Shown here in pieces: positions 1 through 64,000 of a stretch of 64,000 bases of DNA (the first letter of the stretch is position 1; the number at the start of each line of letters is the position of its first letter). The translations under genes and the position numbers were made by a program. Source of the stretch: Thermodesulfobacteriota bacterium (GTDB taxonomy: Bacteria > Desulfobacterota_D > UBA1144 > Nemesobacterales > UBA2774); NCBI GenBank assembly GCA_040754335.1, contig JBFMCV010000004.1, positions 186,001 to 250,000 of the forward strand. The letters are read 5' to 3'. The notes under the pieces are model-generated. The model had not been told where the DNA came from and did not search any database. It saw only the letters and a program-made list of their open reading frames with translations.

Positions 1-1
1 A

Positions 2-598
2 GCGGTCCAGGCGACGGTCAGACGCAGGGAAGCGTTGTTATGGGAAGCCAAATCCCAGTTTTTCCCCGAAATCTCCGCCACTGCCCAGCTCCTCAGATGG
101 TGGGTGAGGCCGGAAGGGGAAGACAACGAGTTCTTCACGAACTATCTGGTGGGGCTTCAGCTTCAGATGCCGATATTCCAGGGATTTCAGATTTTGAACT
201 CCGTACGCAGAGCTAAAGCACAGCTCGAATCCGCGCGCGCCGCGCTCGAGCTCCAGGAGCAGATCGTCATAAACGAGGTCTGGAATTCTTATTACACTTT
301 TACCACGGCCGTCCAGTCGCTCCAGGCGGCCGACAGTCTCGTCGCGAGCGCCGAGGAGTCCTATAACGCTTCGCTTGCCCGTTTTAAGGCGGGCGTAGGC
401 GATATCGTGGAGCTTCTCAATGCTCAGGCCACGCTAGCTCAGGCGAGGGCGGAGCAGGTACAGTCAAAAACGGACATATTCACGTCTTACGCCGATCTAA
501 TAAATGCGATCGGCACGGATCTTCCGACCCCGGGCATGCCCGAGGAGCTGAGCCCGGCTGAAGAAGGAGGTAATAATCAGGATGATGAATCGAAATAG
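2..598 (+). CDS. TolC-family outer membrane efflux channel, C-terminal part
   Basis: The reading frame is open from the window edge and ends at 598, giving about 198 residues of the C-terminal half of an outer membrane efflux protein (OEP/TolC family). Long Ala/Gln/Glu-rich amphipathic helices are visible, ending in the typical stretch LLNAQATLAQARAEQVQ followed by a short segment with an IGT motif. Such proteins trimerise into an outer membrane beta-barrel with a periplasmic alpha-tunnel and work with an RND pump. The next two genes encode the adaptor and the pump, so this is the exit duct of the same tripartite system. The Shine-Dalgarno sequence of the adaptor lies inside the 3' end of this gene. 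The N-terminus and signal peptide lie outside the window. Confidence 0.9.
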   Translation, partial: AVQATVRRREALLWEAKSQFFPEISATAQLLRWWVRPEGEDNEFFTNYLVGLQLQMPIFQGFQILNSVRRAKAQLESARAALELQEQIVINEVWNSYYTFTTAVQSLQAADSLVASAEESYNASLARFKAGVGDIVELLNAQATLAQARAEQVQSKTDIFTSYADLINAIGTDLPTPGMPEELSPAEEGGNNQDDESK

Positions 599-1766
599 AT
601 CGATACCGGCCCGCCCGGATTTATTAAAAGCAGCGTCGCTTCTCACGCTCCTGGTTTTCATCCTTACGGGGTGCGGCAAGGATGAGAAGAAAGCCCCTCC
701 CGCTATGCCGGTTATAGTGGCTGAAGTGAAGTCCGAGACTGTTCCCCTTTATCTCGAGTACGTCGGGACCACCCAATCCATTCAGACTGTCGACATCAAT
801 GCGAGGGTCGAAGGGTTTCTCGTCAAGAGGGCGTTCAAGGACGGCGCCGATCTTGAGGAAGGGGACCTGCTGTTTGTTATAGACACCAGGCCGTTCGAGG
901 CCTCTCTCCAGCAGGCCCAGGCCCAGCTTGCCGAGGACAGGGCCGCCCTCGCATATGCCGAAGAACAGGTGAGGCGCTATAAGCCCATAGTGGAAAAGGA
1001 ATACATCACGCAGGATACATACGACGGCTATGTAACGAAAGCCGCCGAGGCGAGGGCCGCGGTGGAGGCCGACATGGCCAACGTTACGCAGGCGAAGCTC
1101 AACCTGAGCTACTGTACTATGTATGCGCCTTTCGACGGGCGCATCGGGAGGAGGTACGTGGACGTCGGCAACCTGGTCGGCGCAGCGGGCGCTCCCACGA
1201 AGCTCGCCACCATGGTCCAGCTTGACCCGATGTACGTATATTTCAGCGTCGCCGAGCGCGACATACCCCAGATATTCGAGGAGCACAGCAAGAACGACCT
1301 GACTGTAAGCATCGTGCTGCCCGACGAAAGCAAGCATCCGGAGGACGGCACGATCGATTTCATCAACAACGAGGTCGACGTCAATACGGGGACTATGGAG
1401 ATGAGGGCTGTAGTTCCTAACAGCTCCAAGACCATGCTCCCGGGGCAGTTCGTAAAGGTCCAGCTTCTCCTCAAGGAACAGCCTGGCGCGCTTCTTGTTC
1501 CGCAGCAGGCGATAGGCGAGTTCCAGGGACAGCAATACGTGTACGTCGTCGGCCCCGACAACAAGGTCGAATACAGGAACGTTACGACCGGCTCCGAGTA
1601 CAAGGAGCTCGTCGTTGTCGAGGCCGGGGTCAAAGCGGGAGAAAAGGTCATAACGGAAGGCCTTCAGAAGGTCAAGCCCGGCATGACCGTCGTGCCCGAG
1701 ACCGCTTCCCGGAAATCTCAGGAATCCTCTCCCCACCCTTCGCCACCTGGGGAAAAGGACAAATAA
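582..1766 (+). CDS. RND efflux periplasmic adaptor (membrane fusion protein), lipoprotein
   Basis: 394 residues, the normal size for AcrA/MexA-type adaptors that bridge inner-membrane RND pumps to TolC-like channels. The N-terminus is a lipoprotein signal with lipobox LTGC (Cys31), so the mature protein is predicted to be lipid-anchored in the inner membrane. A barrel-sandwich (lipoyl-like) half, an Ala/Glu-rich helical hairpin at about residues 100-170, a second lipoyl half and beta-barrel domains follow in the usual order. The start overlaps the channel gene by 17 bases; AAGGAGG at 564-570 precedes two adjacent ATG codons (582 and 585), and either could be used. The tail after about residue 370 is Ser/Pro/Lys-rich and probably unstructured. 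Substrate cannot be read from sequence. Confidence 0.93.
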   Translation: MMNRNRSIPARPDLLKAASLLTLLVFILTGCGKDEKKAPPAMPVIVAEVKSETVPLYLEYVGTTQSIQTVDINARVEGFLVKRAFKDGADLEEGDLLFVIDTRPFEASLQQAQAQLAEDRAALAYAEEQVRRYKPIVEKEYITQDTYDGYVTKAAEARAAVEADMANVTQAKLNLSYCTMYAPFDGRIGRRYVDVGNLVGAAGAPTKLATMVQLDPMYVYFSVAERDIPQIFEEHSKNDLTVSIVLPDESKHPEDGTIDFINNEVDVNTGTMEMRAVVPNSSKTMLPGQFVKVQLLLKEQPGALLVPQQAIGEFQGQQYVYVVGPDNKVEYRNVTTGSEYKELVVVEAGVKAGEKVITEGLQKVKPGMTVVPETASRKSQESSPHPSPPGEKDK

Positions 1767-1802
1767 TACAGGGTTCTTTGCAATCATTTAAGGAGATCTG
1801 TT

Positions 1803-4800
1803 TTGGTTGATTTTTTTATACAGCGTCCAGTTCTGGCCACAGTAGTCGCAATATTGATAACACTCGTCGGCGCTATTTCCATACCCATACTGCCGGTTGC
1901 TCAGTTCCCCGACATCGCCCCCCCGACCGTCAACGTTTCGGCGACTTACACGGGCGCGAGCGCCGAGGTCGTTGAGACGACAGTCACCGACCCTATAGAA
2001 GAGCAGATAAACGGCGTCGAGGGTATGACGTATATGGAGTCCTACAGCTCGAACGACGGCACGATGAATATCAACGTCACATTCGAGGTCGGCTATGACC
2101 TCGACATCGCAAATGTAGACGTGACGAACCAGGTCCAGCTTGCGACACCCCTAGTCCCCGAGGAGGTGGGCAAGTACGGCATATCGGTAGAGAAGCAGTC
2201 GCCGAGCCTTATCCTCGCCGTACACCTCATATCCCCCGACGGGAGCCGCGACGAGCTCTTCCTCAGCAACTATATCGGCATCCAGATATACCAGACGCTC
2301 CAGCGTATCCCCGGTGTCGGCAACCTTACGATATGGGGCGAGAGGGAATATTCCATGCGGGTGTGGCTTAACCCGGACAAGATCGCGAGCCTCGGGCTTA
2401 CGGTCGCGGACGTCATCGACGCCATATCCGAGCAGAACCTCCAGGTCGCCGCGGGCGCGATTGGCGAGCCGCCTGTGCCGGATGGACAGCAGTTCCAGTA
2501 CACGATCACCGCGCTCGGCAGGCTCGAGACCGTAGAGCAGTTCGGTGACATAATCGTACGCGCCGAGACGGACGGCACCGTGGTCCGTATAAAAGACGTG
2601 GCCCGGGTGGAACTTGGAGCCCAGAGCTACGACCAGGACAGCCTCCTCGACGGTAAGCCCGCAATCGGGATCGGCATTTATCAGCTCCCGGGCGCAAACG
2701 CCCTCGATGTCGATAAGCAGGTCAGGACCACAATGGAGGAGCTCAAGAAGAACTTTCCATCAGGCGTGGACTACAGGATCGTCTACGATACTACGGAATT
2801 CGTAAAGGCGTCCATCGAGGAGGTGGTAAAGACACTCTTCGAGGCGTTCGTGCTTGTATTCATCGTTGTGTTCGTGTTCCTCCAGAATTTCAGGGCTACG
2901 CTCATTCCCGCAATCACAATACCCGTATCGTTGATAGGAACGTTCGCACTTATAAACGCGTTCGGCTTTTCCATAAACACGCTCAGCCTCTTCGGCCTCG
3001 TACTCGCTATCGGCCTCGTCGTCGACGACGCGATAGTGGTCGTGGAAAATGTCTCGCGTCTCCTCGAGGAAAAGGACCTTTCCCCCAGGGAAGCGACGAG
3101 CGCTGCAATGAAAGAGGTGACGGGGCCTATCGTCGCTACCTCTCTTGTCCTCATGGCGGTATTCGTCCCGGTATCCTTCATGCCCGGCATTTCCGGCCAG
3201 ATGTACAGGCAGTTCGCACTGACTATCGCGTTCTCGGTAGGCATCTCCGCAATAAACGCCCTCACTCTGAGTCCCGCTCTATGCGCGCTATTCCTCCGGA
3301 AGGAGACGGGCGGGAAGTGGTGGTTCTACAGGAAATTCAACGAAGGGTTCGACAGGTTCAGGAACGGCTACCAGGGCCGGGTGAAGGATCTGACCGCGCG
3401 GTGGAAGCTCGTCGTGCTTGTCTTCGCGGTGCTGATGGGTTTAACGGCTTACATGTTCAAGATAGTCCCTACCGGATTTGTCCCCGAGGAAGACCAGGGG
3501 TACTTCATCGTGAATATACAGGGGCCCGAGGGCTCTTCTCTCGAGCGCACGAACGCGACCATGAAGCAGGTATACGACATACTGATAAATACGCCGGGGA
3601 TCGCGCACGTTGTATCCATATCGGGTCTTAACTTCCTTACGTCGAGCTCGGACTCTAACTCGGGCGCCATGTTCCCCGTGCTCGCGCCGTGGAACGAGAG
3701 GAAGTCCAAGGAAACCAAGATCGATTATATTCTTGCCTCCGTGCGGAAGAAGTTCGCGGGGATACAGGGGGCCGAAGTGGTCGCGTTCAACGCCCCCGCC
3801 ATACAGGGCCTGAGCTCGACCGGCGGCTTTCAGTTCGAGCTCGAGGACAGGACCGACCTCGGTCTCGATACCCTTCAGAAGGTTATGGGAGAAATCATAG
3901 AGGCGGGTCAGAAGCGGCCCGAGCTCGTAGGCCTATTCGCATATTTCTCGGTCGATACCCCCGGTCTTTATATCGAGCTCGACAGGACGAAGACGAAGAC
4001 GCAGGGCGTTTCGATCTCGGCGGTATTCCAGGTGCTCCAGAGTTACCTCGGCTCACTTTACGTAAACGACTTCAACCTCTTCGGCCAGGTCTACAAGGTC
4101 TTCATACAGGCGGACCAGCAGTACCGGAACACGATAGACGACATATCGCGCCTGTATGTGCGCACCAACAGAGGGGACCTCGTGCCGCTCGATACGCTCA
4201 TAGACGTGACGAAGATAGTCGGTCCCGAGACGATCACCCATTACAACCTTTACCGCTCGGCCGAGATCGACGGCGACAACGCCCCCGGTTACAGCTCGGG
4301 TCAGGCCATGCAGGCTATGGAGGAGCTCGCGGACGAGTTTATGCCGGAAGGCATGGGGTTCGAATGGTCGGGCATCTCGTATCAGGAAATAAAGGCGGGG
4401 AACCTCGCACCCCTCATATTCGGCCTATCGCTCGTATTCGTTTTCCTCTTCCTGGCAGCGCTCTACGAGAGCTGGGCGATGCCGTTCATGGTCATGCTCG
4501 CGGTTCCCCTCGCTCTCCTGGGCGCGATGACAGCCCAGTGGCTCCGCGGCCTCTCGGACGACATCTACTGCCAGATCGGGCTCGTCATGCTCATAGGTCT
4601 CGCGAGCAAGAACGCGATCCTTATAGTCGAGTTCGCGAAGCAGCGGAGGGAGGAGGGGATGCCGATCCAGGAGGCCGCGATGACGGCCGCCCTCATCAGG
4701 CTGAGACCGATCCTGATGACCGCGTTCGCGTTCATACTCGGCGTATTCCCCCTCGTAGTCGCATCAGGGGCGGGCGCCAACAGCCGTCATTCGTTAGGGA

Positions 4801-4913
4801 CGGCCGTATTCGGCGGCATGATAGTCTCAACTCTCCTGAGCCTCATCATCGTGCCCGTATTCTACGTGATAATCGAGTCTCTCAGAGAGCGCGGATCGAG
4901 CAAACCGGCTTAG
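1803..4913 (+). CDS. RND multidrug efflux pump, AcrB/MexB (HAE1) type
   Basis: 1036 residues, the usual length of HAE1-family proton-driven pumps, starting VDFFIQRPV as AcrB-like proteins do. The TM4 proton-relay pair is present in GLVVDDAIVVVENV and the TM10 lysine in GLASKNAILIVEF, so the transport machinery looks intact. Two large periplasmic loops separate TM1/TM2 and TM7/TM8. The start is a TTG preceded by AAGGAG (1790-1795) with a spacing of 7; no upstream ATG fits. It lies 36 bases downstream of the adaptor and is the last gene of the operon. Drug range is not predictable here; hydrophobic compounds or bile-like detergents are typical for the family. The C-terminal tail is short and charged. 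Confidence 0.95.
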   Translation: MVDFFIQRPVLATVVAILITLVGAISIPILPVAQFPDIAPPTVNVSATYTGASAEVVETTVTDPIEEQINGVEGMTYMESYSSNDGTMNINVTFEVGYDLDIANVDVTNQVQLATPLVPEEVGKYGISVEKQSPSLILAVHLISPDGSRDELFLSNYIGIQIYQTLQRIPGVGNLTIWGEREYSMRVWLNPDKIASLGLTVADVIDAISEQNLQVAAGAIGEPPVPDGQQFQYTITALGRLETVEQFGDIIVRAETDGTVVRIKDVARVELGAQSYDQDSLLDGKPAIGIGIYQLPGANALDVDKQVRTTMEELKKNFPSGVDYRIVYDTTEFVKASIEEVVKTLFEAFVLVFIVVFVFLQNFRATLIPAITIPVSLIGTFALINAFGFSINTLSLFGLVLAIGLVVDDAIVVVENVSRLLEEKDLSPREATSAAMKEVTGPIVATSLVLMAVFVPVSFMPGISGQMYRQFALTIAFSVGISAINALTLSPALCALFLRKETGGKWWFYRKFNEGFDRFRNGYQGRVKDLTARWKLVVLVFAVLMGLTAYMFKIVPTGFVPEEDQGYFIVNIQGPEGSSLERTNATMKQVYDILINTPGIAHVVSISGLNFLTSSSDSNSGAMFPVLAPWNERKSKETKIDYILASVRKKFAGIQGAEVVAFNAPAIQGLSSTGGFQFELEDRTDLGLDTLQKVMGEIIEAGQKRPELVGLFAYFSVDTPGLYIELDRTKTKTQGVSISAVFQVLQSYLGSLYVNDFNLFGQVYKVFIQADQQYRNTIDDISRLYVRTNRGDLVPLDTLIDVTKIVGPETITHYNLYRSAEIDGDNAPGYSSGQAMQAMEELADEFMPEGMGFEWSGISYQEIKAGNLAPLIFGLSLVFVFLFLAALYESWAMPFMVMLAVPLALLGAMTAQWLRGLSDDIYCQIGLVMLIGLASKNAILIVEFAKQRREEGMPIQEAAMTAALIRLRPILMTAFAFILGVFPLVVASGAGANSRHSLGTAVFGGMIVSTLLSLIIVPVFYVIIESLRERGSSKPA

Positions 4914-4974
4914 GGTTTTGGCATCTTTTCTCGAATCCGTAGGAACGGCCTCACACCGCGATTAACAGACCCAC

Positions 4975-5000
4975 GCATCCTGAGCTTGTCGAAGGATGTC
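4975..5000. repeat. Short intergenic dyad repeat, CATCCTGAGCTTGTCGAAGGATG type
   Basis: The imperfect palindrome ATCCT-N11-AGGAT sits within the well-known kind of short dispersed intergenic repeat seen in many bacterial genomes. It is followed by ATTGCGAGGAACGGTTGCGA, another frequent intergenic element. A degenerate, inverted relative lies at 31161-31180. Confidence 0.5.
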
Positions 5001-5153
5001 ATTGCGAGGAACGGTTGCGAACAAGCGAGCAACCGGACGCCACTGGCTGATTGCAAGTACGCTCATCGATTGATGCACAAGGGTAATACAACCCAAAATA
5101 CGAAGTGTGCGACCGCGGCAATCTTATCTTTTCGTCGTTTTTTTATTTTTGTC

Positions 5154-5185
5154 ATCCTGAAACAAGTTCAGGATCTCGTTTTTTG
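5154..5185 (+). repeat. Hairpin repeat followed by CTCGTTTTTT (terminator-like)
   Basis: ATCCTGAA-ACAAG-TTCAGGAT forms a perfect 8-bp stem with a 5-nt loop, followed at once by CTCG and a run of T. A second copy of the same architecture with a compensated base-pair change is at 25929-25958. It is 240 bases downstream of the RND pump gene and could terminate that operon. Confidence 0.5.
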
Positions 5186-5195
5186 TCCTTTCATT

Positions 5196-5216
5196 CCCTC
5201 CTTTGTAAAAGGAGGG
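5196..5216. repeat. CCCTCCTT / AAGGAGGG hairpin
   Basis: A perfect 8-bp stem with loop TGTAA, followed by AGGGAGGATTTTTTG. It resembles a common intergenic repeat of pyrimidine-rich sequence mirrored by AAGGAGGGG. No gene function is implied. Confidence 0.4.
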
Positions 5217-5297
5217 GTAGGGAGGATTTTTTGTTGTCATCCCCGAATGTTTTAATCGTGAATCTCAACTTTTATCCTGCATCCCGCATCACACTTG

Positions 5298-5948
5298 CTA
5301 CTTCAGCACCTCCCCCGTCTTCTCGCTCCATAGGAGCAGGTCGAGCTCGTCGAACGGTATGCCTATATCTTCCGCAAATTGCTTGAAGCTGTTTTCTATA
5401 GCGATATACCTGTCCCTCGTGCCGGGCGGCTTCGGGCTCCCGATCACACCGAGCTCGCACAGCGTATTCAGTATATGCCTGTCGAGAATTGCGTAACCCT
5501 TATAGCCGATGTTCCTCAGGAAATGGCTCGACTCCTTGTACCCTATACCCTTGATGTCCTTGTCCCGGGCGAAGTAGTCTCTCCTTTCGAGAGGGTCTCC
5601 GAACGATTCGATCAGGTCCCTCAGCCTGAACCCGTGCTCGCGTCTTAGATACTCCCTGGTGTGGATTATGTAATCCGGTCTATATTTGGGGAACCTGTGG
5701 ATTCCTTTTAGTCTGCTGCTCAGTTTTCTGAGGCTCCCTTCGAGGAGTATATCCCTCAAAGCATCGATGGACCTTAACCCCATCCTGGCGCTCGCCCCGG
5801 CCGTGCATATGCAGAACGCGAGCTCTTCGAATATCCTCCTGTCATCGCCATACCTGTAAACGTCCCGGAATTCTTCGAGCCTCTCCCTGATAATCCCCCT
5901 CTTCGCTTTATAGGAGACCCTTAGCTTATCGCAAAGTTCTTTATTCAT
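5298..5948 (-). CDS. ogg: 8-oxoguanine DNA glycosylase/AP lyase, Ogg2 type
   Basis: 216 residues with the helix-hairpin-helix GPD fold of the Ogg2 family, bifunctional glycosylases that excise 8-oxoguanine and cut the abasic site by beta-elimination. The hairpin motif is KGIGYKESSHFL with catalytic Lys138, and the catalytic Asp156 lies in AILDRHIL. Length and motif spacing match Ogg2 proteins, which are commonest in archaea and thermophiles but occur in scattered bacteria. The gene is single, transcribed towards the efflux operon, and starts at the ATG at 5948. An adenine glycosylase (MutY) is unlikely because no C-terminal iron-sulphur cysteines are present. Confidence 0.9.
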   Translation of the reverse strand: MNKELCDKLRVSYKAKRGIIRERLEEFRDVYRYGDDRRIFEELAFCICTAGASARMGLRSIDALRDILLEGSLRKLSSRLKGIHRFPKYRPDYIIHTREYLRREHGFRLRDLIESFGDPLERRDYFARDKDIKGIGYKESSHFLRNIGYKGYAILDRHILNTLCELGVIGSPKPPGTRDRYIAIENSFKQFAEDIGIPFDELDLLLWSEKTGEVLK

Positions 5949-6000
5949 TTATCACTGCCGTGGGAGGGTATGGATACTGCTCGCGGGATGCTCGACGGTT

Positions 6001-8448
6001 TTATTTGTAGATAGTGAGGCTCACTCCCGGAGTCAGCTCCGCTGATCTCAGGTTGTTCCACTTCTGGATGCTCGCTACGGACACGTTGTGCCTGCTAGCG
6101 ATCTCCCAGAGCGTATCGCCTTTCTTGACCCTGTAGCTGATAACATCGCTGCTGCTCGAGAATGATTTCGACGAGGCGTAACTTCCGTTCGGTATTACGA
6201 GCACCTGCCCCGATCTTATTACGGAGCCGTTCAGGTTGTTGGCGCTCTTTAACGACGACAGTGCGACGCCGTGCTTTTCCGCTATGCCGCCTAGCGTGTC
6301 GCCCGGCTGCACTCTGTATTTGCTTGTAGCAACGCTCGCTGTCTCTACACTCGCACTCGAATACGATGCGCTCGACGTTCCGGGAATAGTCAGAACCTGC
6401 CCGTACTTGATAACGGAGCCGTTCAGGTTATTGGCGCTCTGTATGGACGCGACCGATACGCCGAACTTCCGCGAGATGCTGCCTAAGGTATCCCCTCGTG
6501 CGACTGTGTATTTGCTTCCGGCGCCGTTATAGCGCTCTCTCTCAGAGACCTCGGTGCCGGTAGAGGCCGTCGAGGAGGTCCCGGGTATGGTCAATACCTC
6601 TCCCCGTTTTACCACTGTACCCCTCATATTATTAGCGCTCTGTATGGATGCGGTTGATACGCCGTGCTTCGCGGCTATCTTCCCGAGCGTGTCTCCCGAT
6701 TTTACCGTATAGCGCGTCGAGGAGCGGGTAGTTGAAGTCCGTGAAGCCGCCGCAGTCGAGGTTACGGAAGAATCGTCGTATCTACCTTCCGAGCTCGCTA
6801 TATATGTGCTTCCGTCGGTTATGTAGGGTATGTCCAATACCTGTCCCGACATTATCGTCGATCCCTTGATGCCGTTTGCACGCTTTATTGTCGATATGCT
6901 GACGTTATATTTCGCCGCAATCCCGCCCAGCGTCTCGCCCGGATTCACCATATGTTTGGCTATCCTGGTGGAGCTGGTCGTCACGACATCGGTATCGTAA
7001 TAACGGCCCGTGGCTCCAGGGATCGTGAGCACCTGTCCCGACCTTATCATGGAGCTCCTCAGGTTGTTGGCGTTCTTTATAGAAGCGATGCTCACCCTGT
7101 GCCTGGCTGCTATAGCGCCCAGTGTGTCTCCGCGCCTCACCCTGTACTCGACGGTAGTACCGCCTCCGTCATTCGACGCGTATGAGCTCGACGGCCCTGA
7201 GAGTCCGGGTATAGTCAGCACCTGACCCGTTCTGATGGTCGAGCTTCTCATGCCGTTTGCTCTTTTTATGCTCGACACGCTGACGCCGTAGCGTGCGGCT
7301 ATCCTGCCGAGGGTCTCCCCGCGCCTGACCTTATGCGTGCCTCCTACGCTCCTCTGGGCAATTACCGGGTTTACGTCTTTGAGGGCATAGAGCTCTTTAC
7401 TCTTCTGGGACGCGATGGTCGAATACCCCTGGGGGACGTTTATCTGGTAAGGACCTCCGGGAGGTGTCGCGTTGAGGAGGATCGCGGGATTGAGCTCGAC
7501 GAGCGTGTAATGGCTCACACCTATTACTCTCGCTATGTCGTTGAGGCTCTTTTGAGGAGGAACCATCACCGTCTCGTAGAATTCGGCTTCGTGATAGTCG
7601 ATTCCGACGAACCCGTACTTATCCGGGCTCTTGGCTATGATGAGAGCGGCCATGAGCTTGGGGACGTAGTTCTTGGTCTCGGTCGGCAGAGTGAACTCGG
7701 AGATCTGCCAGAAGTCGTTGATCTGATATTTGTCTATGGCCGCCTGGACACGGTCCTCCCCGCAGTTATAGCCGGCTGCGGCGAGCTCCCAGGACTGGAA
7801 CATTGCGTAGAGGTCGCTAAGGTAATCCGCTGCGGCGTTGGTTGACTTTCGCGGGTCCATCCTCTCGTCCACCCAGGAGTCGACCCTGAGACCGTATCGG
7901 AGTGCGGTGGGCTTTATGAACTGCCACGGCCCTACGGCTGCGCTCCTGGATTCGGCCTTGACGTTGAACCCGCTTTCTATCATTGCGAGATATACGAGGT
8001 CAGTAGGCATCCCTCTCTGCGAGAGGATCTCCTTCATCAGCGGGATGAACTTACCCGATCGTTCGAGCCATATGCTGAAAGACCTCCGCCCCTGGTTCTG
8101 AAAATAAACCATGTAGTGGATTACCTTGTCGTTGAGCACCACCGGTATCTCTTTTTCGGTTTCGGGGGCGACGTCCGGGAACTGTTCGAATATGTTCTCG
8201 ATGTAATAATAGGTCTTCCAGCCCTGCACCTGAGGATTGAGGATGAAAAAGCTCGACCTCACGTCTTCTGTGGTCTCGTCTCCGGTATCCTCGTCGACTA
8301 TTTTGATTTCGGAATCGATTTCCGTGTCCTCGAGTCTGATTCCGGAAATCGCCGGACCTGACATGCCGGTACTGGGTGACTTGGCTCCGCAACCGATCAG
8401 AAGGAGAGTTATAACGGCGGCAACAGGGAGTAAGTGCTTGTAAAACAT
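6001..8448 (-). CDS. mltD: MltD-like membrane-bound lytic transglycosylase with seven LysM repeats
   Basis: From the ATG at 8448 the product has 815 residues. It starts with a lipoprotein signal (lipobox LIGC, Cys20), then an N-terminal linker, an SLT/goose-lysozyme-like domain at roughly residues 115-240 with the catalytic Glu in AMIESGF and the GPWQF and AAGYNCG motifs, and a C-terminal half made of seven LysM domains, each beginning like YRVRRGDTLG and ending VLTIP, separated by Ser/Thr-rich linkers. It should cleave peptidoglycan glycan strands to 1,6-anhydromuropeptides in the periplasm. MltD usually has two or three LysM modules, so this one is unusually long. A TTG 51 bases upstream would put hydrophilic residues before the signal and is less likely. 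No Shine-Dalgarno sequence is visible; see the inverted repeat spanning the start. Confidence 0.92.
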   Translation of the reverse strand: MFYKHLLPVAAVITLLLIGCGAKSPSTGMSGPAISGIRLEDTEIDSEIKIVDEDTGDETTEDVRSSFFILNPQVQGWKTYYYIENIFEQFPDVAPETEKEIPVVLNDKVIHYMVYFQNQGRRSFSIWLERSGKFIPLMKEILSQRGMPTDLVYLAMIESGFNVKAESRSAAVGPWQFIKPTALRYGLRVDSWVDERMDPRKSTNAAADYLSDLYAMFQSWELAAAGYNCGEDRVQAAIDKYQINDFWQISEFTLPTETKNYVPKLMAALIIAKSPDKYGFVGIDYHEAEFYETVMVPPQKSLNDIARVIGVSHYTLVELNPAILLNATPPGGPYQINVPQGYSTIASQKSKELYALKDVNPVIAQRSVGGTHKVRRGETLGRIAARYGVSVSSIKRANGMRSSTIRTGQVLTIPGLSGPSSSYASNDGGGTTVEYRVRRGDTLGAIAARHRVSIASIKNANNLRSSMIRSGQVLTIPGATGRYYDTDVVTTSSTRIAKHMVNPGETLGGIAAKYNVSISTIKRANGIKGSTIMSGQVLDIPYITDGSTYIASSEGRYDDSSVTSTAAASRTSTTRSSTRYTVKSGDTLGKIAAKHGVSTASIQSANNMRGTVVKRGEVLTIPGTSSTASTGTEVSERERYNGAGSKYTVARGDTLGSISRKFGVSVASIQSANNLNGSVIKYGQVLTIPGTSSASYSSASVETASVATSKYRVQPGDTLGGIAEKHGVALSSLKSANNLNGSVIRSGQVLVIPNGSYASSKSFSSSSDVISYRVKKGDTLWEIASRHNVSVASIQKWNNLRSAELTPGVSLTIYK

Positions 8449-8527
8449 TGGCTTTTTTTTATCATAATTTGGTTTGAATGTCAATGGATTGAGATGCAAA
8501 TTTAAGCGCTCTTCTTAAAAAAGCCAA
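8448..8527 (-). promoter_or_regulatory. Inverted repeat that can pair across the mltD-like start codon
   Basis: On the transcript strand TTGGCTTTTTT (8527-8517) is fully complementary over 11 bases to AAAAAAGCCAA (8458-8448), whose last A is the first base of the ATG. The loop would be 58 nt. Pairing would bury the initiation site of a gene that has no Shine-Dalgarno sequence. Function is inferred from complementarity only. Confidence 0.4.
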
Positions 8528-8635
8528 ACATCACGCTGAATAATATCGACTTCCCGTCTGCACTCTGATTGATTTCTGCGCCGTTTTTAAGGCTCAGAAT
8601 CTTGTCGTGAAGATTTTATTTACGTGATTTTCTCT

Positions 8636-9895
8636 TCATACAGCACCCGAAAAATATCTTTTAAAGTCTTCGGGCTTCATGTTGGCGGTCTTCGCGAGCG
8701 CTCTCAGTTTCCGCTTGTCGGTGAGGTCGTCTTTACTGAGCTTGATCATATACTTCTGGGCGACTTCATACGATTCGGTGTTTATATCGACGTACCTTAT
8801 CCTGGGCTGATTCAGCACCGGGTCTATGATTTCATCGAAATATATGGGGATCATCCTTCCGGTCTGTATCGATACTACCGCTCCCGAGCCGCCGCTCAGC
8901 AGATATTTCACGGCGCTGTAGCCGAGGTCGCGCGTGTATTTCGCGTCGAAAGGTATGGGCGGCGCCGACCTGAGCTCGTAACCGATCGTCTTTTCTATCA
9001 CCCTCGTAGTGATTCCTTTCTCGGCCAGTGATTTCATCGTTTCGTGCTTGAGCAGCTCTCCGAGATCAACCTCGGAGAGCCTTATGCGTCCGAGCTCGTC
9101 CCTGCTCAGATCCTTCAGATGCTTGAGCTCTTCCTCGTCGAGCTTCTCCGTGAGCCCTTCTGCGAGTATAGCCACGCCGTCCTCCCTCCCGTGCGCGAGG
9201 CGTTTTATTATCGACCCTTCGAGGATAGAGGTTATATTCCTGAGAGATATCTTGCCCTCGCCGAACTGCTCCGGGATCAGGGTCAGGGTCGCCCCCGAGG
9301 CTTTACCTATCCCGAGGGCGAGATGGCCCGTCCTTCTCCCCATCGTTACGACAATGAACCATCTCTTTGTGGTCCTCGCGTCCTCCATGAGGTAATGGAC
9401 GAGGTGAGAGCCTATGTGCCGGGCTGTCTCGTAGCCGAACGTCGGTATGTAGCCCGGCAGCGGAATGTTGTTGTCTATGGTCTTCGGGATATGCGCAATC
9501 TTTATCCTGCCCTTTGCGGCCTTCTCTACCTCGCTCGCGAGGAACATAGTGCCGTCTCCGCCTATCGTTATCAGGTATCTCACACCGAGCCTAGTGAGGC
9601 TTCTTATTGTGTTATTCATCCTTTCGCTGCTCGACGTGGGGTTGGCCCTCGATATGCCGATAACGGAGCCGCCCGTGTTGTGTATACGCGACGTGTTCTG
9701 TATCGTCAGCTTCTCGATCTGGCTTGTATCGCCCTCAGCGATCCATCTGAAGCCTTCCCTTATGCCTATCACCTCTATGCCCCTGTTGACGGCTTCGATC
9801 GTCGAGGCGCTGATTGCACCGTTGATTCCCGGCGCAGGTCCGCCCCCTACGAGTATGGCGAGTCTGTTTCTGTTAGGTTCTTTCTTTCGGGGCAT
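8636..9895 (-). CDS. 6-phosphofructokinase, ATP/PPi-PFK superfamily
   Basis: 419 residues of the phosphofructokinase superfamily, phosphorylating fructose 6-phosphate at C1 in glycolysis. Phosphate-donor motif GGDGT is at 112-116, the catalytic PKTIDNN loop at 137-143 with Asp141 as the general base, and MGR at 185-187. The Gly in GGDG is the ATP-using state, while the Lys in PKTIDN is typical of PPi-using and long ATP-using PFKs such as those of trypanosomes. Together they suggest an ATP-dependent enzyme of the PPi-type clade, but the donor must be tested. The usual TIDND is TIDNN here. Length is that of the long (group II/III) class rather than the 320-residue E. coli PfkA. Confidence 0.9.
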   Translation of the reverse strand: MPRKKEPNRNRLAILVGGGPAPGINGAISASTIEAVNRGIEVIGIREGFRWIAEGDTSQIEKLTIQNTSRIHNTGGSVIGISRANPTSSSERMNNTIRSLTRLGVRYLITIGGDGTMFLASEVEKAAKGRIKIAHIPKTIDNNIPLPGYIPTFGYETARHIGSHLVHYLMEDARTTKRWFIVVTMGRRTGHLALGIGKASGATLTLIPEQFGEGKISLRNITSILEGSIIKRLAHGREDGVAILAEGLTEKLDEEELKHLKDLSRDELGRIRLSEVDLGELLKHETMKSLAEKGITTRVIEKTIGYELRSAPPIPFDAKYTRDLGYSAVKYLLSGGSGAVVSIQTGRMIPIYFDEIIDPVLNQPRIRYVDINTESYEVAQKYMIKLSKDDLTDKRKLRALAKTANMKPEDFKRYFSGAV

Positions 9896-9982
9896 ATCCT
9901 CTTACCTTCTCAGTGTGTTTCAACCTGCCGCTCATTATATAATATGAACAAGTCGCATGGAAATTAAATGGCACTTGTGAAG

Positions 9983-10702
9983 CTAATGAAAATACCTGCC
10001 CATGGACGCCTCCCGTATATACGGCCTCCTGTCGAAGAAGCGCGCGAGCAGGAGGCCCGCGACGAAGCCCCCTATGTGAGCCCAGAACGCCACACCGCCC
10101 GATTCCTTTGGCGCGCTCAGTGTGCCGAGCCCGCTCAGGAATTGTATTATGAACCAGACGAAAATGAACACCGCGGCGGGGATGTGTATGAATTGTATGA
10201 AGAAAAAGACCGGCACGAGGGTCAGTATTTTGGACCTCGGGTAGAAAGTCATGTAGGCCCCCAGCACGCCCGAGATCGCTCCGCTGGCCCCGACCATCGG
10301 TATGACGGAACGGACGTTGGTGACGAATTGAAAAAGGGCCGCTATGAGACCGCATACGATATAAAAAGCGAGATACCTGAAATGGCCCATCCTGCCTTCG
10401 ACGTTGTCCCCGAATATGTATAGGAAGAGCATGTTGCCGATAAGGTGGAGCCATCCGCCGTGGAGGAACATGGACGTCAGGAAGGGGTATACACGGTCGG
10501 TGAAAGCGATGTCTGGCGAGGACGAAAATACGTTAGCAGGTATGAGGCCGTACCGGAAGATAAATACGTTTACATACTCGCCGATCGAATACCCGTATAA
10601 AAAAACAAGTACATTGATTACAATTAGCATGATGTTCACGAACGGGAATCCGGGAGATTTGGTGGTATCTCGGAGGGGTATCATCTCCCTTAGATTATAC
10701 AT
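9983..10702 (-). CDS. Rhomboid family intramembrane serine protease
   Basis: 239 residues from the ATG at 10702 with six or seven transmembrane helices. The rhomboid signature is complete: HGGWLHLIGNM (His81, Asn90) in TM2, the GASG nucleophile motif with Ser140 in TM4, and the catalytic His209 in FWAHIGGF of TM6. It should cleave transmembrane segments of unknown membrane proteins. The first residues RDTTKSPGFPFVN are typical of the bacterial rhomboid group that begins with a short cytosolic stretch. A TTG 27 bases upstream is possible but would add nine residues with no family match. Target and role are unknown. Confidence 0.92.
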   Translation of the reverse strand: MYNLREMIPLRDTTKSPGFPFVNIMLIVINVLVFLYGYSIGEYVNVFIFRYGLIPANVFSSSPDIAFTDRVYPFLTSMFLHGGWLHLIGNMLFLYIFGDNVEGRMGHFRYLAFYIVCGLIAALFQFVTNVRSVIPMVGASGAISGVLGAYMTFYPRSKILTLVPVFFFIQFIHIPAAVFIFVWFIIQFLSGLGTLSAPKESGGVAFWAHIGGFVAGLLLARFFDRRPYIREASMGRYFH

Positions 10703-10786
10703 AGGGCGTCCCACCCTCACCACTTGCAATATAGGGACGATTACATAAAATTGAGTGCGTGTTATTATTAAACGGGTCGGGTAAAT

Positions 10787-11284
10787 ATGTTTCAGAAGCT
10801 CAGATCAGACCTCTATAAGAAGCTCGCCGGGATAAAGCTCGTTCTGATCAACGCGGACGGGTTTATATCTGACGGCGCGAGCGCCGGAGGTGATCGCGGG
10901 CTGAACGGCCATCATATCCGTGCGCTCAGGGACTGCGACGTGGAGTTCGTGGCGTTCTCCAGGTCGAAGGACGAGCTCATTTCATCGGCCGCCGAGCGGT
11001 TGGGGATAACGCTCCACCAGGGCGTCACGGAATATCCCCGGTTCTTTACCGTCGTAAAGAGCGACTACTCAGTATCCGACGAAGAGATAGCGTTCATATG
11101 CAGGGACCGAGAGGACATCCCCGTAATGAAAAGGGTCATCTTCACTGCGGTCACGCCGGACGCCCCGCTTCAAGTGAAAGCGGAATCGTATTTCGCCGCT
11201 TATACCATGGGCAGCGGGGTCGTTAGCGAGGTCGCGGAGCTCATACTCACGGCCAAGAAATATCCCGGCGGCTGGTCCGAATAG
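10787..11284 (+). CDS. KdsC-like HAD protein with degenerate active site
   Basis: 165 residues aligning along their length with KdsC (3-deoxy-D-manno-octulosonate 8-phosphate phosphatase). The KdsC motif I LDVDGVLTDG corresponds to INADGFISDG, so the nucleophilic Asp is Asn22, although the second Asp (Asp24) stays. The motif IV GDD is CRD (105-107), losing one metal ligand. The C-terminal pattern GSGVVSEVAELIL still matches GRGAVREVAELIL of KdsC. Phosphatase activity by the normal mechanism is therefore not expected; a binding or structural role is more likely, or the gene is decaying although the frame is intact. It lies 47 bases upstream of queG on the same strand. No other Kdo gene is in the window. 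Confidence 0.75.
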   Translation: MFQKLRSDLYKKLAGIKLVLINADGFISDGASAGGDRGLNGHHIRALRDCDVEFVAFSRSKDELISSAAERLGITLHQGVTEYPRFFTVVKSDYSVSDEEIAFICRDREDIPVMKRVIFTAVTPDAPLQVKAESYFAAYTMGSGVVSEVAELILTAKKYPGGWSE

Positions 11285-11331
11285 CCCGCCATCTTTCTGC
11301 ATTCTTCAAATTCACTTCCGATACCGCTTTT

Positions 11332-12486
11332 GTGATAAAATTAGACTCCATGGGGATCAGGGAGATCACGGATTCCATAAAGTCGAAGGCGTACGATATC
11401 GGATTCGACCTGGTCGGAGTTTCTCCGGTCGGACACTTCCCGGAAAGCCAGTACTATAAAGAATGGCTGTCGAGGGGGTACGCGGGGGAGATGAAATATA
11501 TGGAGAGGAGCCCCGAAAGGAGGCAGCACGCGGGCCGTGTGGTTCCAGGCGCGAAATCCGTAATTACGTGCGGTCTCAATTACAATACCGATTTGCCCTA
11601 CTCGACGGCGGCGGGCGACAAGCGGAGGGGCTGGATCGCACGCTACGCATGGGGGGATGACTACCACACGGTTATGGACGATAAGCTGAAGACGCTCGAG
11701 GGATTTGTTTCGCGGAAAGCCGGGGAGAGGGTTGCCTCCCGCCGTTACGTCGATACCGGGCCGGTACTGGAAAGGGTTTACGGAAAATACGGCGGCATAG
11801 GCTGGACAGGGAAGAACACCTGCCTCATTAACCAGGAGATAGGTTCCTGGATCTTCCTCGGAGAGATCATCACGGGCCTTGAGCTCGAATACGACAGCCC
11901 CGTCCCCGACAGGTGCGGCACGTGCACACGGTGCATAGATGCCTGCCCTACGGGCGCTATTACCGGCCCCTACGTGCTCGATTCGAGACTCTGTATCTCC
12001 TATCTCACAATAGAGTTAAAAGGCGGCATACCGGCTCGGTTGAGAGACGGTATCGGCAACAATATATTCGGATGCGATATATGCCAGGACGTTTGCCCGT
12101 GGAACAGAAATGCCGAAAAGACCGTGGAGCCGGGCTTTCATCCGAAGGATGGCCTTTATAACCCCGACCTCCGTTCGTTCGCCGGGCTCGGTCCGGACGA
12201 GTTCAGCGCGCGGTTCAGTGGAAGCCCGATAAAGCGGACGAAAAGGAAGGGGTTACTGCGGAGTGTCCTCACAGCTATGGGCAATTCGGGGGATACGAAC
12301 CTGGTTCCGGTTGTCGAGGAATACCTTGCGGACGCAGAGCCGCTCGTGAGGGCTCACGCGGCCTGGGCGCTCTGGAAGCTCGAAGGTGAGGAATCCAGAG
12401 ACAGACTGCTCGAGCGTCTTAGGGTTGAGGACGACCCTCTCGTGGTTGAGGAAATAGGTGCGATTCTCAAGGGTATTCGGTGCTGA
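11332..12486 (+). CDS. queG: Epoxyqueuosine reductase QueG
   Basis: 384 residues. QueG is the cobalamin- and iron-sulphur-dependent enzyme that reduces epoxyqueuosine to queuosine in tRNA anticodons. The N-terminal cobalamin-binding domain carries the conserved YVDTGPVLER (Asp141) and GWTGKNTCLI motifs. Two [4Fe-4S] sites follow: CGTCTRCIDACP (Cys195, 198, 201, 205) and CDICQDVCPWN (Cys248, 251, 255, with Cys221 completing the set). The C-terminal 70 residues form HEAT-like helices used in tRNA binding. The start is either GTG 11332 or ATG 11350; the conserved domain begins after both. No other queuosine gene is nearby. Confidence 0.95.
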   Translation: MIKLDSMGIREITDSIKSKAYDIGFDLVGVSPVGHFPESQYYKEWLSRGYAGEMKYMERSPERRQHAGRVVPGAKSVITCGLNYNTDLPYSTAAGDKRRGWIARYAWGDDYHTVMDDKLKTLEGFVSRKAGERVASRRYVDTGPVLERVYGKYGGIGWTGKNTCLINQEIGSWIFLGEIITGLELEYDSPVPDRCGTCTRCIDACPTGAITGPYVLDSRLCISYLTIELKGGIPARLRDGIGNNIFGCDICQDVCPWNRNAEKTVEPGFHPKDGLYNPDLRSFAGLGPDEFSARFSGSPIKRTKRKGLLRSVLTAMGNSGDTNLVPVVEEYLADAEPLVRAHAAWALWKLEGEESRDRLLERLRVEDDPLVVEEIGAILKGIRC

Positions 12487-12576
12487 GGGGTTCGGCCCGT
12501 GGTCTATGGGCTGCGGGACGGGTAAACTTGTGCACGGAATAGAGGAGTGAGAAACCCGAATGCACGGGAGTGACAC

Positions 12577-13005
12577 ATGGAAGCTGATCTAAAAAAAGAT
12601 GTGTTGACAGCGAATTCGAGGTTTTATCAGGCTCTCCGCAACGGCGATCTCGTTTCGATGAGGGAAGTGTGGTTGAACGAGCCCAAGGCTAAGTGTGTTC
12701 ACCCCGGCTGGCCTATGCTCTACGGATGGGAAGCCATCAGAGAGAGCTGGAAAAATATATTTCAGGCGGGCACGCCCGCACGTATTGAAATTTCCGACGT
12801 AAGGGTACACGTCTCGGGCGACCTGGCTTGGGTGATATGTATAGAAAAGATAAGCCAGAAGGCGGGGGATGAGACGCGGCTCGGTTATGCCCAGTCTACG
12901 AACGTGTACGAGCTCAGGGGACCTTCGTGGCGGCTTGTCCTTCACCACGCCTCCCCCGTACCCGTGCCTGCCGGCGAGGCCGTATCGAATCAGAATCTTC
13001 AGTAA
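12577..13005 (+). CDS. NTF2/SnoaL-like small protein
   Basis: 142 residues with the alpha-beta cone pattern of SnoaL/DUF4440-type proteins: N-terminal helices (NSRFYQALRNGDLVSM), a CVHPGW loop, YGWEAIRESW, then strands with DLAWVICIEK and WRLVLHHASP at the end. Members include ketosteroid-isomerase-like enzymes and many with no known substrate, so only the fold is assigned. GGGAG precedes the ATG. It follows queG by 90 bases and may share its transcript; the next gene converges on it. Confidence 0.8.
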   Translation: MEADLKKDVLTANSRFYQALRNGDLVSMREVWLNEPKAKCVHPGWPMLYGWEAIRESWKNIFQAGTPARIEISDVRVHVSGDLAWVICIEKISQKAGDETRLGYAQSTNVYELRGPSWRLVLHHASPVPVPAGEAVSNQNLQ

Positions 13006-13020
13006 ATAATCTTCCGGGAA

Positions 13021-16000
13021 TCAATAATTAAAGTTGTAGAATACGTCGACGCCGGGGTTTTCCCCTCCGACGTCCCCGTTTATCGTTACGTTTTTAAAGA
13101 TCGTGTATTCGAGCAGGACCCTGTTCTCCGTTATGGTCGTCGAATCGAGCAGGGACTCCGTGGTTTCCCTCTCGTAAGCGATGTAAAGGTCCTGCGTGAG
13201 ATATTTCCCGACCTCTACCTGCGGTCCGTCGGCGCCTCCTCCAACGCTTATGACGTCGAGCGACAGCTTGCTTCCGAGAAGCTTCTCGAGCTGCGCGGCG
13301 GCTATGCCTCCCGCCACGCCCGTGGCTACTCCCTGAATAGACGCCCTGTTCCCGGAGCCGATCTGATCTGAAGGAGCGCCGAACACGATATATGAAACGA
13401 TGTCGGTCTCAGACATCGGGGGGTCGCTCGAAAGCTTGAGCACAGGTTTTTCCGCTGTCCCGCTGATATTTACATAAATCTGGACGCTCGAGACGCGGTA
13501 AAGCGCGGTTACGTCGAGGAGCGGGTTGATCTTCTCCGTCCCGGTGAAGTTCACGCTTCCTTCCTGGATCCGAAAAAGTTTGCCGAGGGTCTCGTAAGTG
13601 CCCCTGACGGTGTTGATGGTGCCCGCGATCCTGACGTCGTGACCATACGACTTCTTGACGTCGAGGTCTCCCTTCAGCTCGATGTTGGCGCCCCGTCCCT
13701 TTACCCAGTTGTTCTGTCTCATCCTGATGGAAAGGTCAAGCGCGACGTTTTCTTTAAAGTAGTCCGTCGGCGGGCCGCCGACTACGAACTCTTCCTTGTC
13801 TTCGTCGACGAATTTAATCTCCTCTATCTCCTTTTCCTGCTGCTCGGGGATAGTGATCCGGGCTTTTTCGACCGTCAGCTTGCCACCGACTTCTATCTTG
13901 GTCCCTTCCCCCTTGAGTCCCAGGTTTCCGGTTATATTTGCTGTTATTCTCTTCGGCTTCAGGAGGAAGTTCTTCATATTCCCGTCGAGGTCGTAGGTCA
14001 TTGTAGGGACGTCGATCTGCCCTTCGAAAGTCCCTTTCCCCTTACCGGAAACGATCTCGGCCTTTCTCAAGAACCCTTTCTGCCCATCGAGCTCTATCAA
14101 GGCGTTCGAGACATTGAGCTCGTTCCTGAGGGATTTGATCTTGAACATTGCATCTTTGAGTGTTATCTGTCCATACGCTACGGGATTGTCCAGAGTGCCC
14201 TTTGCGTTAACGTCGATTATGAGCAGCCCCGAGGATTTCTCGATCTCGCTGCTGACGCTCGTCAACGGGCTCAGGTCAACCCCGCTCGAGCTGATTGCAA
14301 GATTGAACCTCGCCTGCTTGATGTTCTCTCCCAGGTTATTAAGATCGAGGTTCGCGTCCGAGTTCCCGGTTGCCTGCAAAACTACGCCCGAGTCGCCCGT
14401 TACGAGAAATTTCATGCCGAGATTTCGTTCGAAGTAATCGAGGTCGAGCGATATATCGTCTTTGAAATCCTTATAGGCCAGGTTGCTCGTATTGAGCTTC
14501 GCGTTGAATTGGGGCGCCGCCATAGTCCCTCTTATGCGGGCGTCGGCTGACAGAGTCCCCGAGACATCAGCCTTCGGATTCAGGAGCTTGACTATATCGT
14601 TAATAGCCAGGTTGCTGAGCTTTACATGCCCGTCGACATTGCCGTCGTATAAGATACTCGCGTCAGCGAGCGCCGAAGAATCATTATAGTAGAGGTTGAA
14701 TGAATCCACTATAAGCTTGTTTGGTGAAACGGTCAGAAGAATCTTGTCCCTGTTCACAAGCTCGGTCTCTTCCATATCCAGCCTGAGCTTGCTGATCTCC
14801 ATGTGCTTCTCGCTCGCCCCGAGGTCTCTGAGCGCAGCTGCAATTTCATACTCGAATTGGTCGTTCTCCGTTATCAACGCGCTTACATTTATACCCTTTC
14901 CTTCACTTTCGGCGTCGATCGCGATGCTCTCTATATTCCTATCCTTGATTTTTGCGTTCCCGGTCCTGATTTCCGCTCGCAGGTCGGGATTATCGAGGTC
15001 TATTGAGCCGTCTCCTTTTATTGTTACGGATTGAGCCGCGAACACATCGTTTATCTCGAGGTCCCCCGCTTCGGCTTTGATAGTTATATTCGGATTCCTG
15101 ATGTCCCCTTCGACCTTCCCCGCGGCCTTGAGGGTCCCGGCGAATTCCGTCCCGGGCGTGAATCTTGAGATGAGGCCCAGGTCCCCGACTTCGAGGTCGT
15201 AACCGAGGCTCATTCCCTTCCTGCTTGCGGTGCCGTCCTTTACGCTCAGCTTGAATGAATCCCCGTCCAGCGACAAAGCCTTCACGATCAGCCTCTCCTT
15301 ATCGTATGAGACATCCACGTTCCCTCTTTTCAGGTTTACGTTGAAGATGCCTGACGGTCCGATATTCCCCTTCACCGTTGCGTTCATTTTCTGGAGCACG
15401 TCCCCTTGAAGGGGGATAAGCCCTTTAACAGCCAGATCGGAATTTATCTTGCTTCTGAGGTTCTTTTTGCTGAGGATCGTCCCGAGGTCGACGTTCTTAA
15501 AAGCTGCTTTGACGTCCACTCCTACCCCGTCTGGCGAATAGCCCGCGGTCCCTGTCAATTTCAGATCCCCCGCCTCCTTTCCCTGTATGTCGAGGCGCTC
15601 GATCTTTCCTTTGACCGTCATGTCCCTGAACTCGGCCCACGTTCCTTCGGCTTGCAGTTCGGCATTGAGCACCGCGCCCAGCTTCGCAATGACAGCATCC
15701 GTCTTCTTTTCGGTTCTCCCTTCTATGAGGGAAAATATCTCTGTCGTCTTCACATCTTTAAGAGAGAGCTTGACGTCGAAGCTGTTCTTTCCTTCCCCCG
15801 TGATCAAGCGGGCCAGGTCCCCCTTCCCGCTCAATAACAGCTCGCCGAGGCCTGATTTGATGTTCCCTTCACCCAGGTCCACTCCCGTCCCCGTGACCGA
15901 GATTTTATCGAGAGACCCGGAGAGCTTTTTCCCGAAGATTTCCGATTCGGGGATATTTATATTTATCAGTGCATCTATATCTTTCGGGCCTTTGAATACG

Positions 16001-16848
16001 CCTTCTCCCTCCGATTCCAGGCTGAATATGCCGATGTCCGGGACCTTGTAGTCACGGGCCGACACCTTGTATGAAATTTCCGGGTCTCCTTCGAGATTGC
16101 CGGCTTCGGCGTCGAGCTTGATCTCGGCTCCGTTCAGCAGGACCCCGAGGTCTTTAATTCGGGCTTTGTCGCCCGTGTAGAGCGCTTCGGCTTTCAGGTT
16201 CTTGACGCTGAGTCCCAGTGAGGGCGCATCGAGGTCGGCGTTTTTGAGGTCTACGTGTATCTCCTCTATGATATGAAGTAGCTTCGCCGAGAGCTCGGTA
16301 TTGTCAACTGAGAACTTCGAGACTTTCTTATTTTCCCTGTCGTCTATGGTGAGATCGCTCCGCCCGAGGAGCAGGTCGGAAACTATGATGCTCCACTCCG
16401 GAGGGCCCTTTTTCTCTTTATCTCTCTCCTTCTCCTTTTCGGTGCGGCTCCCGATCCGGCTGAAGTTCCATGAGCCGTCCCCGTATTTGATGAGCCTTAC
16501 CCGCGCCCCGTTTACGGCCACACTGTCTACTGGAACGGTTTTACTGAGCAGCACCGCCGTGTTGAGCATCTGAGGGATGGAGTACGTGACCGAGAGCTCG
16601 TTTACGGAAACGAAGCTTTCGCCTTCGACTTCGAACGAAACGTCCTTGAGCTTAATGTTGTAAAAAAAGTTGCCTTCGACCTCGCCTATCTTAAAGGACT
16701 GGCCCGTCGAAGAGCTGACGATCCGCTCCGCCGTATTTTTGACGAGCGCTCTGAAATAGGCTGTCTGTGTAAAGTAGTAGGCGGCTATCGTGATGAGTAC
16801 GAACAATCCGAATATTATAGCGGCGGTGATCAGTATCTTATGACGCAT
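13021..16848 (-). CDS. tamB: TamB/AsmA-like inner membrane protein (DUF490)
   Basis: 1275 residues with one N-terminal transmembrane helix (about 5-27), then a very long run of beta-rich, AsmA-like repeats and a C-terminal TamB_CTD/DUF490 domain from roughly residue 930 (DVTALYRVSSVQIYVNISG, MSETDIVSYIVFG). TamB-like proteins span the periplasm as a hydrophobic groove and take part in phospholipid transport to, or protein assembly in, the outer membrane. TamA, its usual partner, is not adjacent. Residues 130-150 are rich in Lys and Glu. The ATG at 16848 directly precedes the membrane helix. In the upstream region GTTTCA-TT-TGAAAC (16908-16921) is a short dyad of unknown meaning. Confidence 0.9.
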   Translation of the reverse strand: MRHKILITAAIIFGLFVLITIAAYYFTQTAYFRALVKNTAERIVSSSTGQSFKIGEVEGNFFYNIKLKDVSFEVEGESFVSVNELSVTYSIPQMLNTAVLLSKTVPVDSVAVNGARVRLIKYGDGSWNFSRIGSRTEKEKERDKEKKGPPEWSIIVSDLLLGRSDLTIDDRENKKVSKFSVDNTELSAKLLHIIEEIHVDLKNADLDAPSLGLSVKNLKAEALYTGDKARIKDLGVLLNGAEIKLDAEAGNLEGDPEISYKVSARDYKVPDIGIFSLESEGEGVFKGPKDIDALININIPESEIFGKKLSGSLDKISVTGTGVDLGEGNIKSGLGELLLSGKGDLARLITGEGKNSFDVKLSLKDVKTTEIFSLIEGRTEKKTDAVIAKLGAVLNAELQAEGTWAEFRDMTVKGKIERLDIQGKEAGDLKLTGTAGYSPDGVGVDVKAAFKNVDLGTILSKKNLRSKINSDLAVKGLIPLQGDVLQKMNATVKGNIGPSGIFNVNLKRGNVDVSYDKERLIVKALSLDGDSFKLSVKDGTASRKGMSLGYDLEVGDLGLISRFTPGTEFAGTLKAAGKVEGDIRNPNITIKAEAGDLEINDVFAAQSVTIKGDGSIDLDNPDLRAEIRTGNAKIKDRNIESIAIDAESEGKGINVSALITENDQFEYEIAAALRDLGASEKHMEISKLRLDMEETELVNRDKILLTVSPNKLIVDSFNLYYNDSSALADASILYDGNVDGHVKLSNLAINDIVKLLNPKADVSGTLSADARIRGTMAAPQFNAKLNTSNLAYKDFKDDISLDLDYFERNLGMKFLVTGDSGVVLQATGNSDANLDLNNLGENIKQARFNLAISSSGVDLSPLTSVSSEIEKSSGLLIIDVNAKGTLDNPVAYGQITLKDAMFKIKSLRNELNVSNALIELDGQKGFLRKAEIVSGKGKGTFEGQIDVPTMTYDLDGNMKNFLLKPKRITANITGNLGLKGEGTKIEVGGKLTVEKARITIPEQQEKEIEEIKFVDEDKEEFVVGGPPTDYFKENVALDLSIRMRQNNWVKGRGANIELKGDLDVKKSYGHDVRIAGTINTVRGTYETLGKLFRIQEGSVNFTGTEKINPLLDVTALYRVSSVQIYVNISGTAEKPVLKLSSDPPMSETDIVSYIVFGAPSDQIGSGNRASIQGVATGVAGGIAAAQLEKLLGSKLSLDVISVGGGADGPQVEVGKYLTQDLYIAYERETTESLLDSTTITENRVLLEYTIFKNVTINGDVGGENPGVDVFYNFNY

Positions 16849-17001
16849 AAGGCGGCTTTTCAGGGAGCGTGAGTTTAAAGCAATGATCAGATCTTGTTAT
16901 CATGAATGTTTCATTTGAAACTTCACGCCGTCAGGCTTTGACACAATTATACATGAACGGACTCTTAAAATGAACCTCGAAAGAGCAGGGCGGAGTGAGG
17001 A

Positions 17002-17871
17002 TTATTTCTTCGACACCATGTAAATCCCCGCCAGTATGAGCGCCCCTCCCGTTATCGTCCCCCAGTCGAGCCCGCTCCCCAGGATAAGCCAGTCGAAGAA
17101 TAGGCCGAAGACGGGCACAAGCATGGATGAGAAGGTCGTGATGTTGATATCGAGCTTCTTTATGAGATAGAACCATATCGTGAAGTCGACAGCCGAGGCG
17201 ATGAGGCCGGTAAAGAGGAGCACGTATACTGAGGTCGGCGTCCATTCGACGGTCAATACCCCGTGTGTAGGTATGGCTAAGAGTAAGAGGCCGAGCGTCC
17301 CGAAAACGAGCTGTAGCGCGCTTATTCTGTAAACGTCCTCGCCGGCCATCCTCTTCTTCACCCATATGTTCGATACTGCCCACGATACGGCTGCGATAAT
17401 GATGAGCACCTCGCCGAGGAATATGTCGGGGTTCTGCTTCGATATAACGTCCCATCCGAGTATTGATACAATCCCGAGAGACCCGAGCAGTACTCCCGCC
17501 CACTGCCTAGTGTTTATCTTTTCCTTGAGGTAGAAGTGCACAAGGAGTATCGTCCAAACTGGCATGGTGTAGAGGAGCACCGACGTCTTTCCCGCCGTGA
17601 TGCGCTTCATCCCGAGGAGCATGAATCCGAAGAGGAACGTGGTCTGAAATAACCCGACGGCGATAAAATCGGGCCACCTTCGCGGGTGGGGGAGCTTGAT
17701 CGACCTCGATTTCACGAATATCAGGAGTGTGACCGCCGCTATCGCGCACCTCCATACGGCGAGTGTGAAGGGCTCCATGTAGCCGAGGCCCATCTTCATC
17801 AGTACCCATGAGTACCCCCAGGTTACTATTACGAAAACGAGGAGCAGGATATTCATTACCGAGCGGTTCAT
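17002..17871 (-). CDS. DMT/EamA-family membrane transporter
   Basis: 289 residues with ten predicted transmembrane helices arranged as two EamA repeats (about 4-133 and 146-286). Typical features are the first-helix GYSWVLMKMGL, the WRCAIAA signature, and the second-repeat AVSWAVSNIWVKK. The family exports or imports amino acids, nucleosides or other metabolites and substrate cannot be told from sequence. It is transcribed on its own, with tamB downstream on the same strand. Confidence 0.9.
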   Translation of the reverse strand: MNRSVMNILLLVFVIVTWGYSWVLMKMGLGYMEPFTLAVWRCAIAAVTLLIFVKSRSIKLPHPRRWPDFIAVGLFQTTFLFGFMLLGMKRITAGKTSVLLYTMPVWTILLVHFYLKEKINTRQWAGVLLGSLGIVSILGWDVISKQNPDIFLGEVLIIIAAVSWAVSNIWVKKRMAGEDVYRISALQLVFGTLGLLLLAIPTHGVLTVEWTPTSVYVLLFTGLIASAVDFTIWFYLIKKLDINITTFSSMLVPVFGLFFDWLILGSGLDWGTITGGALILAGIYMVSKK

Positions 17872-18198
17872 TATATTTTATTGATTCGGAACCGTGCCGC
17901 CGGGATTCTCCCGAGAGGAGTTTTGCCGGCTGTGTATAGCGCATGCACGCCTTATCCTGGACGGTTTTGCCGTCTTGACAAGGAATGGTCAATATTTATA
18001 ATTACACAGCTTTTGACTACCGGATAAAATAACTCTTTATTCCGTTAAATTCATTACTTATTTTACATATCCGGCCCGGGTTGAAAAGAGCTAGAGGGGT
18101 GCTAAACTAAGTTGGTTTCAAAAAACCTCGTTAATATTTCCATGATTAAATATCTGTTTCGGTTTATTAAATCATAAAAATTCGGAGGTAGGCTAGAG
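17872..18198. other. AT-rich divergent region between the transporter and etfBA
   Basis: About 330 bases without a gene. It contains the consensus promoter for etfB at 17975-18002 and an AT-rich leader of about 190 nt up to the etfB start. A weaker candidate promoter TTGAAA-N16-TAAACT lies at 18081-18108. I see no known riboswitch motif. Confidence 0.5.
17975..18002 (+). promoter_or_regulatory. Consensus sigma-70 promoter for etfBA
   Basis: TTGACA (17975-17980), a 16-nt spacer, and TATAAT (17997-18002): both hexamers match consensus exactly. Transcription would start near 18009, leaving a leader of about 190 nt before the GTG of etfB. Such a perfect match suggests strong expression unless a repressor acts in the leader. 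Confidence 0.75.
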
Positions 18199-19005
18199 GT
18201 GAAGATTCTCGTAATAGTAAGCCAGACACAGGATACGGAGGCGAAGATAAAGGTCTCCGCGGCCGGCAACTCGATCGATACCGAAGGCATGAAATGGATC
18301 ATGAACCCCTACGACGAGTTCGCGGTCGAGGAAGCTATCCAGACCAAGGAGAAGCACGGAGGAGAGGTGGTAGTAGTCTCCATGGGCCCGGCGAGGGTGG
18401 TCGAAACCATCAGGCAGGCGCTCGCGATGGGGGCAGACAGCGCCTTACATATCCTTGACGAAGGGTCCCCTGACGTGGATTCATTCGCAACGGGCAAGAT
18501 TATCGCGGGCGAGATAAAGAAGCTAGGTGAATTCGATATAGCTTTTACAGGCATGAAGATAATAGACGAAGAGTCGGGTCAGGTCGGCGTCCAGATAGCC
18601 GAGGAGCTGGGAATCCCCCACGTATCTCTCGTGAGCAAGGTTATAGAGATAAACCCGTCGGCGAAAAAAGCGGTGTGTCAGAAGGAGATCGACGGCGGAC
18701 ACATGGTGGTGGAAGTTCCGCTCCCCTGTCTCATAACGTGCCCCGATGCCATGAACGAGCCACGGTATGCATCTCTCCCTGGCATCATGAAAGCCAAAAA
18801 GAAGCCGCTCACCGAAGTGAAACTTTCCGATATCGGCACGGACGGCCTCGCGCGCGTCAAGACAGTCGAGATCAAGGTCCCCCAGATAGAGAGGAAGCTC
18901 AAGATAATAAAAGGGCAGGACGAGCCTATGGTGAAAGGCGCCGAGGTGGAAAATGCCGCTCAAGAGCTGGTAACCCTCCTCAGGGATGAGGCCAAAGTTA
19001 TATAG
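18199..19005 (+). CDS. etfB: Electron transfer flavoprotein, beta subunit
   Basis: 268 residues, EtfB size. EtfAB accepts electrons from acyl-CoA dehydrogenases, or in some anaerobes bifurcates them. Conserved elements include the N-terminal KILVIVSQTQD strand, MNPYDEFAVEEAI, and AMGADSALHI near residue 75, which form the AMP- or FAD-binding subunit. Start is GTG with GGAGGT (18184-18189) 9 bases upstream. etfA follows 34 bases downstream. Whether the pair is a conventional or a bifurcating ETF cannot be settled without a partner; no FixCX or Bcd gene is adjacent. Confidence 0.94.
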   Translation: MKILVIVSQTQDTEAKIKVSAAGNSIDTEGMKWIMNPYDEFAVEEAIQTKEKHGGEVVVVSMGPARVVETIRQALAMGADSALHILDEGSPDVDSFATGKIIAGEIKKLGEFDIAFTGMKIIDEESGQVGVQIAEELGIPHVSLVSKVIEINPSAKKAVCQKEIDGGHMVVEVPLPCLITCPDAMNEPRYASLPGIMKAKKKPLTEVKLSDIGTDGLARVKTVEIKVPQIERKLKIIKGQDEPMVKGAEVENAAQELVTLLRDEAKVI

Positions 19006-19039
19006 CACCTAAGTTTATAGACATTTCAGGAGGAATAAT

Positions 19040-20035
19040 ATGAGTAACGAAGTTTGGGTCGTGGCTGATCTCAAAATAGACGGCAGTGTTAGGCAGGTGA
19101 CTTTTGAGGCGTTATCCGAAGCGAGGGGCAAGATCGCGGGGAAGCTCGGGGGAAAGCTTTGCGGAGTGCTGATCGGCTCGGGCGTGTCGGGACACGCAGC
19201 CGAATTGGGCAAATACGGGGCCGAGAAGGTCTACGTCGTCGATAACGAGCTTCTAAAGAACTTCAACACCGAGGGTTACACGATCGCCCTCAGCGAATTG
19301 ATAAAGAAGCACAGCCCTGCGGTGGTGATAGCGGGGAACACGGTATTCGGACAGGACTATTTCCCTGCGGTCGCCGCCCGGGTCGGAGCAGGCGTCACCA
19401 TGGATGCTATAGAGATCGATCTGACAGACGACAAGAAACTCAAGATAAAACGCTTTTCCCATTCAAGCAAGGCGATACCGACCCAGGTCTTTCTCGATCA
19501 CAACCCTATGATGACGACCGTCAGGCCCAACTCCTTTAAAGCGGTCGAGGAGTCGAAGAGCCCCGAAGTGGTAGACGGCTCCGTAACGGTCAACGCTGGG
19601 GACATAAAATCGAAAGTGGTCGAGATAAAGACGAAAGAATCGGACAGGCCTGAGCTCACCGAGGCTGAGAGAGTGGTCTCGGGTGGAAGGGGGCTTGGGA
19701 GCGAGGAGAATTTCAAATATATATATCAGCTCGCCGATATACTCGGGGCCGCAGCGGGCGCTACACGCGCCGCGGTCGATGCCGGCTACTGTCCTTACGA
19801 TATGCAGGTCGGCCAGACGGGGAAGGCCGTGTCGCCCAACCTTTATATAGCGATCGCCATCTCGGGCTCTGTCCAGCACTTCGCAGGCATGGGCTCCTCG
19901 AAAGTGATAGTCGCGATAAATAAGGACCCGGAAGCGCCGATTTTTCAGAAGTGCGATTACGGTATAGTGGGCGACCTCTTCGACGTGCTTCCGCCTTTCA
20001 CCGAGAAGGTGAAAGCGCTCGTATCACAGAGCTAG
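19040..20035 (+). CDS. etfA: Electron transfer flavoprotein, alpha subunit
   Basis: 331 residues with the EtfA C-terminal FAD domain clearly visible: VVSGGRGLG near 210, [11 protein letters not shown] near 245, [21 protein letters not shown], then [17 protein letters not shown] and FDVLPPF. The isoalloxazine-binding Arg and the Ser/Thr of the QTG segment are retained. AGGAGG precedes the ATG. It forms an operon with etfB and should shuttle electrons from acyl-CoA oxidation to the quinone pool, matching the crotonase and PHA genes about 10 kb downstream. murI converges on it after 19 bases. Confidence 0.95.
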
Positions 20036-20054
20036 AAACTTCGTCCGGGGGCGG

Positions 20055-20879
20055 TTATAAAGCCGTCCCCGTTATATCCACCATTTCGATATTTTCTATT
20101 TTCTCGCCGAGGAACCTTCCCGCGACTGAGACGAACGTGTCGGAAACGTCCGTGAGATAGTATTCCCTCGATGGAGCCTCGTTCCCGGTATTGAGTAGCC
20201 CTCTCTCACTTAGCACCCTTTCGATTTCCTTTGCCGTCTCCTCGGCCGAATCCACTAGAGTTATCCCCTCGCCCATTACTTTCTTTATCGTGCGTTTGAG
20301 GAGCGGATAGTGAGTGCACCCGAGGACGAGCACGTCTATATCGTATTCCTTAAAGGGCGCGAGGTACTCCTTGGCAATGAGCTCCGATATATCTCCCTCT
20401 GTCCATCCCTCGTCGGCCAGCGGAACGAAGAGCGGGCACGCTTTCGAGTAAACCTCTATGTCGGTGGATACGTCTTCGAGCGCCTTCTTGTAAGCGCTGC
20501 TTTTGATAGTCGACGGTGTGCCTATCACACCCACTCTCCCCGACTTCGTCGCGGCTCCGGCTTTTTTCGCGCCCGGCTCAATCACGCCTATTACGGGTAT
20601 ATCGAGCTCGCTGCTCAGGCTCGGAAGAGAAACGGCCGAGGATGTATTGCAGGCGACGACGAGCATCTTTATACCCTTAGACACCAGGAAACGGGCGTTG
20701 TGGTGGGAATATGTGACGACCGTCCTGCTCGATTTCGTCCCGTAAGGAACCCTCGCCGTGTCGCCCAGGTAAATAATGTTCTCCCGTGGGAGTCTCTTTA
20801 TTATCTCTCTTACGACCGTAAGCCCGCCTATACCGGAATCGAATACGCCGATCGGTGCGCTGTTCGTATCTCGCGTCAT
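20055..20879 (-). CDS. murI: Glutamate racemase
   Basis: 274 residues. MurI makes D-glutamate for peptidoglycan. The two catalytic cysteines are present: Cys77 in VACNTSSA and Cys188 in LGCTHYPLL, with the N-terminal GVFDSGIGGLTVV signature and the GVIGTP loop. The length is typical. It is followed by the convergent etfA and lies 36 bases downstream of radA on the same strand, so the two may be co-transcribed. Confidence 0.96.
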   Translation of the reverse strand: MTRDTNSAPIGVFDSGIGGLTVVREIIKRLPRENIIYLGDTARVPYGTKSSRTVVTYSHHNARFLVSKGIKMLVVACNTSSAVSLPSLSSELDIPVIGVIEPGAKKAGAATKSGRVGVIGTPSTIKSSAYKKALEDVSTDIEVYSKACPLFVPLADEGWTEGDISELIAKEYLAPFKEYDIDVLVLGCTHYPLLKRTIKKVMGEGITLVDSAEETAKEIERVLSERGLLNTGNEAPSREYYLTDVSDTFVSVAGRFLGEKIENIEMVDITGTAL

Positions 20880-20915
20880 GCTCTTCCTTTCTATTCCAGG
20901 ATATTCGGCCCGGGA

Positions 20916-22298
20916 TCAGAAGAATGCCTCTATGGCCCTTTCGACTGAATCCACGCCGATAAGGGCAATAGAATTATCCCCGGACTTCAATCTGTCAAGG
21001 TTTATCTTGGGGAGGACGCATCGGGTAAAGCCTAGCTTCACAGCTTCGTTGAGTCTCAGGTCCGCCTGCGAGACCCCCCTTATCTCTCCCGCGAGCCCTA
21101 CCTCTCCGAACACGATAGTGTCATGCGCGACAGGCCTGTTGAGGAAGCTCGATACGAGCGCGATTGAGATCGCGAGGTCTATCGCGGGCTCCTCTATCTT
21201 CACCCCTCCAGCGACGTTCATGAACACGTCCTGTCCAAGTATCTGGAGCCCGGCTCTCTTCTCCAATACAGCGAGCAGGAGCGAGACCCTGTTGTTGTCG
21301 AGCCCTATCGTCGTCCGCCTCGGCACCCCGAACCCGCAGGGCGAGACGAGGGCCTGTATCTCGACCAGTATAGGCCTCGTCCCTTCTATGCTCGGTGTCA
21401 CGACCGAGCCCGACGCGTTCACGGGGCGCTCCGAGAGGAATATCTCGGACGGATTCTTTACCTCCCGGAGCCCGCTGTCGAGCATCTCGAATACCCCTAT
21501 CTCGTTCGTAGAGCCGAACCTGTTCTTGACCGCTCTCAGTATCCTGTAGGGATGATCCTTCCCCCCTTCGAAGTAGAGCACCGTGTCGACGAGGTGCTCG
21601 AGCACCTTGGGCCCCGCTATGGTCCCCTCCTTTGTCACGTGCCCGATGAGGAATATCGCCGTCCCTCTCGTCTTCGCATGTTGCATGAGCTTGGCCGTGC
21701 ATTCCCTTATCTGCCCGACGCTCCCCGGCGCCGACCCGAAATCCTCGGTAAACATGGTCTGTATTGAATCGATCACTGCTATTTCCGGGGAGAGCTTTTC
21801 GATCTCGTCTAGAATCGTCTCGACGGAGGTCTCCGTCAGGACGTATACGCTTTCGGACGATACTCCCGTCCTCGCAGCCCTCATCTTCACCTGCATGGGT
21901 GATTCCTCTCCGGTCACGTATAGATAACTCGATTGAGATGAACCCCGTTTATCCCTCTCCCTCCCGATGTCGTTCAGCATCTGTAGCGCGAGCGTCGACT
22001 TGCCTATACCGGGGTCTCCCCCGACTAATATGACAGAGCCGGGGACGAACCCGCCGCCCAGGACCCTGTCGAGTTCCTTGTTCCCCGTAGGTATTCTCTC
22101 CTCGCCCCCGCTGCTTATCTCCGTTATAGCGACGGGCTCCGATACATCGGCCCTTTTCGCGGTCTTTTTCTGCCTTTCCAGCTTTTCCTCGACGTACGAG
22201 TTCCAGCTCCCGCATTCGGGGCATTTGCCGAGCCACCTCGGGGAGCTGTTCCCGCAATTCTGGCATACGAACCGGGTGAGGCTTTTTGCTTTCTTCAT
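20916..22298 (-). CDS. radA: DNA repair protein RadA/Sms
   Basis: 460 residues with the full RadA layout: an N-terminal C4 zinc finger (Cys12, 15, 26, 29), a RecA-like ATPase with Walker A GDPGIGKS (94-101), the family-specific KNRFG motif (258-262), and a C-terminal Lon-protease-like domain with no catalytic Ser-Lys function expected. RadA is a branch-migration helicase that acts in recombinational repair. The ATG at 22298 directly precedes the finger. murI lies downstream on the same strand. Confidence 0.96.
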   Translation of the reverse strand: MKKAKSLTRFVCQNCGNSSPRWLGKCPECGSWNSYVEEKLERQKKTAKRADVSEPVAITEISSGGEERIPTGNKELDRVLGGGFVPGSVILVGGDPGIGKSTLALQMLNDIGRERDKRGSSQSSYLYVTGEESPMQVKMRAARTGVSSESVYVLTETSVETILDEIEKLSPEIAVIDSIQTMFTEDFGSAPGSVGQIRECTAKLMQHAKTRGTAIFLIGHVTKEGTIAGPKVLEHLVDTVLYFEGGKDHPYRILRAVKNRFGSTNEIGVFEMLDSGLREVKNPSEIFLSERPVNASGSVVTPSIEGTRPILVEIQALVSPCGFGVPRRTTIGLDNNRVSLLLAVLEKRAGLQILGQDVFMNVAGGVKIEEPAIDLAISIALVSSFLNRPVAHDTIVFGEVGLAGEIRGVSQADLRLNEAVKLGFTRCVLPKINLDRLKSGDNSIALIGVDSVERAIEAFF

Positions 22299-22413
22299 AG
22301 ATATGTCCGGGGAAACACCGGCCTCGAAATTATACTACATAAAAAATGTTAAACGGAATCGAGAGGGTTGTATAATTAGGATATCGTGAATCTTTCGGAT
22401 GAGGAGGAATGCC

Positions 22414-23151
22414 ATGTCCGGCTATGATAATTTTTCGAGGCGGAAGTTTATACAGCTTACCGGGGCGGGGGTATTGGGAATAGAGTTCATTAAATCGGGA
22501 AGGAATTTCTTCGCTCCGCATGAGGCCAGGGCGGCCGAAGTCACTTCACCCATGACTAGCTACGAAGCGCTCAAGGAGCTTATGGACGGGAACGAGCGTT
22601 TCATTAAATCAATGAAAGACAGCTGCGTGCTCAGGACGCCTGACCGCCGCATGGAGGTCGCAGAAGGTCAGAACCCGTTCGCGATAATCCTGGCGTGCGC
22701 CGATTCGAGGGTTTCCCCCGAGATTATATTCGACCAGTGGATAGGGGACCTCTTCGTCGTCAGGGTCGCTGGGAATATCGTCACTCCCCAAAACTACGGC
22801 ATCCTAGGGAGCATAGAGTACGGTGTCAAAGCTCTCGGCGTGAACCTCATCATGGTGCTGGGGCACAGCAGGTGCGGGGCCGTGGATTCGGCTATCAAGG
22901 CAATTAAAACCGGGACTGCCTATCCGGGCTCGATAGGGACCATAGTTCAGGCTATCAAGCCCTCTGTCGAAAGGGCGAAAAGTGAGCCTGGCGACTTGCT
23001 CCACAATGCAATACTCGATAATATCAAGCTTGGCGTAAGCAGGATAAGCGACAGCGATCCGGTTATCGCGCCTATGGTCAAGGAAGATAAGGTCAAGGTC
23101 GTAGGCGGGAACTACGATCTCGTGACCGGCGAGGTTACATTAGTCACTTAA
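22414..23151 (+). CDS. Beta-class carbonic anhydrase with Tat signal peptide
   Basis: 245 residues from the ATG at 22414, chosen because GAGGAGG (22402-22408) sits 5 bases upstream. The N-terminus has a twin-arginine motif SRRKF at 8-12, a hydrophobic stretch and an AxA-like site near residue 40. The catalytic domain has zinc ligands Cys95 (CADSR, with Asp97 and Arg99), His151 and Cys154 (HSRCG). It interconverts CO2 and bicarbonate. Export by Tat fits a cofactor-loaded, folded enzyme working in the periplasm. Most beta-class enzymes are cytosolic. It has no operon partner. Confidence 0.92.
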   Translation: MSGYDNFSRRKFIQLTGAGVLGIEFIKSGRNFFAPHEARAAEVTSPMTSYEALKELMDGNERFIKSMKDSCVLRTPDRRMEVAEGQNPFAIILACADSRVSPEIIFDQWIGDLFVVRVAGNIVTPQNYGILGSIEYGVKALGVNLIMVLGHSRCGAVDSAIKAIKTGTAYPGSIGTIVQAIKPSVERAKSEPGDLLHNAILDNIKLGVSRISDSDPVIAPMVKEDKVKVVGGNYDLVTGEVTLVT

Positions 23152-23301
23152 CCGATATGAAGCTATTCTATCTTGCTTGTGAATAAAATCTCTGGAATTA
23201 CTTATAAGGCCATGAGGTGATATTCTCCCTGCATACTCCGGGGAGTTGTCCGTATATGCATTAGAAAGAGTTTGACCCCTTAGAATCAGGAGAGGAATAC
23301 T

Positions 23302-23673
23302 ATGCTCACGAAGAAACTTGCGGACCACCTTATCGTGCATTCCCCCTACTGCGGCGAGATAAGGGAAATAATTAGCGGGAGGGATTACGACAAGCTCGGC
23401 ATAGCGGTTGCAGTCGATATCAAGCCCACCACGGCGCATTATCACAAAACCTTCGACGAGATCTACTTCGTTCTCGACGGCGAGCTCGAGCTCGAGTTCT
23501 ACGACCCGGATGCGGATAAGACCTGGAACGAAGTATTGTCCGCGAACGAGTTGGTAGTTGTCTCGAAAGGCGTGCATCATAAAGTCGTCCGAGCATCCGA
23601 CCACAACAGGCTTTGCGTCGTGAGCGTCCCGCCGTTCCACGCGGACGATGAAAACCCGTCGGCGAAGATCTGA
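23302..23673 (+). CDS. Cupin-domain protein
   Basis: 123 residues forming one cupin barrel. Motif 1 is HYHKTFDEIYFVLDG with putative metal ligands His46, His48 and Glu53, and the second motif contains His92 (KGVHHKV). This matches small single-domain cupins that bind a divalent metal; members can be isomerases, dioxygenases or sugar-binding proteins, and nothing here narrows the choice. AGGAG precedes the ATG. It is flanked by carbonic anhydrase and the MoxR gene with gaps of about 150 bases on both sides. Confidence 0.85.
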   Translation: MLTKKLADHLIVHSPYCGEIREIISGRDYDKLGIAVAVDIKPTTAHYHKTFDEIYFVLDGELELEFYDPDADKTWNEVLSANELVVVSKGVHHKVVRASDHNRLCVVSVPPFHADDENPSAKI

Positions 23674-23708
23674 TATACGGCGCTTTGTGGTCGGGAATTA
23701 TTCATAAT

Positions 23709-23736
23709 TTGATTATGCCTGCCGTGAAAGTATAAT
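23709..23736 (+). promoter_or_regulatory. Sigma-70 promoter for the MoxR/VWA pair
   Basis: TTGATT (23709-23714), 16-nt spacer, TATAAT (23731-23736). Downstream in the leader GTCCGCT (23759-23765) can pair with AGCGGAC (23782-23788) around a 16-nt loop, ahead of the MoxR start at 23819. The hairpin has no T-run after it. Confidence 0.6.
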
Positions 23737-23818
23737 TTTTACGACTGGTAATGTCCGTGTCCGCTTTGTTTAACGAGCGGTAGCGGACCAAATTCTCAAT
23801 GTATACGGGGTTTAACGA

Positions 23819-24655
23819 ATGAAATTTGAAGGCACTGAAAATTATATATCCACGAGGGACTTGAATCTCGCGGTAAACGCTTCCATCACACTTCAGCGGC
23901 CGTTACTAATTAAGGGCGAGCCCGGAACGGGCAAGACCATGCTCGCCTTCGAGGTGGCCGAAGCCTTGGGCAAAGAGCTTATCACCTGGCACGTGAAATC
24001 AACCACGACCGCGCAGCAAGGGCTTTACGAATACGACGCCGTGTCCAGGCTCCGCGATTCCCAGCTCGGCGACGAGCGCGTCAACGACATCTCGCATTAC
24101 ATAAAAAAGGGGAAGCTCTGGGAAGCGTTCGATTCAGACGAGCAGGTCGTGCTGCTGATCGACGAGATAGACAAGGCCGATATCGAGTTTCCGAACGACC
24201 TGCTTCTTGAGCTCGACAGGATGGAATTCTACTGCTACGAGCTCCACAAGACAATCAGGGCAAAGGAGCGGCCTATCGTGATAATAACCTCGAATAACGA
24301 AAAGGAGCTCCCGGACGCGTTTCTGAGGAGATGCTTCTTCCATTACATCAGCTTCCCCGACAGGGAAACGCTCAAGGCGATAGTGAAGGTGCATCACCCC
24401 AAGCTCGAGGACAAGCTCATCGATAACGCTATGGGCATATTCTACGACCTACGGGAAATAGACGGCCTCAAGAAGAAGCCCTCAACGAGCGAGCTCATAG
24501 ACTGGCTCAAGCTCATCATCGTGGGAAAGATAACGGAGGCCGAGCTCGGCTCAGTCGACCTCGCGGAGAAGCTCCCACCCTTCGCGGGAGCGCTCCTCAA
24601 GAACGAGCAGGACCAGGAGCTGCTCACCCGGATAAGGCTCAGGTTCAGGCGATGA
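23819..24655 (+). CDS. MoxR-family AAA+ ATPase
   Basis: 278 residues with Walker A GEPGTGKT (33-40), Walker B LLIDEID (112-118), and the sensor 1 region IVIITSNNEKELPDAFLRRC. It belongs to the MoxR branch, ATPases that act with a von Willebrand factor A partner in metal insertion or complex assembly. The next gene encodes exactly such a partner, 57 bases downstream, so the two should act together. The client is unknown; no dehydrogenase or metal enzyme is encoded beside them. The start is the ATG at 23819 with GGGG about 8 bases upstream. Confidence 0.93.
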   Translation: MKFEGTENYISTRDLNLAVNASITLQRPLLIKGEPGTGKTMLAFEVAEALGKELITWHVKSTTTAQQGLYEYDAVSRLRDSQLGDERVNDISHYIKKGKLWEAFDSDEQVVLLIDEIDKADIEFPNDLLLELDRMEFYCYELHKTIRAKERPIVIITSNNEKELPDAFLRRCFFHYISFPDRETLKAIVKVHHPKLEDKLIDNAMGIFYDLREIDGLKKKPSTSELIDWLKLIIVGKITEAELGSVDLAEKLPPFAGALLKNEQDQELLTRIRLRFRR

Positions 24656-24712
24656 GAAATGGGCGACGGGAAAGATTGAGATACTCGCGGCGGTCTTAGT
24701 AAAGGTGAGAAT

Positions 24713-25915
24713 ATGTTTCTGGATTTTTTTCTATTGCTTAAAAAAGACGGCATCCCGGTAACGATAAAGGAATACCTCACGTTTCTCGAAGCCCTCGACG
24801 AGGGCATAGCCGAGTACAGCGTCGACGATTTCTACTACCTCTCGCGCACCTCTCTCGTCAAGCACGAGCACCATCTCGACAGGTTCGACCTGCTGTTCAA
24901 ATATTTCTTCGAAGGGGTCGAGAAGATAAACGTAGACGACCTCATGAAGATCCCCGGGGACTGGCTCCGTAAGAGCTTCGTCAACGCCCTTACGGACGAG
25001 GAGAAGGCGCTGATAAAGTCCATGGGCGGCCTCGACAAGCTTCTCGAGCGCCTTAAGGAGCTGATGCGGGAGCAGAAAAGCAGGCACCAGGGCGGAAACA
25101 CATGGATAGGGACTGGAGGCACTTCTCCTTTCGGGGCTTACGGGTTCAATCCCGAAGGCATAAGGATAGGGCAGGAAGAGGGGAGGAACAGGAGGGCTGT
25201 AAAGGTCTGGGACAAGCGGGAGTTCAAAGACCTCGACGACGGCATCGAGCTTCAGACGAGGAACATGAAGATGGCGCTCAGAAGACTCCGCATACTCACG
25301 CGCGAAGGGGTGAAGGAGGAGCTCGACCTCGAGAAGACGATAGACAGGACTTCGAGGAACGCCGGACTGCTGGAGCTCGAGATGGTCCCAGCGAAAAAGA
25401 ACAACGTGAAGGTGCTCCTCTTCCTCGATATCGGGGGGTCGATGGACGACCACATAGAGCTCTGTTCGCGGCTGTTCTCGGCCGCCAAATATGAATTCAA
25501 GCATCTGGAGCATTTCTATTTCCACAACTGTCTCTATGAGTTCGTCTGGAAAAACAACCGGCGCAGGTGGCAGGAAACTGTCCCCACTTTCCAGGTGCTC
25601 CACACGTACAACAGCGATTACAAGGTTATTGTCGTGGGCGACGCCTCCATGTCTCCATACGAGCTCTTATATCAGAACGGGAGCGTCGAGCACAATAACG
25701 ACGAGCCTGGGTTCGTGTGGTTAGAGCGTTTGAAGTCCCAGTATCCCGACATCGTCTGGCTCAATCCCGTGCCCGTCAAGCAGTGGAAATATACCGAGTC
25801 TATCGGGATGGTGAGGAAGTTCATGAACGACCGCATGTTCCCCCTCACCCTTTCAGGACTGCAGAATGCTATCAAGGCCCTAAAAGACAAGAAGGTGAAG
25901 TTCGAGGGACATTAG
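24713..25915 (+). CDS. CoxE-like von Willebrand factor A protein
   Basis: 400 residues. The N-terminal half is helical (SRTSLVKHEHHLDRFDLLF), residues 125-160 form a Gly-rich linker, and the VWA domain starts near 230 with the metal-site sequence FLDIGGSMDD (Asp239, Ser243), in which the first Ser of DxSxS is Gly. Similar proteins are encoded beside MoxR ATPases as CoxE-like partners. It is cytosolic, with no signal or membrane segment. The glycine may be normal for this subfamily. A hairpin with a T-run at 25929-25958 could terminate the pair. Confidence 0.9.
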   Translation: MFLDFFLLLKKDGIPVTIKEYLTFLEALDEGIAEYSVDDFYYLSRTSLVKHEHHLDRFDLLFKYFFEGVEKINVDDLMKIPGDWLRKSFVNALTDEEKALIKSMGGLDKLLERLKELMREQKSRHQGGNTWIGTGGTSPFGAYGFNPEGIRIGQEEGRNRRAVKVWDKREFKDLDDGIELQTRNMKMALRRLRILTREGVKEELDLEKTIDRTSRNAGLLELEMVPAKKNNVKVLLFLDIGGSMDDHIELCSRLFSAAKYEFKHLEHFYFHNCLYEFVWKNNRRRWQETVPTFQVLHTYNSDYKVIVVGDASMSPYELLYQNGSVEHNNDEPGFVWLERLKSQYPDIVWLNPVPVKQWKYTESIGMVRKFMNDRMFPLTLSGLQNAIKALKDKKVKFEGH

Positions 25916-25928
25916 CAAATTATTTGTT

Positions 25929-25958
25929 ATTCTGAACTCGATTCAGAATCTCGTTTTT
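25929..25958 (+). terminator. Hairpin plus T-run after the MoxR/VWA pair; repeat of 5154-5185
   Basis: ATTCTGAA-CTCGA-TTCAGAAT is a perfect 8-bp stem with a 5-nt loop followed by CTCGTTTTT, starting 14 bases after the VWA stop codon. It shares sequence and layout with 5154-5185, with one C:G pair replaced by T:A. Placement supports a role as intrinsic terminator. Confidence 0.6.
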
Positions 25959-26011
25959 CTTGTATTATTCTCTCGCTTGACGAGCCGCAATCTTGAATAA
26001 CTAAACAATAT

Positions 26012-26470
26012 ATGCCCCTCGCTATAGACCACATCAACATCGTAGTTTCGGACCTCGAAAGATCCGTGAAATTTTATACGGAGCTCCTCGGATTCAATGA
26101 ATCGAAGAGGGCGCACCTAGAAGGCGAGTGGATAGAGTCGATCGTGGGGTTGAATGGCGTCGTCGCGGACGTCGCGTTCATCGTCGCCCCCGCGGGCGAG
26201 CCGAGGATAGAGCTCCTATGCTATAAGACACCGCAGGGCGAAGCAATCCCCGCTAATTCCCTCGCGAACACGGTCGGGATAAGGCACATCGCGTTTAGGG
26301 TGGATGATATATATGCGGCTTCTGAAAAGCTGAAGAACGCTGGGGTGAAGCTCATAGGCGAGCCCGTCGTCGTCCCCGAGACCGTTGTCACTCACGACGC
26401 GGGTCACAAGATGCTCTGCTACTTTCACGACCCGGACGGAGTGCTCCTCGAAATTACCGAGTACAAGTGA
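26012..26470 (+). CDS. VOC-family (glyoxalase-like) metalloprotein
   Basis: 152 residues with two beta-alpha-beta-beta-beta modules of the vicinal oxygen chelate fold. The likely metal ligands are His7 (DHINIVV), Glu67, His92 (RHIAFRVDD) and Glu147 (LLEITEYK). Its size fits glyoxalase I or methylmalonyl-CoA epimerase-like proteins, but the pattern does not decide between them. It stands alone between the MoxR/VWA pair and a convergent thioredoxin gene. No clear Shine-Dalgarno sequence precedes the ATG. Confidence 0.88.
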   Translation: MPLAIDHINIVVSDLERSVKFYTELLGFNESKRAHLEGEWIESIVGLNGVVADVAFIVAPAGEPRIELLCYKTPQGEAIPANSLANTVGIRHIAFRVDDIYAASEKLKNAGVKLIGEPVVVPETVVTHDAGHKMLCYFHDPDGVLLEITEYK

Positions 26471-26524
26471 TTTCCCGAATCGAATACCGCTTATGGCTTC
26501 CGTGGTGGAGAGCGGAGAGCGTTC

Positions 26525-27022
26525 TTAATCAGGGGCTGAAACTTCTCTCATTACTTCGTTGGAAATACCGGGCCCGCGCTCGAGGAATTCCCCGTCGGGG
26601 CCGTAGATAATAAAGTAGGGGATAGACGGAAGCTTGTAATACATTACGAGGGGGTTCTCCCAGTTTATTATGTCTATCTCTCTCAAAGCGAGCTTCTCGC
26701 CGCTTTCGACGAAATCTTCGAGCTTCGGTTTCAATACCCTGCAGGGCCTGCACCAGTCGGCATAAAAATAGAATGCCGTATACTTTCCGGGCACCAGATG
26801 CTCGATAAGGTCAATGAGCGTCCCCCTGCTTATGACCTCTATCTTGTCGAACCCGCTCTGCGATCCGGCGAGGTCGTAAATATTCGATTCATCGGCGCTT
26901 GAGTGCGATCCCGGCGTCTGCCGGCTTTCGTCGTCCTGTATTTCGGTTTCGGCGTGCGCGGAATAAGACAACATTAGTACGATAATTCCTGAAGCGGCGA
27001 TCAGGCTTAACTTCGATTTCAT
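26525..27022 (-). CDS. Exported thioredoxin-fold protein, WCRPC active site
   Basis: 165 residues: a Sec signal peptide (1-24, ending AHA), an Asp/Ser-rich linker to about 55, and a thioredoxin domain with redox motif WCRPC (90-94) and the cis-Pro in PSIPYFI. The protein should act as a thiol-disulphide oxidoreductase in the periplasm. The Arg in CRPC is unusual compared with thioredoxin CGPC and would be expected to alter the redox potential. Neighbours (VOC protein, PurU) do not suggest a pathway. Confidence 0.87.
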   Translation of the reverse strand: MKSKLSLIAASGIIVLMLSYSAHAETEIQDDESRQTPGSHSSADESNIYDLAGSQSGFDKIEVISRGTLIDLIEHLVPGKYTAFYFYADWCRPCRVLKPKLEDFVESGEKLALREIDIINWENPLVMYYKLPSIPYFIIYGPDGEFLERGPGISNEVMREVSAPD

Positions 27023-27091
27023 CTTCGGTCTACCTTCGGCTTTTTGATAAGTATACGTTTTTCACGGCTGGTAACAATCGTCCGTAGGCGG

Positions 27092-27973
27092 TCAATCGAA
27101 AATCAGCGTGCGGTTCCCGTAAACAAGTATCTTCCGTTTGAGGTGGTACCAGATGGCCTGGGAGAGCACTACCTTCTCGAGGTCCCTCCCTTTTCTTATC
27201 AGATCCTCGACGCTGTCCTTGTGGGTTATGCGGACGACGTTCTGCTCGATTATGGGTCCCGAATCGAGGTCGGCTGTGACGTAATGGCTCGTCGCGCCGA
27301 TGATCTTCACGCCCCTCTCGTGAGCCGAGTGGTAGGGCCTTGCCCCGGGGAAGGCCGGAAGGAACGAGTGGTGTATGTTGATTATCCTGTCCGGGTAACG
27401 GGATACGAAGTCTTCGCTCAGTATCTGCATATATCTGGCAAGCACGATGAAATCGATATCGTACTCCTTGAGCAAGTCGAGCTGTTTTTTCTCGGACGCC
27501 TTTTTGTTTTCCTTCACGCCGGGGGTGACATGAAAATCTATACCGTGCGTCGCGGCTACGGGTTCGAGCTCGCCGTGGTTGCTTATTATGAGAGGTATAT
27601 CGACGTTCCACTGCTCGGACTGCCAGCGGGAGAGGATGTCATGGAGGCAATGGGGGAGCTTCGAGACGAATATGGCCATGCGCGGTGTATAATCGGAGAA
27701 ATAGAGGCTCCATTTCATGCCGAATTTCTCGGCGATGAGCGTCTGGAAATACTCTCCGATCTTCCCTGCCGGGATCGTGAAATTCTTGAGGTCCCATTCG
27801 ACCCGCATGAAGAAGACCTTCTCCTGGGTGTCCACGTGCTGGTCGAGGTATATGATATTGCCTTCGTTCTTGAATATGAATTCCGTAATGGCGGCGACGA
27901 GACCCTTCCTATCCGGGCAGTGCACCAGAAGTATCGCGGAGCGGTTTTTATCGTTCTCTTCTTTCCTTCTCAT
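27092..27973 (-). CDS. purU: Formyltetrahydrofolate deformylase
   Basis: 293 residues. PurU hydrolyses 10-formyl-THF to formate and THF. An N-terminal ACT domain (about 14-90, HCPDRKGLVAAITEFI) precedes a formyltransferase-like domain with catalytic Asn199, His201 and Asp237 in INIHHSFLPAF and DLDSGPI. The ACT domain separates it from PurN. It might link to one-carbon balance with the 5-FCL gene elsewhere in the window. The start may be this ATG at 27973 or a slightly internal codon; the family begins near residue 10. Confidence 0.95.
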   Translation of the reverse strand: MRRKEENDKNRSAILLVHCPDRKGLVAAITEFIFKNEGNIIYLDQHVDTQEKVFFMRVEWDLKNFTIPAGKIGEYFQTLIAEKFGMKWSLYFSDYTPRMAIFVSKLPHCLHDILSRWQSEQWNVDIPLIISNHGELEPVAATHGIDFHVTPGVKENKKASEKKQLDLLKEYDIDFIVLARYMQILSEDFVSRYPDRIINIHHSFLPAFPGARPYHSAHERGVKIIGATSHYVTADLDSGPIIEQNVVRITHKDSVEDLIRKGRDLEKVVLSQAIWYHLKRKILVYGNRTLIFD

Positions 27974-28011
27974 CCCTTTTCGCTCTTTGCTTCGCCCGTA
28001 TCCCGGACGGG

Positions 28012-28392
28012 TCAGTCCCTTCCCATCAGCTCGTAAATCTCGTCGTCCGAGAGTCCGAAGTAATGCCCGAGCTCGTGCTTGAGCACTTCGTCGATTCTTT
28101 CCTCGATCTCACGGTCGTTCCTGCATACCTTCTCGATGTCTTTCTGATAGAGCACTATTTCGTCCGGCAGCCTTATGCCCTCCCACACGCTGCGGAGATG
28201 CAGAGGGGTCCCCCTGTATAGTCCGAGCAGGAGCCCTTCGCCCCTTATTTCAAGTTTTTCCTTGTCGTCTGCGGTGGGGTGATCCTCGACCTTGATAACC
28301 ACGTTATCGATCTTGTTCCTGAACTGTTCCGGTATCTTTTGATAAGCCCTTTCCACCAGGTCTTCAAACTTTTTTCTGTTCAAATCGTCCAA
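28012..28392 (-). CDS. Small zincin-like metallopeptidase (DUF1025/MMP-like)
   Basis: 126 residues with a C-terminal zincin motif HELGHYFGLSDDE (His106, His110, and a downstream Asp/Glu as third ligand). This layout is the minimal MMP-like domain of a widespread bacterial family with no established substrate. The sequence GIRLPDEIVLYQ before it is a family signature. The start is uncertain: TTG at 28392 or TTG at 28383, neither with a clear Shine-Dalgarno sequence. It follows purU with about 40 bases between stop and start and may be co-transcribed. Confidence 0.88.
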   Translation of the reverse strand: MDDLNRKKFEDLVERAYQKIPEQFRNKIDNVVIKVEDHPTADDKEKLEIRGEGLLLGLYRGTPLHLRSVWEGIRLPDEIVLYQKDIEKVCRNDREIEERIDEVLKHELGHYFGLSDDEIYELMGRD

Positions 28393-28805
28393 TCTGCAAT
28401 CTTAGGGGATTTAATACGTTAATCATATTATAGTATGATGCGCGCGCTTTCAATCGCCGGGACAACTAACCGGATTTGTTCCTAGTCTTCGGGGGAGCAT
28501 CATAGACTCTATCCGCGGGTACCGCGATTTCATCGAGCACATCAGCGACAACCCGGTGAAAAGGGTCAAATTTCCCCTGCGATATTTCAAGGAGCGTTTC
28601 CTTGAGGATGCCTTCGAGCCTGTTGCCGGGTCGTGAGGGTCTGTCCATGCCTAATAATAAAAATGTTGAACTTACGAGAAAGTATAATGCCTTAATATAA
28701 AAGAGGGACACAAAAATTTCAGCAGTATCAGGACCTGCTCCGAATTGTAACCGAGAGCGCACGCATAGGAGAATGGCCGTTATCAGCAAGGATGTTCTGT
28801 GGGCT
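28393..28805. other. Sparse region between the metallopeptidase and AcpH genes
   Basis: About 410 bases. Apart from a possible 60-codon frame at 28466-28648 (annotated separately) I see no gene. The AT-rich part near 28425 has a small CATA/TATG dyad with no clear role. Confidence 0.4.
28466..28648 (-). CDS. Possible small protein of 60 residues, unrecognised
   Basis: From the ATG at 28648 the frame gives 60 residues with a Pro/Arg-rich start, an amphipathic helix (LEGILKETLLEISQG) and a second helix (DPFHRVVADVLDEIAV), then a basic tail. It does not resemble a family I know. The composition is more protein-like than neighbouring shadow frames. There is no visible Shine-Dalgarno sequence, and an open extension upstream overlaps the AcpH gene. 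It may be a real small protein or chance. Confidence 0.3.
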   Translation of the reverse strand: MDRPSRPGNRLEGILKETLLEISQGKFDPFHRVVADVLDEIAVPADRVYDAPPKTRNKSG

Positions 28806-29438
28806 TCAGCGGCTCCCGAATGAAGAGAGCCTGGGCTCGGCCCGCTCACCAATTCTCAGCTCTTCGACAAACGAGATTAGCTCCGGAAAGAATGCGTTGA
28901 AGTTGTCTTCCAGCTCCGCATAATTTGATTCGACCTCGTCGATTGCGCCGCTGAGCGTGTTTTCCCTGCGGAAACGTCTCCTGAGTCTTTCGGATATCCT
29001 GTCTAGGGCAACGCCCGTCCCCTCGAGTGTGCCGTAAGAGCCGAGCCAGTCTTCTTCCATCATCCTGGGGAGGAAGAGGCGGAATTTTTCGGGAAGCACC
29101 GCTTTCCTTTTGTCCAATACCGAGTAGGCCTTGCGGATAAATGCCCCGAGGTCGGCGTCGGAATAGGCCGGCCAGTTCCTTGAAAGCAGGTGGTCGAAGG
29201 CTATGTCTATGATGACGCCTGCGAACCTCCTCCTGCCTGGACTGATCAGCTTCTTGCTCGCTTTAAAAATTTCGTGAGAGTCGGTGAAAACGTCCACTTT
29301 CCTGTGCGTCCTTATGCCTTTTTCGATCTCCGGATGATAGCCGTCCCCTATCGATCCCTTCACGAAGTCCCCCATGATGTTCCCGAGAATGGACTCTTCC
29401 GAGTCTTCGGCAAGGTAGATGTGCGCAAGGTAATTCAT
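28806..29438 (-). CDS. Acyl carrier protein phosphodiesterase, AcpH-like
   Basis: 210 residues with the family start MNYLAHIYLA and the metal-binding pattern NIMGDFVKG, RTHRKVDVFTDSH and DIAFDHLLSRNW. The helical HD-like fold removes 4'-phosphopantetheine from acyl carrier protein. His and Asp ligands appear retained. The C-terminal end is charged and variable. It stands alone on the strand. Deacylating activity is inferred from family resemblance only. Confidence 0.88.
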   Translation of the reverse strand: MNYLAHIYLAEDSEESILGNIMGDFVKGSIGDGYHPEIEKGIRTHRKVDVFTDSHEIFKASKKLISPGRRRFAGVIIDIAFDHLLSRNWPAYSDADLGAFIRKAYSVLDKRKAVLPEKFRLFLPRMMEEDWLGSYGTLEGTGVALDRISERLRRRFRRENTLSGAIDEVESNYAELEDNFNAFFPELISFVEELRIGERAEPRLSSFGSR

Positions 29439-29529
29439 GTGCTCTTAGTGTACCCGTTTATGTGTAGATATACGGGCATGTCCTAATATCCCCTCAAAAA
29501 AAACGTCTGTCACAGGCTGAGTGGCGTAT

Positions 29530-29976
29530 TTACTGGATGCCGACGAGCTCCACATCGAAGATGAGCGTAGAGTTGGGCGGGATCACCGGAGGATAACCCC
29601 TCTCGCCGTATGCGAGATTCGGGGGGATTATGAGCTGGCGTTTCCCTCCGACCTTCATGTCGGCGATACCTTCGTCCCAGCCTGGAATGACCTGTCCGAC
29701 ACCGAGGACGAACTCTATAGGTTCTCCGCGCTCGATCGAGCTGTCGAAGACTGACCCGTCCTTGAGCTTTCCCGTATAGTGGACTTTGACCGTCTGACCA
29801 GTCTTTGGTTTCGGCCCGCTCCCTTCTTCTATAATGATATATTCGAGGCCCGATGCTGTTTTCTCTACCTGAGAGCTGCTCTTCTTTTCGTCTGCGTTCG
29901 TATTTATGACTGTGAGATTTACGACGACGAGCGTGAGAAGCATGCAAATCGTGAATACTGCCGAATAACTCAACAT
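29530..29976 (-). CDS. Exported FKBP-type peptidyl-prolyl isomerase
   Basis: 148 residues from the ATG at 29976, picked because AAGGAG lies about 8 bases upstream; a longer frame lacks such a site. A signal peptide or membrane anchor (about 5-24) leads to a single FKBP domain with [38 protein letters not shown] and a C-terminal [10 protein letters not shown]. These are the conserved ligand-pocket residues Tyr, Phe, Asp, Trp and the VIPG stretch. It catalyses prolyl isomerisation during protein folding in the periplasm. Confidence 0.93.
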
Positions 29977-30193
29977 GGTGTTCTCCTTTTGACCTTTGTG
30001 TTTTAGAAACGGCAAAGCAGGAAAACATTACACAATAATCTCCGAAAGTGCCATCCCTCGGAGGGTGTGTTTTTGTAGGGACGCGAGACCGATATTGCTT
30101 TCGGTCGCGCTCCTGAATCAGGCGATTAAATGTCCGTTACGGAGCCTGAACCTGGCGCAGGGAACCGGCTGCTTTCGCAGTAAGAATGCGGGA

Positions 30194-30222
30194 TTGACAA
30201 GTACTTTTTACCCTGAATTAAT
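30194..30222 (+). promoter_or_regulatory. Candidate promoter for the crotonase gene
   Basis: TTGACA (30194-30199), 17-nt spacer, ATTAAT (30217-30222). It lies about 50 bases upstream of the crotonase start, behind a noncoding stretch of some 290 bases after the FKBP gene. Confidence 0.5.
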
Positions 30223-30270
30223 ATACATTTCAGTAGGGGTGCTCAAATAAAATAGCAGAGGAGGAGTCTT

Positions 30271-31056
30271 ATGGGATATCAGTTTATAAGCTACGAACGG
30301 GAGCCTAACAACATAGGCGTTCTCACGATAAACAGGCCGAATGTGTTGAACGCGCTTAACTGGGACACGCTCGGAGAGCTGAGGGAGTTCCTCGAGGACG
30401 TCCTGCCCAAGGAAGAATTAAAGGCGCTGATATTTACAGGAGCAGGCGACAAGGCGTTCGTCGCTGGCGCGGACATCGCGCAGATGAACGAGATGAAGGA
30501 ACGAGACTTCCAGGACTACGTTGATTACGCCCACAGGGTATACGAGCTTATAGAGAACGAACCCTGCCCCTCTATCGCCGCGATAAACGGATACGCGCTC
30601 GGCGGCGGCTGCGAGCTTGCGCTTGCCTGCGACATAAGGATAGCGTCTGAGAAGGCGAGGCTCGGGTTCCCCGAAGTGAAGCTGGGCATATTCCCCGGCT
30701 GGGGCGGCACCCAGCGCATAACGAGGATACTCGGACTCGGGAAGACGAAGGAGCTCGTGTTCACCGGAGAGATGATAACGGCCGAAGAAGCGCTCAGGAT
30801 AGGGCTCGTCGAGAGGGTCGTGCCTCACGGTGAGATAATGAACGAAGCGAAAAAGTTAGCGGGGGCGATAGCGAAAAGAGGGCCCATAGCGGTGAGACTG
30901 TCCAAGACCGCCATAAACGCGGGCTCGGAGATGGACTTGCAGAAGGCGCTCCTTCTCGAAAAGACGCTCGTTTCTCTATGCTTCGATTCCCAGGACAGGA
31001 TAGAGGGAATGAAGGCGTTTTTGGAGAAGAGAGAGCCTTCGTTCACGGGCCAGTAA
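30271..31056 (+). CDS. Enoyl-CoA hydratase/crotonase
   Basis: 261 residues of the crotonase superfamily. The oxyanion-hole segments AGADI (65-69) and the GGGCELALACDI region are present, and the two catalytic glutamates Glu115 and Glu135, spaced by 20 as in enoyl-CoA hydratase, are intact. It should hydrate trans-2-enoyl-CoA to 3-hydroxyacyl-CoA. GAGGAGG lies upstream of the ATG. Its nearness to phaB and the PHA operon suggests it feeds 3-hydroxyacyl-CoA to or from storage. Short-chain crotonyl-CoA specificity is an inference. Confidence 0.92.
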   Translation: MGYQFISYEREPNNIGVLTINRPNVLNALNWDTLGELREFLEDVLPKEELKALIFTGAGDKAFVAGADIAQMNEMKERDFQDYVDYAHRVYELIENEPCPSIAAINGYALGGGCELALACDIRIASEKARLGFPEVKLGIFPGWGGTQRITRILGLGKTKELVFTGEMITAEEALRIGLVERVVPHGEIMNEAKKLAGAIAKRGPIAVRLSKTAINAGSEMDLQKALLLEKTLVSLCFDSQDRIEGMKAFLEKREPSFTGQ

Positions 31057-31160
31057 GGGCTCCGTTAGCGGAAAGTATTCGATACCGGGCTTGAAATTGC
31101 GATAAAAATTCTTCCTTCCGGGGTCTGCCTGACCCCTTCCGTGTTAAAGGGATGAACCGC

Positions 31161-31180
31161 CCTTCGACATGCTCCTCATT
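31161..31180. repeat. Degenerate inverted copy of the 4975 repeat
   Basis: CCTTCGACATGCTCCTCATT resembles the reverse complement of the element at 4975-5000 (CCTTCGACAAGCTCAGGAT) with a few changes. It sits in the 218-base gap before phaB. Nearby GGGGTC-TGCCT-GACCCC (around 31118-31135) is a 6-bp hairpin without T-run. Confidence 0.35.
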
Positions 31181-31195
31181 GCCGCAACCGTCAGG

Positions 31196-31223
31196 TTGAC
31201 AAAAACCTTATTAGGAATAAAAT
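31196..31223 (+). promoter_or_regulatory. Promoter for phaB
   Basis: TTGACA (31196-31201), 16-nt spacer, TAAAAT (31218-31223), the -10 differing from consensus at one base. It lies about 50 bases upstream of the phaB ATG. Confidence 0.65.
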
Positions 31224-31274
31224 CTATAATCCTTAATTTCAAACGACTGAGACGCGGGCTCTAGGAGGTGTCGC

Positions 31275-32030
31275 ATGCTTGAACAAATGCACGACTTGTC
31301 TGGCAAAGTTGCAATAGTAACGGGCGGTTCGAGAGGAATCGGAAGGGCGATCTGTCTTGCGCTCGCGGAGGCCGGAGCGGATATCCTCCTCAATTATTCG
31401 AGGAGCGACAAGGAAGCGGACAAGGTGAAGAAGGAGGTAGAGAAGTTCGGGAGGAAGTGCGTGACGGTGAGAGCGAACGTCGGAAACTTCCAGCAGGCGC
31501 AGGGGCTCGGCAAAGCGGCCATGAACCACTTCGGCAAGGTCGACATACTGGTCAATAACGCGGGTATTAACAGGGACAGGACTCTTAAAAGAATGACTTA
31601 CGAGCAGTGGAACGAAGTAATACAGACAAACCTCGGCAGCGTGTTTAACTGCACGAAAGCCGTCATAGACCCCTTGTCCGAGAGGGGCGGCGTCATAATT
31701 TCCATATCTTCCATCATCGGCGAGATGGGGAACCTCGGCCAGTGCAACTACGCCGCGACGAAGGCTGGCATAATCGGCTTTACGAAAACCATGGCGAGGG
31801 AGCTCTCAAAGAGCAACATACGCGTTAACGCGATAGCCCCCGGGTTCGTGGAAACGGACATGCTCGGGACAGTGCCCGAAGACATAAGGGAGCAGATCAA
31901 GAAGGAGATCGCGCTCGGCAGGTTCGGCACCCCTGAGGAAATCGCGCTCGCAGTCGTTTACCTCTGCTCATCCGCCGCGAGCTGGATAACGGGAGTAACG
32001 CTCAGGATCAACGGCGGGCATTACATCTGA
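31275..32030 (+). CDS. phaB: Acetoacetyl-CoA reductase (PhaB/FabG-like SDR)
   Basis: 251 residues of the short-chain dehydrogenase family. NAD(P) binding TGGSRGIG is at 16-23, NNAG at 94-97, and the catalytic triad Ser146, Tyr159, Lys163 is intact. The C-terminal INGGHYI matches PhaB proteins, and the convergent PHA synthase operon supports acetoacetyl-CoA to (R)-3-hydroxybutyryl-CoA reduction rather than fatty-acid FabG, which it resembles closely. TAGGAGGT precedes the ATG; a second in-frame ATG at codon 5 is possible. A strong terminator follows. Confidence 0.9.
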   Translation: MLEQMHDLSGKVAIVTGGSRGIGRAICLALAEAGADILLNYSRSDKEADKVKKEVEKFGRKCVTVRANVGNFQQAQGLGKAAMNHFGKVDILVNNAGINRDRTLKRMTYEQWNEVIQTNLGSVFNCTKAVIDPLSERGGVIISISSIIGEMGNLGQCNYAATKAGIIGFTKTMARELSKSNIRVNAIAPGFVETDMLGTVPEDIREQIKKEIALGRFGTPEEIALAVVYLCSSAASWITGVTLRINGGHYI

Positions 32031-32045
32031 TCGGAACATAAAAAT

Positions 32046-32103
32046 CCGTATTTGCGAGGTCTCTCTCAGGAGACGGCCTCACAAATACGGACCTTGTTTT
32101 TTC
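32046..32103 (+). terminator. Intrinsic terminator after phaB
   Basis: TCCGTATTTG (32046-32055) pairs with CAAATACGGA (32083-32092), enclosing GAGG/CCTC (32057-32060 with 32078-32081), and is followed by a T-run near 32098. It lies between converging phaB and phaC and probably serves phaB. Confidence 0.8.
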
Positions 32104-32114
32104 CCTGGTATTTC

Positions 32115-33182
32115 TTACTTGGATCTCTCTATCAGCCAGTCCGCCACTTCGGGCCACAGCGCTTTGAGAGACTTGCTGCTTACCGAAAGCCCTATGTGTC
32201 CCGTCGGATAAACTATCGTCTTCGCGTCCTTGCTGGACGTCATATCGTTGAAACCCAGGCTCGAAGCGGGCGGCACCAGGTGGTCGTTCTCGGCGATAAG
32301 GTTTAACACCGGACACTTTATATCTTTGAGATCCACCCGTTTCCCGTTCACCTTGAGCTTATTCTCGACGAGCTGGTTTTCCTGATAGAGGTATTTGACG
32401 AATTCCCTGAATACCTCTCCCGGCACGGGTATGTTGTCGTTAAGCCACTTTTCCATGGCGAGGAAATTCTCGACGAACGCCTCGTTGTCCACGTTCTCGT
32501 AGAAGTTCACGTACTTGGATACGAGGTTCTGAATCGGCTTCATGAATAAAAACCCCGACTGCAGGAATTCGGCGGGGACGTTGCCGTATGCGTCGACGAA
32601 CTTGTCCACGTCGAAATTGGGCTTGTCGCCCCATAGATTGAGCGTCCCTTCTACCTTGTAATCTATCCCTGCCGTCATCAATACGAGGTTCTTTATGTCT
32701 TCAGGGTATAACGCCGTATAGATCGCCGACATGGTACCGCCCATGCAGTAGCCGAGCACGCTGACCTTGTCTGAGCCCGAGTGCTTCTTCACCCGCTTCA
32801 CGACCTGCTTTATGTATCTGTTGATGTAGTGGTTGAGGTCGAGCTTCTTATCTTCGTCTCCCGGGGCTCCCCAGTCTATCAGGTAAACGTCTATTCCCTT
32901 CTTCAGAAGCACTTCCACCACACTCCTGCCCGGTTTCAGGTCGAGTATGTAGGGGCGGTTTACCAGAGCGAATATCATGATCAGCGGCACCGGGTAGGTC
33001 TTTTCGGCAAGGGGATAGTAGTGAAGCAGGCGGAGCTTGTTTTCTGTGTATATAACCTCGTGAGGTGTTGCCCCGACCTCGACTTCCGGCGGGTTCAGGA
33101 GCGCTATCTCAAGCGCCTTGTTGAACTTTTCTCTCGCCTTCCCTGCTTCCTCTATGGCGGAGTCCATGTATTTATTTCCCAT
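32115..33182 (-). CDS. phaC: PHA synthase, class III catalytic subunit PhaC
   Basis: 355 residues from the ATG at 33182 (AAGGAGG about 12 bases upstream). The lipase-box-like GYCMGG holds the catalytic Cys146, with Asp300 (AENDHL) and His329 (PTGHIG). Size and positions closely match class III synthases such as that of Allochromatium vinosum, whose triad is Cys149-Asp302-His331. It polymerises (R)-3-hydroxyacyl-CoA into polyhydroxyalkanoate granules. It is the last gene of the phasin-PhaE-PhaE-PhaC operon. An upstream codon at 33215 would add 11 basic residues and is less likely. Confidence 0.94.
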   Translation of the reverse strand: MGNKYMDSAIEEAGKAREKFNKALEIALLNPPEVEVGATPHEVIYTENKLRLLHYYPLAEKTYPVPLIMIFALVNRPYILDLKPGRSVVEVLLKKGIDVYLIDWGAPGDEDKKLDLNHYINRYIKQVVKRVKKHSGSDKVSVLGYCMGGTMSAIYTALYPEDIKNLVLMTAGIDYKVEGTLNLWGDKPNFDVDKFVDAYGNVPAEFLQSGFLFMKPIQNLVSKYVNFYENVDNEAFVENFLAMEKWLNDNIPVPGEVFREFVKYLYQENQLVENKLKVNGKRVDLKDIKCPVLNLIAENDHLVPPASSLGFNDMTSSKDAKTIVYPTGHIGLSVSSKSLKALWPEVADWLIERSK

Positions 33183-33256
33183 GATTGTTAAGAGCCTCCT
33201 TGTCTTAAGCCTCACGACCTATATTTGTCGTTGTCGACCCGGCAACGACGTAGTAA

Positions 33257-33700
33257 TTATTTCTTTGAAGGACGCGCGGGCTTGTTAAAGTCGTCCACCT
33301 TGTCGAGCAGGTCGTTCACCTTGGCTTCGAGGTTGTTTATGGAAGCGAGCACCCGGTCTATATCGCTTTTCGTCGGGAATCGCATATTCTTCAGCGTCTT
33401 TTCAACCGCTTCATCGAAATATTTCTTGAACTCGGACGATTTTTCGACCGCCTTCCCTATGTTTGCGGCGAAGAGAGGGCTGTTTACCCATTTCTCAAGG
33501 ACTTCGGAAGAGGACTTTTCCCATGTTTCATAGAATTTTTTATATTGCGCTATCGGGTCGTAATCCTCTTTGGCTTCGTTCGCCTCGATCTTGGAGATAG
33601 GGTTCTTCTTCCACATGTCCATCGCTTCCGACATGGTTTTTTCCCATGCTTCGTAAAACTTTTTATAGTGCTCGGTGTAGTCGAATGCCTCTTTGCTCAT
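33257..33700 (-). CDS. phaE: Short PhaE-like protein 1
   Basis: 147 residues, about 40 percent of a normal class III PhaE (about 350). It shows two N-terminal copies of one motif: EHYKKFYEAWEKTMSEAM and AQYKKFYETWEKSSSEVL, each followed by W-x-x-x-P. The C-terminal half is a coiled coil with a predicted heptad run (NNLEAKVNDLLDKVDD). Class III PhaC needs PhaE to be active. It overlaps the next upstream gene by ATGA (33697-33700), indicating coupled translation, and phaC follows downstream. Function as a synthase-activating subunit is inferred from context and resemblance. Confidence 0.75.
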   Translation of the reverse strand: MSKEAFDYTEHYKKFYEAWEKTMSEAMDMWKKNPISKIEANEAKEDYDPIAQYKKFYETWEKSSSEVLEKWVNSPLFAANIGKAVEKSSEFKKYFDEAVEKTLKNMRFPTKSDIDRVLASINNLEAKVNDLLDKVDDFNKPARPSKK

Positions 33701-34113
33701 TGTTTCTTCTCCTTAACTTTTTTTCTGACTGTTCTGGTCCTGGTTTTCGGCTCAGGTTTCTTTGCGCTCGACTGGAGGTCGGTGATCTTGACTTCGAGCT
33801 CCGCTATCTTCTCGCCCAGTGAATCCAGCGTGTCGATGAGCTTCTCCATATCTCTCTTTTCAGGCAGATACCTCTGTTCGAGCGTCTGCTCGATAAAGCT
33901 GTGGATGTAGTTCTTGAACTCGGAGGACTTCTCGACGGCCCTTTCCATAAGTGGGCTGCTCATCCACACGTCCATCAATTTGTTTGTCGATTCTTCCCAT
34001 GATTCGAAGAGCTTCTTGAAATAGCTGAAGTAATATATTTCCTCGTACTCGTTCTTCTTGTTCAAAAGGTATCTCCCCGAGAACCGGACTCCGGAGCTTC
34101 GATGATTATACAT
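33697..34113 (-). CDS. phaE: Short PhaE-like protein 2
   Basis: 138 residues if translation starts at the ATG at 34113. A TTG at 34062, with GGGGAG about 8 bases upstream, gives 121 residues and looks more likely. It is a paralogue of the next gene: FSYFKKLFESWEESTNKLMD matches the WEK repeats, both share the AVEKSSEFKxY segment, and both end in a coiled coil. The C-terminus is a basic, Lys/Arg/Pro-rich tail. It overlaps the start of phaE 1 by 4 bases. Its role beside a second PhaE-like subunit is unknown. Confidence 0.72.
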   Translation of the reverse strand: MYNHRSSGVRFSGRYLLNKKNEYEEIYYFSYFKKLFESWEESTNKLMDVWMSSPLMERAVEKSSEFKNYIHSFIEQTLEQRYLPEKRDMEKLIDTLDSLGEKIAELEVKITDLQSSAKKPEPKTRTRTVRKKVKEKKQ

Positions 34114-34171
34114 ATATTATACTACATATTGGCAACTATAAATTACAGCACTGCCCTGCTCTCGGCGCGGG

Positions 34172-34588
34172 TCAGGAGTTGAAGGAACCCACGTATTTAT
34201 CGAATGCCGAGAACGCCCTTTCAGCGGATTTCTGGTTGAGATCGAGCAGCTCTTTTGAATAATTATCTGATATTTTTTTAAAGACGGTATAGAAATTGTT
34301 CTGAAATTCAATGATGCGGTCTAGTTTTTCGCTGATTCCGAGGCTCGAATACTCTTTCGGCAGCTTATCGACTATGGATTTGATCTGCTCGGTATAATCG
34401 TGCTGTATCTTGCGGAGCTGCTCGATCTGCGTATCCATGAGTCTCTTGTTTTCCTCGAGCAGTGAATGAGCCGAGTCAAGTCCTATAAGGTAGTTTTCCT
34501 TAACAAGCCCGTTCAAATCGTAAAAAATTTCTTTTTTGACTTCGGCTTTTGCTTCTTTCTTAGGCTCTGCTTTCTTGATTTGCGGCAT
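34172..34588 (-). CDS. phaP: Phasin-like PHA granule protein
   Basis: 138 residues, mostly amphipathic alpha-helix, with an Ala/Lys/Glu-rich N-terminus (KKEAKAEVKKE) and no signal peptide. The size and helical, low-complexity make-up fit phasins, which coat PHA granules and control their number. It is the first gene of the PHA operon, behind a good promoter. Assignment rests on composition and position, since phasins diverge widely in sequence; a regulatory PhaF-like role is an alternative. GGGGG precedes the ATG. Confidence 0.6.
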   Translation of the reverse strand: MPQIKKAEPKKEAKAEVKKEIFYDLNGLVKENYLIGLDSAHSLLEENKRLMDTQIEQLRKIQHDYTEQIKSIVDKLPKEYSSLGISEKLDRIIEFQNNFYTVFKKISDNYSKELLDLNQKSAERAFSAFDKYVGSFNS

Positions 34589-34617
34589 TTTGTTACCCCC
34601 GATTTTTACTTACTACT

Positions 34618-34645
34618 AATATAATTTGTCCCGGTTTTTTGTCAA
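34618..34645 (-). promoter_or_regulatory. Promoter for the phasin-phaE-phaE-phaC operon
   Basis: On the minus strand TTGACA (34645-34640), a 16-nt spacer and TATATT (34623-34618), one base from consensus in the -10. Transcription would begin near 34611, about 23 bases before the phasin ATG. Confidence 0.7.
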
Positions 34646-34853
34646 GTGATCATGTTAGCAACTGCACAATTATAATAATATGTAATATAAGCTAGTTATG
34701 ACCAACACACGTTTCGTTTCATAGCATTAGCGATAATGGCGAGAACAGCGGGACCAGGCATTTAGCGCCGTGAGGCAGAAACAGGCAACACAGCCCGGTT
34801 TCTATCCTTATGTCGTAAATCCGGTACCATAGTTCCTTTAAGGGAGATAAAGC

Positions 34854-36002
34854 TTGCCGAGAGTATTCATCCTCATAGCGCTTATGATCCTGACGGCCTT
34901 TCCCCCGGGCGCACAGGCCCAGCCGGATATTCCCGAAGATTTGGAGGACACAATCTCCGAAAAGGTGATTACATTCGGCTGTCTCCTCCCGCTGACGGGG
35001 AGGTACAGGCTCCTCGGCGAGAAAGCGTTAAAGGGTGTACTGGCAGCTGCGGATAACGCACACGCGGGCGCCCGGTACAGGGTAATAGTAAGGGATATAG
35101 GGGATAGCGACGGGCGGCTCGCAGCTTCCCTCGAGGAGCTGTTAAATACCCCGGGTCTTTCATTCATAGTAGGCCCCGTCCCCAGTAAATATATTCAGGC
35201 CGTGAGCGCCGGAGTCAATCGGGAAAGGATCCCGGCCCTGGTGTTTCCCGTTTCGGAGAACGAGGCCTCGGGCGGGCCGTATATAATAAAGTATTACTAT
35301 CCGCTCGAAGAGCAGTCGAGAGTGTTGTCCGGCTACGCTGCGCGCAGTCTCGGAGTCAGACGGTTCGCCGTGCTCTATCCCCGGACCGATCTCGGGTCGA
35401 GGATGAAAGAGCTCTTCGTCTCGGACGTAGCCGAAAGCGGCGGTAAGCTCGTGTACGAAGGGTCCTACGATCCGGGCTCGAGGGATATTTCGGGCGAGAT
35501 TGGCTGGATAAGGTCTCTCGCGCCCGAGGCTGTGTTCATACCGGACGGCGCGGCTAATTCGGCCGAGCTCATCTTGAGACTGAAAAGGGAAGGGAAGTTG
35601 AGGGACGTGCTCTTTCTGGGTCCGAGCACATGGAACAGCCCTCTCTTCTTGGATCTCATTGGGGATGAGATAGACGGGTTCGTTTACAGGGCGGTATTCA
35701 CCGATGTCTTTTACTATGGAGACGGTGATTGGGACGAGTTCTCGAAATTGACGGAAGACAGATATAAAGAGAAGCCGGATATTTTCGGGTACCAGGTTTA
35801 CAGGGCGCTCAAGCTCTTGCTCTCTCTCGACCTCACACCCGCAAACGGCGGAGCGGTAACCCCGGGCGGTCTCGATTCGCTCAAAAACAATCCCTATTAT
35901 GACGTGAAAACAGACAAGGGCGGGAGCTACCGGGTCTCGCCGCGTTACAGGATATTATCGGTGAGCGACGGCGAGCTGATAGACATAATAAATGTAAAGT
36001 GA
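34854..36002 (+). CDS. Periplasmic binding protein-like (type 1 fold, LpoA/Leu-Ile-Val type)
   Basis: 382 residues. The start is a TTG with AAGGGAG 7 bases upstream. A signal peptide ends at AQAQ near residue 22. The mature part has the two-lobed periplasmic binding fold, with VITFGCLLPLTGRYRLLGE as the first strand, VGPVPSKYIQAVSAGVN, and later ARSLGVRRFAVLYPRTDLGSRMK. This matches amino-acid ABC binding proteins and the penicillin-binding-protein activators of the LpoA kind. No ABC permease or ATPase lies nearby, so a non-transport role is plausible. Ligand unknown. Confidence 0.85.
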   Translation: MPRVFILIALMILTAFPPGAQAQPDIPEDLEDTISEKVITFGCLLPLTGRYRLLGEKALKGVLAAADNAHAGARYRVIVRDIGDSDGRLAASLEELLNTPGLSFIVGPVPSKYIQAVSAGVNRERIPALVFPVSENEASGGPYIIKYYYPLEEQSRVLSGYAARSLGVRRFAVLYPRTDLGSRMKELFVSDVAESGGKLVYEGSYDPGSRDISGEIGWIRSLAPEAVFIPDGAANSAELILRLKREGKLRDVLFLGPSTWNSPLFLDLIGDEIDGFVYRAVFTDVFYYGDGDWDEFSKLTEDRYKEKPDIFGYQVYRALKLLLSLDLTPANGGAVTPGGLDSLKNNPYYDVKTDKGGSYRVSPRYRILSVSDGELIDIINVK

Positions 36003-36023
36003 TTATCTATAGAGTCGGGTTAG

Positions 36024-36833
36024 TCATCCGAGGAAATCATGACTGCCGGGAGCCAGGTATCCGATCACGAATAGTGTGAAGAGGATTATCCCGAACCCCA
36101 GGACCGCGCCGAATGCGGCCTTCCGTCCCTTCCATCCGGAAGCGAGCCTCCCGTGTATGAGTACTGCGTAGAGAAGCCAGGTAACGAGTGACCAGGTTTC
36201 CTTCTGTCCCCAGACCCACGCTTCCCCCCATATCTCTTTCGCGAGCAGGAGCCCGAGCGCGAGTCCGACAGTGATAAACGGGAAGCCGATGATGAGGCAG
36301 ACGTGGTTGATCTTGTCGAGGGTGGTGAGAGACGGGAACTTCTGGAGGAGGCTTCCCACGTGTTTCGCTTTGATCCTCTGTTCCTGAAACAGGTACATGA
36401 CCCCCGAGATGAACGCCACCGTGAATAGAGCCTCTCCCAGCAGGATCAGCACTATGTGGATCAGTATCCAGGGATTGCTGAGAGACGATTCGTGCTCGAT
36501 GATTCCCTGCGGGAGAATTACGTGAGGGAGCGTCATTATGAAAGCGAGCGGGGAAACGAACGCGCCTAGGAGCGGGGCGTTGAAAATTAGCTGCGATCCT
36601 ATGAATACGATTGTGATAGCGAGCGAAAAGAGATATAGAGTCGTATCGAGCCCGCCCGCTATCGCCTCCCCCTTCAGGTAAAGCAGCACGATGCTTACTG
36701 CCTGGACTATCGTGCCGAGGACGACCGTGTAGAACCCTGCTCTCGAACCCCTCGGGCTATCGGTCCATATATGGCTCATGTAGAACACGGCCGCGATGAA
36801 GTAGAGAAGGGCGGTAAGCCAGTATAAATCCAT
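36024..36833 (-). CDS. CcsA/HemX-type cytochrome c assembly membrane protein
   Basis: 269 residues and about eight transmembrane helices. Near the C-terminus (202-214) is WGEAWVWGQKETW, the counterpart of the haem-handling WWD motif (WGxxWxWDxKExWS) of CcsA, CcmC and HemX. Here the Asp is Gly. Conserved histidines flank it in TM segments. HemX-like proteins of this size often sit beside hemA; that gene is not in the window. Function in haem delivery for cytochrome c or HemA stability is an inference. Confidence 0.85.
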   Translation of the reverse strand: MDLYWLTALLYFIAAVFYMSHIWTDSPRGSRAGFYTVVLGTIVQAVSIVLLYLKGEAIAGGLDTTLYLFSLAITIVFIGSQLIFNAPLLGAFVSPLAFIMTLPHVILPQGIIEHESSLSNPWILIHIVLILLGEALFTVAFISGVMYLFQEQRIKAKHVGSLLQKFPSLTTLDKINHVCLIIGFPFITVGLALGLLLAKEIWGEAWVWGQKETWSLVTWLLYAVLIHGRLASGWKGRKAAFGAVLGFGIILFTLFVIGYLAPGSHDFLG

Positions 36834-36972
36834 GTCTATATTCTATTTACGATGGTGTTTAAATACAAATAAAGCCGTTAAATAGAGAGTCTGCTCCGAC
36901 CCGTGAGGCTTTTCCGGTTACAACAGGCAATAACGAAAAATTGCGCCGCTATCTAATAATGACGTAGGGATA

Positions 36973-38046
36973 TTAAGAAAACGCCGCCTCTTTAAGAATC
37001 TCGGTCTGGTAATGGGTGGTGAGGGCGTCGATCAGCTCGTCCATGTCGCCGTTGAGTATAGCCTCTATTTTATAGAGCGTGAGACCGATCCTGTGGTCGG
37101 TGATCCTGCCGTCCCTGAAATTGTATGTCCTTATCTTCTCGCTCCTGTCTCCGCTGCCGACGAGGCTCTTTCTCGTGCTGGCGAGCTCGCTCCGTCTCTT
37201 TTGCTCTTCAATCTCGTAAAGCTTCGCCCGGAGCATCCTCATGGCGTGCGCGCGGTTCTTGTGCTGCGACCTTTCGTCCTGGCACTGCACTACTATCCCC
37301 GTGGGCAGGTGTGTGATCCTTATGGCGGAGTCGGTCTTGTTCACGTGCTGTCCGCCGGGACCGGACGCCCTGTAGGTATCGATCTTCAAGTCCTTCTCGT
37401 CTATATCGACTTCGACCTCGTCGGGCTCGGCGAGCACCGCGACCGTGGCGGTCGAGGTATGGATCCTCCCGCTCGTCTCCGTAGTCGGAACCCTCTGCAC
37501 CCTGTGAACTCCGCTCTCGTACTTGAGCCTGCTGTAGACGTTCTTGCCCTCTATGGCGGCGATGACCTCTTTCAGGCCCCCTATGCCGGTCTCGCTCAGG
37601 CTGATGATCTCTACCTTCCACCTGTTGGCTTCCGCGTACCTCGTGTACATCCTGAACAAGTCGGCTGCGAAGAGCGCGGCCTCGTCTCCCCCTGTCCCCG
37701 CCCTTATCTCGAGGAAGACGTTTTTTGCGTCGTTCGGGTCCTTGGGGAGCAGCAGGAGACGGAGCTCACCCTCGAGGACGGGCAGCTCTTTATAGAGCTC
37801 ATCGAGCTCTTCCCTCGCAAGCTCACCCAGGTCTTTGTCTTTAAGGAGAGACTCGTTTTCCTCTATTCTTTCGAGCACGATTTTATACTTGCGGTAAACC
37901 TCCACTATTTCATCGAGGTCTGATAATTCCTTGGAATACTTATGAATTTCAGGCGGACTTATGTCGGGTTTACTTAAAGTTTTCTCGATTTCGATGTATT
38001 TTTTCTCGACTTCTTCAAGCCGTTTTAACATTCCTAATTCTGCCAT
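36973..38046 (-). CDS. prfA: Peptide chain release factor 1
   Basis: 357 residues, RF1 length. The GGQ motif that triggers peptidyl-tRNA hydrolysis is at 231-233 ([15 protein letters not shown]). The codon-reading tripeptide position, PxT in RF1, is PTT (187-189, [13 protein letters not shown]). RF1 reads UAA and UAG. The coiled-coil domain 1 lies at 1-100. The gene is divergent from the cell-division cluster downstream on the plus strand. Confidence 0.96.
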
Positions 38047-38070
38047 TTCCTACTATTATCATCACACATC

Positions 38071-38099
38071 TTGCAAAAATTTCAAGATAATATTAAACT
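38071..38099 (+). promoter_or_regulatory. Candidate promoter for the zapB-like/zapA/5-FCL/rny cluster
   Basis: TTGCAA (38071-38076), 17-nt spacer, TAAACT (38094-38099), close to the ATG of the first gene at 38115. Confidence 0.45.
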
Positions 38100-38114
38100 T
38101 ATCTAGGTAAAATA

Positions 38115-38324
38115 ATGGAAACAATGGATATTCTAGAAGGCAAAATTAAAGAGGCTCTGTCGAGGAAAACCAAGCTCGAAGTGGAGCACAAAAATCTTAT
38201 GGAGGAAGTTGTAAATCTCAGGGAAAGTGTAAAAAAACTTGAGAAAGAAAGGGACGAGATTAAACAGAAGTTAGACAGGGTAATCGAGAAGGTCGAGATC
38301 TACTTGAGCAGGTCTGAGGCATAG
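38115..38324 (+). CDS. Small coiled-coil protein, ZapB-like
   Basis: 69 residues, almost entirely one heptad-rich helix, with strong Lys/Glu/Leu content. It lies directly upstream of zapA (1 base between stop and start). ZapB-like proteins form filaments at the division septum and bind ZapA. Sequence resemblance for such short coiled coils is weak, so position is the main evidence. Two in-frame ATG codons (38115 and 38124) lie close together. Confidence 0.6.
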   Translation: METMDILEGKIKEALSRKTKLEVEHKNLMEEVVNLRESVKKLEKERDEIKQKLDRVIEKVEIYLSRSEA

Positions 38325-38325
38325 G

Positions 38326-38688
38326 ATGAAACGTCTGAAGATCAGGTTCCTCGATATGGATTATTTTATCAAGACGGACGCGGATGAAGATTATGTCCAG
38401 AAGATCGCTGCATACTTGGAGCAAAAAGTGAAAGAGATTTCCGCTCATGAAAACAGCATTGCAGTGCCTAACGCGCTTCTGCTTGCGATGCTGAAGATCA
38501 CCGATGATTACTTCAAACTATTAAAAGATTTTGAGGAATTTAAAGACGGTGCTGAAGAGAGATCAAAGAGATTGGTTCAAATACTGGAAAGCTCCCTTAA
38601 CGAAAGAGAAACCTTTGGATTTAACGAAGGAATTCTTAGAGAGGATCTCGGAAGAGAAGAATTGGAAGACTCGTATAAATACAGATGA
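38326..38688 (+). CDS. zapA: Cell division protein ZapA
   Basis: 120 residues: the N-terminal small alpha/beta head (KRLKIRFLDMDYFIKTDADEDYVQKIAAYLEQKVKEI) and a helical C-terminus, the ZapA layout. ZapA crosslinks FtsZ protofilaments at the division site. The final residues reach into the upstream end of the 5-FCL frame. In enterobacteria zapA is followed by 6S RNA and then the 5-FCL gene, and the same gene order is kept here without the RNA. Confidence 0.85.
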   Translation: MKRLKIRFLDMDYFIKTDADEDYVQKIAAYLEQKVKEISAHENSIAVPNALLLAMLKITDDYFKLLKDFEEFKDGAEERSKRLVQILESSLNERETFGFNEGILREDLGREELEDSYKYR

Positions 38689-38719
38689 TGTTTATATACC
38701 TGATTCGTTTCTTTCCCTC

Positions 38720-39337
38720 TTGGAGGCAGGGGGTTTAAATCTTGATCAACAGAAAGAATACGCCCGCTCGTATTTCTTAAAGAGAAGGACCCGCCTTTCC
38801 AATATCGAAGTAGCCGAGAAAAGCAGCCGGATCACGGATAACCTTGCGCGCTTGGGGCTCTACAGCCGCGCGAGGAGGGTCGGTTTTTACTATCCGGTCA
38901 GGAACGAGGCCGATACGAGGGGAATCTTCTCCCTGAGTCTCGGCTCCGGGAAAGAGGCCTACTTCCCGAGGGTAAGCGGGCACGGCCTGATTTTTCATAG
39001 AATATTAAGCCTGAACGAGTTTAAACCCGGGAAATTCGGTATCCCGGAACCCGATTCGTCCTCACCCAGCATAGCACCCGAGGATCTGGACCTCGTCCTC
39101 GTACCCGGAATCGCATTCGACGACTCCGGCGCGAGGCTCGGGTACGGGAAGGGGTATTACGACCGCCTGCTGGTCGATGTCCCCTTGAACCGAAGGGTCG
39201 CGCTTGCGTACTCGCTCCAGATGTCGGATTCGCTCCCCTCAGGGGAGACCGACCTTCGAGCGGGCCTGGTCGTGACCGAATCGGGAATAATCTTTTGCAG
39301 AAAAAAAGAAAAAGAAGGAGGAAAACAACATGACTGA
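38720..39337 (+). CDS. 5-formyltetrahydrofolate cyclo-ligase
   Basis: About 205 residues. 5-FCL converts 5-formyl-THF to 5,10-methenyl-THF with ATP. The basic N-terminal segment FLKRRTRLS, the DLVLVPGIAFDDSGARLGYGKGYYDR motif and the ending VVTESGIIF are family hallmarks. The start is unclear: this TTG (38720) is the first usable codon after zapA, but the frame stays open further upstream within zapA; GGAGG (38722-38726) lies just inside it with no obvious start codon 5-9 bases on. The conserved domain begins near 38738. It overlaps rny by 8 bases. Confidence 0.82.
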   Translation: MEAGGLNLDQQKEYARSYFLKRRTRLSNIEVAEKSSRITDNLARLGLYSRARRVGFYYPVRNEADTRGIFSLSLGSGKEAYFPRVSGHGLIFHRILSLNEFKPGKFGIPEPDSSSPSIAPEDLDLVLVPGIAFDDSGARLGYGKGYYDRLLVDVPLNRRVALAYSLQMSDSLPSGETDLRAGLVVTESGIIFCRKKEKEGGKQHD

Positions 39338-40892
39338 ACTGATGGTTGCCGTAGCGGCTTCGGTTGTTGCCTTCGCTTTGGGGTACTTAGCTAACCACCT
39401 CTATAGACAAATGAAATTGAATAAAAAAATAAGTCTAAAGAAGGACGAAGCAGAGGTCATTATCGAGAACGCCAGGAGAGAAGCCGATAAGATAAGGTCA
39501 CAGGCGGAGCAGAAGGCGAAGGAGATGGTCGAAAGAAGGAGCTCAGAGATCGAGAACGAATCGAGGGAAAAGCAGAGAGAGGCCTTCAAAACGGAAAAAA
39601 GGCTCCAGAAGCGCGAAGAGGTGCTCGATAAAAAATTCGAGGGTGTGGAAAAGAAGGAATCGGAGCTCGCCAAAAAGGAAAGAGACCTCGTGCTGAGGGA
39701 GCAGGCCCTCGGGGAAAAACAGAAGGAGCTCGATGCTGTTATAGACGAAGCCAAGAAGAAGATAGAGGACATCGCGGGCATGACGCAGGAAGCGGCCAGA
39801 GCGGAGCTCATAAATATAATCGAGGACGAGGCGAGGCATGAGGCGGCTAAAAAGCTCAAGCAGCTCGAGGACCAGCTGCATGAAGATGCGGAGAGGAAAG
39901 CGAAGGATATAATTGCGCTCGCTATCCAGAAGTATGCGGGCGAATATACGAGCGAAAAGACGATATCCGTCGTCAACCTCCCCAACGACGATATGAAGGG
40001 CAGGATCATCGGCCGTGAAGGAAGGAATATCAGGTCGATCGAGGCCAGGACTGGTGTGGATATTATTATCGACGATACGCCTGAAACGGTGGTCATCTCG
40101 TCGCTCAATCCAATAAGAAGGGAAGTCGCGAGGATATCTCTCGAGAGACTGATCGACGACGGCAGGATCCACCCGGCGAGGATAGAGGAGATAGTGTCGG
40201 ACGTCGAAAAGCAGATAGAGCGCGAGATACTGAAGGCGGGTGAGGAAGCGTTATTCGACCTCGGCATCCCGTCTATACACCCGGAGCTCGTAAAGCTCGT
40301 CGGCAGGCTCAAATACAGGACCAGCTATTCCCAGAACATACTCAACCATTCGATCGAGGTTGCGTTCATCTGCGGCATACTGGCCGCCGAGATCGGGTAC
40401 GACGTAAAGCTCGCCAAGCGGGGCGGGCTTCTCCACGATATCGGCAAGGCCGTCGACCACGAGATAGAGGGGTCGCACGTGGACATAGGCGAGGACCTCG
40501 TGAGGAAGTACGGCGAGCCCAAGGAAGTTATAGAGGCCGTAGCGCTCGCTCACGACCCTCAGCCGCAGTCGCTACTCGCTATACTTGTGCAATCGGCTGA
40601 TGCCATATCCGCGGCGAGGCCGGGCGCGAGGAGAGAGACCTACGAGGCCTACGTGAAGAGGATAACGGACATCGAGACCATCGCGGGCTCCTTCAGGGGA
40701 GTCGAGAAGTGTTATGCGATACAGGCAGGGCGCGAGGTGCGCGTTATAGTTGAGAGCTCGAAGGTGAACGACGAGGAAGGGGCGCTGCTTTCCCACGAGA
40801 TAGCCAAGAAGATAGAGAAAGAGGTCGCATACCCGGGGCAGATCAAGATAACCGTAATAAGGGAAGTGAGGTCCACGGCGTATGCGAGCTAG
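39330..40892 (+). CDS. rny: Ribonuclease Y
   Basis: 520 residues. An N-terminal membrane helix (about 4-22) is followed by a long coiled coil (30-200), a KH RNA-binding domain (about 210-275, RIIGREGRNIRSIEARTG) and an HD phosphohydrolase domain with ILNHSIEVAF and the metal-binding HD in GLLHDIGKAVDHE. RNase Y is the membrane-bound endonuclease that starts mRNA decay in bacteria lacking or complementing RNase E. AAGGAGG precedes the ATG, and the start overlaps 5-FCL. A strong terminator lies after the stop codon. Confidence 0.96.
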   Translation: MTELMVAVAASVVAFALGYLANHLYRQMKLNKKISLKKDEAEVIIENARREADKIRSQAEQKAKEMVERRSSEIENESREKQREAFKTEKRLQKREEVLDKKFEGVEKKESELAKKERDLVLREQALGEKQKELDAVIDEAKKKIEDIAGMTQEAARAELINIIEDEARHEAAKKLKQLEDQLHEDAERKAKDIIALAIQKYAGEYTSEKTISVVNLPNDDMKGRIIGREGRNIRSIEARTGVDIIIDDTPETVVISSLNPIRREVARISLERLIDDGRIHPARIEEIVSDVEKQIEREILKAGEEALFDLGIPSIHPELVKLVGRLKYRTSYSQNILNHSIEVAFICGILAAEIGYDVKLAKRGGLLHDIGKAVDHEIEGSHVDIGEDLVRKYGEPKEVIEAVALAHDPQPQSLLAILVQSADAISAARPGARRETYEAYVKRITDIETIAGSFRGVEKCYAIQAGREVRVIVESSKVNDEEGALLSHEIAKKIEKEVAYPGQIKITVIREVRSTAYAS

Positions 40893-40951
40893 ACGCGGTC
40901 GTATTGATTTGTGACGCGGCAGCCCGAGATGAGATTACCGAATTAGAATAG

Positions 40952-40996
40952 AAAAACCCCCTGAGCCGGAGATTACAGCCGGCTCAGGGGGTTTTA
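40952..40996. terminator. Bidirectional intrinsic terminator between rny and ppdK
   Basis: CCCCCTGAGCCGG (40957-40969) pairs perfectly over 13 bp with CCGGCTCAGGGGG (40979-40991). AAAAA precedes the stem and TTTT follows it, so it can terminate both rny (plus) and ppdK (minus). Confidence 0.9.
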
Positions 40997-41012
40997 TTAT
41001 GGGTTGAGTTTT

Positions 41013-43736
41013 CTATTTCTCGTTGAGTGCGCCTTTCGCGGCGGCGAGTCTCGCTATCGGCACTCTGAACGGCGAGCAGCTTACGTAATCGACGCCGATC
41101 GCGTTTGAGTACTCGATAGACTGCGGGTCCCCGCCGTGCTCACCGCATATGCCGACCTTGAGGTCGGGTCTCACCTTCCTCCCTTTCGCTATCGCGAGCT
41201 TCATAAGCTCGACGACCCCCAGGTCGAGCGTCAGGAACGGGTCTTTTTCGAGGATGCTTATATCCTTTCCGTTGAGAGCCACTTTTTCGTTCATATACGT
41301 CTTAATAATTTTTCCCGAGTCGTCTCTCGAAAGCCCGAACATCATCTGTGTAAGGTCGTTCGTCCCGAATGAGAAGAACTCGGCCTCGGTCGCTATCTGG
41401 TCGGCGGTGACGGCAGCTCTCGGGACTTCTATCATTGTTCCGATTTTGTATTTTATTTTCTTTCTTGATTTGCTGAGGACTTCGTCGGCCACTTGCTGTA
41501 TTACGTCTTTCTGCGCTTTCATTTCGGTGACCATCGCCACGAGCGGGACCATTATTTCGGGGACGGCCTTTACCCCTTCGTCCGCCACTTCGGACGCCGC
41601 CTCCATTATCGCCGTCACCTGCATCTTTGTGATCTCCGGTATCAGTATGCCGAGTCTGCATCCCCTGAGACCGAGCATCGGGTTGAACTCGTGGAGCTCC
41701 TGGACCCTCTCGAGGAGCAATTTTTTTCTGTCGAGTCCCTTCGAGGACGGCTTTTTCATCTCGAGCTCCTTTATGTCCATCATCAGCTCCTGGAGCTTGG
41801 GCAGGAACTCGTGGAGAGGCGGGTCGATGAGCCTGATAGTGACGGGGTGCCCCTTCATGTTGCGGAACAGCTCCTTGAAGTCGTTCCTCTGCATCGGCAG
41901 GAGCTTCGACAGGTATTTGGCCCTCTCTTCAGGGGTCTGCGAGAGGATCATGTCCTGCATTATCGGTATCCTGTCTTTTGCGAAGAACATGTGTTCGGTC
42001 CTGCAGAGCCCTATGCCCTCCGCGCCGAACTTGTACGCTATTCTCGCGTCCTGCGGCGTGTCCGCGTTCGTCCTTACCCCGATCGTTCTGATCTCGTCGG
42101 CCCATTTCAGTATTGAATTGAAAATCTTGTAGTTTTCCGATTCTTCCGGTTTTATCTTCTCTTCGACGACCTGTATTATGTCTGACGGTATAACAGGCAC
42201 GTGTCCGGAATAAACTTTTCCTTCGAATCCATCGAGCGAAATGAAATCGCCTTCCTTGACGATAACGTCGCCCGTCACGAAGCGCCTGTTTTTTTCATCG
42301 ATGTTTATGTCCTCTGCGCCTACTATGCATACCTTGCCCATCTGCCTGCCCACGACGGCCGCGTGGCTCGTCCTCCCTCCGCGCGCGGTCAATACCCCCT
42401 TGGAGGCGGCCATACCCTTTATATCGTCGGCGCTCGTTTCCTTCCTCACGAGAATGGTGTTCTTGCCCTCGCTGCTGAACCTCACTGCCGTATCAGCGTC
42501 GAGCGCCACGGCTCCCGACACCGCTCCGGGCGACGCCGCGAGCCCGGTGGCTATGATTTTATGCTTCTCCTTCTCTTCGGGATTGAATATCGGGAACAGG
42601 AACTGCTCCAGGTGCTCGGGCTCGATCCTGGAGATGGCCTCTTCCCTCGTTATCAGCTTTTCCCTGACCATGTCGTAGGCGATTTTTAAAGCCGCGATCC
42701 CCGTCCTCTTGCCGTTCCGCGTCTGAAGGAAATAGAGCTTCCCTCTCTCGATGGTGAATTCGAAGTCCTGCATATCCTTGAAATGCTTTTCGAGCGCATC
42801 TGCGATCTTCACAAGCTGTTTATAGACGGAAGGCAGCTCGCGCTCGAGCTCCTCGATATGCTTGGGTGTCCTTATCCCTGCCACGAGGTCTTCGCCCTGC
42901 GCGTTCATAAGGCACTCGGCGTAGAGGTTCCTCTCGCCGCTCGCCGGGTCTCTCGTGAAGCCCACGCCCGTGCCCGAATCGTCGCTCATGTTTCCGAAGA
43001 CCATGGCCTGCACGTTGGCGGCGGTGCCCAGATCGTCTGGTATGCCGTACTGCTTCCTGTAGAAGATCGCCCTCTCGTTATTCCATGAAAGGAAGACCGC
43101 GCGTATAGCCATGTGGAGCTGGTCGAGCGGGCCCTGGGGAAACTCCTCGTTTGCTTTCTTTTTGACGAGCTGTTTTGATTTATCAATGACTTGTTTAAGG
43201 ATACCGGGCGTGAGGCCGGAATCGCTCTTCACGCCTTCCTTCTTTTTTATATCCGCGAAAAGGTGCTCGAACTCTTCCTTGTCGATGCCGAACACCACGT
43301 CGGAAAACATCTCGATGAGCCTCCTGTAGGCGTCCCATACGAATATCGGGTTATCGGTTTTTTTCGAAAGGCGCTCGGCGATCCTGTCGTTGAGTCCGAG
43401 GTTGAGGATAGTATCCATCATGCCGGGCATGGAGAATTTGGCGCCTGAGCGCACCGAAACGAGGAGCGGGTTTTCGGGGTCTCCCAGCTTTTTCCCTATG
43501 AGCTTTTCGAGCTTCGAAAGGTTGAGCTCGATTTCCTTCAATATGTTTTCCGGGATATGTCGTTTATGATTATAGAATTCGGTGCAGGCTTCCGTGCTTA
43601 TGGTAAAACCGGGCGGGACGGGTACGCCTATCCTCGTCATTTCCGCGAGTCCCGCGCCCTTTCCGCCGAGCAGGTCCTTCATGTTGCCTTTTCCTTCCGC
43701 TTTACCGTTACCGAATAAATATACGAATTTCTTCAT
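41013..43736 (-). CDS. ppdK: Pyruvate, phosphate dikinase
   Basis: 907 residues, the normal length. PPDK interconverts pyruvate, ATP and Pi with PEP, AMP and PPi. Its three domains are an N-terminal ATP-grasp nucleotide domain (GGKGAGLAEMTRIGVPVPPGF at the start), a swivelling phosphohistidine domain near residue 455 (GGRTSHAAVVGRQMGK, His catalytic) and a C-terminal PEP barrel (GICGEHGGDP near 865). AAAGGA precedes the ATG. It could run in either glycolytic or gluconeogenic direction, the former being attractive because the phosphofructokinase in this window has a PPi-type clade signature. It is transcribed alone. Confidence 0.96.
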   Translation of the reverse strand: MKKFVYLFGNGKAEGKGNMKDLLGGKGAGLAEMTRIGVPVPPGFTISTEACTEFYNHKRHIPENILKEIELNLSKLEKLIGKKLGDPENPLLVSVRSGAKFSMPGMMDTILNLGLNDRIAERLSKKTDNPIFVWDAYRRLIEMFSDVVFGIDKEEFEHLFADIKKKEGVKSDSGLTPGILKQVIDKSKQLVKKKANEEFPQGPLDQLHMAIRAVFLSWNNERAIFYRKQYGIPDDLGTAANVQAMVFGNMSDDSGTGVGFTRDPASGERNLYAECLMNAQGEDLVAGIRTPKHIEELERELPSVYKQLVKIADALEKHFKDMQDFEFTIERGKLYFLQTRNGKRTGIAALKIAYDMVREKLITREEAISRIEPEHLEQFLFPIFNPEEKEKHKIIATGLAASPGAVSGAVALDADTAVRFSSEGKNTILVRKETSADDIKGMAASKGVLTARGGRTSHAAVVGRQMGKVCIVGAEDINIDEKNRRFVTGDVIVKEGDFISLDGFEGKVYSGHVPVIPSDIIQVVEEKIKPEESENYKIFNSILKWADEIRTIGVRTNADTPQDARIAYKFGAEGIGLCRTEHMFFAKDRIPIMQDMILSQTPEERAKYLSKLLPMQRNDFKELFRNMKGHPVTIRLIDPPLHEFLPKLQELMMDIKELEMKKPSSKGLDRKKLLLERVQELHEFNPMLGLRGCRLGILIPEITKMQVTAIMEAASEVADEGVKAVPEIMVPLVAMVTEMKAQKDVIQQVADEVLSKSRKKIKYKIGTMIEVPRAAVTADQIATEAEFFSFGTNDLTQMMFGLSRDDSGKIIKTYMNEKVALNGKDISILEKDPFLTLDLGVVELMKLAIAKGRKVRPDLKVGICGEHGGDPQSIEYSNAIGVDYVSCSPFRVPIARLAAAKGALNEK

Positions 43737-43797
43737 GGCAGTTTCCTTTCTGAAAATCTTTTTTTCGTCCTCCGGTAAATTATTTAATCTCTCTCGC

Positions 43798-45882
43798 TTA
43801 TGTGCTTAGCTTGGAAAAATCCGCGATTTTAAAAAATAGCTCTCTTATCTCCCGGAGCATCGAAAGCCTGTTCCGCCTCAGCTCCGCATTCTCGTCCATG
43901 ACGAGCACGTGATCGAAGAATTTATCCACGGGGTCTTTTAACGTTTTCATCAGAGACAATGATTCACGGTAATTCCTCTCCGACATTTTCGCCCCTACCT
44001 TTTCGCGGGTTTCGATGAAGGTCATATATAGCTCCCTCTCCGCGGGCTCGACAAACAGGCTCTCCCTGACCTCGCCTACGGGCTGCCCTTTTACTATATT
44101 CACTACTCGTTTGAAAGCAATCCCCAGGGATTCGAAATCGCGCGCCTTTCGGAATTCTGAAAGCGCTTCGATCTTCCTCTTCACTTCGACGACGTCATCG
44201 AACTCAGTACTTATCACGGCTTCTATCACGTCCTGCGGGAAGCCGTCCGAGATCATTATGTTCCTGAACCTCTCCTTGAAGAATCCGGAAATCTCCGTCA
44301 GTACGGCCTCCTGAGATACGGCTGACTTCCCATGGGCCTGATCGGTTATGGCGTCCAGGCTCTTGCGGAAGAGCCCGTTAATGCTCAAATGGTAATTTTT
44401 CTCGATGACAATGTTTATTATTCCTATCGCATGCCGTCTGAGCGCGTAGGGGTCTGAAGTGCCTGTCGGTATGAGTCCCGAAACGAAGCACGCCGATACA
44501 GTGTCCATCTTGTCGGCGATGCTCAGGACGGAGCCGAGATCGGTTGAAGGCAGGTCCCCTTCGCGGGAAGTCGGCTTGTACTGCTCTTCTATCGCGACCG
44601 CGACCTCTTCTTTTTCTCCCGAGAGGAGAGCGTAATATCTGCCCATGATGCCCTGGAGCTCGGGGAATTCGAATACCATCTGGGTCGCGAGGTCCGTCTT
44701 CGAGAGCTCCGCTGCGCGGACTGCGTCTGCGAGCGGCTCTATTCCGAGCTGCTGTCCGATCTCCCCGGCGAGAAGCTTTAACCTCTCTGTCTTGTCGTAA
44801 TATGTGCCGAGGTCGGAGAGGAACACCATTCCTTTGAGCTTTATTTTTTTCTCTTCGAGCGGCGCGCTCCTGTCTTCGTTATAGAAAAACCTCGCATCGG
44901 TGAACCTCGCCCTGATTACACGTTCGTTCCCCTTAGACACCACCCTGCCGTCCCTGGCCTTCGTGCCGGCGACGAATATGAAATGCGGAAGTAGCTTCCG
45001 GCTCCCCGAGCGGGTGAGGACGGGAAAGTATTTCTGATGGCTTTTCATCACGCTAATAAGGACTTCTTTGGGGAGCTCGAGGAAATCCTCTTCGAAATCA
45101 CCCTTCAGCACGACCGGGTATTCGACTAGGTAAGTGACCGTCTCCAGAAGCTCCTCGTCTTCGAGCGCGGACCCGCCGATTTTCTCCGCGAGGTCTCTGA
45201 TCCCCTTTTCTATTAAGCTCTTTCTCCTGTCCTGATCGAGTATCACGAACCCTTTCTCGAGCCCCTTCACATAATCATCCCAGCCCGAGACCGGAAACGG
45301 CATCGGGTTCATGAACCTGTGGCCCCGCGATTTCGAAGAGCTTTTGACTTCCTCTATATCGAAACGTACTGTCTTGCCTCCGTATACCGCGAGAATCCAC
45401 CTTATAGGTCTCGCGAATACCGTGTCCCCGTCTCCCCACTTCATGGATTTCCTGAACGGGAGCTCGAGAATTATTTTCGGAAGCAGCTCTTTTAAGAGTT
45501 TTTCGGTTTTCTGTCCCTTTATTTTTTTTACCGCCGCCAGGAACTCGCCCCTGTCCCTCTTTACGGTTACGAGGTCTCTCACGTCCACACCCTGGGATTT
45601 CGCGAACCCGACCGTTGCGTCAGTCGGGTTCCCTTTTTCGTCGAACGCTATTCTCACGGGAGGACCGTAAGACTCTCTCGACTGGTCTTCCTGTTTGTCC
45701 ATGAGCCCTGTAACGCGGAGAGTCAGCCTCCTCGGGGTGCCGAAGGACGAGATATGCCCGTACGGGATTGCGCTCTCGGTAAATTCCCTCGCCGCGGTCT
45801 CGGAAAGGTTCCTTATCGCGTCCTTCATGAAACCCGCGGGGATTTCCTCTGTTCCGATCTCCAGTATCAGCTCTTTTGCCAT
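43798..45882 (-). CDS. glyS: Glycyl-tRNA synthetase, beta subunit
   Basis: 694 residues from the ATG at 45882 ([18 protein letters not shown] is the family start); a longer frame exists but runs into glyQ. The beta subunit carries the B3/B4-like and HD-like domains and the tRNA-binding C-terminal region of the heterotetrameric alpha2-beta2 enzyme. The start overlaps the 3' end of glyQ by 16 bases, so translation is coupled. The upstream sequence has only a weak AAGAA for ribosome binding. Confidence 0.95.
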
Positions 45883-46754
45883 GGATTCTTTTTCGCGAGC
45901 GGGAAACCCATTTCCTCCCTTTCGAGGAGATACCCCTCCGCGCATTGTTTCGCGAGCGCCCGTACCCTGCCTATGTATGAGGCGCGCTCGGCTACCCCGA
46001 TCGCCCCGCGGGCGTCGAGCAGGTTGAACGTATGTGAGCACTTGAGGCAGTAGTCGTAAGCGGGCAGAGGGAGTTTTTTCTTTATAAGCTTCCCGCACTC
46101 GCCCTCGAATTTATCGAACATGTCTCTCAGCATCGCAGGGTCGGATTCCTGGAAGTTATATGTCGAGAATTCGAATTCGTCCCGCTGGTGTATCTCGCCG
46201 TAGGTTATCCCCTTCGTCCATTCGAGGTCGTACACGCTCTCGACGCCCTGTAGATACATTGCTATCCTCTCCGTGCCGTATGTCAGCTCAGCCGATACGG
46301 GTTTTAGGTCGATCCCTCCGGCCTGCTGGAAATATGTGAATTGGGTGATCTCCATACCGTCGAGCCATACTTCCCAGCCGAGGCCCCACGCGCCTAACGT
46401 AGGGGATTCCCAGTCGTCCTCCACGAATCTGATATCGTGCGCGAGCGGGTCGATGCCCAGGTATCTCAGGCTGTCGAGATAAAGGTCCTGGATGTCCTTG
46501 GGCGATGGCTTGATTATCACCTGGAACTGGTAGTAGTGCTGGAGCCTGTTCGGGTTCTCCCCGTACCTGCCGTCCGTAGGTCTCCTCGAAGGCTCGACAT
46601 AGGCCACGTACCAGGGCTCGGGCCCGAGGCACCTGAGAAAAGTCGCCGGGTGAAACGTTCCCGCCCCTTTTTCAAGATCGTACGGCTGCACGATTATACA
46701 GCCCTTTTTAGCCCAGTAGCTCTGGAGTGACAGTATGAGTTCCTGAAAAGTCAT
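45867..46754 (-). CDS. glyQ: Glycyl-tRNA synthetase, alpha subunit
   Basis: 295 residues. The class II catalytic core of the bacterial two-subunit enzyme: [24 protein letters not shown] at the start, then [10 protein letters not shown], the motif 2 loop [18 protein letters not shown], and [18 protein letters not shown]. It activates glycine and works only with GlyS. First gene of the operon with glyS, on the opposite strand to purM, which starts about 200 bases away. Confidence 0.97.
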
Positions 46755-46958
46755 TTATTTCCCTTCAGCCCTGAAAATTAGAGGGAAAAATATACCATTA
46801 TTTGAATTTTTTGGAAATCCGTGATTCCGGGGATTTCACCCGGCATATTGGAGTGCGTGCCGCCGTTTGACGGACTGAATCGTCCAATCCGTCGGACGGG
46901 TATGTCGCGGCGGAGTTCATAGACAAAAACCCCCTCTCAGGTATCTTTCCATTCCGTC

Positions 46959-47999
46959 ATGGCAAAGACTACTTACAAGTCTTCAGGGGTCGATATCGAC
47001 GCCGGCAACCGCTTTGTCGAGCTCATAAAACCGCTCGCCGCTTCCACCCTGAATAAGAACGTACTGGGAAGGATAGGGGGCTTTTCAGGCGCTTACGAGC
47101 TTCCTCTCGGGAAGCATAAGAAGCCCGTGCTCGTAGCCGCGACTGACGGCGTCGGGACAAAGCTCAGGATTGCATTCATGGCGGGAAAGCTCGACACCGT
47201 CGGCATAGACCTCGTGGCCATGAACGTGAATGACATAATCGCCTGCGGCGCTGACCCTCTTTTCTTCCTCGATTACATAGCCACTTCAAAACTCAATCCC
47301 GAAGAAGGGGCCGAGATCATAAAGGGTATAGTCAAGGGGTGCAGGGACGCGGGATGCGCCCTCCTCGGCGGGGAGACCGCCGAGATGCCGGGATTCTACG
47401 GTGAGGGCGAGTTCGATCTCGCGGGTTTCGCCGTCGGGATAGTGGATAAGAACGAGATCATCGACGGCTCGGATGTCGTGCCGGGGGATGCGGTCATAGG
47501 GTTCGCATCGAGCGGGCTTCATTCGAACGGATATTCGCTCGCTAGGAAAGTGCTCCTCGAAAAGAAGAGGTACAAGCTCGGAGATTCGCCCGAACACCTG
47601 TCACGCCCGCTTGCAGACGAGCTTCTAGAGCCGACACGGATTTATGTAAAAACCGTTCAAAAGCTGAGAAAGCAATTCCGCATCAAGGCAATAGCGCACA
47701 TTACGGGGGGCGGACTTTTAGAGAATATTCCCAGGGTCATACCGAAGAAATGCACGGCTGTCCTGGACTCATCTTCGTGGTCGCTTCCTCTGATAATGGA
47801 GCTTATCAAAAGAGAGGGACGTATCGACGACAAAGAAATGCGGCGCACCTTCAACTGCGGAATAGGACTCGTGATCGTCGTGCGTGCTTCCGACGCCGGC
47901 CGCGTTTTGAAAAAGCTCAGCCGACTTAAAGAAAATGCATACCTTATCGGGGAAATAGAGAAAAGAGGCAAGAACGGTCACGGCGTGATCATAAAATGA
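46959..47999 (+). CDS. purM: Phosphoribosylformylglycinamidine cyclo-ligase (AIR synthetase)
   Basis: 346 residues of the PurM family, forming the imidazole ring of AIR in purine synthesis. Motifs ATDGVGTKLRIA and GGETAEMPGFY form the ATP and substrate site, with GLHSNGYSLARKV further on. No clear Shine-Dalgarno sequence precedes the ATG. It is alone on its strand; the TonB gene converges closely (23 bases), and no other pur operon is here. Confidence 0.95.
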   Translation: MAKTTYKSSGVDIDAGNRFVELIKPLAASTLNKNVLGRIGGFSGAYELPLGKHKKPVLVAATDGVGTKLRIAFMAGKLDTVGIDLVAMNVNDIIACGADPLFFLDYIATSKLNPEEGAEIIKGIVKGCRDAGCALLGGETAEMPGFYGEGEFDLAGFAVGIVDKNEIIDGSDVVPGDAVIGFASSGLHSNGYSLARKVLLEKKRYKLGDSPEHLSRPLADELLEPTRIYVKTVQKLRKQFRIKAIAHITGGGLLENIPRVIPKKCTAVLDSSSWSLPLIMELIKREGRIDDKEMRRTFNCGIGLVIVVRASDAGRVLKKLSRLKENAYLIGEIEKRGKNGHGVIIK

Positions 48000-48022
48000 C
48001 GCTCGGCACGCCTGCTCCGGTA

Positions 48023-49024
48023 TTACCTGATGAACCCGCCGAACTGATAGATGAAAGTCGCCCTGATGTGGAGCCTTTCGAGTGAGCCCCAGCTTTCTGG
48101 AAAGGGGGAGTAAGGGGAGGCCGATCTTATTGCCCTGATTGCCTCATTGTCGAGACGCGCGTACCCGGAAGAGTTAAGGAGCTCGATATTTTCCAGGTCG
48201 CCGTTCCGCTTGATCGTGAACACGAGGAACAGCTGTCCCTCTTCCCCGCGGTAGCGCGATTCTTCGGGGTAGTTCCAAACGCTTTCAATCTGGTGCTTCA
48301 GCTTTGCGAAGTAGGACAAGTACCTGAACTCTGTCGTGCTCAGCTCAACCGTGTCCTCCTTCATGTTCACGTCCCGGGCGCCCAGGTAGTCCTGGGTGCT
48401 CTGCGAGCTCTCGGGGAACGTATTCGGAACGTTGCTGAACAGCTGCTCTCTCGAAATGTCGGGTACGGCCCGTTCCTCGTATTTTCGCCCGGTCACTTTA
48501 CTGCCGCCTGTATCATCCTTAAGCTGCTCTTTGGGCAGCGAGGCGAGAGTCTTGTCGCGGAGCAGGTCTTCTCTAGTGATGCTCTCCTTGGCCGTTTCCT
48601 GTTTGGGTTTTTCTGCTGCCTTTGTTTTAGGTGCCTCTTTCTTTGCGGTTTTTTTAGGCTCTTCCTTTTTTACTTCCGGCTTGGGTTTCCGGGGCGCGGC
48701 CGGCTTTTGCGGCGGCGGCAGAGCTACTGTCCTCTTCGTGAACTCGTCCCTCGTCTTTTCTTCCTTTGCTTCGTGTGAGCGCTCCGCGAGCCGCTTGGTC
48801 TCTTTAGGCGGCTTCGTTTCCTTTTCCTTGGGCACGGGCAGCTCGGTGATCTCTATATACTGGGGCTCCTTCTTCTCCTTCTTTGCCTGTTTATCTATGA
48901 TCTCGAATTGAAGGACCAGGATCAGCGCCAGTATCAGCAGGTGAAAGAATATCGAGCCGATTATAAAGGGGAGAAAGGATTTTTTACGCGGTTTTTTCAG
49001 GTGTTTGAGCCTTATTTGCCTCAC
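48023..49024 (-). CDS. TonB-like energy transducer
   Basis: 333 residues: an N-terminal membrane helix (about 18-40), a long Lys/Pro/Glu/Ala-rich periplasm-spanning linker (about 50-170), and a C-terminal TonB domain (about 245-325) with GQLFLVFTIKRNGDLENIELLNSSG. TonB passes energy from the ExbBD proton channel to outer membrane receptors. ExbB and ExbD are not in the window. TolA-like function is an alternative. The start is GTG (49024), directly before basic residues leading to the helix. Confidence 0.85.
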   Translation of the reverse strand: MRQIRLKHLKKPRKKSFLPFIIGSIFFHLLILALILVLQFEIIDKQAKKEKKEPQYIEITELPVPKEKETKPPKETKRLAERSHEAKEEKTRDEFTKRTVALPPPQKPAAPRKPKPEVKKEEPKKTAKKEAPKTKAAEKPKQETAKESITREDLLRDKTLASLPKEQLKDDTGGSKVTGRKYEERAVPDISREQLFSNVPNTFPESSQSTQDYLGARDVNMKEDTVELSTTEFRYLSYFAKLKHQIESVWNYPEESRYRGEEGQLFLVFTIKRNGDLENIELLNSSGYARLDNEAIRAIRSASPYSPFPESWGSLERLHIRATFIYQFGGFIR

Positions 49025-49052
49025 GATCTATTAATGATACCACCCGGTATAT

Positions 49053-49892
49053 TTAAATTCTATTTTCAGTAGATGTTTTTTCTTCATACTTTATAAAAAA
49101 CTTTAATAATGCGGAGTTAAAGCCGGAGGGGCCTTCCCCGTCCGCGAGCGTCGCGTTTCCGAGCCGGCACCCGCTGTCATAGATTCCTCCTCTTTTCCGG
49201 ACGAGCACGGGGAAATCGACCTCTTTCAGCATCGGGAGGTCGTTCAGGCTGTCTCCGACCCCTATGGTTTCTATAGACGGCGACTCGTTTCTATAAATTC
49301 CGGTGAGGATTCTTACCGCCTTGCCCTTGTCGTTATCCCCCAGGATGTGGTGGAACCTGCTCCCGCGCGTGTAGCTATAACCTCTTTCGGCTATCTTTCT
49401 CCCGACCTCCGCCTCGTCTCCGCCTATTATAAGGAAAGGCTCGCTGTAGCTCCTCTCCATCGCCAGGAAGGCTGACTCCTCGTCGAGTCCGGTCGATTCC
49501 ATTATCTCGGCTAAAGACATATCCGAGATGCCTCTTATGCTTATCCCGGTTTCGGAAGCCACTCTACTGAGAACGCCCCTGAGTATATCGCGCGGCGTCC
49601 CTCGCTCTATTACGTGATATCCGCCGTATGTCCTGTCGTAACGGAATTTGCGGCTGAAGTAGCCCTCCGGTATGAAGATGCCCCCGCCGTTTTCCGATAT
49701 GAACGGGTGGGCGTTCCCGAGGAGCGATCTGTACCTCTCGATCTCGCCGCGGGATTTGCTGGTATTGATGACTAGGGGGATATTTTCCACCTCCAGCAGA
49801 CGGAGAGCGGGAAGCGCCTTGTCGAATGAATATGTATCGTGATCGAGAAGCGTTCCGTCGAGGTCGGTATATACGAGGAATTTATGACGCAT
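49053..49892 (-). CDS. Mannosyl/glucosyl-3-phosphoglycerate phosphatase (HAD-IIB)
   Basis: 279 residues of the Cof-like HAD-IIB class. Motif I YTDLDGTLLD carries the nucleophile Asp10 and Asp12; motif II is VINTSKSRGEIE; motif IV is GVGDSLNDLPML. Closest to mannosyl-3-phosphoglycerate phosphatases, which release phosphate to give the compatible solute mannosylglycerate; relatives act on the glucosyl form. It overlaps the upstream synthase gene by 11 bases and is clearly co-transcribed with it. Confidence 0.9.
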   Translation of the reverse strand: MRHKFLVYTDLDGTLLDHDTYSFDKALPALRLLEVENIPLVINTSKSRGEIERYRSLLGNAHPFISENGGGIFIPEGYFSRKFRYDRTYGGYHVIERGTPRDILRGVLSRVASETGISIRGISDMSLAEIMESTGLDEESAFLAMERSYSEPFLIIGGDEAEVGRKIAERGYSYTRGSRFHHILGDNDKGKAVRILTGIYRNESPSIETIGVGDSLNDLPMLKEVDFPVLVRKRGGIYDSGCRLGNATLADGEGPSGFNSALLKFFIKYEEKTSTENRI

Positions 49893-51093
49893 TGTCCTTA
49901 TCGACCGAGTCCTTTAACATATCGAGAATATCCGGGATGGCCGAGGCCACCCTGCTCCAGTTCGGGATCAGGGGCGATCCCAGGGGGTTTTCGAGGAATT
50001 GCCGGCTTGCTATCCTTATGCCACGGGCGAATGTCTCGACTGCGAGCGCTTCCGAGTGCCTGTCGAAAAAGAGACCGTTTATCGCCGCATCGTCTTCGTA
50101 CATCTTTATCGTATCCTGGGCTATTTTCAGGTAAGTGACCAGGAGCGTATTGAAGGTGCTCTCCGGGAAATTTACCCCTTCCGAAGACAGGGTCCTGAAA
50201 AGGGACATGGATATATCGGCGCACATCTTTAGGAGGCCGCCCATCTCGTCATCCGGCGACAGCTGCTGGTGCTTATGCTCGTAATTGTCCGCGAGGTCCA
50301 CCTGGCATATCCTCTTGAGCGAAACGTTTCTGAACACTTCGGCGAGCGAGCCGACTTCGAGCCCCCAGTCTGCGGGGATCCTGTTCACCCTAACGAGGTC
50401 CGTCTTCATCGAGAACTCCCCCGCGAGCGGATACCTGAACCCGTCGAGATAGACGAGGAACGGGATGTGTCCGAAGATCTTTTTGAGCGCCCTGATCACG
50501 GGTGATATGAAGAGCCTCGTGACCCTGCCGTACATCCTGTCGGTCACTCTCGAGTAATACCCCTTGCAGAATTCATAATCCATATTCGGGTTCGCAAGCG
50601 GGTAGCACAGTCTCGCCAGAAGCTCTCGGCTGTATGTGAGTATGTCGCAGTCGTGGAGGACTATGACTTCGCTCGTCTCTCCCGCGAGGACGTAGCCGTA
50701 AGCTATCCATGCGGCACGCCCTTTTCCGGGCTCGCCGACTTCGAGTCCGCTCTCTTTAAGCAGATTGAAGATAGCGGTCATCCTGTCCCCGTCGTCCCAG
50801 ATGATCTTGTAATTATCCGGGAGCACCGAGAAGAACTCCTGAGCGTGTCTGAATTCCCTCTCGTTCGCCCTCCCCAGCGTTATCACGATCTCGTTCAGGT
50901 ACCTGACTTCTTTCAGCTGTTTCAGGATTTGTTTGAGGGCTTTCCCCTTGAGCTCCGAGTAGAGGCACGGAAGCACGAGCGCGATCGGGCGCGTCTCGCA
51001 GAACTCGAGCAGCTGTTCTTCCAGCTGTCCGACATTGTTCTTGTTGAGCCTGTGGAGTGTCGAAAAAGACTCTGTCTGATAAAAATCGCCCAT
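49882..51093 (-). CDS. gpgS: Glucosyl-3-phosphoglycerate synthase (GT81-like)
   Basis: 403 residues from the ATG at 51093, selected because GGGGAGGT lies 7 bases upstream. A GT-A-fold transferase with the metal-binding HDCD motif (148-150, DxD) and GKGRAAWIAYGY. Sequence fits glucosyl-3-phosphoglycerate synthase, which joins an NDP-sugar to 3-phosphoglycerate. With the overlapping phosphatase this makes a two-step glucosylglycerate (or mannosylglycerate) pathway, used against salt, heat or nitrogen stress. The sugar donor cannot be chosen between GDP-mannose and NDP-glucose from motifs alone. Confidence 0.87.
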   Translation of the reverse strand: MGDFYQTESFSTLHRLNKNNVGQLEEQLLEFCETRPIALVLPCLYSELKGKALKQILKQLKEVRYLNEIVITLGRANEREFRHAQEFFSVLPDNYKIIWDDGDRMTAIFNLLKESGLEVGEPGKGRAAWIAYGYVLAGETSEVIVLHDCDILTYSRELLARLCYPLANPNMDYEFCKGYYSRVTDRMYGRVTRLFISPVIRALKKIFGHIPFLVYLDGFRYPLAGEFSMKTDLVRVNRIPADWGLEVGSLAEVFRNVSLKRICQVDLADNYEHKHQQLSPDDEMGGLLKMCADISMSLFRTLSSEGVNFPESTFNTLLVTYLKIAQDTIKMYEDDAAINGLFFDRHSEALAVETFARGIRIASRQFLENPLGSPLIPNWSRVASAIPDILDMLKDSVDKDNAS

Positions 51094-51257
51094 GTCTGTG
51101 ACCTCCCCCCCACGAGCTATAAATGATAGCACACGGGCATATGACAACCTAACGCTTTTTTCGCGGCTCGGAGGGCGATAAATATTATGATACCGGGAGC
51201 GCTCGCATGCCGCAGCGGCTGATTCCGTCGGGCGCTATTTATTCGGTAGTATAAAAG

Positions 51258-52010
51258 TTACCGGGAAAGGTCGGTTCTCAGCTTTTCCAGATAGCCGTAG
51301 TTAGTGAGGTCGAGACATATCGGAGTCACCGAGACGTAGCCGTCTCTCACCGCCGTTATGTCCGAGTTCTCGATCTCTACCGAGCCGAGCTCGTATCCGC
51401 CGATCCAGTAGTATTTCTTCCCTCTGGGATCGACCTTCTCCACGACCGGCTCTCCGTAGACGCGCTTACCCTGTCTCGTCACCATGACGCCTTTGATATC
51501 ATCGACGGGGAGGTTGGGTATGTTAACATTCAGCACCGTATCCTCGGGGAGCTTGTTTTCGAGGACATACCTCGCTATGATCTGCGAATAATGGAAAGCC
51601 GGATCGAAGTTGAAGTTGACCTTCGTCGCGAGCGATATAGCGATAGAGTTGATTCCCAGGAGCGCCCCTTCCATGGCCGCGCTCACTGTGCCGGAGTACG
51701 TTATATCGTCGCCCAGATTTTCCCCCTTGTTTATTCCCGAGACGACGAGGTCGGGCTTCCTGTCTTTGAGGATCCCGTTTACGGCAAGGTTTATGCAGTC
51801 TGTCGGGGTCCCGTCCACTGTATAAACGTAATCCGATATCCGCTCGATCCTGAGCGGACGGTAAAGGCTCAGCGAATGGCTCACCGCGCTCTGGTCCCTG
51901 TCCGGGGCGACTATGTATACCTCTCCCAGGGGCTTGAGAGCTTCGTTGAGCCTGTGGAGCCCTTCCGAATTTATTCCGTCGTCGTTCGATATGAGTATGG
52001 TCGGAGGCAT
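51258..52010 (-). CDS. surE: 5'-nucleotidase SurE
   Basis: 250 residues with the family start ISNDDGINSEG (Asp10-Asp11 metal ligands) and the SGINKGENLGDDITYSGTVSAAMEGAL region. SurE is a metal-dependent nucleotidase and exopolyphosphatase active in stationary phase. Length and motifs are standard. Next upstream on the same strand comes the tRNA-Pro gene. Confidence 0.96.
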   Translation of the reverse strand: MPPTILISNDDGINSEGLHRLNEALKPLGEVYIVAPDRDQSAVSHSLSLYRPLRIERISDYVYTVDGTPTDCINLAVNGILKDRKPDLVVSGINKGENLGDDITYSGTVSAAMEGALLGINSIAISLATKVNFNFDPAFHYSQIIARYVLENKLPEDTVLNVNIPNLPVDDIKGVMVTRQGKRVYGEPVVEKVDPRGKKYYWIGGYELGSVEIENSDITAVRDGYVSVTPICLDLTNYGYLEKLRTDLSR

Positions 52011-52123
52011 GTCACTATTACCGAGAGAAAGGAGTCAATCGGTCAGGCAATACAAAATACACAATTGACAGCGCCGGGCAAGTTTCATCAATAATTCTTC
52101 GATTGAAAACACGCCTGAGTTGA

Positions 52124-52200
52124 TGGTCGGGGTGGCCGGAATCGAACCGGCGACCCTCGGCACCCCATGCCGATGCGCTACCAAGCTGCGCTACACCCCG
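52124..52200 (-). tRNA. tRNA-Pro (anticodon GGG)
   Basis: A 77-base cloverleaf on the minus strand: acceptor stem CGGGGTG/CACCCCG, D-arm GCGC/GCGC, anticodon stem TCGGC/GCCGA with loop ATGGGGT (anticodon GGG, G at 37), T-arm GCCGG/CCGGC with loop TTCGATT, and CCA encoded at the 3' end. It reads proline codons CCC and CCU. Confidence 0.95.
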
Positions 52201-52247
52201 TCTGAGAGCTATGGAAAATTTCTATTGAAAAAGGGGGAGGCGAAAAG

Positions 52248-52592
52248 CTAACCCAGGTTCTGCTTGATGGATTTCAATTCGCCCAAAACTTCATGCAGCA
52301 AAACGTTTACTTTCGTGCTGACCCGTTTCTGATTAGCTTCTTCTTTGAGCTTCTTCTTTGCGCCAGCTATCGTAAAACTTTGCTCATAAAGCATATTTTT
52401 AATCTTTACTATCGTGTGTATGGCTTCACGGTCGTAAAGTCTCTGAGACTTTCTCCTGATCGGGGTTATTTCCTCGAACTCGCTTTCCCAGTACCTGAGC
52501 ACATAGGGCTTTATACCGGTGAACTCGCTTACTTCCCCGATCCGGAAATATATCTTGTCCGGAAGACTCACTTCAGCTTTATTCTGCAACAT
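52248..52592 (-). CDS. MerR-family transcriptional regulator
   Basis: 114 residues. The winged HTH domain begins at about residue 14 (YFRIGEVSEFTGIKPYVLRYWESEFEEITPIRRKSQRLYDREAIHTI) and is followed by a coiled-coil dimerisation helix. It has no cysteine-containing metal-binding or drug-binding C-terminal domain, so the signal is unknown. This short MerR form, often beside tRNA-Pro or ihfA/phe genes, occurs widely in Deltaproteobacteria. A perfect dyad lies within its own promoter, suggesting self-control. The ATG is almost at the expected transcript start, so the mRNA may be leaderless. Confidence 0.9.
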   Translation of the reverse strand: MLQNKAEVSLPDKIYFRIGEVSEFTGIKPYVLRYWESEFEEITPIRRKSQRLYDREAIHTIVKIKNMLYEQSFTIAGAKKKLKEEANQKRVSTKVNVLLHEVLGELKSIKQNLG

Positions 52593-52599
52593 ATTTTAA

Positions 52600-52628
52600 A
52601 AATTAGACCACTTTGGTCTGATTGTCAA
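52600..52628 (-). promoter_or_regulatory. Promoter and perfect dyad in front of the MerR-type gene
   Basis: On the minus strand TTGACA (52628-52623) is followed by a 17-nt spacer and a weak -10 TAATTT (52605-52600). The spacer holds AGACCA-AAG-TGGTCT (52619-52605), a perfect 6+6 dyad. MerR proteins classically bind dyads in exactly this position. The gene starts only 8 bases beyond the -10. Confidence 0.6.
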
Positions 52629-52709
52629 GTCTAAATGATTAGGTATTACGAATATTTATAGAGTGATTTTAAAGTATGGAGAACTTTCATGATTATAGCG
52701 CTTTTTCGT

Positions 52710-54047
52710 TTAATATGACTGCGTTCGGAACGGGCAAAACCGGCCCATAGCCCCGAGCGCCCTTTCCGCTATCCAGCATTTCTTACGGGATTTCGGTATC
52801 TTTTCCAGGGGAGGGGGGAATAGTCCGAAATTTATGTTCATCGGCTGAAAATTCTTGATGCTGCTGTCGGATACGTACCTCAGGAGTGAGCCTATCGCGG
52901 TCTCTGGCGGCGGAATCACCGGGCTTTGGCCGAGCGTTACCCTTCCGGCGTTGATGCCGGCGATAATGCCCATCGCGGCCGATTCGACGTACCCTTCAAC
53001 GCCCACTATCTGGCCGGCAAAGAATATGAGGTCGCTTTTTTTAAGCTGGAGCGTTTCGCGCAGGAGCCTCGGGGAGTCGATGTAGGTGTTTCTGTGGACG
53101 CTCCCGTACCTCATGAACTCCGCCCCCTCGAGCCCTGGTATCATCCTGAATATGCGCCGCTGCTCGGGATATTTGAGCTTCGTCTGGAACCCCACCATAT
53201 TGTACATCGAGCGCTCCGCGTTCTCGGCCCGGAGCTGTACGACAGCAAACGGTGTCGCGCCCGTGCGCGGGTCCCTGAGGCCCACGGGACGCGCCGGACC
53301 GAACCTGAGCGTTTCCCTCCCGCGACCGACTATCTCCTCAACCGGCAGGCAGCTCTCGAAGTAGATGCCCTTTTCAAAATCCCTGGTCTCGATCTTCTCC
53401 GCCTTATTTATCTCGTCGACTATGGCGTAATATTCATCCTTTTTTATCGGACAGTTTATATAATCGCCTTCCCCCTCGTTCTCCTTCTCATACCTCGAAG
53501 CCCTGTAGACCTTCGAATAATCAATGGAATCCGCGTCGATTATCGGGGATATCGCATCGTAGAAATATAAATGTCTTGAGTCGGTCAAAGCCCGGATGTT
53601 TTCCGCTAGAGACTCTGAAGTGAGCGGGCCCGTCGCGATTATAAGGGGGGAAACGGGAGAATCCGGAATACCCCCGAATTCCTCTCTCACGATCTCGATA
53701 AGCGGATTGTTTTCAATTATGCCTGTGATATACCGTGCGAACGCGATCCGGTCCACCGCCAGGGCCTTGCCCGCGGGCACTCGAGTCTTCTCGGCAGCCT
53801 CTATGACAAGAGAGCCCAGACGTCTCATCTCTTCCTTCAGTATGCCGCTTGCGTTATCAATTGAGTCTGATTTAAGGGAGTTGCTGCAAACGAGCTCGCC
53901 CAGGTCGCCCGTGCTATGAGCCGGGGACGATTTAAGCGGTCTCATTTCGTATAATTTGACCCTGACGCCTAATTTCGATGCCGCATGCGCTGCCTCCGAG
54001 CCGGCAAGCCCCCCGCCTGCTATGATTATTTCATTCTCATTTTTCAT
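52710..54047 (-). CDS. trmFO: Folate/FAD-dependent tRNA (uracil-54-C5)-methyltransferase TrmFO
   Basis: 445 residues from the ATG at 54047, where the FAD-binding Rossmann motif IIAGGGLAGSEAA follows within ten residues; a longer in-frame start adds unrelated residues. Conserved CSNSLKSDS (the catalytic Cys region), CPIKKDEYY and VEGYVESAAMG are present. It makes m5U54 in tRNA from methylene-THF. TrmFO is found in bacteria that lack TrmA, including Gram-positives and many deltaproteobacteria. Confidence 0.95.
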   Translation of the reverse strand: MKNENEIIIAGGGLAGSEAAHAASKLGVRVKLYEMRPLKSSPAHSTGDLGELVCSNSLKSDSIDNASGILKEEMRRLGSLVIEAAEKTRVPAGKALAVDRIAFARYITGIIENNPLIEIVREEFGGIPDSPVSPLIIATGPLTSESLAENIRALTDSRHLYFYDAISPIIDADSIDYSKVYRASRYEKENEGEGDYINCPIKKDEYYAIVDEINKAEKIETRDFEKGIYFESCLPVEEIVGRGRETLRFGPARPVGLRDPRTGATPFAVVQLRAENAERSMYNMVGFQTKLKYPEQRRIFRMIPGLEGAEFMRYGSVHRNTYIDSPRLLRETLQLKKSDLIFFAGQIVGVEGYVESAAMGIIAGINAGRVTLGQSPVIPPPETAIGSLLRYVSDSSIKNFQPMNINFGLFPPPLEKIPKSRKKCWIAERALGAMGRFCPFRTQSY

Positions 54048-54140
54048 GCGCTTAATTCTACCCGAACAGTGGTATTTCGGCGCAGCCGGGACTGGTGACA
54101 AATAAAGTCTCTATAATACAATATTCGTCATTTTAAATCA

Positions 54141-54166
54141 TTAGTGATAAGTGCGGGTTACACTAA
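54141..54166. promoter_or_regulatory. Possible upstream activator site, TTAGTG-N14-CACTAA
   Basis: A 6+6 inverted repeat with a 14-base spacer, centred about 100 bases upstream of the predicted sigma-54 transcript start. That is a usual distance for an NtrC-type activator such as PilR. Chance occurrence is possible. Confidence 0.3.
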
Positions 54167-54193
54167 ATTCTTAAGATTTTATTGTTATCTTGG

Positions 54194-54205
54194 CAACTTA
54201 AGTTG
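54194..54205. promoter_or_regulatory. Perfect palindrome CAACTTAAGTTG
   Basis: A 12-bp perfect palindrome, about 54 bases upstream of the predicted sigma-54 transcription start, between the distal dyad and the promoter. It could be an operator; the binding protein is unknown. Confidence 0.3.
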
Positions 54206-54227
54206 GGGCCGGGTTTGTTAAGTCCAA

Positions 54228-54243
54228 TGGCATATATTTTGCT
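54228..54243 (+). promoter_or_regulatory. Sigma-54 (-24/-12) promoter of the pil operon
   Basis: TGGCAT-ATATT-TTGCT matches consensus TGGCAC-N5-TTGCW at all but one position, with GG and GC separated by the exact 10 bases. Transcription should start near 54254, some 300 nt before pilB. The operon ends with pilR, a sigma-54 activator. Confidence 0.7.
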
Positions 54244-54556
54244 AAAATTTAGTAAATGGTTGATCGGTACGGATTGATTTAAACGCCAACCAACATTGAA
54301 ACGTGTTTTTGGGCCTATAATTGGATATGGGGAATATGTTCAAGATAGATATGTGCAAGTTTCTTGCCCGGGACGTTCGGGACAGGTGGGGCCGGGTAGC
54401 GAATGCATGCGGCTGTGGGAATGCCCGATTAAGGGGGCTATCTATATCTATTTCCCTGTCCGACTGTCCCTGAAGAGGGTTTTGTACGAATCGATCAATC
54501 CGCGCGGCGGCCGTAAACCGTAACTTAATTATGAACCGGGTGAAAACAAGATTGAA

Positions 54557-56311
54557 ATGAAAGAGCAACGAGTCAGCGCACAGATGGGCGATATCCTGAT
54601 CAAGGAGGATGTAATAAACCTTGACCAGCTTAAAACGGCCATACAGGAGCAGAAGGAAACGGGGAAAAGGCTCGGGGAGACCCTGCTAAATCTAGGATAC
54701 ATCGACGAACACCAGCTCGTCGCTTATCTAAGCAAGCAGTACGGAGTCCCGGCGATCAATCTGGATCAGTTCGATATATCGATGGACGTTCTCAAAACCG
54801 TTTCCAGAGAATCCGCAATAAAACATAAGCTCATCCCGATAAACAGATCAGGCTCAACTCTTGTCGTCGCCATGTCGGACCCCTCCAACATCTTCGCCGT
54901 CGATGACCTCAAGTTCGCGACCGGCCATAACATCGAAGTGGTCGTGACTTCGGAACGTTCGATAAGAAACGCGATCGAGAGGTTCTACGGCTCCCAGCAG
55001 GAATGGGAGGACGCAAGGAAGGCGCAGGAAAGCACTGCCGCCGTCGACAAGCTCATGGGCGACCTCGACGATTTCCTCATCGAGATAAGCGGCGAAGAAA
55101 ATATAGACCTCAACGACCTGGAAAAAGCCTCCGAAGAAGCGCCCGTGATCAAGCTCGTGAACCATCTGCTCATGGATTCTATCAGAAAAGGGGCGAGCGA
55201 CATACACATCGAGCCTTACGAAAAATCTCTCAGGGTCAGGTACAGGATAGACGGGGTGCTCTACGATGTAATGCATCCGCCAGTGAAGCTAAAGAACGCG
55301 GTGACTTCGAGAGTGAAGGTAATGTCGAACCTCGACATTGCCGAGAGGAGGCTCCCGCAGGACGGCCGAATCAAGGTGAAGATGGCCCAGAACAGGACGA
55401 TGGAATATCGTGTTTCCGTGGTTCCAACCCTGTTCGGAGAAAAAGTCGTCATGAGGATACTCGACAAGGAATCGCTTCAGCTGGACCTGACCAAGCTCGG
55501 ATTTTATGAGGACCAGCTCGAGGTCTTCAGGAGGTCTATATATCAACCCTTCGGAATGGTGCTCATCACGGGACCGACGGGCAGCGGTAAAACGACGACA
55601 CTGTATTCGAGTCTAATGGATCTGAACCGTATTGACGTAAACATCTCGACTGCCGAAGACCCGGTGGAATACAGCCTTCCGGGTGTAAACCAGGTGCAGG
55701 TGCACGAGGAGATCGGGCTGACATTCGCTTCCTGTCTCAGGTCTTTTTTACGGCAGGACCCGGACATCATCCTCGTCGGCGAGATCAGGGACTACGAAAC
55801 GGCCGAGATAGCGATCAAGTCTGCGCTCACGGGACACCTCGTCCTTTCGACGCTCCATACGAACGACGCCCCGTCTACGATAACGAGGCTGCTCAATATG
55901 GGCGTTGAGCCGTTCCTCGTAACGGCGTCCCTGAACGCCATTGTCGCTCAGCGACTTGTGAGGGTTGTCTGTCCCGAATGCAAGAAAGAGACGGAGGTCG
56001 CTCCCCAGGTGCTTATAGACCTCGGGGTCTCCCCTAAAGAAGTCGCTGATTATATAGTTTATAAAGGGAGCGGCGAAGGCTGCAAGACGTGCTCCGGGAC
56101 GGGCTACAAGGGCAGGCTCGCCGTATTCGAAGTCATGGAACTGACGGATGAGCTCAAGGAATTCATACTGAGCGGCGCCTCGTCGCTCGAAATAAAGAGG
56201 GAAGCGATCAGGCAGGGCATGAGGACGCTCAGACAGAGCGCTCTACAGAAGCTGAAGCAGGGTGTAACCTCCATAGAAGAAGTCGTGAGGAACACCGCAG
56301 CCGACGATTAG
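54557..56311 (+). CDS. pilB: Type IV pilus extension ATPase PilB
   Basis: 584 residues. An N-terminal MshEN/GspE-N domain (about 5-150, LDQLKTAIQEQKETGKRLGETL) precedes the ATPase core with Walker A GPTGSGKT (about 338-345), Asp box, Walker B ILVGEIRD and a His box. The zinc-binding cysteines are CPEC (about 473) and CKTC (about 510), typical of PilB rather than PilT. It powers pilus extension and heads the operon pilBTCSR. MshEN domains can bind c-di-GMP; whether this one does is untested. Confidence 0.95.
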   Translation: MKEQRVSAQMGDILIKEDVINLDQLKTAIQEQKETGKRLGETLLNLGYIDEHQLVAYLSKQYGVPAINLDQFDISMDVLKTVSRESAIKHKLIPINRSGSTLVVAMSDPSNIFAVDDLKFATGHNIEVVVTSERSIRNAIERFYGSQQEWEDARKAQESTAAVDKLMGDLDDFLIEISGEENIDLNDLEKASEEAPVIKLVNHLLMDSIRKGASDIHIEPYEKSLRVRYRIDGVLYDVMHPPVKLKNAVTSRVKVMSNLDIAERRLPQDGRIKVKMAQNRTMEYRVSVVPTLFGEKVVMRILDKESLQLDLTKLGFYEDQLEVFRRSIYQPFGMVLITGPTGSGKTTTLYSSLMDLNRIDVNISTAEDPVEYSLPGVNQVQVHEEIGLTFASCLRSFLRQDPDIILVGEIRDYETAEIAIKSALTGHLVLSTLHTNDAPSTITRLLNMGVEPFLVTASLNAIVAQRLVRVVCPECKKETEVAPQVLIDLGVSPKEVADYIVYKGSGEGCKTCSGTGYKGRLAVFEVMELTDELKEFILSGASSLEIKREAIRQGMRTLRQSALQKLKQGVTSIEEVVRNTAADD

Positions 56312-56326
56312 CGCGTGGAGGACAGA

Positions 56327-57430
56327 GTGGCTATAGCGATAGACAAGCTTTTAAAACTCATGGTGGAGAACGGAGCGTCGGACCTGCACATCACCGCAGG
56401 CGTGCCGCCGATGCTCAGGATCGACGGAAAGCTGGTTCCGGTAAAGCACCCCCCGCTTACCCCTCCCGATACGAAAGACATCTGCTACAGCGTGCTCACC
56501 GACATGCAGAAGCACAGGTTTGAAGAAAACTGGGAGCTCGATTTCTCTTTCGGAATGGAGAATCTAGGCCGGTTCCGCGGTAATGTCTTTACGCAGAGGG
56601 GCGCTGTTGCGGGCGCATTCAGACTCCTGCCATTCGTGCTGAAAAGTTACCAGGAGCTGGGGCTCCCCCCGGTGCTCGCCGACCTCGCAAGGAAGCCGAG
56701 GGGCCTGATCGTGATCACAGGGCCTACGGGCTCGGGTAAGACCACGACGCTGGCGAGCGTCGTCGATCAGGTAAATAAGGAGCGTCACGAGCATATAGTT
56801 ACGATCGAGGACCCTATAGAGTATGTTTTCGAGCACAAGAACTGTATAGTTAACCAGAGGGAGGTAGGGAGCGATACCAAGAGTTTCGCAAACGCCCTTA
56901 AAAGCGTGTTGAGGGAAGACCCGGACGTCGTACTCATAGGTGAAATGAGGGACCTGGAAACTATAAAGATAGCGCTCACCCTGTCCGAGACCGGTCACCT
57001 TACTCTCGCCACGCTCCATACGAACACGGCCGTGCAGACCATAAACCGAATCATAGACGTTTTCCCTCCGCACGAGCAGTCGCAGGTGAGGGCTCAGCTC
57101 TCGTTCGTCCTGGAAGGCATACTATGCCAGACGCTTATCCCGAAGATAGGCGGCGGGCGCGTCCTTGCAGTCGAGGTGCTCGTGCCCAACCCCGCTATAA
57201 GGAACCTTATCAGAGAAGATAAAGTGCATCAGATCTATTCGCAGCAGCAGATCGGACAGGAGAAGTGGAAGATGCAGACCCTCAACCAGAGCTTGGCTGA
57301 CCTGTACCTTAGGAAACTCATCAGCTATGACGATGCAATAGGGAAATCCCAGGAGCCCGAGGAAATAAAACGGATGATAAGCGAACGCTCTGCGCCCGAG
57401 GGTACGAAAGAACGGATGATAAGGCAATAA
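56327..57430 (+). CDS. pilT: Pilus retraction ATPase PilT
   Basis: 367 residues from the GTG at 56327, preferred because GGAGG lies 5 bases upstream; another GTG at 56315 lacks such a site. Walker A GPTGSGKT falls near 131-138, with Asp box EDPIEY and Walker B LIGEMRD, and the PilT-specific AIRNLIRE motif at about 290. No zinc cysteines. It drives pilus retraction. It follows pilB with a gap of 15 bases. Confidence 0.94.
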   Translation: MAIAIDKLLKLMVENGASDLHITAGVPPMLRIDGKLVPVKHPPLTPPDTKDICYSVLTDMQKHRFEENWELDFSFGMENLGRFRGNVFTQRGAVAGAFRLLPFVLKSYQELGLPPVLADLARKPRGLIVITGPTGSGKTTTLASVVDQVNKERHEHIVTIEDPIEYVFEHKNCIVNQREVGSDTKSFANALKSVLREDPDVVLIGEMRDLETIKIALTLSETGHLTLATLHTNTAVQTINRIIDVFPPHEQSQVRAQLSFVLEGILCQTLIPKIGGGRVLAVEVLVPNPAIRNLIREDKVHQIYSQQQIGQEKWKMQTLNQSLADLYLRKLISYDDAIGKSQEPEEIKRMISERSAPEGTKERMIRQ

Positions 57431-57493
57431 GTATCCGAGGTGCGGAATGAATATATATGAAAATGTTTTGATGAAGAGAGAGAGGGAAGTCTG

Positions 57494-58708
57494 ATGCCTG
57501 TATTCGTGTGGGAAGGAAGGCTGGCGGGCACAATCAAGAAGGGCGAGATGGACGCCCCCAGCAAATCTGCGGTTCTGGCCCGTCTCAGGCAGATGCAGAT
57601 ACAGCCTATACCGAACCGGATCAAGGAGAAGGGCAAGCTCTTCGGTCTGGACCTCTCCTTCGGCTCGGTGTCGACGAGGGACCTCGTAGTTTTCACGAGA
57701 CAGCTCTCGACGATGATAGACGCTGGTCTTCCGCTGGTGAGGGGTCTCGATATCATCGCGTCCCAGCACCCGAATCAGAAATTCAAACAGATCATTATCA
57801 GGGTCAAAGAGGACGTCGAGGCCGGCTCCACGTTCGCCGAAGCTCTGGGAAAGCACCCGAAGGTGTTCAGCAACCTCTATACCCAGCTCATTAAAGCGGG
57901 AGAGACGGGCGGCGTGCTCGACGTGATCCTGCAGAGGCTCGCCAACTATCTCGAAAAAATGGATTCGATTAAAAGAAAAATCAAGGGTGCGATGATCTAC
58001 CCCTCGATAGTCATCAGTGTAGCCGTGCTCGTCCTTGCGATAGTAATTATATTCGTCGTTCCCGTATTCGCCGAGATGTTCAAGGACATGGGGACGACTC
58101 TGCCCGGGTTAACGCAGCTCGTAGTGGATATCAGCTTTTTTACGAGGCACAACATTCTATATATATTGATAGCGATTGCAGCCATTGTTTTCCTTATAGG
58201 ATTCAGCTACAACAGATCGTTCAGGGTGAGAAGGCTCTTCGATGCATTCCTGCTCAGGCTTTGGCTTGTGGGGCCGCTCCTGCTGAAGACTGTCATCGCC
58301 AGGTTCTGCCGGACGCTTGCCACGCTCACGGCGGGCGGTATAGCGATATTGGACGGTCTCGAAATTACGGCAAAGGCCTCGGGCAACATGATAACCGAGG
58401 AAGCCATCCTCGAAGCCAGAAAGGGGGTCAGCGAGGGGCAGACGCTAGCGGAGCCGCTTGCGGTGAGGCCGAAGCTCTTCCCGCCGATGGTCGTTCAGAT
58501 GATCTCGGTCGGCGAGCAGACAGGCGCACTCGAGGACATGCTGAATAAGATCGCCGACTTCTATGAAGAAGAGGTCGATATAGCGGTCGCATCGCTTCTC
58601 TCGGCTCTGGAGCCCCTCATGATAACGGTCCTGGGGGCCACAGTCGGTGTCATAGTCGTCTCGATGTACCTTCCGATGTTCAAGCTCGTGGCGACTATGG
58701 CGAATTAA
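57494..58708 (+). CDS. pilC: Type IV pilus inner membrane platform protein PilC
   Basis: 404 residues with two GspF-type domains (about 70-190 and 275-395) each followed by membrane helices (about 165-190, 218-240 and 375-400). FTRQLSTMIDAGLPLVRGLD and FCRTLATLTAGGIAILDGLE are the repeated cytoplasmic signatures. PilC is the platform that PilB and PilT act on. GAGGGA precedes the ATG. Confidence 0.95.
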   Translation: MPVFVWEGRLAGTIKKGEMDAPSKSAVLARLRQMQIQPIPNRIKEKGKLFGLDLSFGSVSTRDLVVFTRQLSTMIDAGLPLVRGLDIIASQHPNQKFKQIIIRVKEDVEAGSTFAEALGKHPKVFSNLYTQLIKAGETGGVLDVILQRLANYLEKMDSIKRKIKGAMIYPSIVISVAVLVLAIVIIFVVPVFAEMFKDMGTTLPGLTQLVVDISFFTRHNILYILIAIAAIVFLIGFSYNRSFRVRRLFDAFLLRLWLVGPLLLKTVIARFCRTLATLTAGGIAILDGLEITAKASGNMITEEAILEARKGVSEGQTLAEPLAVRPKLFPPMVVQMISVGEQTGALEDMLNKIADFYEEEVDIAVASLLSALEPLMITVLGATVGVIVVSMYLPMFKLVATMAN

Positions 58709-58821
58709 CGCCCTGACTGAATATCGGCGCTCAAGTTTCCTATATCCTTGTCAATTCGTTGATAGACCGGTGTTCATTGGTATTGCCACAATCGAACTGG
58801 AGGTATAGTCTTAAAGCGGAT

Positions 58822-60462
58822 ATGAAAGTCCTGCAGAGCCCCGACGGAGGGCTTAAGAGCTCGGTAGTACTAAGGGTCGTCATCACGACCGTGCTGCTCG
58901 GGTCGGGAGCCGTGATTTACTACGGGAGAGGCGCGAGAAAGGAGGCCTTTTATCTCGCAGTCATCGTAGCCTTAATCTATTTCCTGAGCCTCGTTTCCCT
59001 CCTCCTTCAGTCTTTGTTTCAGCGGCACCCCAGGATCTTTAAGATTTCTCAGCTCGTCTTCGACCTGGCCCTGGCTTCGACAGTCATCTTCGTGACGGGC
59101 GGTAAATCGAGCCCTTTCATTTTCCTCTATGTACTCATAATCATTTATTCGAGCATAGTGCTCACAAAGGTGGCGAGCTACGTTACGGCCCTAGTTTCGG
59201 GGCTTGTCTATGTCCTGATCGTATTCTACCAGATCAGGATCGAGGTGCCGCTTGAGCCCGGCCAGAGCATCTGGAGCTCTGTCTCCCTGTGGGGGGAGAT
59301 AGGGCTCGTTTCCACTTACTTCCACCTGACCGGATTCCTGCTCGTCGCCATCCTGTCGGGTTATCTTTCGGAGAGGTTCCGTGCGGCCGGGAGGGAGCTC
59401 GGCGAGAGCGAAAGAAGCCTGCGGATACTCCAGAACCTGCACGAGAATATTATTCAGAGCCTCACGAGCGGCGTGATCACCCTAAATCTCGACGGCAGGA
59501 TCATTTCTGCTAACAAGGCGGGTCTAGATATCCTGGGTATAAACGGCGAGGATAAGATCCTGGGCAAGGACCTGAGTCAGTTCATGACGGGACTCCATCT
59601 CGATGACCTGGTCTCGAAGAAGAGGGAGCAGATGCTGTATACGTCGCCCGACGGGAGAATGGTTACACTCGGCTTCTCCTCCTCCGAGCTCAGGGATACG
59701 GAAGAAAAAGCGCAGGGGTATATAATCATATTCCAGGACCTGACCGAGGTGAAGGAGCTCGAAGACCGCCTGAGGACGTCGGAGAAAATGGCGCTCCTCG
59801 GTCAGCTCGCGGCGGGTCTCGCCCACGAGCTGAGGAACCCGCTATCGGCTATAAGCGGCGCGGTCGAGATACTAAGCAGCGACGTCAAACCCACTGAAGA
59901 GAACCTGAGGCTCGTACGCATGGCTTCTCAGGAGGTGGAGAGGCTCAATCTGCTCGTGGAAGATTTTCTCATACTCACCATGCCGATACAGAAGCTGACT
60001 ACGCTCGTAGACCTCGGACGTATTATCGCCGACACGGTCGAGTCGTTCGCGAAAACAATAAGACGCGGCAACATAGAGATAGTGAACCAGGTCGAAAAGG
60101 GGATATATGTCCAGGCGGATTCATACCGGCTGAAGCAGGCGGTGTGGAATCTCCTCCTCAATTCCGTGGACGCCATGCCTATCGGCGGCCTTATAATAAT
60201 TAAATCGAAGACCGGGGAAAACAGCGTGGTTATAGAAATATCGGACGAGGGCAAGGGGATCGACGAGAATTTTATCTCGAGGATATTCGAACCGTTTTTT
60301 ACGACCAAGGAAGTGGGCACGGGGCTCGGCCTTGCAATTGTACAAAAGGTTATAGAAGGTTATAATGGAAACATCAATGTGGTGAGTTCGCGGGGCAACG
60401 GGGCGACATTCGTTATCACATTGCCGAGGTTTAAAGAGGTGCCTGCCGATGTCATACATTGA
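58822..60462 (+). CDS. pilS: Sensor histidine kinase PilS
   Basis: 546 residues from the ATG at 58822 (a TTG at 58759 is possible but adds an unlikely N-terminus). Six transmembrane helices occupy about 15-190, as in PilS, then a PAS domain (about 205-310), the H-box LAHELRNPL (His335), N-box WNLLLNSVDA, G1 DEGKGID and G2 GTGLGLAIVQ. It should autophosphorylate and control PilR. The membrane input module may sense pilin in the inner membrane, as in Pseudomonas; this is inference. Confidence 0.92.
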   Translation: MKVLQSPDGGLKSSVVLRVVITTVLLGSGAVIYYGRGARKEAFYLAVIVALIYFLSLVSLLLQSLFQRHPRIFKISQLVFDLALASTVIFVTGGKSSPFIFLYVLIIIYSSIVLTKVASYVTALVSGLVYVLIVFYQIRIEVPLEPGQSIWSSVSLWGEIGLVSTYFHLTGFLLVAILSGYLSERFRAAGRELGESERSLRILQNLHENIIQSLTSGVITLNLDGRIISANKAGLDILGINGEDKILGKDLSQFMTGLHLDDLVSKKREQMLYTSPDGRMVTLGFSSSELRDTEEKAQGYIIIFQDLTEVKELEDRLRTSEKMALLGQLAAGLAHELRNPLSAISGAVEILSSDVKPTEENLRLVRMASQEVERLNLLVEDFLILTMPIQKLTTLVDLGRIIADTVESFAKTIRRGNIEIVNQVEKGIYVQADSYRLKQAVWNLLLNSVDAMPIGGLIIIKSKTGENSVVIEISDEGKGIDENFISRIFEPFFTTKEVGTGLGLAIVQKVIEGYNGNINVVSSRGNGATFVITLPRFKEVPADVIH

Positions 60463-60482
60463 ATCCCGCCCGGAGGTATTGA

Positions 60483-61901
60483 ATGGGACAAAATGACAGC
60501 AACATTCTGGTCGTAGACGACGAGCCGGGTATGAGGGAGTTCCTGGAGATCATGCTCCAGAAGGACGGTTATAACGTCGAGACCGCAGCCGACGGCTCCG
60601 AAGCAATAGACAAGATCGAGGAGAAGCTTTTCGACCTTGCCATTGTCGACATCCAGATGCCTGTGCTGAACGGGATCGAGGTGCTCAAGAAGTTCAACGA
60701 AAAGAGCCCGGACACCACGGTAATAATGATTACCGCGTACGCATCGCACGAAACGGCGATAGAGGCGATGAAGCTGGGCGCGTACGACTATATCACCAAG
60801 CCCTTCAAAATAGATGAGATCAAGCTCGTGATAAAGAAGGCGCTCGAAAAGAAGAAGCTCGAGCGCGAGAACACAAGGCTGAGGAAGGAGCTCGAGACAC
60901 AGTACGGCTTCGGAAACATCATAGGCAGGAGCCCGTCCATCGTAAAAGTCTTCGAGCTCATTAAGAGGGTCTCCGAGCTCAATGTGAACGTGCTTATCAC
61001 CGGCGAGAGCGGTACGGGAAAGGAGCTCGTGGCGAGGGCGATACATTACAGCGGCACGAGACACGATAAACCGTTCGTCCCGGTAAACTGCGGGGCCATT
61101 CCCGAAACGCTTATGGAGAGCGAGCTCTTCGGTTATAAGAAAGGCGCCTTCACAGGCGCGATGAGGGATAAGCGCGGACTCTTCGAAGAAGCGGACGGGG
61201 GTACCATTTTCCTCGACGAAATCGGGGACCTGCCGCTCCACCTCCAGGTAAAGCTACTGAGGGTGCTCGAGGAGAAGAAGATAAGGCCCTTAGGCGGCAC
61301 TGAAGCCGTGAACGTCGACGTCAGGGTCATTGCCGCGACAAACAAGAAGCTCGAGGACGAAGTCGCAAGCGGCAGGTTCAGGGAAGACCTCTTCTATCGT
61401 CTTAACGTTATAAAGATCGTGCTGCCCCCGCTGAGAGAAAGGAAGATAGACGTATCTCCGCTCGCCATCCATTTTATCAACAGGTATTCGGTCGAGATGG
61501 GGAAGGACATACGGGGGATATCGCCTAAGGCGCTCGAGATACTGGAGAACTATCATTACCCGGGCAACGTGAGGGAGCTCGAGAATATAGTCGCGCGGTG
61601 CGTGGCGCTCGAGTCCTCAAACGTCATACGCCAGGAGACGCTGCCTCAGCTCGTCACCGGAAGGGACTATCTCGACCTCGACACGAGCTTCGCCTCGAAC
61701 TCGAGCCTCGACACGCTCCTCGGGGACGTGGAGAAAAAGATGATAGAGAAGGCGCTCAGGACGACTAACGGGAATAAGACCGAAGCCGCGAGGCTCTTGG
61801 GCATAACGCTCCGTTCGCTAAGGTACAGGCTCGCCAAGCACGAGCTCGACGACGGGAACGGGGATGACCTTGAGGATATGGACGAGGCGGGGGAGCTTTG
61901 A
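60483..61901 (+). CDS. pilR: Sigma-54-dependent response regulator PilR
   Basis: 472 residues. Receiver domain with phospho-acceptor Asp56 (LAIVDIQMP), sigma-54 AAA+ domain with Walker A GESGTGKE and the sigma-54 contact loop GAFTGA (about 222-227), and a Fis-type HTH (about 425-460, NGNKTEAARLLGITLRSLRYRL). It follows pilS by 20 bases. The operon head carries a sigma-54 promoter, so PilR is likely to activate its own operon. Confidence 0.94.
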   Translation: MGQNDSNILVVDDEPGMREFLEIMLQKDGYNVETAADGSEAIDKIEEKLFDLAIVDIQMPVLNGIEVLKKFNEKSPDTTVIMITAYASHETAIEAMKLGAYDYITKPFKIDEIKLVIKKALEKKKLERENTRLRKELETQYGFGNIIGRSPSIVKVFELIKRVSELNVNVLITGESGTGKELVARAIHYSGTRHDKPFVPVNCGAIPETLMESELFGYKKGAFTGAMRDKRGLFEEADGGTIFLDEIGDLPLHLQVKLLRVLEEKKIRPLGGTEAVNVDVRVIAATNKKLEDEVASGRFREDLFYRLNVIKIVLPPLRERKIDVSPLAIHFINRYSVEMGKDIRGISPKALEILENYHYPGNVRELENIVARCVALESSNVIRQETLPQLVTGRDYLDLDTSFASNSSLDTLLGDVEKKMIEKALRTTNGNKTEAARLLGITLRSLRYRLAKHELDDGNGDDLEDMDEAGEL

Positions 61902-61937
61902 GTCCGAATCCTAAACGTCACTCACGGTAAATCAGGA

Positions 61938-62414
61938 CTACATCTTATACTTCCCGAAATCTCCTTCGGGTATCTTGTCCAGGAGCTCGGCTAATTTATC
62001 TTTATCTTCGTCTATCTCTATCTTCTTCGATTTTTCGATGACCTCTTCGTTTACGTATATAGGGGAGTCCGTCCTGAGGGCTATGGCTATAGCGTCGCTC
62101 GGTCTCGAATCGAGAGAGTATTCTTCGCTATCCCTCTTGAGGTAGATGCGTGCGTAGAAGGTATCGTCGCGGAGATCTGTGACCTCTATCTTGGTCACTA
62201 TGAATTTCAGCTTCTCGAGGAGGTTCCTGACCAGGTCGTGTGTGATAGGCCTCAGCCTGGGTGTTTTCTCGAGCTCCATTGCAATCGAGCTCGCTTCCAT
62301 GAACCCGATCCATATAGGAAGGGTCTTATCGTTTGCGCTGTCCTTCAATATTACGATCGGGGTGTTCGTAAACGGGTCGAGCGCTATCCCTGACACTTTC
62401 ATCAGAAGAAACAT
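61938..62414 (-). CDS. Bifunctional nuclease (BFN/DUF151) family protein
   Basis: 158 residues with the DUF151 core: LPIWIGFMEASSIAMELE, RPITHDLVRNLLE, and YARIYL leading to LDSRPSDAIAIALR. Family members degrade both RNA and DNA in some organisms, though many are untested. The C-terminal UVR-like acidic tail is charged. It lies 18 bases downstream of miaB on the same strand, so the pair is probably co-transcribed. Confidence 0.88.
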   Translation of the reverse strand: MFLLMKVSGIALDPFTNTPIVILKDSANDKTLPIWIGFMEASSIAMELEKTPRLRPITHDLVRNLLEKLKFIVTKIEVTDLRDDTFYARIYLKRDSEEYSLDSRPSDAIAIALRTDSPIYVNEEVIEKSKKIEIDEDKDKLAELLDKIPEGDFGKYKM

Positions 62415-62432
62415 AGGTCACCTCCCATTTAA

Positions 62433-63740
62433 TTATACAGACAGTTCGCCGCGAAGGGAATTAAACAGCCCTTCCGTGATCCTGACCCTGAGTATTTTCC
62501 CGGAAAGCACGCTGCTCCCCTTAAAGTGGGTGATTCTGTTGTGACTAGTCCTGCCTGTAAGAAACTCCGGATCGCTCTTGCTCGCCCCCTCCGCGAGCAC
62601 TTCTTCGATCTGTCCGACCCTCTCCCGGTTTTTCCTCGACGTAACTTCACGCTGGAACGCCTGAAGGAGGGAGAGCCTCCTGTCGGCGGTATCCATATCC
62701 ACAGTTTCATCTGCCGGGCAAGCGGCCGCCTGAGTGCCGGGGCGAGGGGAGAATTTAAATGAGAACGCGCTGTCGAACTCTATCTCTTCGAGTAAAGACA
62801 TCGTGTCCATGAAGTCCTGCTCTGTTTCCCCGGGATACCCGACTATTATGTCCGTGGACAGAGCCATGTCGGGCACGGCGTCCTTCAGTCTCTTAACGGT
62901 GTCCGAATACCATTCCCTCGTATACGTCCTCTTCATCTTTCCGAGTACCTCGTTAGAGCCGGACTGGACAGGCAGGTGGATGTGGCGGCAAATTTTAGGC
63001 ACGTCCCTCACGGCTTCGATCATCCTCGCCGTGATGTCCCTCGGGTAGGAAGTCGTGAACCTTATCCTTTCGAGGCCCTCCACGTCGGCCGCGGCCCTGA
63101 GGAGGTCACCGAACTTATATCCGTTCTCCTTCCATGAATTGACTGTCTGGCCTATGAACGTGACCTCGCGCACGCCCTTGCCGACGAGGTTCCTCGTTTC
63201 TCTCAATATGTCAGCGAGCGGTCTGTTGACTTCGTTTCCCCTTACGTAGGGTACTATGCAGTATGAGCACCTCTTGTTGCATCCCTGCTGGACCGATACG
63301 AACGCGGTGACCTTCCCTTCGGCGTGATAGGGCTCGATATCGAAGAGCTCCTGAACGTTGTAAGAGGTTTCCACCGAGCGCCGCTTTTCGTTTTCTATCT
63401 TTTTAATCAGCTCGGGCAGTTTGGGGATAGCCCTCGGCCCCAGCACGAAATCGAGGTGCGGCATTCTGTGAAGGAGCTTGTCTCCGTAGAGCTGCGCGAC
63501 GCAACCCGAGATGCCTACTATGAGATCGGGATTGTTCGACTTCAAATGTTTATACTTACCGAGACTGCTGAACGCCTTCTGGTCGGCCTTATCCCTAATG
63601 GCGCATGTATTGATGATGATAATGTCGGCTTTTTCCGGGTTGTCGGTCGTCTCGGCACCAAGCGCGTTTCGAATCCTGTCGGAATCGTACTCGTTCATCT
63701 GACAGCCGTAGGTCTCTATGTATAAATGCTTATTGCTCAT
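62433..63740 (-). CDS. miaB: tRNA-i6A37 methylthiotransferase MiaB
   Basis: 435 residues. N-terminal UPF0004 domain with Cys13, Cys46 and Cys80 for the auxiliary cluster, radical-SAM motif CNKRCSYC (Cys154, 158, 161), and a C-terminal TRAM domain (about 370-435). It adds the methylthio group to A37 of tRNA. The length is typical. A promoter lies immediately upstream. Confidence 0.96.
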   Translation of the reverse strand: MSNKHLYIETYGCQMNEYDSDRIRNALGAETTDNPEKADIIIINTCAIRDKADQKAFSSLGKYKHLKSNNPDLIVGISGCVAQLYGDKLLHRMPHLDFVLGPRAIPKLPELIKKIENEKRRSVETSYNVQELFDIEPYHAEGKVTAFVSVQQGCNKRCSYCIVPYVRGNEVNRPLADILRETRNLVGKGVREVTFIGQTVNSWKENGYKFGDLLRAAADVEGLERIRFTTSYPRDITARMIEAVRDVPKICRHIHLPVQSGSNEVLGKMKRTYTREWYSDTVKRLKDAVPDMALSTDIIVGYPGETEQDFMDTMSLLEEIEFDSAFSFKFSPRPGTQAAACPADETVDMDTADRRLSLLQAFQREVTSRKNRERVGQIEEVLAEGASKSDPEFLTGRTSHNRITHFKGSSVLSGKILRVRITEGLFNSLRGELSV

Positions 63741-63749
63741 GTAATTAAC

Positions 63750-63778
63750 AATGTAACGCTCACGCCGGGCTTAGTCAA
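63750..63778 (-). promoter_or_regulatory. Promoter for miaB
   Basis: On the minus strand TTGACT (63778-63773), 17-nt spacer, TACATT (63755-63750), directly upstream of the miaB ATG at 63740. Few bases remain for a leader. Confidence 0.55.
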
Positions 63779-63858
63779 GAAAAAATCCGGGGTGAAAATA
63801 CGCGTAAGATGCAGTAAATTTTATATTTAGGGGCCACGACGCGGCCGATTTTACCTGA

Positions 63859-63887
63859 TTGACATAGACAGGGAAATTTAGTAGGAT
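63859..63887 (+). promoter_or_regulatory. Promoter for the gene at the right edge
   Basis: TTGACA (63859-63864), 17-nt spacer, TAGGAT (63882-63887). It faces the reading frame starting at 63936. Confidence 0.5.
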
Positions 63888-63935
63888 GGAGGAAAGTTGC
63901 GCGGGCAACTAGACTGGGGGCAAGGAGAATGAAGA

Positions 63936-64000
63936 ATGAACGGCGGCACTGCTGACAGCGCTAACGCACGGCACGGGCTCTTCGCCTGGACGAGGGTGAT
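63936..64000 (+). CDS. Start of an unidentified gene, cut by the window edge
   Basis: An ATG at 63936 has AAGGAG (63922-63927) 8 bases upstream and stays open to the edge, giving MNGGTADSANARHGLFAWTR. Nothing can be said of function. A promoter is visible upstream. Confidence 0.55.
   Translation, partial: MNGGTADSANARHGLFAWTRV

Follow-up and report, generated by a model that had tools for sequence, protein, structure and literature searches.

In Pseudomonas aeruginosa, the kinase PilS has six membrane segments through which it senses pilin, PilR is a sigma-54 activator and the pilA promoter is of the −24/−12 type (PMC6058289). The pilB gene, divergent from pilA, is reported to be sigma-70 dependent, and its expression falls in a pilR mutant, an effect attributed there to the shared divergent promoter (PMC6058289). 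In Geobacter sulfurreducens, pilA is regulated by PilR through an RpoN promoter (PMC2725144); the main text of the Geobacter RpoN study makes no mention of pilB, and 54 predicted PilR-type loci, pilus genes among them, are cited for this species in PMC6058289. A c-di-GMP binding motif has also been described for MshEN domains (PMC5013675).

Here we examine a locus from an uncultured species, assigned to Candidatus Dadabacteria by its named relatives (genome 3.26 Mb, 98% complete), lying in a window of 64 kb, by which we mean the whole stretch of DNA that was analysed. As in the P. aeruginosa PilSR system, a six-helix PilS-type kinase accompanies a PilR-type sigma-54 activator, and here too pilin genes have −24/−12 promoter sites. 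Unlike in P. aeruginosa, pilB, pilT, pilC, pilS and pilR together stand behind what looks to be a sigma-54 promoter of their own, with the same upstream box as at the pilins. We read the system as PilSR/sigma-54 control with a wider, differently wired target set.

The pilBTCSR operon and its sigma-54 element

The operon opens with pilB (54557-56311), a type IVa pilus assembly ATPase gene (TIGR02538, 783.9 bits). Like the MshEN ATPases MshE and PilB, its product has an MshEN N-terminus (PF05157) above the cut-off of the MshEN c-di-GMP motif model (NF053729, 63.9 bits); the second RLG...Q motif is intact and the first is altered, reading Q instead of R and, at the conserved second G, D. There follow, all on the plus strand, genes for the retraction ATPase PilT (56315-57430; TIGR01420, 476 bits), the platform protein PilC (57494-58708; PF00482, closest to NF052606, under its cut-off), a PilS-like histidine kinase (58759-60462; HisKA, HATPase_c) with a PilS-type six-helix membrane domain (PF25323 6TM_PilS, 29.6 bits against a cut-off of 27) and, adjoining pilS, a PilR-like response regulator (60483-61901). 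The last has the receiver, AAA and Fis HTH domains of a sigma-54 activator (PF00072, PF00158, PF02954), with GAFTGA at residue 221; none of the 25 NCBIfam matches listed for it is PilR-named, and all are below cut-offs. The five genes presumably form one transcript, in an order, pilB-T-C-S-R, that we take to be also that of the G. sulfurreducens pil cluster. In Geobacter pilA sits directly behind pilR, whereas in the window's genome ~150 kb of one contig separate the operon from the major pilin genes.

The divergent neighbour trmFO (52710-54047, minus strand) likely starts at the ATG at 54047, in an ORF reaching to 54101, so that the boxes and promoter described below fall in a 509 bp gap. On the same strand, 49882-51147 encodes a glucosyl-3-phosphoglycerate synthase-like protein (closest model GpgS_Meth, 365 bits, short of the cut-off of 700).

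Within the gap lies the −24/−12 element TGGCATATATTTTGCT (54228-54243, plus strand), with the pilB start codon at 54557, 329 bp downstream. It has no mismatch to TGGCAYRN4TTGCW and two differences from the stricter TGGCACG (T for C, A for G), its GG (54229-54230) and GC (54241-54242) being separated by exactly ten bases. No other perfect match to TGGCAYRN4TTGCW occurs in the window; for the plus strand of the gap, the number expected by chance is 0.0002 if base frequencies are taken as equal and 0.002 if the empirical density in the genome is used. RpoN is encoded in the window's own genome (PF04552, E 8.7e-55) and was found in 41 of the 44 genomes searched. Transcription is predicted to start near 54254, ~12 bp past the GC.

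A perfect sigma-54 site lies within 400 bp upstream of the orthologous pilB in 12 of 16 Dadabacteria genomes (G000, which is the window's genome, and G001, G002, G003, G005, G006, G007, G010, G017, G018, G021 and G034), with a chance of ~0.002 per genome. It is missing from G016, G028, G029 and G032, and in G016 RpoN was not detected either. Most relatives keep pilB and pilR colinear and 5.8-5.9 kb apart. Upstream of pilB in other phyla, we found a site with one mismatch on one Desulfuromonadaceae contig (L123) and otherwise no convincing site. In the window's family, the sister genus g2 (G004, G008, G011-G015) is devoid of this PilB and of PilR throughout; it keeps RpoN and a second, PilB-like ATPase (about 45% identical). 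The relatives are mostly metagenome assemblies, in any one of which the absence of a gene says little.

Support for a genuine sigma-54 promoter ahead of pilBTCSR is strong: the perfect element is conserved, rpoN is present and an activator box stands at a fixed distance. The earlier note had put the motor operon under sigma-54 on the strength of a −24/−12 match with exact spacing and an operon ending in pilS and pilR, with GAFTGA in PilR. Spacing, match and domain content were borne out, and the GG-N10-GC pattern, which that note had proposed to look for in relatives, held at the 12 loci.

Activator boxes at pilB, pilin and other promoters

On comparing upstream regions, we saw two candidate upstream activator boxes, TGACAAATAAAGTC (54096-54109, plus strand) and, ~21 bp or two helical turns away, ACAATATTCGTCA (reverse complement TGACGAATATTGT; 54118-54130, minus strand). 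This tandem box (54096-54130), of the palindrome type TGACAAWTWTTGTCA, lies about 96-117 bp upstream of the sigma-54 element, inside the ~80-200 bp range of sigma-54 upstream activator sites. The motif was read from three promoters, those of pilB and of both major pilins of the window's genome. When trained on the pilin-promoter boxes only, a matrix recovered the box at 10 of 12 pilB promoters, mostly at a distance of 96-97 or 116-117 bp to the −24 element; in G021 and G017 the pilB sigma-54 site is present and the matrix search found no box. A published PilR box was looked for in the papers searched, and no usable one was found there. Between box and promoter, a block TATTGTNATYTTRGNAACTTA (54158-54195) shows conservation across the genus and, in part, across the family; it does not look like an obvious IHF site.

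No type IV pilin was found within the window, as the earlier note had said; the two major pilin genes lie at C4:91.7 kb and C4:90.8 kb, on the same contig. Each is preceded by its own sigma-54 site and TGACAAWTWTTGTCA-type box, so the contrast drawn in that note, with the motor under this control here and the pilin in Pseudomonas, was mistaken. Of the major pilins sampled in relatives, nearly all have the same pair, with 0-1 mismatch in site and box alike: those in G001, G002, G003, G006, G010, G018 and G034, and one in G029. The pair was absent from the minor pilins and type II pseudopilins sampled in relatives.

Searching the window's genome for the box at ≤1 mismatch gave 32 matches against 11 in the control, and 15 of the 32 are followed by a sigma-54 site 72-153 bp downstream, where 0.29 would be expected. 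With the three motif-source promoters set aside, eight further promoters combine box and sigma-54 site against ~0.24 expected, a figure that assumes uniform positions; both motifs favour intergenic DNA, and such clustering could raise the pair expectation several-fold, but not to eight. Two of these promoters precede GGDEF proteins (diguanylate cyclases), at C3:226.5 kb (L173, C3:226541) and C8:68.7 kb (L179, C8:68732). Others belong to a hybrid PAS histidine kinase (C2:365.8 kb), an MshEN-receiver protein (C7:63.5 kb), an RpoD-like sigma factor with box and perfect sigma-54 site directly upstream (C4:171.5 kb; L176, C4:171551) and a small predicted exported protein with no Pfam match (C4:376.1 kb); the remaining two are at loci without clear gene content. 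The element, its conservation, the boxes and their co-occurrence can all be read directly off the DNA.

Two sigma-54 sites lie apart from this set. At L174 (C4:377586), an RpoD-like sigma factor gene stands directly behind a perfect site without an activator box. A perfect site 1.5 kb past the window (L061 6520-6535; C4:251519) immediately precedes an ammonium transporter gene, and no activator box was found there, so another activator probably acts at that promoter.

Competing readings of the element and the box

A functionless chance match would be in keeping with the genome-wide counts, since at ≤1 mismatch TGGCAYRN4TTGCW occurs 92 times against 94 in the reversed control. Given this lack of enrichment, our case draws on conservation and context rather than the bare match, and on those grounds the chance explanation is practically negligible: in the alignment of pilB upstream regions the 16 bases of the element are nearly unchanged amid mostly diverged flanks, and the site is present in 8 of 12 genera (assuming independence, P about 1e-20). 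It is also very improbable that the operon is expressed mainly from a sigma-70 promoter, with the sigma-54 element minor or conditional. The leader does contain TATAAT at about 54316-54321, and the sigma-70 dependence reported for P. aeruginosa pilB (PMC6058289) offers a parallel; however, a promoter search of the plus strand from 54100 to 54560 returned no acceptable −35/−10 pair, and the hexamer reads TATACT in G001-G003, whereas the −24/−12 element is kept.

For the box, PilR seems the best candidate binder: its gene lies in the operon, the pilin promoter is the target classically known for it in other bacteria (PMC6058289, PMC2725144) and box enrichment follows its presence. In the window's family, boxes stand at 111:45 against the reversed control in PilR-bearing genomes and at 41:53 in the sister genus without PilR. 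The former include G001 and G007, counted by their pilB operon; in these fragmented genomes pilB is present and a PilR match is absent, presumably owing to contig breaks. Enrichment is weak or absent in AT-rich families. Because the window's genome has 13 sigma-54 activator domains, the assignment to PilR is one that we infer, and a different enhancer-binding protein might own the box and control pili and c-di-GMP enzymes, with PilR acting elsewhere or on a subset only. We regard this as unlikely. Such a protein would suit the box promoters beyond pilB and the pilins, which mostly serve signalling genes and not pilus genes, and G030, which has many boxes and no detected PilR, although that genome may be incomplete; against it stand the occurrence of the box ahead of pilB and of the major pilins, on which PilR classically acts, and, within the family, its tracking of PilR. 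That tracking and the box common to pilB and the pilins lend indirect support to the PilR feedback loop proposed earlier, in which PilR would be the protein that binds.

Leader riboswitches and proposed regulation

Between the sigma-54 site and pilB, two relatives have a full c-di-GMP-I (GEMM-I) riboswitch (RF01051, cut-off 35 bits): G006 (L036 1232-1340, 58 bits) and G034 (L039 1241-1353, 71 bits). Both aptamers retain G at the base before CAAAC, where G favours c-di-GMP over cyclic AMP-GMP. The predicted pilB leader of the window (54254-54556, plus strand) had no match to RF01051 or any other Rfam family in a search up to E 5; the riboswitch is either absent from it or present only as a decayed remnant, which homology to G001 and G006 would place at ~54335-54385. 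The leader of G001, a member of the window's genus, still gives a 46-base alignment to the G006 aptamer that outscores all 500 shuffles, with the 3′ half lost, and the window's leader aligns with that of G001. Compared directly with the G006 aptamer, the window's leader has no significant similarity (p 0.26), and the remnant claim is based on G001, G002 and G003 together with the alignment. Because the riboswitch occurs in both G006 (family f1) and G034 (family f4), it is probably ancestral in the pilB leader and decayed in the window's genus; two separate gains, in G006 and G034, are less likely.

The window's genome has nine c-di-GMP-I riboswitches. One, 14 kb past the window end, precedes pilM-pilN-pilO (L216 about 1776-1861; G000:C4:264275-264360), and G001 and G006 have one near pilM as well. 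At L107 (G000:C11:1019-1166, minus strand), the sigma-54-like site TGGTATGAATATTGCA is followed after ~40 bp by another c-di-GMP-I riboswitch, itself ahead of a gene for a predicted secreted protein, a tandem arrangement like that at pilB in G006 and G034.

We propose, with a probability of about three in four, that PilR acts through the boxes and sigma-54 to drive its own pilBTCSR operon, both pilins and about eight other promoters, and that the riboswitch layer has been lost in this lineage; the direction of regulation throughout is what we infer from these patterns. PilS would activate PilR, which would bind the paired palindromic TGACAAWTWTTGTCA-type boxes, about 100-130 bp upstream of the element, and contact RpoN-polymerase at 54228-54243, opening the promoter for a start near 54254. 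The operon would raise its own activator together with the motor, amounting to positive autoregulation by PilSR, and pilin sensing by PilS, if as in P. aeruginosa, would brake the loop. Through the same box, the same regulator would induce both major pilin genes alongside the motor and would act at the other promoters, including those of two diguanylate cyclases and the MshEN-receiver protein, giving a c-di-GMP output. In the two relatives, the riboswitch in the pilB leader would provide a second, post-initiation control that the window's lineage has lost. More tentatively, and with some doubt on our part, a single PilR/sigma-54 regulon of motor, pilins, own regulator and dedicated diguanylate cyclases might be joined to c-di-GMP feedback on RNA, by riboswitches in the leaders of pilB and pilMNO, and on protein, through MshEN of PilB, forming a nested loop from which one lineage lost the motor-operon riboswitch and kept the sigma-54 switch.

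For a link of PilR to pilB there is a precedent in the P. aeruginosa pilR mutant (PMC6058289). Features that appear to be new are a conserved sigma-54 promoter dedicated to the complete operon of motor and regulator genes, a defined box that pilB has in common with pilins and c-di-GMP enzymes, and a riboswitch layer that is present in some lineages and not in others. Knowledge of PilR/sigma-54 control comes mainly from the pilin gene. In the present case the motor operon has this module too, activator included, and the box recurs at genes for enzymes that make c-di-GMP, in a phylum represented here by metagenome assemblies only. The box defines a concrete, testable regulon, and if PilR reads all of the boxes, PilSR activity would raise c-di-GMP along with pili. 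The combination of sigma-54 and a c-di-GMP riboswitch, which two relatives keep intact and others have in decayed form, offers a natural experiment on the trade-off between two control layers over pilus assembly.
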